A stretch of DNA of 46,494 nt from Deltaproteobacteria bacterium. Lineage in GTDB: Bacteria > Desulfobacterota > Desulfarculia > Adiutricales > Adiutricaceae. The DNA lies in assembly GCA_031264145.1 (NCBI GenBank), contig JAISEK010000017.1, positions 1 through 46,494 on the forward strand, written 5' to 3'. Both the position numbers and the translations under genes were made by a program. How positions within the stretch are numbered: the stretch's first letter is position 1; every line of letters starts with the position of its first letter. Shown one piece after another: positions 1-46,494 of the stretch. The notes beneath the pieces were generated by a model. The model was not told where the DNA came from and made no database searches. It saw nothing but the letters and a program-made list of their open reading frames with translations.

Positions 1-86
1 TCTCTCTCTCTCTCTGGGAGGATGCTGCCGTAATTATAAGAATTCTGGTCCCTGGTCTTTTTCCGGCGACCGGGACAACGACTGTC

Positions 87-131
87 AGGCCTAACGTCAA
101 GTCACAGGCGATTTGATGTCAGGCCTTTTTT
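87..131 (+). terminator. Intrinsic terminator of a gene upstream of the window
   Basis: AGGCCTAACGTCAA at 87-100 can pair, with two G-U wobbles, with TTGATGTCAGGCCT at 113-126, and a run of T follows to 131. No coding frame is visible in 1-86, which starts with a TC dinucleotide run, so the gene it serves would lie outside the window. From about 130 the sequence turns strongly AT-rich and shows nothing else recognisable before 238. Confidence 0.55.
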
Positions 132-237
132 GATTCCTTGTCCATAATAAAATATAGTTTTATACATACAATTAATTGATAATAATCATGTATTAATAAA
201 AAAATATGTCTATTAACCAAAAGAAAGTATGTAATTC

Positions 238-525
238 ATGAAACAAATAGAAAAAGACAAAACAGATAACAATAAAAAAAATTTATGTTATAACGATAAT
301 GATTTACATAAACTAAAATTATATTTAGAAAATAGAGATATAAATAGTTTTTTATCTCTATTAGGCAAAATTTCTAGATCATATGGCATGACAAAACTTT
401 CTAAGGAATGCTTTAGAAACAGAGAAAGTCTATATAGAAATTTTATTAAAGATGCAAAACCAAAATTTATTACTATTTTAGATATATTTAATAGTTTAGG
501 ACTTAAATTAACTATTAAAAGTTAA
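238..525 (+). CDS. HI1420-family (HTH) addiction-module antitoxin, orphan
   Basis: Protein of 95 residues. The C-terminal two thirds match the HI1420/HigA-like antitoxin pattern: a segment LLGKISRSYGMTKLSKECF (about residues 41-59), then RESLYRNF and a tail FITILDIFNSLGLKL, the layout of the DNA-binding helix-turn-helix domain that represses its own operon and neutralises a RelE/HigB-type ribonuclease. The N-terminal 30 residues are rich in Lys, Asn and Asp. In this family the toxin gene normally lies directly upstream, but 1-237 contains no toxin frame, so this is an orphan or the toxin has been lost. Its extremely AT-rich codon use in a GC-rich genome points to horizontal acquisition. The family call is by eye; the function is inferred. 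Confidence 0.7.
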   Translation: MKQIEKDKTDNNKKNLCYNDNDLHKLKLYLENRDINSFLSLLGKISRSYGMTKLSKECFRNRESLYRNFIKDAKPKFITILDIFNSLGLKLTIKS

Positions 526-558
526 AAAATAAAATTAGATCTTATATTTTTTTAACCA

Positions 559-600
559 GGTCCATCTGTCGGTTTTAGCCATAACCACTAATCATGGACC
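559..600 (+). promoter_or_regulatory. Inverted repeat in the autotransporter leader
   Basis: GGTCCAT at 559-565 and ATGGACC at 594-600 form a perfect 7-bp inverted repeat 29 bases before the autotransporter start codon. There is no T-run, so it is not a terminator. It could be an operator or a 5'-UTR hairpin; the sequence does not decide between them. Confidence 0.35.
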
Positions 601-629
601 ATTCCAAACTTCTTGAGAGGTAGGTAGAC

Positions 630-3600
630 ATGAGAAGAGAGGGAAGAATTTCTAGCCGCAAAATATCCTGGCCGCAAATCTTTGCAACAGTCGGTTTGGT
701 ATTCTTGTTTGAGCTGGCTGGCAGCATGCCTGCTGGGGCTCTTAACTTGCCTGTAAAGGTGGGCGACCCAGATGCTCCTGAAGCAAGTTACATTATAGTA
801 GACGATGGTGATACTATAGATTTTACTGATCTTGGTCTAGCTCCAACTGCAGATCCAGTTGGTGGCACATCTCAAGGAATAATAACAAGAACATATAATA
901 ATGAACCAGTAGCTGGACCAAATGGCATTATTATTACAGGTAATATTTCAGATTATAGTATTATTGGAGGCTTTAAATATAACGGACTTGGAACCGGAAG
1001 TGATAATATAATTATGTTAAAGCAAGGAGGCACGATTGGCGATCCATCTGGAACAGGATCAATTATAGGTGGTATTTCAAATAGCTCAGCAAGTGAAGAT
1101 GCTTTAGACAATAATAAAATATATATATATGGTAGTGTATATAGAAATGTAATTGGTGGTTTAGCTGGTGGTATCGATATAGATATTAATTATAATGAAA
1201 TATACTTATATGACGGCGCAAATGTAACCACCGTTGGCCCATATTTTGGAAAAGTTGTCGGCGGCTCAATTTGCGCCACTTCTTCTATTCCATGTGATAC
1301 TGCCTCCAACGGATACATTACCTTTAATACTATTACCGTGTCTGGTGGCCAAGCACGTACGGTTATCGGCGGTGAGCATGAAAATTCTGGCTCCGGGGCT
1401 GTAATTGATCATAACTCAGTCATAGTGTCAGGAGGAAAAATAGAGGAACTTAAAGCCGGTTATGCCAAAGGTGATGGAGTCGTTACGTATAACAGCATCG
1501 AGATCACAGGTGGTCATTTCACAGGTATCGTGCAGGCTGGTTATGGCGAAAATGGATTAATTGACCATAACTCAATTAGTATATCTAATGGTATATTTGA
1601 AGATGGTTTATACGTTATTGGTGGACATAACGAATCTGGTTCAGGAAATATATCAAATAATTCTATTGATATAACTGGACTTTCAGAATCTAATACAGGT
1701 TTAATTATTATTAAAGGTGGTTTCGCAGATAACGGAGCTACTAGTGATGTTACAGATAATATTGTTAATGTTAGCAATGTTACAGTCAATGAAATAAGAG
1801 GTGGAGAAAGTCAAGGCAATGGAGCAGTAATAGGAAATAAAGTAATTATCAATAATATTGAAGTTATATTAAGTGTTTATGGCGGTTTTGGTGATAATGT
1901 AAATGATATTCAGGATAATAGCGTAACAATTACTGGAGGCACGAATATTCTAAGAAATATTCATGGTGGTCTATCTGGTTCTGGTACTAGTGCCCATGAT
2001 AATTTAATTGATTTTCAAGGTGGCAATACTACTGTTCTTGGGGATGTACTGTCTTATGGCAACATAACAATACAAAATGGAGTCAATAAGTTTGAGGGCT
2101 TGGTCGAAACCCAAGATTCATCAGGCACGCAAAATTATACCATAGACATAACTGGCGGAGAATCCACTTTCGAGGGCAATATCGGAGTTCCAAGCGGTAG
2201 TTTTTCGATGTCAGACGCTACCGTATTATTCGCTCCAGTTGCTTCGGCCTTGACGGTCACCGCCACTACTATAGCAACCCAAAATACGATCCTTGACATC
2301 GGCAGCACCACCGTCACTTTGGCCGCAGCTAACGTTACTTTCGATGGTGGCACCACGATCAAGATGACCCCAGTTGACGGCTCGGTTTATGGCCACTTTG
2401 TCGCTGCCACCAACAACACCGTGACTTTCGATGACGGCGTCAAGATGGAACTGCGTTCCCTTAACGGCGACAGCCACTTTTGGGAAGGCAAGACGCTCAT
2501 GGATGTCGGAACCATAGGCACAATCACTGATTACGACAAGATAGACGCCGGATTCTACAATTTGATATACGACGTTAGTGGTTCACATATACTTAAGGTT
2601 GACAGCAGAAACAGTTTCTCTGACCAGCTGGACGTGATCGCCGATGACCTGCCGGTCGCGCCGACCCCCAACATGAGGTCGGTCTTCGGCCTCATCGACC
2701 GGATTGACGCCTCCGGGGAAAACGATCCCCTGATCGCGGCCCTCATGGACCACATTGACGACATCACAAACAACGTGGATCCCGGCCTGGTCGAGCTGGC
2801 CCTGAGGCAGATGATCGGCGAGTCGGTCGTCAACGTGGCCTCCGGGGTGGCCAACACGGCCATCAGGACCCAGGGCGTGGTCTTCAACCGCCTCGACCGC
2901 ATCAGGGAGGCCGAGATCGACGACCTCACCCCCCCGGCCGCCGGCAGCGGTGAAGAGCTCAACAGGATCTGGGTCGGCGGCTTCGGGACGTGGGCCGACG
3001 CCAGGAACCGAGACGGCGTCTTCGGGTACGAGTACTCGGGCGGCGGCGTGGCCCTGGGCTTTGACCGCAAGGTCGCCGCCGTGCCAGGCCTGAGGGTGGG
3101 CCTCAGCGCCGCCTGGGCCGCCGGGGACCTGGACAACAACGACGGCCTGACCAAGGCCGACCTGGACACCGCCGGGCTGGGCGTCTACGGCAGCTACATG
3201 CTCCGCAACGGCGTATTCTTCGACGCCAACGTGGCCTACGCCCACTCCAGGAGCGACTACACGACCGACCTGGTGACCGGCGGGACCAAGGAGGGCTCCT
3301 TCGACATCGACTCCTGGCAGTTCGGCGTCAGGGGCGGGGCGGTCATCCACGCCGGGACCTTCCAGATCATCCCCAGCGTCGGCGTCAGGTACATAACTCT
3401 GAGCCAGGGCGGCTGGGACGAGACCCTGAGCGCCGCGGCGGCCGCCAACGGCACCCCGCGCAACCGCTTCGCCAAGAACACCGACCACCAGGTGGACATC
3501 CCCCTGCAGGTCAAGCTCAACACCACTTTCCAGACCGGCACGGCCACGGTCACCCCGGAGTTGCGCCTGGGCTGGACCCTGGCCGCCAAGAGGCCCGACA

Positions 3601-3803
3601 ACGACCTGAACGTGGGCTTCGTCGGCTCCTCCCGGACGGCCAGGATCGTCGGCGTCCGGCCCGGCTCCAGCTCCTTCCAGGCCGGGGCGGGCCTCAAGGT
3701 CAACACCGGCGGGCTGCTGGACGTCTTCCTGAACTACGATCTCGACGCCGCCAGGGGCTTCCACAGCCACAACGGCTCCGTGGGCCTCGGCTTCGAGTTC
3801 TAG
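630..3803 (+). CDS. Autotransporter (type V secretion) with beta-helix passenger
   Basis: 1057-residue secreted/outer-membrane protein. It opens with an extended signal peptide: basic n-region (MRREGRISSRK), hydrophobic core (IFATVGLVFLFELAG) and a cleavage-like MPAGA near residue 37. Residues about 50-480 hold imperfect repeats of roughly 40 residues with the pattern NSIxIxGG...GG...GxG, typical of a right-handed beta-helix passenger. Residues about 780-1057 form an autotransporter beta-barrel domain (RIWVGGFGTWADARN..., alternating hydrophobic strands) ending in GLGFEF with a C-terminal Phe, the usual signal for barrel assembly. GAGAGG lies upstream of the ATG. The passenger DNA is AT-rich while the barrel from about 2200 onward is strongly GC-rich, so the gene is compositionally chimeric. 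The ligand or surface role is unknown; adhesion is the common family role. Confidence 0.9.
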   Translation: MRREGRISSRKISWPQIFATVGLVFLFELAGSMPAGALNLPVKVGDPDAPEASYIIVDDGDTIDFTDLGLAPTADPVGGTSQGIITRTYNNEPVAGPNGIIITGNISDYSIIGGFKYNGLGTGSDNIIMLKQGGTIGDPSGTGSIIGGISNSSASEDALDNNKIYIYGSVYRNVIGGLAGGIDIDINYNEIYLYDGANVTTVGPYFGKVVGGSICATSSIPCDTASNGYITFNTITVSGGQARTVIGGEHENSGSGAVIDHNSVIVSGGKIEELKAGYAKGDGVVTYNSIEITGGHFTGIVQAGYGENGLIDHNSISISNGIFEDGLYVIGGHNESGSGNISNNSIDITGLSESNTGLIIIKGGFADNGATSDVTDNIVNVSNVTVNEIRGGESQGNGAVIGNKVIINNIEVILSVYGGFGDNVNDIQDNSVTITGGTNILRNIHGGLSGSGTSAHDNLIDFQGGNTTVLGDVLSYGNITIQNGVNKFEGLVETQDSSGTQNYTIDITGGESTFEGNIGVPSGSFSMSDATVLFAPVASALTVTATTIATQNTILDIGSTTVTLAAANVTFDGGTTIKMTPVDGSVYGHFVAATNNTVTFDDGVKMELRSLNGDSHFWEGKTLMDVGTIGTITDYDKIDAGFYNLIYDVSGSHILKVDSRNSFSDQLDVIADDLPVAPTPNMRSVFGLIDRIDASGENDPLIAALMDHIDDITNNVDPGLVELALRQMIGESVVNVASGVANTAIRTQGVVFNRLDRIREAEIDDLTPPAAGSGEELNRIWVGGFGTWADARNRDGVFGYEYSGGGVALGFDRKVAAVPGLRVGLSAAWAAGDLDNNDGLTKADLDTAGLGVYGSYMLRNGVFFDANVAYAHSRSDYTTDLVTGGTKEGSFDIDSWQFGVRGGAVIHAGTFQIIPSVGVRYITLSQGGWDETLSAAAAANGTPRNRFAKNTDHQVDIPLQVKLNTTFQTGTATVTPELRLGWTLAAKRPDNDLNVGFVGSSRTARIVGVRPGSSSFQAGAGLKVNTGGLLDVFLNYDLDAARGFHSHNGSVGLGFEF

Positions 3804-3832
3804 CCCGACAAGCGACCAGCCCTCTTGGCTTG

Positions 3833-3873
3833 GGCGGGGCCGGCCTTGACGGTTGGCCCCGCCCTCTTTTTTT
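3833..3873 (+). terminator. Intrinsic terminator of the autotransporter gene
   Basis: GGCGGGGCC (3833-3841) and GGCCCCGCC (3855-3863) form a perfect 9-bp stem with a 13-base loop, followed by CTCTTTTTTT. It lies 30 bases after the autotransporter stop codon. Confidence 0.85.
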
Positions 3874-4029
3874 GGGTGGCCCAGGGATGGCGGCGGCGGT
3901 TTCTTGGCGACTCGTTCTGTACGGACGCCTGGGAGACCCTTTCGGTTGCCTCTCTGGGCCGCCGTTCATGGGGCAGGTGGCTATTGGGCCTGGCCCTTGG
4001 TGGACAGGCTGCCAGGGAGCCTGGTGGTG

Positions 4030-4575
4030 GCCGCCCTCGCTTGGTAGCCCCCTCGCCCGCCGGGCTGGCCAGGGTCTCCCGGCCAGGGATCGGCCAATGG
4101 TCCCCAGGACGTCCAGGGCTTCCGGCATCCAGGGCTGCGGGAATTCTGGCCATGGGCAGAGGAAATTGTGGACAGCGCGGGGGCTATCCCGCCATATCAC
4201 GTGGGCCTGGCCCTGGGGCGGCCGACAAGCGCCGCCATAAGGGCTACAATGACCTGGGCGGGCTGGACGGGGAGCGAGGGGAATCGGGCGGCCAGAAGGG
4301 TGGCTGGTGCCCTCGCCTGGGGGCTCCCGTCACCCGCCAGGATGGCCAGGGCCTCGCGGCCATTGGCCTGGCCAAGGTGCCCCAGGATGTCCGGGCGTCC
4401 GGCTTCCAGGGCCACGGGGACCTGGCCTTGGGAAAAAAACTTGGGGCCAGGACTGGGCTTCAGGCCATATCCCTGGGCCCAGGCTGCCCCTTGGCCGGCG
4501 GCCGGCACAAGCGCGGCCTGGCCAGGGGCAGCCTGGGCCGGGCCAAGGTGGGGCGTTGCCGGCGGGGGGGCGGGC
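4030..4575 (-). pseudogene. Two decayed duplicates of the HEAT-like 3' end of the adjacent Fe-S protein gene
   Basis: The last 150 bases of the neighbouring minus-strand gene recur twice, degraded, beyond its stop. In the copy around 4290-4450 a minus frame reads PKFF...ALEAGRPDILGHLGQ then NGREALAILAGDGSPQAR, matching the intact PKFF...NALNVLENLGQ and PGRETLALLSRDESPQVR. In the copy around 4030-4160 another frame reads ARIPAALDAG...PIPGRETLASPAGEG. The frames are interrupted or shifted, so these are not expressed as one protein. They are either a former longer HEAT-repeat tail or tandem duplications now decaying. Other frames here are GC-rich noise. 3874-4030 holds nothing recognisable. Confidence 0.6.
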
Positions 4576-5592
4576 TCAGGCGGCCAGGAGCCCGGCCACG
4601 GCCTCCCGCACCTGGGGGCTCTCGTCTCGGGAGAGGAGGGCCAGGGTCTCCCGGCCGGGTATCTGCCCAAGGTTCTCCAGGACGTTCAGGGCGTTCAGCT
4701 TCCAGCGCCACAGGAACTCGGGCCTGAGGTAGAAGAACTTGGGGGCCAGCACCGAGGCTATCTCGCCATAGTCCATCAGGAGAATCCGGAGAGGCTCCAG
4801 GCTGGGGGCCAGGGCCGCCAGGCCCGGGAAGTCCTCCCGGCCGTGGGCCCAGACGCCGTGGTTGTGGGGGCAGGCGTCCTGGCAGGCGTCGCAGCCGTAG
4901 AGCCATAGGCCGATGTCCCTCCTGGTCCGGGCCCCGTGCGTCCGGCCGCTGTTCGAGGTGGTCAGGAGGCTCACGCACTGGGTGAGGTCCATGGTGAACG
5001 GGGCCGAGAGGGCCCCGGTGGGGCAGGCCTTGGCGCAGCGGTCGCAGTTCTCGGGGCAGGGCCGCTGGGGGACGTCCCCGACCAGCTCAAGCTCCTGGTC
5101 GATTATCCAGGCCGCGATGGCCAGAAAGGAACCGTTGGGCCCATAGAGGAAGTTGTTGCGCCTTACCCGGCCCAGGCCGGCGGACATGGCCGCCCAGCGC
5201 ATGGCCGTGACCCCGGGGTGCTCGTCGTGGGCGACCCGAAGGCCCAGACCCTCCAGGAAGGCGGTGAAGGCGGCTATCCTTTTGGCCTCCGGGGCGGCCG
5301 GGTTGCGGCGGCTGTCGAGCAGGTAGTGCTTGCCGAAGTGTCTGGCCGGCCCTGGTGGAAGGGCGTAGCGGGTCAGGTCGAGGGTGGCCACGACGATGGC
5401 CCCGGCCCAGGGCCAGGCCTCCCTGGTCCTGGAAAAACCCAGGAAGTTGTTGAGCATGGCCGCCCCGGGGGTCCTGGCCAGACGCTCGAGGACCCTCCCG
5501 GCGTAGCCGGCCATGGCCTCCGGCCTTATGATGCCCACGGAGGAAAGGCCCAGGGCCAGGCCCCGGTCGCGGATTTCTTGCGCTTTGGACAT
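4576..5592 (-). CDS. QueG-like 4Fe-4S double-cluster protein with C-terminal HEAT-like repeat
   Basis: 338 residues from the ATG at 5592, chosen because GGGAGG lies seven bases upstream; an in-frame start at 5655 has poorer support. Cysteines C179, C183, C186, C190 (CPENCDRCAKACP) and C206, C234, C237, C241 (YGCDACQDACPHN) make two ferredoxin-type [4Fe-4S] sites, as in epoxyqueuosine reductase QueG (last step of queuosine synthesis in tRNA; cobalamin-dependent). The segment GLGRVRRNNFLYGPNGS matches the family's conserved central motif, and residues about 290-338 form a HEAT-like repeat (PGRETLALLSRDESPQVREA). It is somewhat short and divergent from canonical QueG, so a QueG-related electron-transfer protein of other function is possible. 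It lies 108 bases downstream of the activase on the same strand. Confidence 0.7.
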   Translation of the reverse strand: MSKAQEIRDRGLALGLSSVGIIRPEAMAGYAGRVLERLARTPGAAMLNNFLGFSRTREAWPWAGAIVVATLDLTRYALPPGPARHFGKHYLLDSRRNPAAPEAKRIAAFTAFLEGLGLRVAHDEHPGVTAMRWAAMSAGLGRVRRNNFLYGPNGSFLAIAAWIIDQELELVGDVPQRPCPENCDRCAKACPTGALSAPFTMDLTQCVSLLTTSNSGRTHGARTRRDIGLWLYGCDACQDACPHNHGVWAHGREDFPGLAALAPSLEPLRILLMDYGEIASVLAPKFFYLRPEFLWRWKLNALNVLENLGQIPGRETLALLSRDESPQVREAVAGLLAA

Positions 5593-5700
5593 GCGGTGCC
5601 TCCCGCCGGCGAAGGAAGAGGCCCGCCCCGCCGCCGGGACGGGATCGGACGACATGGGACCCGTGGGCGGGAAGGGCGGGGGACGCCGGGAGCCGGGGCC

Positions 5701-8700
5701 TCAGCCAGCCTGGGCCGGGGAAACCAGCCGGAGGGCGTCCCTGGCCTTGGCCGCCCGGGCCACGGTCATCATGAGCTTGATGCGGTTGAGCTGGTTGACC
5801 TCGCTGGCCCCGGGGTCGTAGTCCACGGCGGCCAGGTTGGCCCCGGGGTAGCGGCGCTTGAGCTCCTTGACCACGCCCTTGCCGGTGATGTGGTTGGGGA
5901 GGCAGCCGAAGGGCTGGAGGCAGAGGATGTTGGGGATGCCGTGCTCCAGCATGAGGGCCATGTCGGCGGCCAGGTACCAGCCCTCGCCGCTCTGGTTGCC
6001 GAGGGAGACCAGCGACTCCCCGGCGGCCTTGAGCCCGGCGAAGGAGTTGAGGTGGCCGAAGCGGGGGTGCCGGAGGAGGGCCCGGCGCATGGGGGCGCGG
6101 TACTTCTCGATGAAGCCGATGAGCCAGCTGTTGACCCACTTCGTCAGGCGGCTGCCGGTGAGGAAGTCGCAGCGGAAGACCTCGTCGTAGAGGCAGTAGA
6201 GGAAGAAGTCGGTCAGTTCCGGGAGGACCGCCTGCCCGCCCTCGGCCTCCAGGATGGCCACGACCTGGTTGTTGGCCTCGGGGTGGAAGTTTATGAGTAT
6301 CTCCCCGACCACGCCCACCCGCGGCCTCAGGGGCTCGTCCAGGTCCAGGGCGGCGAAGTCGTCGGCCATGGCCATGATGTTGGCGTTGAAGCCCTTCTTG
6401 TCGCCCCTGGCCACGGCCGGCGTGGCCAGGAGCACCCACTTCTCGAATAGGTCGGCGGCCGCCCCCGGCCGCCTCTCGTAGGGGCGGGAGGCCAGAAGGA
6501 GCCGCTGGAGCATGTCGCCGGTCAACAGGCCCATCAGGACCCGCCGCCAGCCGGCCCGGTCGATGGAGAGCCCCTGGCCCCCGGAGCCGCCCGAGAGGGA
6601 CAGGGGCCAGACGGGCACCCGCGAGAGGCCCGAGTCGGTCAGGGCCTTGCGCAGGAAGGCCACGTAGTTGGAGGCCCGGCAGCCGCCCCCGGTCTGGCTC
6701 ATCAGGACGGCCACCCGGTCCTGGGGGAAGCCGCCCTTCTTTATCTCGTGGATTATCTGGCCTATGGAGACCAGGGCCGGGAAGCAGGCGTCGTTGTTCA
6801 CGTACCGCAGGCCCTCCTCCACCGCCGCCCGCTCCAGGTGGGGGATGAGCCTTATGTCGTAGCCCAGCGGGGTCAGGGCCGGGACCAGGAACCGGAAATG
6901 GATGGGCGACATCTGGGGGCACAGGAGGGTGTACTCGCTCTCCCGGCCCTCCTCCATGGCCACGGGCCTGTAGTCGTAGACCTTGGGGCTGGAGTTCCTG
7001 GCCCGGTGGCGGCCCCGCTCCCGGATGGCCGCCAGAAGGGATCTGACCCTTATGCGGGCCGCCCCCAGGTTGGCCCCCTCGTCTATCTTCAGGAGCGTGT
7101 AGACCTTGCCGGCCTCCTTGACTATCTCGGCCACCTGGTCGGTGGTCACGGCGTCCAGGCCGCAGCCGAAGGAGTTGAGCTGGACCAGCTCCAGCTCCTC
7201 GTGGGCGGCGCAGACCACGGCCGCCCGGTAGAGCCTAGAGTGGGGGATCCACTGGTCGCGGACCCGCAGGGAAAGGCCTTCCGGGGCCAGGTGGTCGATG
7301 GAGTCGGCCGAGAGGACCCCCAGGCCGTTGGCCGTTATGAGATCGGCGATGCCGTGGTGGATCTCGGGGTCGATGTGGTAGGGGTGCCCGGCCAGGATGA
7401 CCGCCCGGCGGTTGGTCTTCTTGAGCTGGGCCAGGGCCCTCTCGCCGGCCTGCCGCACGTGCTGGCGGTAGAGCCCCTGCTCCCGGCCGGCCTCCTTGAT
7501 GGCCGCCTTGAGCTCGCCCCTGGAGAGGCGGGCGAAGGATAGCTCCCTCGAAAGCCTCTCGGCCAGGGACCCGGCCTTGGCCGCCAGGTCGACGAAGGGG
7601 GCGACGAACTTGACCCCGCTGTCGCCGATGGCGTCAAGGTTGAGGCGGATGAGCTCGGGATAGCTGCCGACCAGGGGACAGTTGTAGCGGTCGACGGTCC
7701 CGTAGATGGTCGGCAGCTCCCTGGGGGTGGCCGGGAAGAAGATGAAGTCGGGCCGCTGGGAAATGAGGGCCAGGATGTGCCCGTGGACGAGCTTGGCCGG
7801 GTAGCAGACCGTCTGGGAGGGGATGGTGTCCAGGGCCGAGTTGAAGAGCTCCTTCGAGGAGGGCGGCGACAGCTCCACCCTGAAGCCCAGGGTGTGGAAA
7901 AAGGTGAACCAGAAGGGGTAGGTCTCGTACAGGCCCAGGGCCCTGGGAAGGCCCACCCGGCCCCGGCAGGAGGAGGCCGGCCGGGGGGAGTAGACCTGGA
8001 AGAGCCGGTAGAGGTTCCAGGAAAAGAGGTTGGGCAGCTGGTCGAAGTCGTTCAGCTGCCTGAGGCCTCCCAAGGTCGGGAGCCTGGAGAGCCGGTCGGA
8101 GATGTCCCCCAGGCGGGCCTTGTTGGCCAGGGCGTCGATGCGGTCGGCCGCCGGGCTCTTGGTGCCGGCCCCGCGCTCGCAGCGGTTGCCGGAGACGAAG
8201 CGCCGGCCGTCGGAGAAGCTGTTGATGGTCAAGAGGCAGCGGTTCTCGCACTTGCGGCAGCGGACGTTCCTGGAGGTGACCGAGAAGGAGGCCAGAAGGT
8301 GGGCCGGGATGATGGTCGAGGGCTTCTGGGCGAACCGCCAGTCCTCCAGGGCCAGCAGGGCCGCCCCGAAGGCGCCCATGAGGCCGGCGATGTCCGGCCT
8401 GACGACCTCCCGGCCGATGGAGAGCTCGAACGACCTGAGGACGGCGTCGTTGAAGAAGGTCCCGCCCTGGACCACCACCTTCTCGCCCAGGTCCTCCGGC
8501 CGGCTGATGCGGATGACCTTGTAGAGGGCGTTTCGGACCACCGAGTACGAGAGCCCGGCCGAGATGTCCCCCACCTGGGCCCCCTCCTTCTGGGCCTGCT
8601 TGACCTTGGAGTTCATGAACACGGTGCAGCGGCTGCCCAGGTCGACCGGCCGGTCGGCCAGGAGGGCCATGCGGGCGAAGCCCTCGGGATCCAGGCCCAG

Positions 8701-10104
8701 GGTGCCGGCGAAGGTGGCCAGAAAGGAGCCGCAGCCGGAGGAGCAGGCCTCGTTGAGCATCAGGCGCTCTATTATGCCGTTCCGGACCGAGAGGCACTTT
8801 ATGTCCTGGCCGCCGATGTCGACGATGAAGCTCACGTCGGGCACGAAGCTGGCCGCCGCCTTGTAGTGGGCCACCGTCTCGACCTCGCCCATGTCAACGC
8901 CCAGGGCCGCCTGGATAAGGGCCTCGCCGTAGCCGGTCACGGCCGAGCGGACCACCCGGCAGTGGGGCTCGGCGGCCTGGTAGAAGCCCGTCAGCGCGAA
9001 GATGACCGACTTCAGGGGATTCCCGTGGTTGGGCCCGTAGTGGGAGTAGAGGAGGTTCCTGTCGGCGTCCAGGGCCACCAGCTTGGTGGTCGTCGAGCCG
9101 GCGTCCAGGCCCAGGAACACCTCCCCGCTGGCCGGCCAGGAGGCCCGGGGCAGGCGGGCCCGCTCGTGGCGGTCCCGGAAGGACTTCAGCTCGGCCAGAT
9201 CGGCGAACAGGGGCGGCAGGGGGCTTATCTCGGGGGCCAGGCCCGAGCCGTCCAGATCGCCGGCCCTCCTGGCCCACTCCTCCGTCGGGACGGCCGGGCC
9301 GGCCCTGGAGACCAGGGCGGCCCCCAAGGCCACGAAAAGCTGGGCCTCCGGCGGGCAGACGGCCTCGGAGGGGGCCAGCTTGAGGGTCTCCACGAAGCGG
9401 CGCCTCAGCTCCGGGAGGAAGAAAAGCGGACCGCCCAGGAAGGCCACGTTGCCCCGGATCCTCCGGCCGCAGGCCAGGCCCCCGATGGTCTGGTCGACCA
9501 CCGACTGGAAGATGGAGGCGGCGATGTCCTCCTGGGCCGCCCCCTCGTTCAGGAGCGGCAGGATGTCGGCCTTGGCGAAGACGCCGCAGCGGGCGGCGAT
9601 GGGGTAGATTGTCTTGTGGTTTCTGGCCAGCTCGTCGAGGCCCAGGGGATCGGTCTTGAGGAAGGCGGCCATCTGGTCGATGAAGGCCCCGGTGCCCCCG
9701 GCGCAGGTCTCGTTCATGCGCTGGTCGATGCCGGCGTCGAAGAAGGTCAGCTTGGCGTCCTCGCCCCCCAGCTCGATGGCCACGTCGGTGCGGGGCAGGT
9801 GTTTCCTGATGGCCTCGGCCCCGGCCACCACCTCCTGGACGAAATTGGCCCCAAGGAGCCTGGAGGCGCTGATGCCCCCCGACCCGGCCACGGCCAGGGT
9901 GGCCCGCCGGCCCGGGAACCTCCCCACGGCGTCGAGGATGGTCCCGATCATGGTCTTGCGGACCTCGGAGAAATGCCTCCCGTAGCTCTGGTGCAGCAGG
10001 CGGCCCTCCGGATCGGTCACGGCAATCTTTATGGTGGTCGAGCCCACGTCCAGGCCGACGTGGACTAGGTCGCTGGCCCCCTGGGGCCCAAGGTCGCTAG
10101 GCAT
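5701..10104 (-). CDS. Fused acyl-CoA dehydratase activase / 2-hydroxyacyl-CoA dehydratase-related protein
   Basis: About 1467 residues from the ATG at 10104 (an upstream in-frame start at 10200 is less likely). Two actin-fold ATPase domains of the BcrAD/BadFG/HgdC type come first: VGLDVGSTTIKIAV near residue 15 with ETCAGGTGAF and ARCGVF cysteines, then LGLDAGSTTTKLVALD near 335 with EACSSGCGSF and SRCTVF. Each Cys pair would form half of a dimer-bridging [4Fe-4S] cluster. Next comes a Cys-rich linker (RCRKCENRC), a DUF2229-type region (RVGLPRALGLYETYPFW) and a C-terminal dehydratase-subunit-like region (NDACFPA, QTGGGCRASNY). Known homologues couple ATP hydrolysis to low-potential one-electron transfer for 2-hydroxyacyl-CoA dehydratases or benzoyl-CoA reductases. 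The full-length multidomain class is widespread in anaerobes but its substrate is not established. Probably co-transcribed with its minus-strand neighbours. Confidence 0.85.
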   Translation of the reverse strand: MPSDLGPQGASDLVHVGLDVGSTTIKIAVTDPEGRLLHQSYGRHFSEVRKTMIGTILDAVGRFPGRRATLAVAGSGGISASRLLGANFVQEVVAGAEAIRKHLPRTDVAIELGGEDAKLTFFDAGIDQRMNETCAGGTGAFIDQMAAFLKTDPLGLDELARNHKTIYPIAARCGVFAKADILPLLNEGAAQEDIAASIFQSVVDQTIGGLACGRRIRGNVAFLGGPLFFLPELRRRFVETLKLAPSEAVCPPEAQLFVALGAALVSRAGPAVPTEEWARRAGDLDGSGLAPEISPLPPLFADLAELKSFRDRHERARLPRASWPASGEVFLGLDAGSTTTKLVALDADRNLLYSHYGPNHGNPLKSVIFALTGFYQAAEPHCRVVRSAVTGYGEALIQAALGVDMGEVETVAHYKAAASFVPDVSFIVDIGGQDIKCLSVRNGIIERLMLNEACSSGCGSFLATFAGTLGLDPEGFARMALLADRPVDLGSRCTVFMNSKVKQAQKEGAQVGDISAGLSYSVVRNALYKVIRISRPEDLGEKVVVQGGTFFNDAVLRSFELSIGREVVRPDIAGLMGAFGAALLALEDWRFAQKPSTIIPAHLLASFSVTSRNVRCRKCENRCLLTINSFSDGRRFVSGNRCERGAGTKSPAADRIDALANKARLGDISDRLSRLPTLGGLRQLNDFDQLPNLFSWNLYRLFQVYSPRPASSCRGRVGLPRALGLYETYPFWFTFFHTLGFRVELSPPSSKELFNSALDTIPSQTVCYPAKLVHGHILALISQRPDFIFFPATPRELPTIYGTVDRYNCPLVGSYPELIRLNLDAIGDSGVKFVAPFVDLAAKAGSLAERLSRELSFARLSRGELKAAIKEAGREQGLYRQHVRQAGERALAQLKKTNRRAVILAGHPYHIDPEIHHGIADLITANGLGVLSADSIDHLAPEGLSLRVRDQWIPHSRLYRAAVVCAAHEELELVQLNSFGCGLDAVTTDQVAEIVKEAGKVYTLLKIDEGANLGAARIRVRSLLAAIRERGRHRARNSSPKVYDYRPVAMEEGRESEYTLLCPQMSPIHFRFLVPALTPLGYDIRLIPHLERAAVEEGLRYVNNDACFPALVSIGQIIHEIKKGGFPQDRVAVLMSQTGGGCRASNYVAFLRKALTDSGLSRVPVWPLSLSGGSGGQGLSIDRAGWRRVLMGLLTGDMLQRLLLASRPYERRPGAAADLFEKWVLLATPAVARGDKKGFNANIMAMADDFAALDLDEPLRPRVGVVGEILINFHPEANNQVVAILEAEGGQAVLPELTDFFLYCLYDEVFRCDFLTGSRLTKWVNSWLIGFIEKYRAPMRRALLRHPRFGHLNSFAGLKAAGESLVSLGNQSGEGWYLAADMALMLEHGIPNILCLQPFGCLPNHITGKGVVKELKRRYPGANLAAVDYDPGASEVNQLNRIKLMMTVARAAKARDALRLVSPAQAG

Positions 10105-10233
10105 GGCAATCCCGAAAAGACTGTTAGTCGGCCCGCCGGGCGGGCGGGCTGGCCCCAGGGAACGTTCCCGGCTGGGCACCGCCCGGACATGATCCCACAA
10201 ACAGTCCTTTTTTTGAAGGGGCGGGGCGGAAAA

Positions 10234-11022
10234 TCAGCGGCAGGCCCGGACGAAGGCCGAGAACAGCGCCTTGGCCTGGGCGTCGTGGGCGGCCAGGGCC
10301 TCCGGGTGCCACTGGACGGCCACGGCCCAGGGATATCCCGGGTACTCCAGGACCTCCACCACGCCATCGGGGCTGCGCCCCGTGGCCGCCAGGCCCCGGG
10401 CCACGTTCCTGGCCGCCTGGTGGTGGCCGCTGTTGACCATCAGCTCGGTCCGGCCGCAGATGGCGGCCAGACGGCTGTCCCCGGCCAGGACGACAGGGTG
10501 GCTGGTCTCGCTCCTGGGGGTCCTCTGCTGGTGGACCAGGGGCCTGGGGAACTCGGAGGGGATGTCGTCCCAGAGGTCGCCGCCCAGGAAGACGTTCATC
10601 AGCTGCAGGCCCCGGCAGATGCCCAGGATGGGCCTTCCGCGGTCCAGGGCGGCCGAGAGGAGGGCCGCCTCCCAGAAGTCGCGGTCGCGGTCCATCTCCC
10701 GGATGACGTCGCTGCCGTCCTCGTCCCTGAGCATGACGTCGCCGCCGCCGGTGAGCATCAGGCCGGCGGCCAGGTCCATCATGGCCCCGGCCCTGTCCAT
10801 CAGGGGCCCCGTCAGGCGCGGCCCGGACTGGGCGAAGCCGCGGCCCTCGATGAAGTCCGGGCCCTGGCCGGTCCAGGAGCCGACCACCAGGGGCAGTCCC
10901 CCGGCCCGGTAGATGGCGTCGCAATACTGGAAGGAGACCCTGACCTGGGCCAGACGGCCATTGTCCCAGTCGGCGGTGTCGCGCTGGGAGGCCGAGACGA
11001 TGATTGGGGGATAATTGGACAT
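10234..11022 (-). CDS. Class-I glutamine amidotransferase-like hydrolase (peptidase C26 / PuuD type)
   Basis: 262 residues. Residues about 90-240 carry the class-I glutamine amidotransferase triad: nucleophile C136 in GICRGLQLMN, and H239 and E241 in VQWHPE. The N-terminal IIVSASQRD and the TGGGDV loop fit the gamma-glutamyl-GABA hydrolase family, which cleaves gamma-glutamyl amides such as gamma-glutamyl-GABA from putrescine breakdown. There is no fused synthetase domain. It lies 27 bases after the MaoC gene and 129 before the activase on the same strand, so an operon is likely, but no polyamine genes are nearby and the true substrate is open. Confidence 0.85.
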   Translation of the reverse strand: MSNYPPIIVSASQRDTADWDNGRLAQVRVSFQYCDAIYRAGGLPLVVGSWTGQGPDFIEGRGFAQSGPRLTGPLMDRAGAMMDLAAGLMLTGGGDVMLRDEDGSDVIREMDRDRDFWEAALLSAALDRGRPILGICRGLQLMNVFLGGDLWDDIPSEFPRPLVHQQRTPRSETSHPVVLAGDSRLAAICGRTELMVNSGHHQAARNVARGLAATGRSPDGVVEVLEYPGYPWAVAVQWHPEALAAHDAQAKALFSAFVRACR

Positions 11023-11049
11023 GTGCCTTGCCGACCTACCGGGGGACGA

Positions 11050-11481
11050 TCATGAGGCCGGGGCCTGCGGGAGCCGCAGCATGACCCAGCAATGGCCGTC
11101 GATGACCTGCTTGCCGGCCTGGTTGGACACCGAGGTCCTCAGCTTGATCTTCATGGTCTTCTCCTCCTTCTCCAGGACCTCCAGGCGGACGGTCACGCTG
11201 TCGCCTGGAAAGACCGGGGCCTTGAACTCCAGGCTCTGGCTCAGGTATATGGTCCCATGGCCCGGAAGCTCGCTTCCCAGGAGGGCGGCCACCAATGACG
11301 CCGAGATCATGCCGTGGGCCACGCAGCGCCTGAAGAAGGAGCCCGCGGCCGCGAAGTCCTCGTCAAGATGGACCGGGTTGTCGTCGCCCGTGACCTCGGC
11401 GAAATGCCTGACGAGCTCCCTGGTGACGGCCGTGGTCCTCTCGGCCGCCTGCCCCACATATATGTCCTCAAATCTTGCCAT
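11050..11481 (-). CDS. MaoC-like (R)-specific enoyl-CoA hydratase
   Basis: 143 residues from the ATG at 11481 (MARFEDIYVG); the open frame runs further upstream, but that part overlaps the next gene and looks random. The hotdog-fold signature D-x-NPVH with catalytic D33 and H38, followed by AHGMISASLVAALLG, is that of PhaJ/MaoC (R)-hydratases, which hydrate trans-2-enoyl-CoA. A second motif (SLEFKAPVFPGDSVTV) is the typical dimer strand. Size is normal for single-domain members. Its neighbourhood with an acyl-CoA dehydratase activase suggests a role in CoA-thioester metabolism. Confidence 0.88.
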   Translation of the reverse strand: MARFEDIYVGQAAERTTAVTRELVRHFAEVTGDDNPVHLDEDFAAAGSFFRRCVAHGMISASLVAALLGSELPGHGTIYLSQSLEFKAPVFPGDSVTVRLEVLEKEEKTMKIKLRTSVSNQAGKQVIDGHCWVMLRLPQAPAS

Positions 11482-11557
11482 GAGCGTCCAGTCCTTTGTT
11501 TTCCCGAGGCGGGGCACCCTGCGGGTGCCGCCCCGGCCAAACGGCCTCCGTCCGGCC

Positions 11558-12223
11558 CTACTGGCCGGACCCATGCTCCACGGGCAGCCCGTCCAGGATG
11601 AAGAAGGCCATGTTGCCCCGGACCTGGTCCAGGTAAAGCGTGTGGTTCTGGCCATCTAGCCCGAACTCGACCAGATCCCCGGGGACCATCACGTGGGCCT
11701 CCCGGCGCCCGGAGACGGCGTCGCGGATTCGGAGCGTCACCTCCAGGTCGATGCTGTTGAGCTCGACCAGGGACAGGATGGCCTGCCCGCCGAAGGCGGC
11801 CTTGTTCTCCATGGTCCGGAGGGTCAGCCGGCCTCTGGCCTGGTCGTCGGACGGGCGCGGCGCCTCGGCGGGGCCGGGGGCCTGGTCCCCAGCACCGCCA
11901 GAGGCCGGGGGGGCCTCACCGTCTGGTGGCACCGGCGGCGGGCATCTGGCCGCCTCGGCGGCGGCCAGGCTCTCCTTGACGGCCCTGATGTCGGCCTCGG
12001 CCAGGGCCAGCATCTCCCTGAGGGAGATGTTTTCCCGCTCCAGCTTCAGAACCCTGTTCCTGCCGTCGGAGCGCCCGTGGTCGTAGCTGAAATACCAGAC
12101 CAGCGCGCACAGGGCAATCAGGGCCCCCACTCGGACCAGCCTCTCGATCCTCCTGAGGGACCTGGCGTCACCGGGCCCGCCTGGATTGGGGGTTCTTCTA
12201 TGGGGTTGCTCTTTTCCTGGCAT
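11558..12223 (-). CDS. Unrecognised single-pass membrane protein with coiled coil
   Basis: 221 residues, no family recognised. A basic N-terminus is followed by one transmembrane helix (about residues 32-48, VGALIALCALVWYFSYD), then a heptad-rich segment (about 55-92, KLERENISLREMLALAEADI...) and a Pro/Ala-rich linker (about 93-130). The C-terminal 90 residues (RLTLRTMENKAAFGGQAILSLVEL... HTLYLDQVRGNMAFFILDG) look like a small beta-rich domain. The layout suggests an anchor in the inner membrane with a periplasmic sensor or assembly domain. It lies 76 bases upstream of the MaoC gene and may head that operon. Confidence 0.6.
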   Translation of the reverse strand: MPGKEQPHRRTPNPGGPGDARSLRRIERLVRVGALIALCALVWYFSYDHGRSDGRNRVLKLERENISLREMLALAEADIRAVKESLAAAEAARCPPPVPPDGEAPPASGGAGDQAPGPAEAPRPSDDQARGRLTLRTMENKAAFGGQAILSLVELNSIDLEVTLRIRDAVSGRREAHVMVPGDLVEFGLDGQNHTLYLDQVRGNMAFFILDGLPVEHGSGQ

Positions 12224-12318
12224 CTGGCGTCTTTCTGGTTCGGTAGGGGATTGGGGACCGGGCGATGGGCCATGGGTGCCTGGGACTCGGACGGTGCCAG
12301 GCCCAGGACCGCGCCGGC

Positions 12319-14139
12319 CTATTCCTGGAGATCCCCAGGATCGGGTTTTTTCGATTCGCCCCTGCTGGCGGCGATGGCCTCGGCCTTGCGGAAGACGCCC
12401 ATTTCAGTCAACCCGTTCAACCGGCCATCCTTCTCATAGACGCCGGACGCTATGTTGCGCGTCTCCCGGCTCATGACCAGGGACAAGAGGATGGTGTTTT
12501 CCTTGGGGGCGCCGACGGCCAATTGGCCGACCTGGCGCAGGGCCTTGTCGGCGATGTCCTGCGTCCCAGCGGATTTCGGCCAGACTTTCAGCCCCATGAC
12601 GTACCTAAGGCCGCCATGCCCAACCTCCAGGACGGACAGGTCATGATACCCGTGCCTTCTCGTGGTGGCCCTGGCCCCGGCACGCCAAAGGCAGGCCAGC
12701 AGCAGGGACAGGTAGAAACCATCGCCCATTCTCTGGGCCAACTGCCAGGACAAGGTCTGCCCTGCCTCGCCCTGGACCCGTATCCTGGCCCAGGGAACGT
12801 CCCGGACCTTTGACGGGCCAAATAACCTGGAGAACCACGCTGGGGGCGACATGCCGGACGAGTCCACCTGGTCGCCGTGGTCGAACTGGCAGAACAGATA
12901 GCCAAGGACGCCCAACACCGCCGCCACGCTCCCGGACTTGAGTCTCTGTCCCAGCACTTTCACCATGTCATCGAAATTGGCCATGTCGTGGACCAGGTTT
13001 TCCAAAAACGGCCCGGAAATGGACGATCTGGTCTCCTGGTTGGGATAGTTCAGGGAGAACGACTCTTGGCCTCTTGCCTGGAGGACCAGGTAGCCGGCCT
13101 GGTAGAGGACGCCCTCCGGGGAGGCGGCCTCGATTTCCCCAGGCGAGCGGGCGAACCCACGGCTGACCTCCCGGCCGAGGAACTGGTCCACGGTGATGGC
13201 CATGTCCCCCAGAAACGTCCCGATGGCCGCCTTTTCGCCGGCATCAAGCCAATAGTCGCCGAATTGCCGTTTGCCCAGGCAGGAGATGATGGAGAATGGA
13301 TTGCCCACCCTGGTCTTCCCGTCGAAGGAAAAACCGCCGTAGTGGTCCATGACGCGGCCAAGCAGCTCCTTTCCGTCATTTTTGAACTTTCTGGCCAACG
13401 AATCGAGATGGGGCGCGAAACATCCCTCCAGCTCCGCCTGGGAAAACCCCATGAAGGCCCCGAATGCCGACTTGAGGGAGAGGTCCGTCAGGCCGTGGAG
13501 GCCGGACAGGACGCCATCGCCGGAAAACCTGGCCACCCCGGTGATGAAGACGAAATCAAGCCACTCCGCCGCGGCCCCAATCCGGGAGTATAGATTCCGC
13601 AGGACTTCCCTCGTCCCCTCAATCAGCCCCTCGTCCCTTCCCGGTTCCTCCTCCCAGGCCAGGGACGTGGCCGGGTAGTCGTAGCCGTCGATCAGGAGGA
13701 CGGCCTTGTTTTCGGGGGACGTCCCGGCGACATCGCGCAACAGGTTCAGAAAGCTATCTATATAATCGTTACCTTTTATCGCCACGTTATACCGTTTGGC
13801 ATTTAATTCCAGTTGTCTTATGATTTTTGTCTCCAGGTTCTCATTTTCCCTGCCGCCCATGTCCAGGACAATGACCGGCTTGGCGGCGAAGCCAGGGAAA
13901 TTGACCTGCTCCTCGGCCGCGAGCCCCTTGAACAGTTCGGCTCTTTTCGAGAAAAAGGCGTCAAGGGTGGAGACGGCCAGGGACTTGCCGAACCGCCGAG
14001 GCCGACACAATAGAACGATCTTCCCAGCCTCGCGCAGCTTCTGGATATACCCGGTCTTGTCGACGTAGATGGCTTTTTTCTGTCTTATCTCGTCAAAAGT
14101 CCGCATGCCCAGGGATAGCAATGGTAATTTCGCCGCCAT
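12319..14139 (-). CDS. AAA-ATPase-like protein with degenerate PD-(D/E)XK (DUF1703) domain
   Basis: 606 residues; GAGGGG lies five bases before the ATG. The N-terminus has the AAA-ATPase-like family hallmark (FDEIRQKKAIYVDKTGYI) and Walker A RPRRFGKS (residues 46-53). The usual family Walker B LIDEYD is here LIDGYD, so the catalytic Glu is Gly152. The C-terminal DUF1703 region has GYHDLSVLE but then YVMGLKVW where active members have an E-x-K core, so the nuclease Glu also seems lost. Members are multicopy accessory genes common in gut and host-associated anaerobes, of uncertain function. Both active sites look eroded although the frame is intact: either recent decay or a non-catalytic role. 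Confidence 0.85.
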   Translation of the reverse strand: MAAKLPLLSLGMRTFDEIRQKKAIYVDKTGYIQKLREAGKIVLLCRPRRFGKSLAVSTLDAFFSKRAELFKGLAAEEQVNFPGFAAKPVIVLDMGGRENENLETKIIRQLELNAKRYNVAIKGNDYIDSFLNLLRDVAGTSPENKAVLLIDGYDYPATSLAWEEEPGRDEGLIEGTREVLRNLYSRIGAAAEWLDFVFITGVARFSGDGVLSGLHGLTDLSLKSAFGAFMGFSQAELEGCFAPHLDSLARKFKNDGKELLGRVMDHYGGFSFDGKTRVGNPFSIISCLGKRQFGDYWLDAGEKAAIGTFLGDMAITVDQFLGREVSRGFARSPGEIEAASPEGVLYQAGYLVLQARGQESFSLNYPNQETRSSISGPFLENLVHDMANFDDMVKVLGQRLKSGSVAAVLGVLGYLFCQFDHGDQVDSSGMSPPAWFSRLFGPSKVRDVPWARIRVQGEAGQTLSWQLAQRMGDGFYLSLLLACLWRAGARATTRRHGYHDLSVLEVGHGGLRYVMGLKVWPKSAGTQDIADKALRQVGQLAVGAPKENTILLSLVMSRETRNIASGVYEKDGRLNGLTEMGVFRKAEAIAASRGESKKPDPGDLQE

Positions 14140-14231
14140 ATCGCCCCTCTTCGTCTAGCGTTGGTTTTTTATGGATTTATCCGGACGCTGTAGTATTAGC
14201 TTGAATGTAAATTGGAATTACAATGATGGAA

Positions 14232-16400
14232 TCAAATCGAATTGGTTTTCTGTAAAAGAATAGATTCTATCCCGGCCTCGCCCATGGACAAATCCCCGCT
14301 ATGGCCAAACTTATGGACAAGTTGCCTTTGGGCACCGACATGACCTTGTTTCGCTGCCAGACGGTACCATTTCACCGCCTCGGCATTGTCCTGCGGTACT
14401 CCCAAACCTCTCTCGTACAAATTGCCAAGGCTATGCTGGGAATCGACAACGCCCTGCTCGGCGGCCATCCTGAACCATTTGGCGGCCTCGGCCATGTCCA
14501 TGGCCACGCCTTCGCCCCTTAGGTACATGCAGCCGAGGTTGTTCTGGGCAGCGGCATTACCATGCGCGGCGGCCAACCGATACAACCTGATCGCCTCGGC
14601 CTTGTCCCGCGGTACTCCCCATCCTTCCTCATACAGCTTGCCAAGGCTATGCTGGGAATCGACGACGCCTCGCTCGGCGGCCAGCCTGAACCATTTGGCG
14701 GCCTCGGCCATATCCATGGCCACGCCGTCGCCTTTTAGATACATGCAGCCGAGGTTGTTCTGGGCAACGGCAAAACCTTGCTCGGCGGCCAACCGATACA
14801 GCCTGATCGCCCCGGCCTTGTCCCTGGCCACGCCTTCGCCTGTGTCGTACATAAGGCCGAGGGAAAACTGGGCAACGGCATTGCCGCTCTCGGCGGCCAA
14901 TCGATACAGCCTGATCGCCTCGGACTTGTCCAGGGCCACGCCTTCGCCTGTGCCGTACATTCTGCCAAGGACACACTGGGAAGCGGGATGGCCTTGCTCG
15001 GCGGCCAGGCGGTACCATTTTACCGCCTCGGCCTTGTCCAGCGGTACTCCCAAACCTCTCTCATACAGCTTGCCAAGGCTATGCTGGGAATCAGCAGCGC
15101 CTCGCTCGGCGGCCAGCCTGAACCATTTGGCGGCCTCGGCCATATCCTTGGCCACGCCTTCGCCCCTTAGGTACAAGCAGCCGAGGTTGTTCTGGGCAAC
15201 GGCATTACCCTGCTCGGCGGCCGACCGATAAAGCCTGGCCGCCTCGGCCTTGTCCTGGACGACGCCTTCGCCATTGTCGTACATTATGCCAAGGCAACAC
15301 CTGGCAACGAGATTGCCTTGCTCGGCAGCCAGACGGTACCATTTTACCGCCTCGACCTTGTCCAGAGGTACTCCCAGACCTAACTCATAAAGCTTGCCAA
15401 GGCAATTCTGGGAATCGGCAGCGCCTCGCTCGGCGGCCAGCCTGAACCATTTGGCGGCCTCGGCCCTATCCTGGGCCACGCCTTCGCCCCTTAGGTAAAT
15501 ACAGCCTAGGTTGTTCTGGGCGGCGTTATCGCCTTGCTCGGCGGCCAACCGATACAGCCTGATCGCCTCGGCCTTGTCCTGGACGACGCCTGCGCCATCA
15601 TCATACCTAAGGCCTAGGAAAAACTGTGCCGTGGCATCGCCTTGCTCGGCGGCCAATCGGTACAGCCTGATCGCCTCGGCCTTGTCCTGGGCCACGACCT
15701 CGCCATCGTCGTACATGCAGCCAAGTCTGCACTGTGCCTCGGCAAAGCCCTGGTCAGCGGCCAGACGAAACCATTTGGCGGCCTCGACATTGTCTATGTC
15801 CACGCCGTTGCCGTCAAAGTACATACAGCCAAGGTTATGCTGGGCATCGGCGAGACCCTGCTTGGCGGCCAGGCGATACAATTTTATGGCCATGGTCTTG
15901 TCCTGGGCCACGCCATCGCCGTGCTCGTACATGACGCCAAGGTTATACTGGGCACCGGCGTGACCCTGCTTGGCGGCCAGGCGATACAATTTTACGGCTC
16001 TGGGCTTGTCCTGGACCACCCCTTCTCCGCGATCATACAAATTGCCGAGGTTTACCTGGGCAAAGACAAGCGCTTGCTTTGCGGCCAGGGTGTACAATCT
16101 AGCCGCCTCGGCCATGTCCTGGACCACGCCTTCTCCTTTTTCGAACATAACGCCAAGATTGAATTGGGCAACGGCAACTCCATTCTTGGCGGCCAGGCCA
16201 TACCATCTAGCCGCCTCGGCCTTGTCCTGGGCCACGCCATTGCCTCGCTCGTACATGACGCCGAGGTTGAACTGGGCCTCGACATCCCCGTGCTCGATGG
16301 CCAAGTTTTGTAATTCTTTGATCATATCATCAAAAAAAAGGCCCATGTTAAAATCTTTGGGCTTTTTTTTGTTATTATATTTCTTTGACTTCATTGTCAT
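14232..16400 (-). CDS. Long SEL1-repeat (TPR-like) protein A
   Basis: 722 residues, almost entirely about 19 tandem 36-residue SEL1 repeats with the pattern AQxxLGxMYxxGxGVxxDxAEAxxxYRLAAEQG. SEL1 solenoids are alpha-alpha superhelical scaffolds for protein binding. A short basic N-terminus (MTMKSKKYNNKKKPK) precedes the repeats; no signal peptide or membrane segment is visible, so it is cytosolic or exported by an unrecognised route. The last repeat is followed by a 30-residue tail. The repeats are highly similar at DNA level, giving internal homology that could recombine. A second, divergent paralogue lies 500 bases upstream on the same strand. Binding partners are unknown. Confidence 0.9.
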   Translation of the reverse strand: MTMKSKKYNNKKKPKDFNMGLFFDDMIKELQNLAIEHGDVEAQFNLGVMYERGNGVAQDKAEAARWYGLAAKNGVAVAQFNLGVMFEKGEGVVQDMAEAARLYTLAAKQALVFAQVNLGNLYDRGEGVVQDKPRAVKLYRLAAKQGHAGAQYNLGVMYEHGDGVAQDKTMAIKLYRLAAKQGLADAQHNLGCMYFDGNGVDIDNVEAAKWFRLAADQGFAEAQCRLGCMYDDGEVVAQDKAEAIRLYRLAAEQGDATAQFFLGLRYDDGAGVVQDKAEAIRLYRLAAEQGDNAAQNNLGCIYLRGEGVAQDRAEAAKWFRLAAERGAADSQNCLGKLYELGLGVPLDKVEAVKWYRLAAEQGNLVARCCLGIMYDNGEGVVQDKAEAARLYRSAAEQGNAVAQNNLGCLYLRGEGVAKDMAEAAKWFRLAAERGAADSQHSLGKLYERGLGVPLDKAEAVKWYRLAAEQGHPASQCVLGRMYGTGEGVALDKSEAIRLYRLAAESGNAVAQFSLGLMYDTGEGVARDKAGAIRLYRLAAEQGFAVAQNNLGCMYLKGDGVAMDMAEAAKWFRLAAERGVVDSQHSLGKLYEEGWGVPRDKAEAIRLYRLAAAHGNAAAQNNLGCMYLRGEGVAMDMAEAAKWFRMAAEQGVVDSQHSLGNLYERGLGVPQDNAEAVKWYRLAAKQGHVGAQRQLVHKFGHSGDLSMGEAGIESILLQKTNSI

Positions 16401-16904
16401 GACCTAAGAGCGGAAAACAGGGACGATGGCTGACGGCGTCCGCGAGATGTGGCCAAGGCTACGCTTCTGATTCGCAAGTTTCGCGTCTTCCACTTCCGAT
16501 GTGCGCCCCGTATTGGCTAATCTCGACGCCTCCGCAAAAGTCCGGCCATGAACCGTTATCCCCATAATCATGGCCGGAGTAGTCCGTCGGCGGGAGCAAT
16601 TGGCACAAAAACAGCGACTTCAATTGCAGCACGCATTACAGACTTAAAAATGATCATTTTGAGTTTTCCAGGTCTTTTTACAGAATGATCAAGGTTGCCA
16701 AAAGTCTTCTTTGCCACATGCCATGCCCCTTACTCCTTCAAGGCAGCGTCCTGATTCATTCGATATCCCTGCCAAATAACCGTAAACACACATGGCTTAT
16801 CATATCTTCCTTGAGCCAAGGAATAATGGCGGTGCCTTTTGTGGGCCACATCCAACGCCATGTTCCCCGGTAAGCCAGGGATGTTGTGGTCAAAACCAGC
16901 ATCG
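16401..16904. other. Intergenic stretch between the two SEL1 genes, no gene supported
   Basis: No convincing gene is seen. The only clear structure is a perfect 11-bp inverted repeat TCCGGCCATGA / TCATGGCCGGA at 16541-16578. Open frames around 16730-17062 overlap the end of SEL1 gene B in another frame and match nothing recognised. The promoter of SEL1 gene A should lie here but no clear minus-strand hexamers were found. Confidence 0.5.
16541..16578. repeat. Perfect 11-bp inverted repeat
   Basis: TCCGGCCATGA at 16541-16551 and TCATGGCCGGA at 16568-16578 surround a 16-base spacer. There is no adjacent T-run. It lies about 140 bases upstream of SEL1 gene A, so it may be an operator or a leader hairpin. 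Confidence 0.45.
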
Positions 16905-18914
16905 TCACCCGAAAGATGGTGACGGACGCGATGGGGACAGGTCAATCGGCCTATTACTGGGGCCAGGGGAAAATTCAGCCAGCCGGGGAGCCTCCCTGGT
17001 TGCCGTATCCATGGCCAATATCTTGCCAATTCTTGTCGGGGCACCGACATGACCACGCCCACCGGCCAGGCGATACCATTTTCCCGCCTCGGCCATGTCC
17101 CGCGTTACCCCCAAACCCATCTCGTATAACGAGCCAAGGATAAGCTGGGAATAGGCATCGCCCTGCTCGGCGGCCAGTCTGAACCATTTGGCAGCCTCTG
17201 CCTCGTCCTTGGGCACGCCATCCCCTCGATGGAACATATTGCCGAGGTTGCTCTGGGCATTGGAATTGCCCTGCTCGGCGGCCAGTCGATACCATTTTTC
17301 CGCCTCGGCCACGTCCTTGGCCACGCCCTCTCCGATATGGTACATGCAGCCAAGATTATTCTGGGCAAGGGGAAGCCCTTGTCCAGCGGCCAGGCGATAC
17401 CATTTGACCGCCTCGGCCTTGTCCGTGGCCACGCCCTCGCCTTGATCGCACATCATGCCAAGGCAGTACTGGGCAAGGTCAAGCCCCTGTTCGGCGGCCA
17501 GGCGATACCATTTGGCCGCCTTGGCCCGGTCCATGGCCACGCCATCACCCATATGGAAAAAACGGCCTAGACTATACTGGGCAAGGGGAAGCCCTTGTTC
17601 GGCGGCCAGGCGATACCATTTGACTGTCTCGGCCTTGTCCGCAGGCACGCCCTCGCCATGCTCGCTCATTATGGCAAGGAAATACTGGGCAACGACAAAT
17701 CCTTGCTCTGCGGCCAATCGAAACCATTTGGCCGCCTCGGCCTTGTCCTGGGCCACGCCCTCGCCTTCCACGTACATGCCGCCAAGGCTGCACTGGGCCA
17801 AGGCAAGTCCTTGTTCCGCGGCCAAGCGAAACCATTTGGCCGCCTTGGCCTTGTCCATGGCCACTCCTTGGCCTTTCGCGTACATGAAGCCAAGGCAATG
17901 CTGGGCATCGGCGAGATCCTGCCTGGCGGCCAGGAGGTACAATCTGGCCGCCTTGGACTTGTCCATGGCCACGCCTTGGCCGGTCTCGTACATGAGGCCA
18001 AGACGATGCTGGGCATCGGCGCGCCCCTGCTCGGCGGCCAGGAGATACAATCCCGCCGCCTTGGCCTTGTCCACGGCAACGCCTTGGCCGGTCTCGTACA
18101 TGAGGCCAAGGTTTACCTGGGCAACGGTGACGCCTTTCTCGGCGGCCAGGGCGAACAACCTGGCCGCCTTGGCCGGGTCCTGGGCCACGCCTTCGCCTTT
18201 CGCGTACATGCCTCCAAGGTTGGACAGGGCAACGACGAATCCCTTCTTGGCGGCCAGGGCGTACAACCTGGCCGCCTTGGGCAGGTCCAGGGCCACGCCT
18301 TCGCCTCTCTCGTACATGATGCCAAGGTTGAACAGGGCAACGGCATCGCCTCCCGCAGCGGCCAGACGGTACAATCGGACCGCCTCCGCCTTGTCCATGG
18401 CCACGCCATCGCCTCTCTGGAACAGTACGCCAAGGTTGAACTGGGCATAGGCGTGCCCTTGCTCGGCGGCCAGGGCGTACAATCTGGCCGCCTCGGCCTT
18501 GTCCTGGGCCACGCCTCTGCCCTTTTCGTGCATTATGGCAAGGTTGTACTGGGAAATGGCATCGCCCTGTTCCGCGGCCAGGCGGTGCCACTCGACCGAC
18601 TTGGCCAGGTTCTGGGCCACGCCTACCCCATCGGCATATAGAAGGGCAAGAGCTGTCTGGGCCTGGGCGTGGCCTTGCCTGGCGGCCTGGAGGTACCATT
18701 TGCCCGCCTCGGCCATGTCCCGGCGCACACCCTTACCAGCCGCATACGCTTGGCCAAGCTTGAATTTCGCGTCGGCGTCATCTTGTTCAGTGGCCAGGCT
18801 ATGTAATTTCGCAGCAGCACTACCAATGAAGTTGTATTTTTGGAGACCTTTGGACTGGTTTAGATTATCTTTACGGGTAAACGACTTCTTTTTTTTAGCC
18901 GACATAATCTCCAA
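16905..18914 (-). CDS. Long SEL1-repeat (TPR-like) protein B
   Basis: 669 residues with about 17 SEL1 repeats of the same 36-residue type as its neighbour (LGxMYETGQGVAMDKAKAAxLYLLAAEQG). The lysine-rich N-terminus (MEIMSAKKKKSFTRK) resembles that of SEL1 protein A, and no signal peptide is visible; the start could equally be the Met at residue 4. The C-terminal 40 residues (RIGKILAMDTATREAPRLAEF...) are unrelated to the repeats. Pairing of two giant SEL1 genes suggests tandem duplication followed by repeat shuffling. Function is unknown beyond probable protein-protein scaffolding. Confidence 0.88.
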   Translation of the reverse strand: MEIMSAKKKKSFTRKDNLNQSKGLQKYNFIGSAAAKLHSLATEQDDADAKFKLGQAYAAGKGVRRDMAEAGKWYLQAARQGHAQAQTALALLYADGVGVAQNLAKSVEWHRLAAEQGDAISQYNLAIMHEKGRGVAQDKAEAARLYALAAEQGHAYAQFNLGVLFQRGDGVAMDKAEAVRLYRLAAAGGDAVALFNLGIMYERGEGVALDLPKAARLYALAAKKGFVVALSNLGGMYAKGEGVAQDPAKAARLFALAAEKGVTVAQVNLGLMYETGQGVAVDKAKAAGLYLLAAEQGRADAQHRLGLMYETGQGVAMDKSKAARLYLLAARQDLADAQHCLGFMYAKGQGVAMDKAKAAKWFRLAAEQGLALAQCSLGGMYVEGEGVAQDKAEAAKWFRLAAEQGFVVAQYFLAIMSEHGEGVPADKAETVKWYRLAAEQGLPLAQYSLGRFFHMGDGVAMDRAKAAKWYRLAAEQGLDLAQYCLGMMCDQGEGVATDKAEAVKWYRLAAGQGLPLAQNNLGCMYHIGEGVAKDVAEAEKWYRLAAEQGNSNAQSNLGNMFHRGDGVPKDEAEAAKWFRLAAEQGDAYSQLILGSLYEMGLGVTRDMAEAGKWYRLAGGRGHVGAPTRIGKILAMDTATREAPRLAEFSPGPSNRPIDLSPSRPSPSFG

Positions 18915-19369
18915 AATCCTTTGAGAGACATACTATTGGCCAGTAGCCCCAATATCGTGAACGCCGATTTGGGCAATCCGCCTGTCATTGGCCGCCAACA
19001 CCGCCCTCCCTGAATCCAGGTTAAGGATGTCCCCGGGCAGAAAGCGGCTCTGGCAAGCGCCACAAACAGCCACAGGCCAAAGCAGGCACCCAAAATCAGC
19101 GAAAAAGGACCATGGCTCGCATATCCCAAGGTCTTCCAAGGCCACAGCCCAGGACCCGTCCTGGCAACGCCACAAGAAATGTATGGCACAGTTTTGCTTT
19201 GCTCACTAAAATAGCCGAGAGGGAACCGCGCGACCTGAATTTATCCGCCAAGTTCTTCCTTGGCCTCCCCTTCAATGCGAAGACAGCAAGATCTTGACTG
19301 GCCATGGCCTGATATTACTACATCTTGTGCTAATAGTCAAAATACCGTTCCTGCGTCTCACCTGACCGC
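18915..19369. other. Gene-poor stretch with possible remnants
   Basis: Only weak frames are present. A minus frame about 18933-19175 (ending CGACQSRFLPGDILNLDSGRA... within it) looks protein-like but has no recognised family and no clear start, and may be a remnant. I see no RNA gene here. Confidence 0.35.
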
Positions 19370-19681
19370 CTGACAAAAGAAGGTGGAAAGAATCTTGAAC
19401 GTTCGTTTACCGCAAAAGTAGAGCTGTTCGCGCGAGAAAAGGGCTGGCACTATGTTTCCGTCCCGGCCGGAATCAGTCGTCCGCTGGGGTACCTCGCCGA
19501 CCGGGGGCTGATAGCCGTCACGGCCACAATCGGCATGACAGGCTGGCCGACCTCGCTCCTGCCGATGGGCGACGGGACGCACTTCATGGCCTTGCCCGCG
19601 AAAGTGCGCGCAAGGGAAAAACTGGGTCTGGGGGAAATGGCCGAGGTATCGTTTGAAGTGAGACAACGGATCCAGGACTAG
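19370..19681 (+). CDS. DUF1905-domain protein with no normal start codon, possibly 5'-truncated
   Basis: The frame reads SFTAKVELFAREKGWHYVSVP, then ATIGMTGWPTSLLPMGDG, then ALPAKVRAREKLGLGEMAEVSF, which is the DUF1905 small beta-barrel pattern (GWHxVxVP, ATIG, TSLxPMGxG, LPxKVR). The domain looks complete, about 95 residues, but no ATG, GTG or TTG precedes it after the in-frame stop at 19334-19336; a CTG at 19370 is the only near-start and has no ribosome site. So it either uses CTG or lost its 5' end. Its TAG stop at 19679-19681 sits in a CTAGTGTCCTGTC motif like the repeat that ends two other genes here. The biochemical function of the family is unknown. Confidence 0.72.
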   Translation: MTKEGGKNLERSFTAKVELFAREKGWHYVSVPAGISRPLGYLADRGLIAVTATIGMTGWPTSLLPMGDGTHFMALPAKVRAREKLGLGEMAEVSFEVRQRIQD

Positions 19682-19694
19682 TGTCCTGTCAAAT
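19679..19694 (+). repeat. CTAGTGTCCTGTC motif resembling the 72-bp repeat end
   Basis: The first 13 bases agree with the outer end of the 72-bp repeats at 41637 and 45830 except for two C/T changes (GTGCCTTGTC there). The match does not clearly extend further. The bases CTAG supply the TAG stop of the DUF1905 frame. It may be the solitary end of a TA-targeting element. Confidence 0.35.
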
Positions 19695-19872
19695 GGCTAA
19701 TCGAGTCTTGCGAGGGATCATTGTGGCCCCCTGCCTGCGATTCCAGATAAGAAAACTCATAAACCCATAATTAACATCTTGACAAGATGCTAGCCAGGCT
19801 TCTTGCTGGACGAGGAACGCCGCCTGGCCGCCTCGGGTCTTCTCCGCATGGGCCAGAAGAGGACGTCGGCCT

Positions 19873-20181
19873 CTAAAGATCGCGATGCCTCCCCCGCCGC
19901 AGTTCTCTGACCCATTGGGACGGGTTTTCCATGTCGTCGCGATCAGCCCACATCCCGAACGCCTGGATGCTGGCCAGATCATCGCCTGGCTGGCCAGTTC
20001 CGAGGTGTTCCCCCTCATGATCGCGCGGGACCGCCAAATAAGCGGGCAGACGCTTTTCCGCGGCGATGATTCGCCTCAGCACGAGATTGACGATGTCGCC
20101 GAGGGAAAGGCCTTGGACGGCCAGCACGGCCTCGGCTTCCGACTTGACCCGGGCGTCAACTTGTATGGTTATGGTGGTCAT
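19873..20181 (-). CDS. RelB/DinJ-like antitoxin, apparently without its toxin
   Basis: 102 residues. The N-terminus TTITIQVDARVKSEAEAVLAVQGLS... is a ribbon-helix-helix DNA-binding domain of the RelB/DinJ type, with GLSLGDIVNLVLRRII as its helices. The C-terminus FGMWADRDDMENPSQWVRELRRGR is the toxin-binding motif found in antitoxins paired with PIN or RelE toxins. The toxin gene normally follows directly, but 19690-19872 on this strand shows no toxin-like frame (no PIN start motif, no RelE core), so the module seems broken or the antitoxin is solitary. Confidence 0.78.
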   Translation of the reverse strand: MTTITIQVDARVKSEAEAVLAVQGLSLGDIVNLVLRRIIAAEKRLPAYLAVPRDHEGEHLGTGQPGDDLASIQAFGMWADRDDMENPSQWVRELRRGRHRDL

Positions 20182-20776
20182 TCCAATCCCGCCTCGCCTG
20201 GAATATTGTCCCCCATGGGGCCGGCAGGGAAGATGGCGCGGGGGCGTTCTTTGGCCCCTCGCCGGGCCCGGCCCAGATGTCGCCCGGAAGACGCCTTCCC
20301 CTCAGCGCGCCCAGGTCCGTCACCGGCCCGTACCGCCGCGCCTTGGGGCTCCCTGGCCCGCAGGGCGCGGCCTGGCCAGAGGAAGTCCCCTCCCCGCCCT
20401 TTCCATGGCGGCACCCCGCCAGGCCGCCTCCAGCCGCTCTCATCCCCTGGGCCGAAGACACGCTTCCCTGTGCCCCTTGTCGTCCCGGCGGGGCCTTCAG
20501 GCCGATTCTGGCCAGCTCTTCACCGGAACCGGGCCAGCCCGGGGCCTTTCCCAGGGCCTGGGACGGCCTCGGCGTCTTCAATGATCCCGCCCATCCCCCG
20601 CGCCGGCGGGCCAGCCCGGAGGCGGCCCCGGGCACGGTCCCTTGATGGGCAATTCGCCGCTGACTGGCAAGGAGGCCTGTCCCTCAGGCGAGGCCATGGG
20701 CCGGCAGAGATTCCCCGCTGGCGTCTGGCCGGTCCGCCAGGGCATGGGCCCGATGGCGTCCCGCTGGTCAGGGGAT
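20182..20776. other. GC-rich stretch without a supportable gene
   Basis: Long open frames exist on both strands but have random-looking Pro/Gly/Ala/Arg-rich composition and no motif, as expected from stop-poor GC-rich DNA. Nothing recognised. It lies between the RelB-like antitoxin and a truncated transposase and could contain remains of either. Confidence 0.4.
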
Positions 20777-21244
20777 CTACGGCCGGCCTGGTCCAGGCCG
20801 GCCCCCAGGCGCGGCCGGAAGGTGTTTCGGTATTCTCCCCAAGGCGTGCTTTTTCACGAAAAACCAGAACTCATCAAGCTGGACTTCCGCCAGGCCAAGC
20901 GAGACTATCGCGCTGGCCAGCTGTTCGGCGCAGAGTTCACCGATCTTGCGTATATTATCATTTACCGCTTTGGGGCTAATCCCAAGTTGCCCGGCTATGT
21001 CTCTGACCCCGACACCACGCGATGATAGGGAGACTATATCCTCCAGCATCTTCATGGATAAATGCGCCTTGAATAAAGGAGTTTTCCGAGAAGCGCTGAA
21101 TGTGGTCCTGCATTCTCTGCAATATAGCAACGTATGCTCTTTATTTTTCCCGTAAGTTGAGCGTATGGCTATATTGTCCTTGCCAAATTCTCCAAAAAAC
21201 GCACACTTCAGATTGTCACAACAGTAATCGGATAATGACATCAT
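20777..21244 (-). pseudogene. Truncated IS1-like transposase (N-terminal part)
   Basis: From the ATG at 21244 the frame gives a zinc ribbon (CCDNLKC...CRECRTTF), a helix-turn-helix (SSRGVGVRDIAGQLGISPKAV) and the beginning of the DDE domain (VQLDEFWFFVKKHA), the layout of fused IS1-type transposases. After this the frame turns into unrelated Pro/Gly-rich sequence and stops; the rest of the catalytic domain is missing. No terminal inverted repeats were identified. The element is dead unless helped in trans. Its base composition is lower in GC than its neighbours. Confidence 0.75.
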
Positions 21245-21371
21245 GCCCCGCCTCCCGGCCAAATGGCCCGATTTCCTGGGACGGCGCCATGCCGGCTTCT
21301 TGTGACCTTCGACGCGAGGCGCTCGGCAACGATGGGCGTCCCCTGGCGGCAATGGGGGCCCATCCTCACCG

Positions 21372-21447
21372 CCCAGGGCTACAGGGGCTGGATCATATGG
21401 TCAGGCCCAGGGCTACAGGGGCTGGATCATATGATCAGGCCCAGGGC
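21372..21447. repeat. 34-bp tandem repeat across a stop codon
   Basis: Two units (21372-21405, 21406-21439) differ at one base (ATATGG versus ATATGA), followed by the first eight bases of a third. The stop codon of the double-receiver gene at 21427-21429 lies in the second unit, so the duplication copied the gene's 3' end. Confidence 0.85.
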
Positions 21448-22326
21448 GACCCGGGCCAGAAACTCGTTCAGGGCCGTGGGGGTAGCCGGCTTCTGGAGGC
21501 AGTCGTCGACCCCGTTCCCGGGCGACATGATGGAGGGGATCTTGTCCTGGTTGGCCGTGCAGATGACGAAGTAGATGGGGGTTATCTTGTGGACGAACTT
21601 CAGCTCCCGGCAGAAGTCGATGCCGGTCTTGCCCTCCTCCAGCTCGTAGTCGCTGATTATGATGCGGGGCTTCTCGGAGATGGTCAGGGCCACCCCGTCG
21701 GCGATGTTGGGGGCGGTGAGGACCACGAAGTTGTTGTCCTCCATCTGCTTCTTGAGGAGTTCACGCTGGTAGGCCGAGTCGGAGAGGATGAGGGCCCGGC
21801 GGGGCTGGACGGAGAGGGGGGTGCTGAGGAGATAGGTGATGAGCTTCTCGGCGTTGTTGAGGCGGGTCTTCCCCACGGTCAGGCGCTCGTTGAGGGACTG
21901 GACCAGCCCGTCGTGGCTGGAGTCGACCGGCCGCAGCCGGGAGGGGCCCCTGAGGACTCGGCTCACGTAGTTCAGGAGGGCCACGGGCTGGATGCCGGGG
22001 TCGATGAAGGCCTGGACCCCCTCGTTGATGGCCATCAGGACGCTTTCACGGTCGGCCTTGCCGAAGGTGTCGATGAAGATGAAGGAAATCTTGTCGTTGC
22101 GGTCGGAGACCTCCTGGAGGATCTTCACGCTCAGGGCGTCCTCGGAGCGGTAGTCCATGACGACTACGTCGGGGGCGGCGGCCAGGATGGCCTCGGCCTG
22201 GGGCCCCTGGGCCTGGGCCGGGTCGGGGGCCGGGGCCTCGGAAAGGGCATACTTGCCGGCCAGGGGGGCGGACAGGGCGGCCCTGTGTGAAGGATCGGCC
22301 ACCATCAGCATGATTTTAGCGTTCAT
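21427..22326 (-). CDS. Double-receiver response regulator without output domain
   Basis: 299 residues with two CheY-like receiver domains: the first about 5-125 with phosphoacceptor candidate D58 (VVVMDYR), the second about 176-295 with D226 (IIISDYELEEGKTGIDF), T258 (ICTAN) and K279 (LQKPATP). The first lacks a clear Lys-Pro motif and may be non-phosphorylatable. There is no DNA-binding or enzymatic output. It lies 71 bases after the CheA-like kinase gene and is probably its phosphorylation partner. The 3' end overlaps a 34-bp tandem repeat. Confidence 0.85.
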   Translation of the reverse strand: MNAKIMLMVADPSHRAALSAPLAGKYALSEAPAPDPAQAQGPQAEAILAAAPDVVVMDYRSEDALSVKILQEVSDRNDKISFIFIDTFGKADRESVLMAINEGVQAFIDPGIQPVALLNYVSRVLRGPSRLRPVDSSHDGLVQSLNERLTVGKTRLNNAEKLITYLLSTPLSVQPRRALILSDSAYQRELLKKQMEDNNFVVLTAPNIADGVALTISEKPRIIISDYELEEGKTGIDFCRELKFVHKITPIYFVICTANQDKIPSIMSPGNGVDDCLQKPATPTALNEFLARVALGLII

Positions 22327-22397
22327 ACGTCACCCGCCAGGGGAAGGTTGGCCCGCCCCTGGCGGGGAAAGGGCCTTGGGGAAATGGGGCCGAGGGT

Positions 22398-24566
22398 TCA
22401 CTCGACCGGCAGGTTCTCGTACTCGACCACCTGGTAGAACCTCTTGAGCTGCTTCTCGCAGAAGGCGTTGACCCTCTCCAGGCTGTGGCTCGAGGCGAAC
22501 ATGACCTTGATCTTGTCGGTGCCCAGGCCCCTCTCGATCTTGTCCAGGCTGGGCACGGTGTCGATAAGGTCGCCCAGTAGCGAGATGCGCTTGATTATCA
22601 GGTAGCCGACCAGGGAGGTTTCCTGGAAGGAGGGCCCGATGTGGAACATCGACTGGTAGACCTTGACCCCCTGGGTGACGAGCTTGGAGAAATACAGGAT
22701 GGTCCCCAGGGGCGAGAGGTGGAACTGGCCATCGTCGGCCTCATCCTGGGGCGGCTTTTCCTTGGCCTCCGCCTTCTTGTAGCGGGCCAGCTCGGCCAGG
22801 AGCTCGGGATCCTGGATCTCGTAGCCCCGGCCGGCCCGGATCTCGACGATGCCCTGTTCCATGTTCTTTATGGCGTCAAGAAGAAGATCAATGACCTCTT
22901 TATCAACCTTAAGTTCTTTCTCCCTCATCTGGTCCAGGATTGTCTCCAGGTCGTGGACGAAAGTGCCCACGTTGGTAAACCCTGTCATGATGAAGTTGCC
23001 CTTGATGGAATGGAAATGCCTGAAGATGGTATTGACCCGCCGGATGTTCTCGGGATCCTTCTCCAGCTGGAAGATCTCCTCGCTGGCCTCGCTCAGGATG
23101 TTGGAGATCTCGACGAAGAATTCCTCGGCCATCGACTCGTCCATGGCCTCGGCCGGCCGCTGGGCAGGCGGGGTGGCGGTGGCGCCGCCGGGCTGCTGGG
23201 GGGAGGCGGCCGGGGCCGGCTCGGGGGCCTCGTCGTCGAAGCTCATGACCGAGGCCCTGCCGGAGAAGCTGGCGTCGTCCTTGGAGTAGCCGCAGCTCAT
23301 GGCTATGAGGTCGAAGGGATCCAGGACCATGCCCAGCTGGTTCCCGCCCAGGATGGTGGTCCCGGCCACGCCACGGACGGAGAAGATCTCCGGCAGGGGG
23401 ATAAGGACCAGCTTCTGGGGCCTGATGAACTCGGAGACCTTGAGGGCCAGGCGGCCGTTCTTGGAGTCGATTATGATGACCGGGAGGTTCTCCCGGAACT
23501 CATCGACCGGCAGGGGCGCCCCGGTCAGAAGGCCGCGGAGGTCGTGGAGGGGCACGATGGAGCCCAGGTAGATGATGCTCTCGGTCGCCTCCATGGTGGT
23601 GTTGACGTCATCGAGGGAAAAGGACTGGGTGGCCACCACGTTGCCGATGGGCACGGCGTAGAAGGTCTCGCCGGAGCGGATTATGAGGGCGTCGGTGATG
23701 TTGACCGCCGAGAGCTGGGGAATCTTGTAGGTGAAGGTGGAGCCCCGGCCCCTGGCCGTATCGATGATTATCTCGCCGCCCAGGCTCTCGACCGTGCTCT
23801 TGACCACGTCCATGCCGACCCCTCGGCCGGAGATCTCGGTGGCCTCGGTGGCCGTGGAGAAGCCAGGCTGCATGATGAGGTTCCAGCACTCGACCGGCGA
23901 GATGGCCTGGGCCGCCGCCGGGGGCAGGAAGCCCTTCTCCACGGCCACCTGGCGGATGCGGGACTCGTCGAGGCCATGGCCGTCGTCGGAGACCGAGACG
24001 TAGGTGAAGCCCTCCTTCTTGTAGGCCGTGAGGACCAGCCGGCCGGTCGGTGGCTTGCCGACATGCTTGCGCTCCAGGGGATCCTCCAGGCCGTGGTCCA
24101 CGGCGTTGCGGATCTGGTGGGCCAGGGGCTCGTAGAGCCTCTCGGCCACGGTCTTGTCCACCAGCGTGTCCTCGCCCACTATCTCGAAGTCCACCTGGCG
24201 GCCGCGCTTCTTGGCCAGGTCCCGCACCAGCCGCCTGAACCTGAGGAAGGTCTCCTTTATGGGGACCATGCGGATGTCCATGACCAGGTGGTGGAGGTCC
24301 GAGGAGATGCGGTTGGTGGTCATGGCCACGTTCTTGATCATCTCCAGGGAGTTCTTGTCGAGGTTGATCAGGGACGTGGCGAGGTGCCGCTGGAGGATGG
24401 AGATGTTGGAGGCCGAGATTATGATCTCGCCGGTAAGGCCCAGGAGCCGGTCAAGATGGGATATCTTGACCGCCATGCGGTCCAGCTCGGGCGCCTGGTG
24501 GGCGGCCGCCGGCTTTGGGGCCTCCTTGGCTTCCGTCGGGGCCGCTGCTTGGTGCTCACCACTCAT
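22398..24566 (-). CDS. CheA-like histidine kinase with permuted order (dimerisation, ATPase, CheW, then Hpt)
   Basis: 722 residues. Residues about 35-105 resemble the CheA dimerisation helices; about 108-285 are the HATPase with N box HQIRNAVDHGLEDP (150-163), DDGHG (194-198) and GRGVGMDV (248-255); about 286-430 form a CheW-like coupling domain. After a Pro/Ala linker comes an Hpt domain with phosphoacceptor H519 in RHFHSIKGNF, and then an additional 120-residue C-terminal region. In classical CheA the Hpt (P1) domain is N-terminal. The kinase should autophosphorylate H519 and pass phosphate to receivers encoded on both sides. No receptor, CheR or CheB is nearby. Its start overlaps the upstream receiver gene by 11 bases, so they are translationally coupled. 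Confidence 0.88.
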   Translation of the reverse strand: MSGEHQAAAPTEAKEAPKPAAAHQAPELDRMAVKISHLDRLLGLTGEIIISASNISILQRHLATSLINLDKNSLEMIKNVAMTTNRISSDLHHLVMDIRMVPIKETFLRFRRLVRDLAKKRGRQVDFEIVGEDTLVDKTVAERLYEPLAHQIRNAVDHGLEDPLERKHVGKPPTGRLVLTAYKKEGFTYVSVSDDGHGLDESRIRQVAVEKGFLPPAAAQAISPVECWNLIMQPGFSTATEATEISGRGVGMDVVKSTVESLGGEIIIDTARGRGSTFTYKIPQLSAVNITDALIIRSGETFYAVPIGNVVATQSFSLDDVNTTMEATESIIYLGSIVPLHDLRGLLTGAPLPVDEFRENLPVIIIDSKNGRLALKVSEFIRPQKLVLIPLPEIFSVRGVAGTTILGGNQLGMVLDPFDLIAMSCGYSKDDASFSGRASVMSFDDEAPEPAPAASPQQPGGATATPPAQRPAEAMDESMAEEFFVEISNILSEASEEIFQLEKDPENIRRVNTIFRHFHSIKGNFIMTGFTNVGTFVHDLETILDQMREKELKVDKEVIDLLLDAIKNMEQGIVEIRAGRGYEIQDPELLAELARYKKAEAKEKPPQDEADDGQFHLSPLGTILYFSKLVTQGVKVYQSMFHIGPSFQETSLVGYLIIKRISLLGDLIDTVPSLDKIERGLGTDKIKVMFASSHSLERVNAFCEKQLKRFYQVVEYENLPVE

Positions 24567-24957
24567 GGTTGAAAACCCTAGCCAGGACGATGTTGACCAT
24601 TTCGGCGGTGGGGGGCTTGATCAGGTAGTCGTCGGCGCCGAGCCTCAGGGCCCTGAAGATGTACTTGTAGTCGGCATGGGTGGAAAGGATGACTATGGGG
24701 ATGGATCTGAGCCCGGGGTTGTTCTTGACCGTCTCGGTCAGCTCGAAGCCGTCCATCTCGGCCATGACGAGGTCGCTGACGATCAGGTCGTACTTCCCGG
24801 CGTTGAGCTTCTCCAGGGCCTCGACCCCGTTGCCGGCCTCGGAGACGGCCAGGCCCATGGTGGCGAAAAGCTCCTTGATGGTCTTGCGGACGGCCTGGTA
24901 GTCGTCAACCACCAGGACGGACTTGCCTTGCCAGATGCTACCGTCTATCTGCGCCAT
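24556..24957 (-). CDS. CheY-like single-domain response regulator
   Basis: 133 residues from the ATG at 24957, preceded by GGAG eight bases upstream; an in-frame start at 25008 would add an unrelated N-terminus. A complete receiver: acidic pocket D18/D19 (VLVVDDYQ), phosphoacceptor D62 (LIVSDLVM), the switch segment ILSTHADYKY and a Lys-Pro motif (LIKPP). No output domain. First gene of a three-gene minus-strand unit with the CheA-like kinase and double receiver, ending 11 bases inside the kinase gene. Confidence 0.88.
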   Translation of the reverse strand: MAQIDGSIWQGKSVLVVDDYQAVRKTIKELFATMGLAVSEAGNGVEALEKLNAGKYDLIVSDLVMAEMDGFELTETVKNNPGLRSIPIVILSTHADYKYIFRALRLGADDYLIKPPTAEMVNIVLARVFNHEW

Positions 24958-25320
24958 GCGGCTGCTCCAAAGGATCCAACGACCGCTCGGGGCCTTAAGG
25001 TGCCCCAAGGTCCAAGCCGTACCCCGTTTGAGATAAGTATATCACAAATCATGGCGGCCTAAAATAAGCGGCAGGAACCTGGCCAGAGAGCAAAATATTC
25101 CATATTAGTCAAATGGATCGCTTTTTCAGGTCAATTTTTGCCTAAAAATTGCATGTTGTGACGGCAACCATATGCGATTTTTAGTCCAAAATCTATCAAA
25201 ACCAACACTTGCTTAAAAAATTCTCTATTTATTTTCTCTATTTTTATATACGATACCTATTAAGAACTTCTTAAAATATATTAGCACTACAGCGCATAAA
25301 TTTTCGAGTTCGCATCGGCA
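24958..25320. other. AT-rich upstream region of the signalling operon
   Basis: No gene visible. Reading the minus strand, a TATACT hexamer (about 25035-25040) lies upstream of the CheY-like gene and could be a -10 element, but a good -35 is lacking. From about 25060 to 25320 the sequence is markedly AT-rich with no frame or repeat recognised. Confidence 0.35.
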
Positions 25321-26020
25321 TTATAACTTTTGACGACTTATGCGACAAAGCGCTACTGGTCCTTGATTTCCAGCGAGTCGAAAAACGTCTTGCGGATCCG
25401 AATCCTTCTCTGGGTACGCGCGCTGTTCCGCCCAGCCTTCAGCCGCGCTGGTCGGGGGCATGGCGAGGCAGTTCTGGGGCAGGTGCCCATTTTCGGCCTC
25501 CACGGCCCGCATGAAGCCTACGATCGAGTACGGCTCGCTCAGCCCGAGCAGCGTGGCCGGCCCGGAAAAATAGATGTCCGCCGCCTGGCGCCCCTTGTAG
25601 ACGAGCGGGTCCGTTCCCTCCATGGCGTCCTGCATCTGGGTGGCCGTGCTGGCTCCCAGGAAGGTCCGGTACGCCTCCAGGCCGTCCTGCTCCGCGATCT
25701 CCCGCTCCTGGGGCGTCCACCATCATCTGATGGAGGATAGGGTCGTCATGACGCCCGACTCCCTGTCCAGGCGCACGAAGTCGCCGGAGACCCCGCCGCC
25801 GTCCGGGCCCGGCGCGGCGCCGCCGTTCCTGGGCCGGCATGTCCTGCTTGTCGAAGCCTGGCGGATAGCGTACCGTGAAGGCCGGTTCAAGGGCGGGGAA
25901 GTCCTTTTGCGTGTCGATCTCTTGCCAGTCGGGCTGGACGGAGGCGGCAGGGAATATTCCATGCGGGGTGGCCTCGCGGTTGGGGGTTCTCAGGTTCCAC
26001 TGCCGGGAGGGCAGGGCCAC
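25321..26020 (-). pseudogene. Frameshifted gene of unknown family
   Basis: Protein-like sequence continues across three minus-strand frames: PDWQEIDTQKDFPALEPAF... and PPGFDKQDMPAQE, then GDFVRLDRESGVMTTLSSI in a second frame, then PQEREIAEQDGLEAYRTFLG followed by GTDPLVYKGRQAADIYF and SEPYSIVGFMRAVEAENGH in a third. At least two frameshifts (near 25830 and 25735) are needed. I do not recognise the family. The lower GC content relative to flanks suggests a foreign origin. Confidence 0.6.
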
Positions 26021-26079
26021 TGGCGCGTCTCCGGCCCTGTCCCTGTCCCTTGCCGCCGCCCCCAGGGGCCTCCCTGGCC

Positions 26080-26955
26080 TCAGATGGTCTTTAGCCGCTC
26101 CCTGGCTATCCCGGCCGAGTAGCTCTTGGGATACTCCCGGACCACCTTCTGGTAGATGAGCTTGGCGCTGGCCTTGTCGCCCAGGGCCTGAAACGAGAGG
26201 CCCTGCTTTAGGAGGGCCGTGGAGACCAGCGGGTTCTTGGGGTAGCCGCTGACCAGGGTCTGGTACTCCAGGATGGCCTCCTCGAACTTGTTCTGGAAAT
26301 AATTGGACTCCCCGATGTAGAACTGGGCCCCGGGCACCTGCCCGCCGCCAGGCTCGGCGGCCAGGTAGGCCCTGAACCTCTCGATGGCCGCGGGGTAGTT
26401 CTTCTGGTCGAAAAGCTCCTTGCCCTCGTCGTAGGCGCTCCTCTGGGCCGCGGGGGGAGGGACGGCCACGGGCGCGCCGTCTGGGCCCTCCTCGGCCACC
26501 GGCGGGGCCTGGGGCGCGGCGCCCGTGGCCGCCGGCGGTGCCGGGGGATAGGCCGGCTGGGCATCTGGTGGGACCATGACCGGGATGGCCGCCGGGGCGA
26601 CCACCTCCCGGCTCAGGGGCGGCAGATTGGCCCTCTTCTCCAGCCGGTCGAGCCTGGCACTGATGTACTCCATCTGCTGCCTGATGGACATGCCGCCGAC
26701 GCTGGCCGTCTCCACGTTCTCGTTGAGCCTCTGGACCGCGGTCTTGAGGTTCTCGATTTCCAGCTGGCCGGTCCCCGAGGCCGCCCCGACGGCGCCGCCC
26801 CCCAGGCGGGCCCTGTCGCGCAGGTCGGCGACCTCCATCTTGAGGGCGTCAAGCTCACGGCGGATGCTGCCGCCGCCCCCGACGGCGCTGCTGGAGCAGG
26901 CCGGGAGAAGAAAGAGGGACAAGAGCAGGGCCAGGGAAGAAAGTTGACGTTGCAT
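26080..26955 (-). CDS. CpoB/YbgF-like periplasmic lipoprotein (coiled coil plus TPR)
   Basis: 291 residues. A lipoprotein signal ends in LLPAC with lipidated C20. Residues about 33-110 are a heptad coiled coil (trimerisation in CpoB), then a Pro/Ala-rich linker (about 118-170), then a C-terminal TPR domain (about 175-291: AYDEGKELFDQKNYPAAIERF, AQFYIGESNYFQNKFEEAI, LKQGLSFQALGDKASAKLIYQ). CpoB works with Tol-Pal in outer-membrane constriction and peptidoglycan synthesis at division. No tol or pal genes are in the window, and the outer-membrane lipoprotein anchor is a variation on E. coli CpoB, which is soluble, so a BamD-like or general TPR lipoprotein role is possible. Confidence 0.8.
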   Translation of the reverse strand: MQRQLSSLALLLSLFLLPACSSSAVGGGGSIRRELDALKMEVADLRDRARLGGGAVGAASGTGQLEIENLKTAVQRLNENVETASVGGMSIRQQMEYISARLDRLEKRANLPPLSREVVAPAAIPVMVPPDAQPAYPPAPPAATGAAPQAPPVAEEGPDGAPVAVPPPAAQRSAYDEGKELFDQKNYPAAIERFRAYLAAEPGGGQVPGAQFYIGESNYFQNKFEEAILEYQTLVSGYPKNPLVSTALLKQGLSFQALGDKASAKLIYQKVVREYPKSYSAGIARERLKTI

Positions 26956-27858
26956 TTATGCCTGCCTCCCGGGGCCTGGGCCCCCGCTTGGCCGGTCTCG
27001 CGGCCAGCGGGGAAGGCGGCCCCAATAAAAAGCTTGGCTGGGTTCCCGTCGTCGGGGCCTTGGGCCGGCGCGGGCCGGCGGGAAGGGCCCCGAGGAAGCG
27101 GCCGGCCGCATGGGCGCCAGCCTGGGGGAATAATATCGGCACAAGACGTGGTTCTGCTTTATGCCATATTATCGCCCAACAATAATAAAATATATATAAA
27201 ATAAAATTTTAACCATACTATATTTTTACAAGACAACAACTAACACATGGACAATGTTTTACTAAATGTTTGAAGTTTTAAGTTTCAGATAATATTCTTT
27301 CAGTCCAAGAACAAATATCCCAAAAGTTGCGGCCAGCCATGCCCTTCGAAAGGACCAGGGGGCCGGGACAGGGCCATATTAGCAAATTTTCCGCCCGGAT
27401 CACAGGGCCATTTCAGGGACCCGCCACGGTCCAGGCTCCAGGGCTACCGCCAGGGTCGAGATATTTTTAGGCTAATTTTATTCTTAAAATAAATTACTAT
27501 ATTCTTTTATTTAGTTCATACTTATGAAAATTAAATTTATATAGACTTATATTTTGTAAGATCCAATTAATTTAACCAAATAGACACATCAGAAAATTTT
27601 TTTCATTTATGGTTTATCAATTCAGCACGGACGGCCGATAAGAATGGTGAGGACGCCGCGGCGGCATCTTTTGCCGGCCTGGGGAGCGCGCGGCCTGACT
27701 GGACGGGCCTCGACAAATTGGCCTCCAAATTGCATCGAATCTGGCGAGCGGAGCCAGGGCGCCGGGCACCTTGGCCCCACGGGGGAAGACGGGCCCGCAG
27801 GGACCAGACAGGCAGGGAAGGATCGCCCCTTCCTTGAGACCGACCAAGGAGATTCGGC
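26956..27858. other. Intergenic region with AT-rich core
   Basis: No gene is supported. 26956-27130 and 27620-27858 are GC-rich with only noise frames. 27130-27620 is very AT-rich apart from a GC-rich insert at about 27330-27460, with no hairpin plus T-run that I trust. The following gene has a good ribosome site (AAGGAG, 27847-27852), so its promoter must lie here. Confidence 0.4.
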
Positions 27859-28473
27859 ATGGAAACCTTTACCGTGGACGGACAGAGCATCATGGAGAAC
27901 GAGATTGTCGGGGCCAATCTCGAGGAGATTCTTCTAAACCTCATGGAACACCCAGTGACCAACGGCCGCATCATAAAAAGGATATTCCTGAACGGCCAGC
28001 CCTACGTCGAGGACGTGCCCCACGCCGCCCTTGAGGTGCAAAGGGGCACCATAGAGTCGCTGAAGCTGGACACCCTCACCCTGGAGGACATGGGCCTGAA
28101 CTTCCTGAAGACCGGCCCGGCCTACCTGGAGACCCTCCTGGAGGCCCTGGGCAAAATCGTCGAGACCTTCAGGCTGGGCGACGAGCAGGAGGCCAACGAG
28201 TACTTCCTGAACTTCCTGGAGGCCCTGCACCTCCTGATGACCCTCCTGGAGCAGACCAGGTACGTCCTGGGCCTGTGGCAGGGCAGCGACGACGAGAACT
28301 CGTCCTCGCTCAACCAGTACCTGGACTCCCTGGCCCAGGTCCTGGGCACCATCCTGGAACTCCAGGAGCAGAAGGACTGGATCTACCTGGCCGACGTCCT
28401 GGAGTACGAGCTCCAGGACTCCCTGCGGAGGCTGGCCGCCATCCTCCCGACCCTCTGCCAGCGCGGGCACTGA
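27859..28473 (+). CDS. Unrecognised acidic helical protein
   Basis: 204 residues, start fixed by AAGGAG seven bases upstream. No family recognised. The first 60 residues look like a small alpha/beta domain (METFTVDGQSIMENEIVG... RIIKRIFLNGQPYVED); the rest is Leu/Glu-rich and helical (YLETLLEALGKIVETFRLGDEQEANEYF, LEQTRYVLGLW, LAQVLGTILELQEQKDWIYLADVLEYEL). There is no signal peptide. The downstream gene starts within a few bases and has similar composition, so the two probably act together. Export-chaperone-like or flagellar-accessory proteins have this look, but no motif proves it. Confidence 0.75.
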   Translation: METFTVDGQSIMENEIVGANLEEILLNLMEHPVTNGRIIKRIFLNGQPYVEDVPHAALEVQRGTIESLKLDTLTLEDMGLNFLKTGPAYLETLLEALGKIVETFRLGDEQEANEYFLNFLEALHLLMTLLEQTRYVLGLWQGSDDENSSSLNQYLDSLAQVLGTILELQEQKDWIYLADVLEYELQDSLRRLAAILPTLCQRGH

Positions 28474-28475
28474 AG

Positions 28476-28973
28476 GTGCCGGCCAGCAAGGACATGGATC
28501 TGGCCCTCTGGCGCAAGACCGTGGAGATCTGCCAGGAGTGCCTGGAGATGGACCGCCGGATGCTGGCCAGGATTGGCCCCCCGGAGGAGGACAGGGGCAG
28601 GGACGCCGAGAACTACCTCGACCCCAGGCTCTGGGAGCAGTTCATCGAGGCCAGGCAGGACCTGGTCGAGTTCACCACCTCCAGCATCCACGTGCTTTCA
28701 TCGGGGGCCGGGGAAAAACTGCCGGCCGGGACCGGGGGAAGGACTGCCGAGGACGAGAGGGACTTCGCCGAGATGAGCGAGCTGGAGAACCGCCTGGTCA
28801 CCTCCCTCAAGGAAATGGTCGAGCTGGAGACCAGGCTGGCCGACTACCTGACGGAGAACCTGTCCGTCCTCAGGGAAACGATCGACGGCCTGGCCAGGAA
28901 CCAGGTGCTCTTCACCCAGTACGCCAAGAAGTACAACAAGCCCGAGCCTGGCTACCTGAGCTCCGACGTCTGA
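28476..28973 (+). CDS. Unrecognised helical, coiled-coil-like protein
   Basis: About 165 residues from GTG at 28476, three bases after the preceding stop; ATG at 28494 is the alternative, but AAGGA lies too close to it to act as a normal ribosome site. Predicted mostly helical: LWRKTVEICQECLEMDRRMLARI, then RDFAEMSELENRLVTSLKEMVELETRLADYLTENLSVL. The spacing and the tail resemble FlgN/FliT-like helical hairpins, but similarity is only in general character. Paired with the gene just upstream. Confidence 0.65.
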   Translation: MPASKDMDLALWRKTVEICQECLEMDRRMLARIGPPEEDRGRDAENYLDPRLWEQFIEARQDLVEFTTSSIHVLSSGAGEKLPAGTGGRTAEDERDFAEMSELENRLVTSLKEMVELETRLADYLTENLSVLRETIDGLARNQVLFTQYAKKYNKPEPGYLSSDV

Positions 28974-29086
28974 GCCCCAAAAAGCCCCGTCCACCAGCGG
29001 CAGGCCGGGAGAGCCAAATAGATTTAAATTCCCCTTGACAAGGCCGTCAGGCGATGTTAGCCTTGTCCTGCGTTTTCTGGCAACGA

Positions 29087-29138
29087 TTGACGCAATAGAC
29101 TTAAACAAGCAAATGCGTCTTATTGTCAAATCTTTTTT
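29087..29138 (+). terminator. Probable intrinsic terminator
   Basis: TTGACGCAATAGAC (29087-29100) pairs imperfectly with GTCTTATTGTCAA (29117-29129), followed by ATCTTTTTT. It could end the two-gene unit stopping at 28973 or a short transcript starting near 29065. Confidence 0.5.
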
Positions 29139-29317
29139 CTCGTGCGCTGTGTCCGGCATGACGGCGAGACGTCGACAGCACGTTCCGCCGTCAAAGATGC
29201 CCCAGCCCGGCCCAACGGCCTGAACCATTTTCCTCGCCACGGGACGGCCATCTGGCCGTCCCATGGCCAACCGTTTCCCGCCTAACCGCATGTCGCCGGG
29301 CCGATCAGCGAGACTGA

Positions 29318-29353
29318 AGGCCGGGGAGCCCCGATGGGGCTGCCCGGCCTTTT
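29318..29353 (+). terminator. Probable intrinsic terminator
   Basis: GGCCGGG (29319-29325) and CCCGGCC (29343-29349) flank an inner AGCCCC/GGGGCT stem, giving a nearly continuous GC-rich hairpin followed by TTTT. No coding gene ends just upstream, which suggests a non-coding transcript or a second-line terminator. Confidence 0.55.
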
Positions 29354-29434
29354 CCGTAACCCGAGGGCCCTCAGGGGCCGGGGACGCCGACTCGTTTTCG
29401 GGGCCGGAAAAGCCCCGGGGCAATGAAAAAAATC

Positions 29435-29463
29435 TTGACAAGGTGGTTAGGGGGTGGTAAAAG
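29435..29463 (+). promoter_or_regulatory. Candidate sigma70-type promoter (upstream copy)
   Basis: TTGACA at 29435-29440, 17-base spacer, TAAAAG at 29458-29463 (four of six consensus bases). The segment TTGACAAGG-N2-GT-Y-AGG also occurs at 29035. It lies 39 bases upstream of the second candidate promoter. Confidence 0.4.
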
Positions 29464-29473
29464 ATGCCTAGGC

Positions 29474-29502
29474 TTGACTTAATCTATCTTTGTCCTTTTA
29501 AT
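29474..29502 (+). promoter_or_regulatory. Candidate promoter of the nitrogenase-like/ABC operon
   Basis: TTGACT at 29474-29479, 17-base spacer, TTTAAT at 29497-29502; five of six and four of six consensus matches. Predicted start near 29509. The transcript would contain a leader of about 180 bases ending in the terminator at 29627-29666. Found by eye only. Confidence 0.5.
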
Positions 29503-29517
29503 AGAAGTTTTATAAAC

Positions 29518-29601
29518 ATGTGTTGTTGTCATAAAATACATAAAACTATTTTTTTCGTTTTATCGTCAAATGATAATATCTTTTTAGACTATAAACATTG
29601 A
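29518..29601 (+). CDS. Possible 27-residue leader peptide beginning Met-Cys-Cys-Cys
   Basis: ATG at 29518 is followed at once by three TGT cysteine codons and runs to TGA at 29599-29601 (27 residues). Only a weak AGAAG lies upstream (29503-29507). Consecutive codons for one amino acid at the start of a short leader frame are the hallmark of ribosome-mediated attenuation. The region is AT-rich, so a chance frame is quite possible; the support is its position between a promoter and an intrinsic terminator directly before an operon, and the antiterminator-like pairing starting two bases after its stop. Confidence 0.4.
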   Translation: MCCCHKIHKTIFFVLSSNDNIFLDYKH

Positions 29602-29602
29602 T

Positions 29603-29666
29603 CCATAGCCAATCAGAAACCACTGAAGGCTAGGCCCGGACCCACCCGTCCGGGCCTAGCCTTTTT
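29603..29666 (+). promoter_or_regulatory. Transcription attenuator: perfect terminator hairpin and possible antiterminator
   Basis: AGGCTAGGCCCGGA (29627-29640) and TCCGGGCCTAGCCT (29649-29662) form a perfect 14-bp stem with an eight-base loop, followed by TTTTC. The hairpin ends about 20 bases before the first operon gene and no gene ends upstream for 650 bases, so it can only act on the operon's own leader. CC-A-TAGCC at 29603-29610 can pair, with one bulged A, with GGCTAGG at 29628-29634, which would break the terminator stem. The terminator itself is clear; the alternative structure and trigger are inference. Confidence 0.65.
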
Positions 29667-29687
29667 CGTTTCCAAGGAGGACGGCGG

Positions 29688-30596
29688 ATGACGAGCGACA
29701 CGACAGCCCGTGGCTTCAAGATAGTCCTGAGCAACCTCTCCCAAAGGTACGCGCTGAGGGGCACCGACGGCCAGGCCGGGGACACATTCCTGGCCCTGGA
29801 CGATTTCAGCCTGGCCGTCAGGGCCGGGGAGTTCGTCTCCATCGTCGGGCCCTCCGGCTGCGGCAAGTCCACTCTCCTGGACATCATCGCCGGCCTCTCC
29901 AGGGCCGCCCGCGGCTCCATCCTGATCGACGGCCGGCCGGTCTCTGGCCCCGACCTGGACAGGGGCATCGTCATGCAGGGCTACGCCCTCTTCCCTTGGC
30001 GCACGGTCCGCCGGAACGTGGAGTTCGGGCTGGAGATAAAGGGCCTCTCGGCGGCCGAGCGCCGGGAGACCGGGGCCAGGTACATCGACCTGGTCGGCCT
30101 GTCGGGCTTCGAGGACCGCTACCCCTACGAGCTGTCGGGAGGCATGAAGCAGAGGGTGGCCATAGCCAGGGCCCTGGCCTACGACCCCACGGTGCTGCTG
30201 ATGGACGAGCCCTTCGCCGCCGTCGACGCCCAGACCAGGGAGACCCTCCAGGACGAGCTGATGCGCATATGGGAGAAGACCGACAAGACCATCATCTTCG
30301 TGACCCACAGCATCGATGAGGCCATCCTCCTGGCCGACAGGGTGGTGGTCATGACCCCCAACCCCGGGCGCATCAAGTCCATAGTCGACGTGCCCCTCCC
30401 CCGGCCCAGGACCAACCGGGACATGCGCCTGGACCATGCCTTCGCTGGGCTGAGGCAGCAAATCTGGCTGACCCTCCAGGAAGGCGGCCAGGAGGCCGGC
30501 GTTCGCCAGGGTGCCCCCGCCCTGGAGGGCCCCCTGCCCTTCGTCCAGCCAGAGGCCGCCCTGCCCGGGGGCGCCGCGGCCTCCCTGGCCAGGTAG
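29688..30596 (+). CDS. ABC transporter ATP-binding protein, NitT/TauT (nitrate/sulfonate) type
   Basis: 302 residues; AAGGAGG seven bases before ATG. Walker A GPSGCGKSTLLDIIAG (about residues 62-77), signature LSGGMKQRVAIARAL, Walker B VLLMDEPFAAVD and the switch His in FVTHSIDEAILL are all intact. The core matches SsuB/TauB/NrtD ATPases, which power import of sulfonates, taurine, nitrate or related small anions. The C-terminal 45 residues are an unusual Gly/Ala/Pro-rich tail. It is the only ATPase gene in an operon with four permeases and two binding proteins, so it must serve several transporter assemblies. Expression is probably controlled by the terminator just upstream. Confidence 0.93.
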   Translation: MTSDTTARGFKIVLSNLSQRYALRGTDGQAGDTFLALDDFSLAVRAGEFVSIVGPSGCGKSTLLDIIAGLSRAARGSILIDGRPVSGPDLDRGIVMQGYALFPWRTVRRNVEFGLEIKGLSAAERRETGARYIDLVGLSGFEDRYPYELSGGMKQRVAIARALAYDPTVLLMDEPFAAVDAQTRETLQDELMRIWEKTDKTIIFVTHSIDEAILLADRVVVMTPNPGRIKSIVDVPLPRPRTNRDMRLDHAFAGLRQQIWLTLQEGGQEAGVRQGAPALEGPLPFVQPEAALPGGAAASLAR

Positions 30597-30647
30597 AAGG
30601 ACGCCCTCCCCCGGAAGACGGCGGGAAGGCGCGGAAGGAGAACAAAA

Positions 30648-31769
30648 ATGGCCTTAAAGAAGAAGCATCGGGCCTATGTCGCGATCGCCGTCCTGGTGGC
30701 CGCCCTCATAGCCTTCGGGGCCGCCATGGGCCGGACGAGGCTCTCCTCCCCGGCCGAGGATCTGGCCCTCGGGGCGGCGGCGTCGCGGCCCGACGGGGAC
30801 CTGAGGGTCGTCAAGACCTTCTCCCGCAAGGATTGCTCGCTGGCTCCCTGGCTCATAACCGACAAGCTCGGCTACTTCAGGGACGAGGGCATCAGGCTGG
30901 TCTTCACCGGTGAGCTCCAGCCTCCCCAGAGGGTGCCATCCATCATCAGCGGGGACAACGACACCACCGGCCTCCACCCCAACGCCCTGGCCGTGGCCAT
31001 AAACGGCGGGGCCCCATTCAAGGGGGTCGTGCGGGCCGACATAGAGCCCCTCCCCGACGTGGACCCGTCCTTCAGGCACATGTGGTGGTTCGTGAACCCC
31101 GAGAAGTACCCTAACGTCAAGAGCTTCGCCGACCTCAAGGACATCCCCGGGACGATTAAGTTTTCGATCATCAACACCTCATCGTGCTCGGACTTTCTGG
31201 CCAACCGCATCCTTGACCGCCACGGGGTGCCCAGGGACAAGATAGAGTGGGTCCTGATGCCCGACGTCCAGGCCATACAGGCCCTCAAGCAGGGGCTGAC
31301 CGACGTGGGCGGCGTCCACCCCCCGTTCTACAAGGGCATGGTCGACGCCGAGATGCTCAAGATAGCCGACACCCAGGAGGCCGGACTGGACGACGAGGTG
31401 GCGGGCCTGAACTTCTACGTCTTCACCGAGGAGTTCATCAAAAACAACCCCGAGACAGTCAGGGGCTTCGTCCGGGCCATCACCAGGGGGCAGAAGTTCA
31501 TAAACGAGAACCCCGAGCAGGCCAGGATCTGGACCGAGGAGGTCATCGGCGTCCCGGTCTCGGCCAACCACTACTACTCGACCACCACCAGGATCGACGA
31601 CGACCAGATAATCCCATGGCTGGAGGATCTGGAGGACCATGACGTCATCCCCAGGGGAAAGCTCAAACCAGGAGACCTGGTGGTCCACGACTTCGAGAAC
31701 GAGACGATCTCGGATGCCTCGGCACCGGGCCGAACCGGCCGAAACGAGATCCCGGCAGGCGATTCCTGA
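30648..31769 (+). CDS. ABC transporter substrate-binding protein, SsuA/THI5-like (copy 1)
   Basis: 373 residues; GAAGGAG precedes the ATG. A signal peptide or anchor (basic KKKHR then AYVAIAVLVAALIAFGAAMG) targets it to the periplasm. The mature part has the two-lobed SsuA/NMT1 pattern: SLAPWLITDKLGYFRDEGIRLVF, the ligand-loop segment ISGDNDTTGLHPNALAVAINGGAPF, SFADLKDIPG and a C-terminal NPETVRGFVRAITRGQKFINENPEQA. Family members bind sulfonates, taurine, aromatic sulfur compounds, nitrate or pyrimidines. It is encoded between the ATPase and the nitrogenase-like genes, which suggests that its ligand is the enzyme's substrate or a cofactor component. Confidence 0.9.
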   Translation: MALKKKHRAYVAIAVLVAALIAFGAAMGRTRLSSPAEDLALGAAASRPDGDLRVVKTFSRKDCSLAPWLITDKLGYFRDEGIRLVFTGELQPPQRVPSIISGDNDTTGLHPNALAVAINGGAPFKGVVRADIEPLPDVDPSFRHMWWFVNPEKYPNVKSFADLKDIPGTIKFSIINTSSCSDFLANRILDRHGVPRDKIEWVLMPDVQAIQALKQGLTDVGGVHPPFYKGMVDAEMLKIADTQEAGLDDEVAGLNFYVFTEEFIKNNPETVRGFVRAITRGQKFINENPEQARIWTEEVIGVPVSANHYYSTTTRIDDDQIIPWLEDLEDHDVIPRGKLKPGDLVVHDFENETISDASAPGRTGRNEIPAGDS

Positions 31770-31929
31770 GCCTACACCCCAGGCCACGCGGGCCCGGGGC
31801 CTCGCCCCATGTCCGCCAAGGGAGCCTGGACCCGAGGCTTCCGCGGCGGCCGGGCAGCGTGGCGGGACATAAACGGGACGACAGGGGACACCCGGCCGCC
31901 CCAGGAAACAAGAAACGGAGAAACGACCA

Positions 31930-32832
31930 ATGGTTGCCAAGAGCAACGGAAAGAAGCCCCCAAGGAAGATCAAGCAGATCGCCATCTACGGCAAGGGCGG
32001 CATCGGCAAGTCCACCACCACCTCCAATCTCAGCGCCGCCCTCTCTGACATGGGCTACAAGGTCATGCAGTTCGGCTGCGACCCCAAGGCCGACTCGACC
32101 AATACCCTGCGGGGAGGGGCCTACATCCCCACCATCCTGGAGCTTCTGCGGGAGAACGGGCGGGTGGAGGCCCATGAGGCCATCCATGAGGGCTACAACG
32201 GCGTCTACTGCGTCGAGGCCGGCGGCCCCTCGCCTGGCGTGGGCTGCGCCGGCAGGGGGATCATAACCGCCGTCCAGCTCCTCAAGCAGCAGAACGTCTA
32301 CGAGGAGCTTGGCCTCGACTACGTGATCTACGACGTACTTGGGGACGTGGTCTGCGGCGGCTTCGCCGTGCCCATCAGGGAAGGCATAGCCCAACACGTC
32401 TTCACCGTGTCCTCGTCGGACTTCATGGCCATCTACGCGGCCAACAACCTCTTCAAGGGCATCCAGAAATACTCGAACGCCGGCGGGGCCCTCCTGGGCG
32501 GGCTCATAGCCAACTCGGTCTCGGGGGGCTACCAGAGGTCCATCATCGACGACTTCGTCTCCAGGACCGGGACGCAGGTCCTCCAGTACGTGCCCAGGTC
32601 GATCACCGTCACCCAAAGCGAGCTGGCCGGACGGACGACCATCGAGGCCGCCCCGGACTCCGAGCAGGCCGGGGTCTACCGGGAACTGGCCAAGAAAGTG
32701 GAGGCCCACGAGAACTCGGCCAGCCCAAGGCCCCTAGATCCCAGGGAGCTGCGCGACTGGGCCAGCGAGTGGTCTGACCAAATCCTGGCCATAGAGAGGG
32801 GCGAGGTCCGCTCCTCGGGGGCCCTGATATGA
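31930..32832 (+). CDS. Nitrogenase iron protein-like reductase (NifH family)
   Basis: 300 residues. P-loop [10 protein letters not shown] (21-30), switch [14 protein letters not shown], and cluster ligands C106 ([10 protein letters not shown]) and C142, equivalent to NifH C97 and C132, are intact, so it should form a homodimer with a bridging [4Fe-4S] cluster and transfer electrons on ATP hydrolysis to the NifDK-like partner encoded next. R109 corresponds to the Arg that is ADP-ribosylated in NifH. A 15-residue Lys-rich N-terminal extension is unusual. Sequence features such as [16 protein letters not shown] show a divergent NifH-like protein rather than canonical NifH. No NifI regulators are present. 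Confidence 0.93.
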
Positions 32833-32923
32833 CCGGGTGGCGGACGGGGCCTTCCGGCGCCCGAGGAAAACACCAGCCAGGCCCCTGGCGTCCCCAGGGA
32901 CGCCAGGGGCCGAAGGAGCAAAA

Positions 32924-34438
32924 ATGATCGATCTCAGCGAAAACACCTGCCCGACCAGGGAACAGAGGGCCAACGGCATCAACGCCTTCAGCGGCAAAGC
33001 CAGCGAGCTGCTGTCACAGGCCAGGGAAGGGAAGCTCAAGAACTGCGAGCGCGACTTCCAGCAAAACTCCGGCTGCCTTCTGAACTTCTATCTTTCCGTC
33101 AGGGTGGCCACCATAAGGGACTCGGTCATGATTGTCCACGCCCCGGTCGGCTGCTCGGCACCGGCCAACATCTACCGTGAGGTCTACCGGCGCCTGTGGA
33201 CCGGCCTGGGCCGGAGTCACGATGACTTCGACTTCCACTGGCTGACGACCAACCTGGGGGAGCGCGACGTCATCTACGGGGCGGCCGACAAGCTCAGGTT
33301 CGCCATCGCCGAGGCCGAGAGGCGGCACTCCCCGGAGGCCATCTTCATTCTCACGTCCTGCGCCTCGGGCATCATCGGGGAGGACGTCGAGGGGGTGGTC
33401 GCCGAGCTCCAGCCTGGGACCAGGGCCACAATCGTCCCCATCCACTGCGAGGGTATACGCTCGAGGATAGTCCAGACCGGCTACGACGCCTTCTGGCACG
33501 GCATCCTCAAGTACCTTGTCAGGGAGCCGGAAAAGAGGCAGGGGGACCTGGTGAACGTCGCCAGCATGCTCAGCTACACCTGGCAGGACCGGCAGGAGAT
33601 ATCCAGGCTCCTCGGGAGGATGGGGCTTCGGGCCAACTTCGTCCCCGAGTTCGCCTCGGTCGAGGACTTCAGGAACCTGGGGAGCGCCGCCCTCACGGCC
33701 CCGGTCTGCCCGACCTACACCGACTACCTGTCCCGGGGCCTCGACGAGCATTTCGGGGTGCCCTTCTTCATGTACCCCTCGCCGATCGGCATCGCCAACA
33801 CAGACGCCTGGCTGCGGGAGATCGGGGCCAGGCTGGATCTCTCGGAGAGGGCCGAGGAGGTCATCGCCTCCGAGCGGGCCCGCTGGGTCCCCAGGATGGA
33901 GAAGATCCAGGAAGGCTTCGCCAAGGTCAAGGCCGACAACGGCGGCGACTTCCGGGTCATGGGCTCCCTTGGCCAGGGCCGCCTGGTCACCCAGACCCCC
34001 TTCTTCAGGGAACTCGGCGTCTCGACCCCGGTGGCCCTGTGCCAGGACTTCGACGATCTCCTCCTGGAGGACGTGGAGCGGCTCCTTGAGCGGGTCGGCG
34101 ACTTCGAGATCATAGTCAACACCTTCCAGGCGGCCGAGGTGGCCCACACGGCCCGCAAGCACGACCCTGACATGGTCCTCTCCTGCCCCTTCCAGGGCAG
34201 CGCCTACAAGCGCCAGAAGGGCATGACCAGGATCCACGCCCTCCGGGGCGACGGGCGCCTGTGGAGCGCCCAGGCCGGCTACGCCGGGGCCGTGGCCTGC
34301 GGCAACTTCCTTCTCCAGGCCACCAAGAACCGCTCCTTCCAGAACACCATGCTGGCCAAGACCGAGGATCCCTACCGCGAATGGTGGTACCGGCAGCCGG
34401 ATCCCCACTATTTCCACCGCAAGGAGGCCAGGGGATAA
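32924..34438 (+). CDS. Nitrogenase component 1 alpha-like subunit (NifD family)
   Basis: 504 residues from ATG 32924, chosen for GAAGGAG upstream; a GTG at 32837 would add 29 unlikely residues. Aligning by eye with NifD, P-cluster ligands C62, C88, C154 correspond to C51, C77, C146, with identical 26-residue spacing of the first pair. Cofactor ligands C275 and H442 correspond to C262 (in APVCPTYTDYLSRGL) and H438 (in TRIHALRGD). V70 and R96 are kept as V59 and R85, but the proton-relay H195 is Tyr187 and Q191 is not aligned. The protein should therefore bind a P-cluster and a NifB-derived cofactor yet have altered substrate chemistry. Forms a complex with the NifK-like product of the adjoining gene. 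Confidence 0.92.
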   Translation: MIDLSENTCPTREQRANGINAFSGKASELLSQAREGKLKNCERDFQQNSGCLLNFYLSVRVATIRDSVMIVHAPVGCSAPANIYREVYRRLWTGLGRSHDDFDFHWLTTNLGERDVIYGAADKLRFAIAEAERRHSPEAIFILTSCASGIIGEDVEGVVAELQPGTRATIVPIHCEGIRSRIVQTGYDAFWHGILKYLVREPEKRQGDLVNVASMLSYTWQDRQEISRLLGRMGLRANFVPEFASVEDFRNLGSAALTAPVCPTYTDYLSRGLDEHFGVPFFMYPSPIGIANTDAWLREIGARLDLSERAEEVIASERARWVPRMEKIQEGFAKVKADNGGDFRVMGSLGQGRLVTQTPFFRELGVSTPVALCQDFDDLLLEDVERLLERVGDFEIIVNTFQAAEVAHTARKHDPDMVLSCPFQGSAYKRQKGMTRIHALRGDGRLWSAQAGYAGAVACGNFLLQATKNRSFQNTMLAKTEDPYREWWYRQPDPHYFHRKEARG

Positions 34439-34439
34439 G

Positions 34440-35801
34440 ATGGCCCTTACCCTTGTCAAGGGCTCGGAAGGGCCCCTTTCCGCCGTCGAGTATCCCGAGG
34501 TGGCCGAGGCCCCCCGCTTCACCTGCGCCCTGGGGGGCGCCTACGGGGCCACCCTGGGCCTCTACGGGGCCGTCCCCCTACTCCACTCTGGCTCCGGCTG
34601 CGGCATGGCCAACGCCCAGGGCATGACCTACGCCTCGGGTCTCAACTCGGGGGGCATGATCGGCCCCACCACCACCCCCTGCTCGGGGCTCGTCGAGGAG
34701 CACGTGGTCTTCGGGGGCGAGGACAAGCTCCGGCGCCTCATCGAGACGACCATCCAGATCATGAGGGGCGAGCTGTACGTCGTCATATCCGGCTGCGTCC
34801 CGGCCCTCATCGGCGACGACGTGGACTCGGTCGTGGCCTCCTTCAGGGACCGGGCAAGGGTCATCCACGTCAAGACCTCCGGCTTCGCCGGGAACGGCTT
34901 CGCCGGCTACGACCTCTTCCTCGACTCGCTGGTCGACAACGTCCTTTCAGGAGAAAAGCCGGACGTGGAAAAAAGGCTCGTCAATATCCTGGGTCTGGCC
35001 CCCAACCAGCACGTTTTCTGGAAGGGGGAGCTTCTGGCCCTCAAGGAGCTCTTCGCCTCCGTCGGCATCCTGGCCAACCCCATCTTCGCCGACTTCGGGT
35101 CGGTCGCGGCCGTCCAGGCCATCCCCAAGGCGGCCCTGAACGTTGTCCTGAGCCCCTGGAACGGCCTCGCGGCGGCCAGGAAGCTGGAGGAGCGCTACGG
35201 CACGCCCCTCGAGGCCTTCGGCTACGTGCCCATCGGGCCAAGGGACACGGCCAGCCTCCTCAGGGCCGTGGGCCGAAGGCTTCGGCTGCCGGGCCGGAAA
35301 GTCGAGGCGGCCATCTCCTCCCAGGAGCGCCACGCATACCGCTTCATGGAGTACCTGGCCGAGATGTTCATGGTGGCCATGCCCCACGCCTACACGGCCG
35401 TCATAGCCGACAGCCGCACGGCCATCGCCCTGACCCGCTACGGGGCCAACGAGCTGGGCTGGAACCCACAGCTGGCCGTGGTCACCGACGACCCGCCCGA
35501 GGATCGCCGCCCTGAAATAGAGAGGCTCCTGACCGAGGGGCTCGAGGGGACGAGCGTGCCCCGGGTCATCTTCGACTACGACTCGCACCGCATAAGGGGC
35601 TACCTGAGGGAACAGCCGCTCCAGGTCATCTTCGGCAGTTCCCTGGAGAAATACATCGCCAAAAGGGAGAACGAGTCCCACCACCTGAGCGTGGCCTACC
35701 CAACCTACGACCGCCTGGTGGTGGATCGGAGCTACGCCGGCTTTCGCGGGGGCATCGCCCTTCTGGAGGACATGTCCCATTCCTTCGCCGGCCCGACCTG
35801 A
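34440..35801 (+). CDS. Nitrogenase component 1 beta-like subunit (NifK family)
   Basis: 453 residues, starting one base after the NifD-like stop, so tightly coupled. P-cluster ligands equivalent to NifK C70, C95, C153 are C29 (FTCALGG), C54 (GSGCGMA, same 25-residue spacing) and C119 (SGCVPALIGDD). Other family marks are EEHVVFGGEDKLRR near residues 86-99 and SPWNGLAAARKLEERYGTP. The N-terminus lacks the roughly 40-residue extension of NifK, and the protein is about 70 residues shorter, as in nitrogenase-like enzymes. Partner of the NifD-like subunit. Confidence 0.92.
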   Translation: MALTLVKGSEGPLSAVEYPEVAEAPRFTCALGGAYGATLGLYGAVPLLHSGSGCGMANAQGMTYASGLNSGGMIGPTTTPCSGLVEEHVVFGGEDKLRRLIETTIQIMRGELYVVISGCVPALIGDDVDSVVASFRDRARVIHVKTSGFAGNGFAGYDLFLDSLVDNVLSGEKPDVEKRLVNILGLAPNQHVFWKGELLALKELFASVGILANPIFADFGSVAAVQAIPKAALNVVLSPWNGLAAARKLEERYGTPLEAFGYVPIGPRDTASLLRAVGRRLRLPGRKVEAAISSQERHAYRFMEYLAEMFMVAMPHAYTAVIADSRTAIALTRYGANELGWNPQLAVVTDDPPEDRRPEIERLLTEGLEGTSVPRVIFDYDSHRIRGYLREQPLQVIFGSSLEKYIAKRENESHHLSVAYPTYDRLVVDRSYAGFRGGIALLEDMSHSFAGPT

Positions 35802-35843
35802 CGGGGCCACCCTCGCGCCCGAAACCCAAAAGGAGCCGCCAAA

Positions 35844-36701
35844 ATGAACGTCCCAGGCGACCATCCCTGCTTCTCGGCCGACTGCCGGCCCAACCTGGGC
35901 CGCATCCACCTTCCGGTGGCCCCGGGCTGCAACATCTTCTGCCGCTTCTGCTCCCGGGGCATCTCCGGCCACCTGGACCGCCCCGGCCAGGCCTTCAGGG
36001 CCATAACCCCCAGGGAGGCCCTGGGGGCCCTGGAGTCGGCCCTGAGGCTCTGCCCCGAGATAAGGGTGGCCGGGGTGGCCGGCCCAGGGGACCCACTGGC
36101 CGGCCCCGAGGCCCTGGAGACCCTGGCTCTGGTGAGGGCCCACCACCCCTCCATCATCGGCTGCCTCTCCACCAACGGCCTGGCCCTATACGAGAGCATG
36201 GAGGGACTCCTCCTGGCCGGGGTGAGGACGGTCACCGTGACCGTGAACGCCGTCGACCCCAGGATCCTCTCCGCCCTGAACGGCGGGGTCATCCTGGACG
36301 GCCGGACCGTGGCCGGGACGGACGGGGCCGAGATCCTCATAGCGGCCCAGGAGCGGGGCATGAGGCTGGCCAGCCAGAACTCCTTGGCCATCAAGGCCAA
36401 CATGGTCCTGGTCCCCGGCCTGAACGACGGGCACGTCGCTGAGGTGGCCAGGCGCGTGAGGGACTGGGGGGCGAATCTGATGAACGTCATCCCCCTGATT
36501 CCCGCTGGCGGCCTGGCCGGCATCCCGGCCCCTTCCGCCATGGACGTAGAGCGGGCGGCCAGGGAGGCCGGCAGATTCTTGCCGGTCAAGAGAAACTGCC
36601 GGCGCTGCCGGGCCGATGCCTGCGGGGTGCCTGGCCTGAGCGACTTTTCCAGAGAAATATACGGCCCTGGGTGGCCACGGGAGACATTCTCACATGGCTA
36701 G
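35844..36701 (+). CDS. NifB-like radical SAM cofactor-maturation protein
   Basis: 285 residues; AAGGAG eight bases upstream. Radical-SAM cysteines C29, C33, C36 (CNIFCRFC). NifB hallmarks are HPCFS at residues 7-11, AGPGDPLAGPE, CLSTNGLAL, VTVTVNAVDP and the C-terminal CRRCRADACG, whose cysteines bind the K-cluster precursors in NifB. It lacks the C-terminal NifX domain of many bacterial NifB proteins; that domain is encoded by the next, overlapping gene. Predicted role is to build a carbide-containing Fe-S cluster (NifB-co-like) for the NifDK-like enzyme. Its presence argues strongly that the enzyme uses a NifB-type cofactor. Confidence 0.92.
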   Translation: MNVPGDHPCFSADCRPNLGRIHLPVAPGCNIFCRFCSRGISGHLDRPGQAFRAITPREALGALESALRLCPEIRVAGVAGPGDPLAGPEALETLALVRAHHPSIIGCLSTNGLALYESMEGLLLAGVRTVTVTVNAVDPRILSALNGGVILDGRTVAGTDGAEILIAAQERGMRLASQNSLAIKANMVLVPGLNDGHVAEVARRVRDWGANLMNVIPLIPAGGLAGIPAPSAMDVERAAREAGRFLPVKRNCRRCRADACGVPGLSDFSREIYGPGWPRETFSHG

Positions 36702-37101
36702 AAAAGGGCCGGAAACCGTCACCAGGGACACCCTGCCCGGCCCCGCCAGGTCCCGTGGCCCCTACCGGCCTGGCCGCGTGGCCGTGGCCTCGGAGACCGG
36801 GGAAAACATAGACGCCTGCTTTGGCCGGACCGGGTGTTTCAGAATCTATGCCCTCGCCGACGACGGGGGCACCCCCGCCTACGTCCCCCTGGAGACCAGG
36901 CCAGGCCCCAGGCCCTGCCGGGACAGGGAACACGACCTCGGGGCCCTGTCCGCCTGCGCCGACCTCCTGTCCGACTGCGGCATGGTCCTGGCCGGGAAAA
37001 TTGGCCCGGCGGCGCTCCAGATCCTGGCCTCGCGGGGCATCCTGGGCCTCTCGGTCCGGCTGCCCCTGGACGAGGCCCTCAGGCGCCTGGCCGCGAGATA
37101 G
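36694..37101 (+). CDS. NifX/NafY-like cofactor-binding protein
   Basis: 135 residues, beginning eight bases before the NifB-like stop (ATGG overlapping CTAG). The segment VAVASETGENIDACFGRTGCFRIYAL is split here as VAVASETGENIDACFGRT (residues 30-47) plus GCFRIYAL, the signature of the dinitrogenase iron-molybdenum cofactor family. GMVLAGKIGPAALQILASRG (96-115) completes the domain, which binds and shuttles NifB-co/FeMo-co. Extra cysteines occur at residues 42 and 48. It stands in for the NifX domain missing from the NifB-like protein. Confidence 0.88.
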   Translation: MARKGPETVTRDTLPGPARSRGPYRPGRVAVASETGENIDACFGRTGCFRIYALADDGGTPAYVPLETRPGPRPCRDREHDLGALSACADLLSDCGMVLAGKIGPAALQILASRGILGLSVRLPLDEALRRLAAR

Positions 37102-37156
37102 GCGGCCAGGGGCATTTTTCCGGGCCGGGGAGGCCTGGCCTGGATGGAGGACGCGC

Positions 37157-37978
37157 ATGGACGCGAACGAGACGGCCAGGGGCCACCCCGGCGAGGGGGC
37201 CAGGACACTGGGAGCCATGGGCCGGCGGCTCATGGGCTGGTACGGGATCCTGGGCTTTCTGGCGCTTTGGCAGCTGGCACCCTTATTGGGGCTCTGCGAC
37301 CGCCGCTTCATCCCGCCCCCATCGGAGATTGGCGCCGAGGCCCTGGTCCTCATGGGCCGGGGTGAGCTTTTCGTCCATGCGGCCACGTCGGCCCAGAGGG
37401 CCCTCCTGGGGCTGGCAGCGGCAGTCGCCCTGGCCCTTCCGCTGGCCGCCCTCATGTCCGGCTTCCTGCCGAGGCTCACCAGGTTCCTGGCGCCCCTGGT
37501 CGCCCTCCTCTCGGGCATCAACCCCTTCGCCCTCTTCCCGCTCTTCATCCTCCTCTTCGGTGTCGGCGAGAAGGCCAAGTTCGCCATAATCTTCTGGTCG
37601 AGCCTCTTCCCGATCCTCGGCGCCGCCATCAACGGGATTGCCGGCTGCGACCCGCTCCTCCTGAAGGCGGCCAGGTCCATGGGGGCCAAAAGGGCGGTGG
37701 TTTTCCTCAAGGTGTCTGTCCCCGCGGCCTTGCCCTCCATCATGGTGGGCCTTCGGCTGGGGGCCACCACGGCCTTCCTATTCCTCATAGCCGCCGAGAT
37801 GCTGGCCGCCAACACCGGCCTGGGCTGGCTGGTCCACAACTCGGCCATGAACAACTACATCCCCAGGCTCTACGTGGGCGCGGTCTCCATCGCCGCGATG
37901 GGCCTGGCCCTGGCCTTCCTGATCGACCGGCTGGAAGGGTTCCTTCTGGACTACAAGGAGGAGGTGAGGGCCTCCTAG
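37157..37978 (+). CDS. ABC transporter permease, NitT/TauT (SsuC) type, copy 1
   Basis: 273 residues from ATG 37157 with GGAGG six bases upstream. About six transmembrane helices. The cytoplasmic EAA loop reads ARSMGAKRAVVFLKVSVPAA, which contacts the ATPase; family motifs SGINPFALFPLF and LIAAEMLAANTGLGWLV are present. It is closest to permease copy 3 in the loop (VFLKV, AALPSI). It follows the NifX-like gene by 55 bases and overlaps no neighbour. Confidence 0.9.
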   Translation: MDANETARGHPGEGARTLGAMGRRLMGWYGILGFLALWQLAPLLGLCDRRFIPPPSEIGAEALVLMGRGELFVHAATSAQRALLGLAAAVALALPLAALMSGFLPRLTRFLAPLVALLSGINPFALFPLFILLFGVGEKAKFAIIFWSSLFPILGAAINGIAGCDPLLLKAARSMGAKRAVVFLKVSVPAALPSIMVGLRLGATTAFLFLIAAEMLAANTGLGWLVHNSAMNNYIPRLYVGAVSIAAMGLALAFLIDRLEGFLLDYKEEVRAS

Positions 37979-37994
37979 GGCGGCCCCACGGACC

Positions 37995-38774
37995 ATGAAA
38001 CGTATAGGCGGCTTTTTTGGCGATTCCTTTTACAGGTTTGGCTCCATCGTCCTCTTCGTCCTGGCCTGGCAGACACTCTGCTCCACCGGCCTCGCCCCCG
38101 GGACCTTCGTGGCCTCACCGGCCGTCATCGCCGAGACCCTGGCCAAATGGGCCGTCAACGGCTTTCTGGCCAGACACGGCCTGATCTCACTCTCCCGGGC
38201 CCTGTACGGCTTTCTCCTGGCGGTGGCCGTCGGGGTCCCCCTTGGTTTCCTCCTGGGCGGCTGGTTCAAGGCGGCCGGCAGGATCCTGGATCCGCTTCTG
38301 AAGTTCCTGGGCCAGTTCAACCCCTTCGCCCTCTTTTCCGTGTTCATGCTCATCTTCGGCCTGGGCGAAACCTCAAAGGTGGCCATGATCTTCTGGGTCT
38401 CGCTCTGGCCAATACTCCACAACGCCTCCCTGGGGGTCAGGACGGTCGATCCCCTGTTCGTGAAGCTGGCCCGCAGCCTGGGCCTCTCCCGGCCAAGGAT
38501 CCTCTGGCGCATCGTCGTCCCCTCCTCGGCCCCCTATCTCTTCAGCGGCCTCAGGCAGGCCTCGGGCACGGCCTTCTTCATGCTCATCCCGGCCGAGATG
38601 CTGGGGGCCGCCCGCGGCCTGGGCTGGCTCATCATAAATGCGCAGATAAACTACCAGATCCCCCAGCTCTACGCCGGAACGGCCATCATCGTCGCCATTG
38701 GCCTGGCCATCGACGCTCTCTTCAGGTTCCTGGAGGGCCAGGTGGTCAGGTGGAGGGAGAAGGCCGCCGTCTAG
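37995..38774 (+). CDS. ABC transporter permease, NitT/TauT (SsuC) type, copy 2
   Basis: 259 residues; 16 bases after copy 1, no strong ribosome site. About six transmembrane helices, motif GQFNPFALFSVFMLIFGLGE, EAA loop ARSLGLSRPRILWRIVVPSS and ML-PAEMLGAARGLGWLI. It groups by eye with copy 4 (RILWRI/SILSRI, GAARGLG/GASRGLG). Copies 1 and 2 may pair as a heterodimeric channel. Confidence 0.9.
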   Translation: MKRIGGFFGDSFYRFGSIVLFVLAWQTLCSTGLAPGTFVASPAVIAETLAKWAVNGFLARHGLISLSRALYGFLLAVAVGVPLGFLLGGWFKAAGRILDPLLKFLGQFNPFALFSVFMLIFGLGETSKVAMIFWVSLWPILHNASLGVRTVDPLFVKLARSLGLSRPRILWRIVVPSSAPYLFSGLRQASGTAFFMLIPAEMLGAARGLGWLIINAQINYQIPQLYAGTAIIVAIGLAIDALFRFLEGQVVRWREKAAV

Positions 38775-38798
38775 CCCTCCCCGCCTGCCCACGGCCCC

Positions 38799-39812
38799 GT
38801 GACCCCCGCCGCGGCCTCCCGGACGCCGCCTTCCAAGAACATCGCGCCGGTGGCCCTAGGCGGCAAGGCCACGGCCCAGCGGGGCATGAGAATGACCCTC
38901 CCGAGACGCTCCCCAACGAGGTTCCTGGTCCCGGCCGCCATGTTGGCCCTCTGGGAAACCCTTTCCCGCCTGGGACTGCTAGATCCCCAGTTCGTGCCCG
39001 GCCTCGCGGACAGCCTGGCGGCGGCCCTGGACATGACCAGGCGGGCCTTCCTCCTCACCCACGCCATGGTCTCGCTGGCCCGGGTGGCCTTGGCCCTAGG
39101 CCTGGCCCTCCTGGCGGGGGTGCCCCTGGCCTTTTCCCTCGGCCACGCCTGGCCAGGTGCCTTCAGGTTCCTGGAGCCGCTCCTTCGGGTCCTCGGGCAA
39201 ATAAACCCCTACTGCCTCTTCCCCGTCTTCGTGGTCGTCTTCGGCCTGGGCGAGGCGGCCAAGATCTCCGTGTTGGCCTGGGTGGCCCTCTGGCCCATAT
39301 TTTTCGGCACCCTGGCCGGCCTGGGGGACCTGGATCCGGTCCTGGCCAGGGCGGCCAGGGGCATGGGGGCCGGGAAGGCCTCCGTCTTCCTCAAGGTGGC
39401 CATCCCGGCCGCCTCGCCCTCCATCTTCGCCGGGGCCCGCACAGGAGTCCAGATGGCCTTCTTCATCCTAATCGCCGCCGAGATGACCGGGGCCACGGCC
39501 GGCCTGGGCTGGCTTGTCCACAACGCCGGGGCCATGTTCCAGGTGCCCAGGATCTACGGTGCCGGCCTGGTCATCGTGGCCCTGGGCCTCGGCCTCAACA
39601 GGTTCCTGGTCTTCCTCGACCGCGGCCTCTTCTTCTGGCGGGCCAGCGGGCCAGGCCAGGATGGCTTGCCCCGGCCTGGCCCGCTGGCCTTGGCACTGGC
39701 CCTGGCCGCTGCCCTCATAGTCCTGGCCATCGGCCTCATCGGGATGGCCAGGGCCGAGTCCCTCCTGAACGATCCCTCCGTCGTCCCAGAGTACCGGGTC
39801 TGGACCGAGTGA
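38799..39812 (+). CDS. ABC transporter permease, NitT/TauT (SsuC) type, copy 3, with extra C-terminal membrane helix
   Basis: 337 residues from GTG 38799; an ATG at 38886 would shorten the odd Ala/Pro-rich N-terminus and may be the real start. The core has GQINPYCLFPVFVVVFGLGE, EAA loop ARGMGAGKASVFLKVAIPAA and LIAAEMTGATAGLGWLV. Beyond the family's normal end it continues about 60 residues with an additional hydrophobic helix (LALALALAAALIVLAIGLIGMA) and a short tail, absent in the other copies. Confidence 0.88.
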   Translation: MTPAAASRTPPSKNIAPVALGGKATAQRGMRMTLPRRSPTRFLVPAAMLALWETLSRLGLLDPQFVPGLADSLAAALDMTRRAFLLTHAMVSLARVALALGLALLAGVPLAFSLGHAWPGAFRFLEPLLRVLGQINPYCLFPVFVVVFGLGEAAKISVLAWVALWPIFFGTLAGLGDLDPVLARAARGMGAGKASVFLKVAIPAASPSIFAGARTGVQMAFFILIAAEMTGATAGLGWLVHNAGAMFQVPRIYGAGLVIVALGLGLNRFLVFLDRGLFFWRASGPGQDGLPRPGPLALALALAAALIVLAIGLIGMARAESLLNDPSVVPEYRVWTE

Positions 39813-39817
39813 GGGGC

Positions 39818-40579
39818 ATGGCCAGGCACGTATCCATCCCGGCCTTCCTGGTCCTCTGGGAGACCCTGTCCCGCTCCGGGGCCATCAGGGCGGTCTTCTT
39901 CCCGCCCTTCTCCCAGGTCATGGCCACCCTGGCGGAGCTGGCCGTCTCGGGCGAGCTCTGGGGCCACCTGTCCATAAGCCTCCTCCGGGCCCTTTCGGGC
40001 TTTGCCCTGGCCGCCCTGGCCGGCCTCCCGCTGGGCTTTGTCCTGGGCGGCCACTCCCGCTCCCTTTTTGAGCTTCTGGACCTCCCGATGGAGATTCTGA
40101 GCCAGCTGAACCCCTTCCTCCTCTTCCACCTCGTCATACTCGTGATGGGCATCGGCGAGGCTCCTAAGATAACCATGGTGGCCTGGACCTGCCTTTGGCC
40201 CATCGCCTTCGGGGCCATGTCCGGGGCCCGTGGGGTCAACCCGGAGCTTGTCAGGGCCGGCCGGGCCTTTGGCCTCTCCGGGGTGTCCATCCTGTCCAGG
40301 ATCCGCCTCCCGGCGGCCGGGCGGCAAATATTCCAGGGCCTGCGGCTGGCCCTGGGCCAAAGCCTCTTCATGCTGGTGGCCGCCGAGATGATGGGGGCCT
40401 CGAGGGGCCTGGGCTTCCTGGTCCTCGACAGCCAGGAGACGTTCCAGCTTCGGAAAATGTACGCCGCCGTCCTGGCCATAGCCTTCCTCGGCCTGGCCCT
40501 GGACGCGCTCTTTGGGCTCCTTTCCCGGCTCCTCGTCCCACTGCCTCCCGGCCAGAGCGCCAACACGGCCGGAGACTGA
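39818..40579 (+). CDS. ABC transporter permease, NitT/TauT (SsuC) type, copy 4
   Basis: 253 residues from ATG 39818, five bases after the stop of copy 3 with GAGGGG as ribosome site; the open frame extends much further upstream only because the DNA is GC-rich. Motifs: SQLNPFLLFHLVILVMGIGE, EAA loop GRAFGLSGVSILSRIRLPAA and LVAAEMMGASRGLGFLV. Together with copy 3 it may form a second heterodimeric channel. Confidence 0.9.
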   Translation: MARHVSIPAFLVLWETLSRSGAIRAVFFPPFSQVMATLAELAVSGELWGHLSISLLRALSGFALAALAGLPLGFVLGGHSRSLFELLDLPMEILSQLNPFLLFHLVILVMGIGEAPKITMVAWTCLWPIAFGAMSGARGVNPELVRAGRAFGLSGVSILSRIRLPAAGRQIFQGLRLALGQSLFMLVAAEMMGASRGLGFLVLDSQETFQLRKMYAAVLAIAFLGLALDALFGLLSRLLVPLPPGQSANTAGD

Positions 40580-40600
40580 GCCCCCAAGGATGGTGACGCC

Positions 40601-41638
40601 ATGAACACGGCCTTGTCCGGATCCGCTCTCGCGGCCGCCCTGGCGGCCCTGCTGGCCCTCCTCGCCGGCCCCGCGGCCAGGGGGGCCGAGATGGCCCTAA
40701 AAATCGGCCACACCGGCCCGATCGGGGGCCTGGTCATCCTGGTTGCCGCCCAAAACGGCTACTTCAGCGAGGAAGGACTCTCCGTCGTCCCAGTGCCCCT
40801 CGCCCCCACCGATCTTGACGGCCTCCCACCCTCCGCCCTCGCCGCCCTGGTCACCAACCATGAGTTCGCGAGGCTGGTCAGGAGGGACATTGGGGCCAGG
40901 GCCAGCGCCGGCCTTTACGGCGGTCTCCTGGAGATCCTCGGCCTGGGAGCGAGGCCAGGCCGGCTCGCCCTGGCCGTGGATGGCCTGGGGAGCGGCCCGG
41001 CGGTGGCCGCCGCCAGGCATTTCAGGGGCCAGGGCCTGGATCCCCTCTCCGACGTGGACTTCCTGGACCGCCCCGGCGGTCTCCTGCGCCAGGCCATGGA
41101 GTCCGGGGAGGCCAATGCCCTGGCCAGATGGGAAAAGGCCTGGCCCGGCCAGGCCGACGGCGATGGCCAGCCGCGACACTCGCCCGGCCAGGCCGGGGAT
41201 CCTGGTGGCCTTTCCGTCATCTTCCGCGGCTCCGACCGCCTGCCAAAGCCCAGGCCGGGGACGAGAAACCCGCACTCCGGGCACGTGGCCGACAGCCACT
41301 TGTTCGAGGCCTTCGTCGTCCTGTTCCCAGACAACTATGGGCGCGACGACGAAACCTCGGCCGCCGTCTCAAGGGCCCTCATCAGAGGGGCCAGGTGGAT
41401 TGGGCGGAACTTGGCGGCGGCCGCAGGCATGGCCAAGGGGAACGGGCTTTTGCCAGGGGACGCCGAGGGGATCGCGGCCGAGCTCTCCGGGTACATGTGG
41501 ATGCCCGGCGTGGGCCAGGCCAGGGACCACCTCAAAAGCTATGCCCATGAATGGCTGGCCAGGGGGATTGTCGAGGGCAAGGACGAGGGGGAGGTATTCG
41601 GCAGGATGTTCCTGGAGGCCCTGCCGGGGCTGGACTAG
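40601..41638 (+). CDS. ABC transporter substrate-binding protein, NitT/TauT type (copy 2)
   Basis: 345 residues. Signal peptide with a hydrophobic Ala/Leu core (ALAAALAALLALLAG) and cleavage-like AARGA near residue 28. The mature part begins LKIGHTGPIGGLVILVAAQNGYFSEEGLSVV, here split as LKIGHTGPIGGLVIL plus VAAQNGYFSEEGLSVV, the SsuA/THI5 first-lobe pattern. It is only distantly related to the binding protein at the operon start and has a low-complexity insert (about residues 185-205, Gly/Asp/Pro-rich). The TAG stop at 41636-41638 lies in the 72-bp repeat's CTAG border, so the original C-terminus may have been altered. Last gene of the operon. Confidence 0.82.
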   Translation: MNTALSGSALAAALAALLALLAGPAARGAEMALKIGHTGPIGGLVILVAAQNGYFSEEGLSVVPVPLAPTDLDGLPPSALAALVTNHEFARLVRRDIGARASAGLYGGLLEILGLGARPGRLALAVDGLGSGPAVAAARHFRGQGLDPLSDVDFLDRPGGLLRQAMESGEANALARWEKAWPGQADGDGQPRHSPGQAGDPGGLSVIFRGSDRLPKPRPGTRNPHSGHVADSHLFEAFVVLFPDNYGRDDETSAAVSRALIRGARWIGRNLAAAAGMAKGNGLLPGDAEGIAAELSGYMWMPGVGQARDHLKSYAHEWLARGIVEGKDEGEVFGRMFLEALPGLD

Positions 41639-41708
41639 TGCCTTGTCTTTCTTGATTTGACTGGTGTAGATAGCTCGGATTAATCTGACCAGACCAACGT
41701 TGATACTG
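41637..41708 (+). repeat. 72-bp inverted repeat, left copy
   Basis: Starts AGTGCCTTGTCTTTCTTG and ends CCAACGTTGATACTG. The reverse complement of 45759-45830 matches over the full 72 bases without gaps, 65 identical. The outer side reads CTAG, giving the TAG stop of the binding-protein gene. The border C-TA-GTGCC is compatible with insertion at a TA dinucleotide, as in IS630/mariner-type elements, but no transposase is attached. Confidence 0.85.
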
Positions 41709-42318
41709 GGGAAATTGAGCTGACTTTATCCGACATTTCAAGAAAAACGATGTACTAGCCCCAGTTTTTTCAAAATCGACGGCAAACCACAGCCCATGCC
41801 ACAATTAAGGAGACACCGTCAGCAAGAGCCTTTGAACTAATGGCTGCCTTATTTAGCCAGATAGGCAAGATCTTTATCCATGAAGTCATGAACCTTGGCA
41901 TTCGGAGCATCACCATTCTGATCAATATCAACTATAGATATGAAAAAAATATTGGTCCGTAGACCAATTATTCATTCTATAAATATGCCAAACTATAAAT
42001 ATTTAAAAAAATTATATATTATGTATTTTTTCAGGCCCTGACGTATAACACGGCCACAACCGGACACCGCCCTGAGTCGTGTCGCCGTTCACGGGTGGGC
42101 CGGCCTCTGAGCGGCGGCTCTTGGCGCGCGCCAAGTTCTCCCGGCTCCAGCCACCCAGCCTTCCGGGCCGCCTCCCAGGAGGCGAAGGAGGCCATGACAG
42201 AGAAGGGCCCCAGGAGGCGACATACCCCACCTGGGGCCCTCCGGCATGGCTGCCGCGGCCTATTGCCAGCCAGGAGCGCGCGGCGGACCTCGACGGTCCC
42301 TTGTCCCACGCCCGGCCC
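41709..42318. other. Non-coding region with AT-rich tract
   Basis: No gene is supported. 41820-42050 is strongly AT-rich. A perfect 10-bp inverted repeat at 42205-42239 may terminate the minus-strand gene that ends at 42319. Short open frames near the repeat read QYQRWSGQINPSYLHQSNQER, which is simply the translation of the repeat. Confidence 0.45.
42205..42239 (-). terminator. Possible terminator of the minus-strand gene ending at 42319
   Basis: GGGCCCCAGG (42205-42214) and CCTGGGGCCC (42230-42239) form a perfect 10-bp stem. On the minus strand it is followed by TTCTCTGTC, only weakly T-rich, so the terminator role is tentative. Confidence 0.4.
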
Positions 42319-43974
42319 TCAGACGGTCTCTTCCAGAAGGAGGCCCTTCAGTGCCTTCTCCGCCTCGTATCTGGCCACAGCCTGCTCATAGACGCTGACC
42401 CTCTCCGCGGCGCTGAGCTCGGAGAAGCCGGGCAGCTCGATCTCCTCCACGTTGGTCCTGTTGTCGATGCCTCCGCCCTTCGGCACGTTGACCACGTAGC
42501 CAAAATCCTCAGGGTATGTCATGGCCCTCAGGCGCTCCAGGGCGCGCTCCTGGGCCGTGGAGCCGACCGTGCCCATGACCCTGGCCGCGGAAACCTGGCC
42601 CATGTTCGAGATTGTCGGGAAAGCTATGAAGCCGTAGTCGCCTGGGACCACGCTTTCCATCATGCCGAAGTTCCGGGAAGCCAGCTTCAGGAACCGCTCC
42701 CGGACCTCCGGGTCATCCTTGACGACCTCGTTTACCCTGTCCAGGAAGGCCCCCCCGAGGAAACATGCCAGGTCAGCCTGGTAGTCGTTCCACTTGAAGT
42801 CGTTCCCGCCAATGAACCCGTAGCCGTAGTCGGAGTCGTAGTCGAACTGCGGGACCTCGTAGCCGGGGTCGGTGAGCCTGGCGTATTCGGCCTCTCTCAG
42901 CCTGTTCATCTCGTTCCAATAGTCCGGGTCGTCGTTCGCCATGAGAGGGGCACCGTCCGGGCCGCGCTTAAGCGGGCCAGCCAGGGTATTGCTCGGCCCG
43001 GGATCGTGGGCCTTGAGGAGCGAGTTGACTGCCGCTATCACGTCGGCGTCGGCGCCGAGGCCCTCGATAAGGGCGGCCCCGTCGGCATCGTCCAGCTCCT
43101 CGCGCAGGAACCTCGCCAGATCCGAAAGAGCCTCGCCCCCTATCTCCCCGGCGGAGAGCCTGAAGTCCAGGCCGTAGAGCGACTCTAGATGCGCCTGGTT
43201 CACCCTGTCGGCGTCCAGGGACTTGTGCCACTCGAAGTTCACCGTAAACTGGTAGCGGTCCTCGTCAGCGATGATGGCCTGGCCGTAGTAACCGTTCAGC
43301 ACCCCGGCGAGCGACCCGTCGGCGAGCGAGGCGGCCGCCGTGAGCACCGGCGTCCCGAGGATCGTGGCCAGGGCGTCCTCCACCGCCTCGGTGTCCCCTG
43401 CCCCGTTCAGGAAATCCACCATGCCCGCAAGCTTCCCCTGTGTCTCCCGAAGCCAGGCGAACATGTCGGTGTCCTTGTCCAGAACCCCGAACATCCTCTC
43501 GAACTCGGGCACCTCCTCCACGGTGAGCTTGCCGACCGAAATCTTCGCCACCATCTGCGCCCTGTCCTTCAGGACCTTGCCCAGGGACATCGCGACGGTC
43601 GCGGCGTTGAAGACGTGCTCCGTGCCTTTGAGGATCTCCGCCATCGCCTCCGTGGCCGTTTCCTGGCCGAAATCGTCCCGTATCCGGTCGACTGCCCCGG
43701 TAACGGCCGCAACCAGCGCGGCGCGCTCCTCCCGTGTCTTGTCGCTCCTGCCGTCGGAATCCACGCGCCCGGCAATCGCGGACTCAAAGTTCTGGACGAT
43801 CTTCTTCCTCTCCGCTTCCCCCCCGCCGGCCTTGGACGCCTTCAAAAGCTCCTGGGTGTCGTTCCTGATGGACAGGCCGTGGCCAGCCCGGTTCCAGGAC
43901 GCGATCCCGCCCCCGTGGACGGTCCCCCCGATCCTCATGTAGCCAGTCACAGAACCAAAGCCGCCGGTCATCAT
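42319..43974 (-). CDS. Large acidic protein of unknown family
   Basis: About 551 residues from ATG 43974 (MMTGGFGSVTGYMRIG), chosen because GGGAG lies ten bases upstream; the frame stays open to 44103. No family recognised. The N-terminal 50 residues are Gly-rich (GGTVHGGGIASWNRAGHGLSIRNDTQELL); the rest is acidic and largely helical with segments such as TREERAALVAAVTGAVDRIRD, FNAATVAMSLGKVL and LSDLARFLREELDD, and an aromatic/acidic patch (FDYDSDYGYGFIGGNDF). No signal peptide or membrane helix. The isolated position between repeats and biotin-transport genes gives no functional hint; an exported structural or effector-like protein is possible but unproven. Confidence 0.75.
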   Translation of the reverse strand: MMTGGFGSVTGYMRIGGTVHGGGIASWNRAGHGLSIRNDTQELLKASKAGGGEAERKKIVQNFESAIAGRVDSDGRSDKTREERAALVAAVTGAVDRIRDDFGQETATEAMAEILKGTEHVFNAATVAMSLGKVLKDRAQMVAKISVGKLTVEEVPEFERMFGVLDKDTDMFAWLRETQGKLAGMVDFLNGAGDTEAVEDALATILGTPVLTAAASLADGSLAGVLNGYYGQAIIADEDRYQFTVNFEWHKSLDADRVNQAHLESLYGLDFRLSAGEIGGEALSDLARFLREELDDADGAALIEGLGADADVIAAVNSLLKAHDPGPSNTLAGPLKRGPDGAPLMANDDPDYWNEMNRLREAEYARLTDPGYEVPQFDYDSDYGYGFIGGNDFKWNDYQADLACFLGGAFLDRVNEVVKDDPEVRERFLKLASRNFGMMESVVPGDYGFIAFPTISNMGQVSAARVMGTVGSTAQERALERLRAMTYPEDFGYVVNVPKGGGIDNRTNVEEIELPGFSELSAAERVSVYEQAVARYEAEKALKGLLLEETV

Positions 43975-44333
43975 GTCTGCGCGCTCCCTCGAGGTTTCGC
44001 AGGGATGACGCGATCCAGCACTGGGCCGCGGGCCCCCTGCTCTTTCCTTATCGGACGGTCGGCGCATGTCCTTGAATCGAGGCGCCTCCCCGCAGCGCCG
44101 CATGGGGCAGGCCTTGCCGATGCGGGCGCCGGCTCCCGCCCGGCCGAGGTGGAGCCGTGGGTGGATCCCGGCATTTTCATGGCGATGCCCTACCCTCAGG
44201 ATGGACTATAGGTTTATCGGCATTGTGGCCGCCGGAATGGAGGGCTGGGGACGATGGCGAGGTCCTTGGGGCGTTCTCTGGGGGGCCCGTGGGACACGGT
44301 GATGGGCCGCATCCTGGACGCAGGCCAGGCAAG
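43975..44333. other. Upstream region of the unknown gene
   Basis: Contains GC-rich noise frames only; no promoter or terminator convincing enough to call. If the unknown gene started at 44103, part of this would be coding. Confidence 0.35.
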
Positions 44334-45047
44334 TCAGCAAACCGGCCTGACCCCGAAGTCCGCCAGGCGGCCGAAGGCCTCCGCCGGTTCGGCCAGAAGA
44401 TGCCCTCTCGACCCCAAAAGCAGCCACCGGCCCGCCAGATCCCTCACCAGGCCCGGCTCGTGGGTGGCCAGGACCACGATGAGCTCCCTCCGGGCCAGGC
44501 CGGCCAGGTCGTCCACCAGCTTCAGGCAGCCCGGCCAGTCGAGGCCGGAAAAGGGCTCGTCGAGGAGCAAAAGCTCGGGCCCGGCGGCCAGGGCCGAGGC
44601 CAGTGCCAGGCGCTTTTTCTGGCCCAGGGAGAGCGTCTCCACCGGCTGGTCCAACACCCCCGCCAGATCCCAGTGGCCGGCCAGACAGTCGAGCCCACCG
44701 GCCCCCGGCGCTCCACGGGCCAGGGCCAGGCCCAAGTCCTCCCTTGGGCTGTCGCCCAGCAGGAAATAGTCGACGTTTTGGGGCAAGAGGGCCGAGCGCT
44801 TCCTGAGCTCCCCGGCCCCGCTACGGCCAGAAAGGGCAATCCGGCCCCGATCCGGGGCCAAAAGGCCCGAGAGCAGATCGAGGAGCGTGGACTTGCCCGC
44901 CCCGTTCGCGCCGGCCAGGCCCAAAATATCCCCACCCCTGGCCTCAAAGCCGAGACCCGCTATAATCGGGGGCCTTCCGGGATAGGCGAATGACAAGCCT
45001 TCCACGGCAAGCAGGCCGGCCATGTCCCTGGCTTCCCTCGCCGACAT
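44334..45047 (-). CDS. bioM: ECF-type ABC ATPase, probably BioM-like (biotin uptake)
   Basis: 237 residues. Walker A GANGAGKSTLLDLLSG, Q-loop LLPQNVDYFLLGD, signature LSLGQKKRLALASAL and Walker B LLLLDEPFSGLD followed by the switch His of LATHEPGL. The LSLGQKKR signature and the PQNVDYFL loop are those of CbiO/EcfA/BioM ATPases that energise energy-coupling-factor vitamin transporters. The BioY gene lies directly upstream on the same strand, six bases away, so biotin is the likely substrate. No BioN/EcfT transmembrane coupling gene is present in the window. Confidence 0.88.
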   Translation of the reverse strand: MSAREARDMAGLLAVEGLSFAYPGRPPIIAGLGFEARGGDILGLAGANGAGKSTLLDLLSGLLAPDRGRIALSGRSGAGELRKRSALLPQNVDYFLLGDSPREDLGLALARGAPGAGGLDCLAGHWDLAGVLDQPVETLSLGQKKRLALASALAAGPELLLLDEPFSGLDWPGCLKLVDDLAGLARRELIVVLATHEPGLVRDLAGRWLLLGSRGHLLAEPAEAFGRLADFGVRPVC

Positions 45048-45053
45048 GGGCGG

Positions 45054-45620
45054 CTAGCCCTGTGGCCTTGACCCGGCCGGGCCCCCTCTCTGGCCCAGCC
45101 GGGGTGCCAGTGAGCGGGCGGCCAGGGCGGCGCAGACCATCTTGGCCAGATCCCCTGGGAGAAAAGTCACGTTGAGGAACAGGGCGGCGGGCCAGGAAAG
45201 GCCGGCGTTGACCACCAGGCCCAGGGAACCGCACGAATACATGAGGGCCATGCCGGCCAGGCCCAGTGGCAGCATCCTGGCCAACCCGGGGCGCCCCTTG
45301 CCCCTGCCCAGGCCGCAGATGGCGGCCATGGCCGGAAATGAGAATGCGTAGCCGACGGATGGCCCGAAGACGAGGGCCGGACCGGCCTGGCCCCCGGAAA
45401 AGACTGGAAGGCCCAGAAGGCCAGCCCCCAGGTATAAAGCGGCCGAAATGGAGGCCCTTGGCCCCTCGACGAAACCGGCCAGGAATATGAAGAACGTCTG
45501 GAGGGTCACCGGGATAAACGCCACGGGAATGACCACCCAGGCCCCCAGGGCCATGAAGGCCGCCCAGACGGCCAGACGGGCCAGGCGGCGAGCGTTTTCC
45601 CAGTCCAAGTCCTCGTACAT
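45054..45620 (-). CDS. bioY: BioY biotin transporter substrate-binding membrane subunit
   Basis: 188 residues from ATG 45620, preceded by GGGAGGG seven bases upstream; a GTG or ATG further up (45695) would add 25 residues overlapping nothing but with poor support. Family motifs: VAFIPVTLQTFFIFLAG, AALYLGAGLLGLPVFSGG, GPSVGYAFSFP and a final LPGDLAKMV. About six transmembrane helices. BioY binds biotin with high affinity and imports it with EcfA-type ATPases such as the one encoded just downstream. No biotin-synthesis genes are nearby. Confidence 0.93.
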   Translation of the reverse strand: MYEDLDWENARRLARLAVWAAFMALGAWVVIPVAFIPVTLQTFFIFLAGFVEGPRASISAALYLGAGLLGLPVFSGGQAGPALVFGPSVGYAFSFPAMAAICGLGRGKGRPGLARMLPLGLAGMALMYSCGSLGLVVNAGLSWPAALFLNVTFLPGDLAKMVCAALAARSLAPRLGQRGGPAGSRPQG

Positions 45621-45758
45621 CGACGGCCCTCCCGGCCAACCCAAAGCCAATTCATACCCAAACTTCGCGGTGCCCGTGCCAAGACGTTCGTGCATGAAAC
45701 CGGATGCTTTTCATCAAACTTTGCTTTGCGGGAACAGAGACCAGTCTGGCCCCTTCTT

Positions 45759-45830
45759 CAGTATCGACGTTGGTCTGATCAGATTAATCCTAGATGTCTA
45801 CACCAGTCAAACCAAGAAAGACAAGGTACT
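45759..45830 (-). repeat. 72-bp inverted repeat, right copy
   Basis: Reverse complement of the copy at 41637-41708, seven mismatches in 72. Its outer edge reads TACTAGAG; on the minus strand this gives the TAG stop (45829-45831) of the truncated nuclease gene. The two copies enclose about 4.1 kb with bioY, the ECF ATPase and the unknown gene. Confidence 0.85.
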
Positions 45831-46320
45831 AGAGTGGCTGCCTCAGCGCAGAATTGTCCAGAAAGCCCGCCAGGACCTCGTTTCTGCCGTAGACGGCCAG
45901 CCCAAGGCCAATTACCTCGCTGGCCGATATCCTATGGGGCCCGCCGTAGTCCTTCTCCGCTATGGCCTTGAGGGCCCTCTTGAGGGCTCTGGCCTGCGTG
46001 CTTTTCGCCTTCTTCGGGGCGTGGCCGGGACTGGCCCGGTCGTGCTTTACCTCTATGGCCAGGGCCTTGCCATCGGGCAAGAACAGGCACATGTCGTCCC
46101 GCCCGACGGCCCCGGCCGTCTCGCCCAGCGCCTTGAGGCCCATTGCCGACAGGGAAATCTGGATCAGCCCGTGGTAGAAGCTTTCGCCCTCCCCATAATC
46201 AGGGCCAGTTTCCTGGCCCGCGTCTTCGTCCCCATCGGCGGGATGCTGCCAGTAGGTCACGTTTGAGAGCAGATCGCTGAAAAGCCGGCCGATTTTAAAG
46301 CTGTCCCTTTTTCTACATAC
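45829..46320 (-). pseudogene. C-terminal fragment of an AAA-ATPase/PD-(D/E)XK (DUF1703) protein
   Basis: The open frame begins at 46320 directly after an in-frame stop (46321-46323) and keeps only the nuclease-like C-terminal part: SFKIGRLFSDLLSNVTYW, ESFYHGLIQISLSAMGLK, then GRDDMCLFLPDGKALAIEVKHDR with the D...E-x-K core intact, and DYGGPHRISASEVIGLGLAVYGRNEVLAGF. The N-terminal ATPase half is missing; an ISAzo13-like transposase end lies just upstream, which may explain the loss. The TAG stop coincides with the 72-bp repeat border, so the 3' end may also be altered. Related to the full-length gene at 12319 but with a better-preserved nuclease motif. Confidence 0.75.
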
Positions 46321-46368
46321 TCAAGAAAATTGGCACCTAAGGGCCCGGGCAAAAATAACTGTACACAA

Positions 46369-46494
46369 TCATGGGAAAAAGGTGTAGTTCCATTCTCCAT
46401 GAAATTTTGCATTTTTGATGTTTAAGCTTTCGAGCTCTTTGTCAGATACTTTGATTCCATTCAAGTATTCGTTTTCATCAAGTTCACATTGAAC
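46369..46494 (-). mobile_element. ISAzo13-like transposase, C-terminal end (gene runs out of the window)
   Basis: The last 41 codons of a minus-strand gene are present, reading CELDENEYLNGIKVSDKELE and ending KFHGEWNYTFFP before TGA at 46369-46371. The tail pattern GIKVSDEEL...LN...FHGEWNYTI is characteristic of ISAzo13/Rhodopirellula-type DDE transposases. Codon use is AT-rich compared with the surroundings. The element's end should lie between 46320 and 46368; the inverted repeat cannot be confirmed without the other end. Confidence 0.72.

Follow-up and report, generated by a model that had tools for sequence, protein, structure and literature searches.

The nitrogenase-like operon in the window (the whole 46,494-nucleotide stretch of DNA analyzed here) is preceded by a copy of a multi-copy cis-acting RNA hairpin, which probably decides the read-through of sulfur-acquisition genes. 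The conserved core of this element takes the form NGCY-RA-UCAG-loop-CUGA-A-GGCN and overlaps a terminator. The evidence as a whole tips modestly towards an explanation in which the element controls termination across a sulfur regulon, with a tandem DUF2292 protein as the candidate factor and a cysteine-rich upstream open reading frame (uORF) as an added layer. Terminator/antiterminator control is ordinary in kind; the novelty lies in the element itself, in how widely it occurs and in the factor that may act on it.

Pfam and NCBIfam assign the first gene of the window operon to an ABC transporter ATPase of the taurine/nitrate type (29688-30596, forward strand like all features below), and the genes after it to an NMT1-like substrate-binding protein (30648-31769), a NifH-like protein (31930-32832), NifD-like and NifK-like components (32837-34438 and 34440-35801) and a NifB-like radical SAM protein (35844-36701). 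The operon also has several ABC permease genes, two of them at 37995-39812. Upstream, the sequence confirms the promoter-like hexamers TTGACT and TTTAAT picked out by the first-pass annotation (29474-29479 and 29497-29502, spacing 17), which we regard as an alternative start. That annotation had overlooked a second promoter-like pair, TTGACA-17-TAAAAG at 29435-29463, similar in form and place to promoters in the relatives (TTGACA-17/18-TANNAT). Translation likewise bears out the short frame at 29518-29601, MCCCHKIHKTIFFVLSSNDNIFLDYKH, with 27 codons, cysteine at codons 2-4 and a TGA at 29599-29601. This frame is strongly AT-rich, the region 29500-29599 having 20% GC inside a window of 63% GC.

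The frame is followed by an antiterminator-like hairpin at 29603-29634, its core beginning at 29608, which is supported by folding, conservation and covariation. Both strings earlier proposed to pair, CCATAGCC at 29603-29610 and GGCTAGG at 29628-29634, are present, and the hairpin does fold. An intrinsic terminator with a T-run occupies 29625-29667 just before the first gene, as had been noted; its stem is longer than the 14 bp then given, comprising 17 pairs at 29625-29664, and its 5' arm is common with the hairpin. The leader at 29508-29672 folds with a z-score of -7.5 relative to dinucleotide shuffles, none of 200 being as good. The terminator fold has an energy of -35.4 kcal/mol, and once the terminator 3' arm is omitted 29603-29634 folds as CC.UAGCC..UCAG/CUGA.GGCUA.GG at -11.5 kcal/mol; hence, the mutually exclusive pairing of antiterminator and terminator is real in silico. 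A complete second copy of hairpin and terminator, also missed in the earlier reading, lies further upstream at 29294-29355 (core 29300-29321), where it is recovered by the covariance model (E 1e-11), by pattern and by folding; it is without a cysteine-rich frame. Locus L033 likewise has two element copies (3640 and 4342), each with a cysteine-rich frame.

The closest relatives of the window genome are deltaproteobacterial metagenome-assembled genomes, apparently from termite guts. Orthologous operons display the same order of promoter, leader, hairpin, terminator and first gene. The string kept across these leaders is GCYGATCAG-N-CTGAAGGC, continuing into the terminator, and the uORF is not the conserved part. 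The element is a single hairpin of about 28 nt with a loop that varies in length and sequence. In a 22-sequence alignment, 88.6% of cells in the antiterminator helix are paired, as against at most 50% in slid controls. Covarying stems, which the first-pass annotation had suggested looking for, are indeed found. At the loop-closing position, 80 of 112 copies have G-C and 14 have A-U, with 97 paired in all (permutation p<1e-4), where the 112 were selected loosely, with no condition on the two inner positions, and the shuffles ignore relatedness. The first outer pair (-1/+1) also covaries among 101 copies (permutation p=1e-4); pairs beyond it show no covariation.

A pattern search of the window genome and all collected loci places the element before other genes too, including in Firmicutes. 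In the window genome, the covariance model gives 24 raw matches at E 0.1, of which about 9-10 look genuine, the weak ones including plain terminators matched on both strands. The model finds 3-21 matches in each of 24 of the 25 scanned genomes of the family; elsewhere in the order and class, matches are few and weak. The exception within the family, G023 (91% complete), has neither element matches nor DUF2292. Other loci led to 45 genomes, of which only seven are element-rich (12-34 matches): one family member and six of Sporomusa/Pelosinus type with 16-34 matches each. The element's presence in both groups points either to great age or to exchange. Rfam scans of the window and its relatives, at gathering score and relaxed, returned no family matching the element, the window giving a sub-threshold Thr_leader match (27.4 versus 55 bits), and our literature searches found no description of it. 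Two Firmicutes sulfur loci with the element also contain SAM riboswitches (RF00162; L103:18814-18912 and L092:16785-16883), and thus two RNA controls coexist there.

The genes behind the copies constitute, by their family assignments, a sulfur-acquisition regulon. Among 90 downstream proteins, the cysteine synthase family contributes 23, ABC ATPases 14 (MetN with a NIL domain among them), NifH-like proteins eight and NifDK-like proteins six. As the downstream gene was picked automatically, individual assignments may err, and many copies of the element are orthologous; the overall tally is clear. Sulfhydrylases and related Cys/Met PLP enzymes, NMT1-like and sulfate-type binding proteins, sulfonate/sulfate uptake systems, a YeiH-like family and DUF2292 itself also occur downstream. 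In the window's own genome, one copy precedes a cysteine synthase gene (G000:C49:24172-24233) and another an O-acetylhomoserine sulfhydrylase-like gene (G000:C103:19787-19851).

These observations suggest the following mechanism. In silico, the hairpin GCY-RA-UCAG-loop-CUGA-A-GGC takes the 5' arm of a strong terminator; as the two structures compete for this one arm, only one of them can form. With no factor bound, the terminator would prevail and the genes would be off. Under sulfur shortage, a trans-acting factor, for which the candidate is an OscA-like tandem DUF2292 protein ending in GDGI, would hold the small hairpin, allowing RNA polymerase to pass and the genes to be expressed. At the window operon, the cysteine-rich uORF would probably add a second input: a ribosome completing it would cover the hairpin 5' arm and cause termination, while one stalled at the cysteine codons would leave that arm free and permit read-through.

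The candidate factor emerges from the phyletic pattern. DUF2292 (PF10055) is encoded by 21 of the 25 family genomes and by none of 15 other relatives. The candidate protein contains two stretches that each score above the Pfam cut-off, and this organization, with a C-terminal GDGI, is shared by the DUF2292 proteins of the family and of Sporomusa/Pelosinus. In an even sample of the phylum (297 genomes) the tandem version is confined to family members, and it is present in all seven element-rich genomes of the second set; in genomes with single-domain versions, the element model yields 0-3 weak matches. In several genomes a DUF2292 gene is no more than a few hundred bases away from an element; G018, G237, G240 and G241 have such genes near elements, and the element-bearing sulfur loci of Sporomusa also encode small DUF2292 proteins. 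In the window genome, the DUF2292 gene does not adjoin any element. At L103:16325, L097:14687 and L092:14321, a hairpin core with a weak or missing terminator stands upstream of a DUF2292 gene. Among named families, OscA (NF033785, sulfur starvation response) is the closest, and the tandem proteins match it at 35.8-53.7 bits against a cut-off of 85; oscA encodes a small protein of unknown function and is clustered with sulfate-transport genes (PMC2996968). An AlphaFold2 model of middling confidence (pLDDT 74) has an alpha-beta-beta unit twice. It gave no Foldseek match at E<0.05 and an uninformative best VIA-align Z of 4.0, with no RNA-binding fold matched; a second model brought no improvement, the sequence had no significant match among solved structures, and literature searches on DUF2292 found little.

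As the co-occurrence of DUF2292 with the element rests on two lineages, shared descent and transfer account for some of it; Fisher tests of this co-occurrence take no account of phylogeny, and their values are not to be taken as probabilities. The co-occurrence and linkage fit a regulator, and fit a mere member of the regulon too. From these sequence patterns, we consider a regulatory role for the tandem protein a serious possibility that falls short of even chances. The fuller proposal, in which tandem DUF2292 proteins would be a new family of RNA-binding antiterminators acting on this hairpin and switching the sulfur regulon in two phyla, with input from cysteine-stalled ribosomes at the window operon, is one we advance only tentatively. 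The best-surviving alternative keeps the same element and assigns the factor's role to another RNA-binding protein, DUF2292 being merely co-regulated. Such a protein would account for the three element-bearing family drafts (81-87% complete) in which no DUF2292 was found, and for a DUF2292 that has no recognized RNA-binding fold and whose genes lie among sulfur genes. It is nevertheless rather unlikely, since the tandem GDGI version accompanies the element in two phyla, and a CAT_RBD (BglG/LicT-type) factor was rejected, such proteins occurring in none of 37 family genomes in a search whose positive controls worked. ANTAR-domain proteins were likewise found in 0/37, but no control genome gave a match either.

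The first-pass annotation had proposed ribosome-mediated cysteine attenuation through the uORF. When the 160 nt upstream are dinucleotide-shuffled, 0.5% of the shuffles yield, as the window does, a uORF that has three cysteine codons within eight and stops just ahead of the hairpin. Across 107 copies, we scored frames ending at most 45 nt upstream of the core, calling them cysteine-rich if any eight codons held at least two cysteines. By this measure, 9 of the 13 leaders orthologous to that of the window operon have such a uORF, compared with 3 among the 95 other copies (Fisher p=4e-8; treating the related g8 leaders, of one genus, as a single case gives 3e-5); the nine comprise seven scored automatically plus L046 (a reading-frame misfile) and L033 (a degenerate core, read by eye), these two additions and the cysteine threshold having been fixed after inspection of the data. 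Thus, the cysteine frame is conserved among relatives of this operon in kind rather than in sequence; the absence of such a frame among relatives, which the first-pass annotation named as refuting its proposal, is not what is seen at this operon. Peptide sequence changes from genus to genus (MCCC..., MKCCNNCCQNINC..., ...ECEKCSC... and ...ACCRGPVCAMRQT), which argues for selection on the cysteine codons rather than on the peptide; most g8 leaders retain a cysteine codon roughly 11 codons ahead of the stop. In the window the uORF stop lies 9 nt before the core, so a ribosome terminating there should cover the hairpin 5' arm. In several g8 leaders the distance is 18-21 nt, about the limit of what a ribosome covers, and blocking there is doubtful.

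That cysteine attenuation alone explains the system, the uORF being the sole sensor at the window operon with no trans-acting factor, is a reading to which we give little credence. The cysteines at codons 2-4, the exclusive hairpins, the close stop and the cysteine-rich uORFs of the orthologous leaders all speak for it, but 95 other copies possess the same conserved core, and with cysteine-rich uORFs in just three of these, ribosome stalling cannot be the general switch. In Sporomusa/Pelosinus loci, the hairpin begins about 25-60 nt past a TTGACA/TATAAT promoter, too near for a cysteine-rich frame. The same hairpin stands before cysK, sulfhydrylase and metN genes without such a uORF, often at this distance, and hence the general switch is not a stalled ribosome. 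A plain ribosomal attenuator would, moreover, have no need of a conserved hairpin sequence. What stands of the original proposal is therefore a terminator and antiterminator before a sulfur-linked operon with cysteine uORFs in most orthologous leaders: because of these uORFs an added cysteine-sensing layer is plausible there on comparative grounds, and the attenuation mechanism may hold as that extra layer. It is not the general role of the element.

A small-molecule riboswitch, in which the hairpin itself would sense a sulfur metabolite, is improbable. The conserved internal loop (RA/A) and flanks and the dispensability of the uORF would suit it, but the hairpin has only about 28 nt, its loop is variable and Rfam contains no match. 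That the copies are ordinary terminators with a common sequence habit and no regulatory role can be dismissed almost entirely: all but a few do include a strong terminator, but they sit between the promoter and the first sulfur gene rather than 3' of genes, and the 5' arm of the small hairpin, unneeded for termination, is conserved and covarying. A DNA operator was also considered, and is disfavored by the covariation and the overlap with the terminator.

If the proposed control by the hairpin and a trans-acting factor is true, a single repeated hairpin, absent from Rfam and common to a family of Deltaproteobacteria and Sporomusa-type Firmicutes, governs a sulfur regulon through RNA. This would also assign a testable function to DUF2292/OscA, a small and functionally uncharacterized protein linked to sulfur starvation (PMC2996968). 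The nitrogenase-like operon would, in turn, gain a link to sulfur acquisition that does not rest on its enzymes.

Several known systems invite comparison. The RAT antiterminators of LicT/BglG are hairpins of about 28 nt with an asymmetric internal loop that overlap a terminator; our element is similar in size, internal loop and placement, but has another consensus, and the family has no CAT_RBD protein (0/37). ANTAR target RNAs comprise two hexaloop hairpins that overlap a terminator, with read-through driven by the protein. The element shares the overlap, but is one hairpin with a variable loop. The window leader has the architecture of leader-peptide attenuators such as the Rfam Thr and Trp leaders, although no match attains gathering score. 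Two hallmarks of amino-acid attenuators, a run of regulatory codons and an exclusive antiterminator/terminator pair, are present at the window operon; a leader frame is not found throughout the element family (3/95 other copies). Poly-cysteine uORF attenuators in mycobacteria and predicted cysteine leader peptides in Actinobacteria have been described (PMC1262725; Canestrari et al. 2020, as cited in PMC13236596), and like them the window leader has a run of cysteine codons in a short frame before sulfur genes. For those leaders no conserved terminator hairpins are reported and Rho is suggested (PMC1262725), whereas here there is an intrinsic terminator with a conserved antiterminator hairpin, and most copies are without a uORF. 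Finally, the candidate factor resembles OscA/YezD (DUF2292, PF10055; NF033785) as a small protein family tied to sulfur starvation, but is distinguished by its two domains and C-terminal GDGI, a score below the OscA cut-off and its linkage to a multi-copy RNA element.
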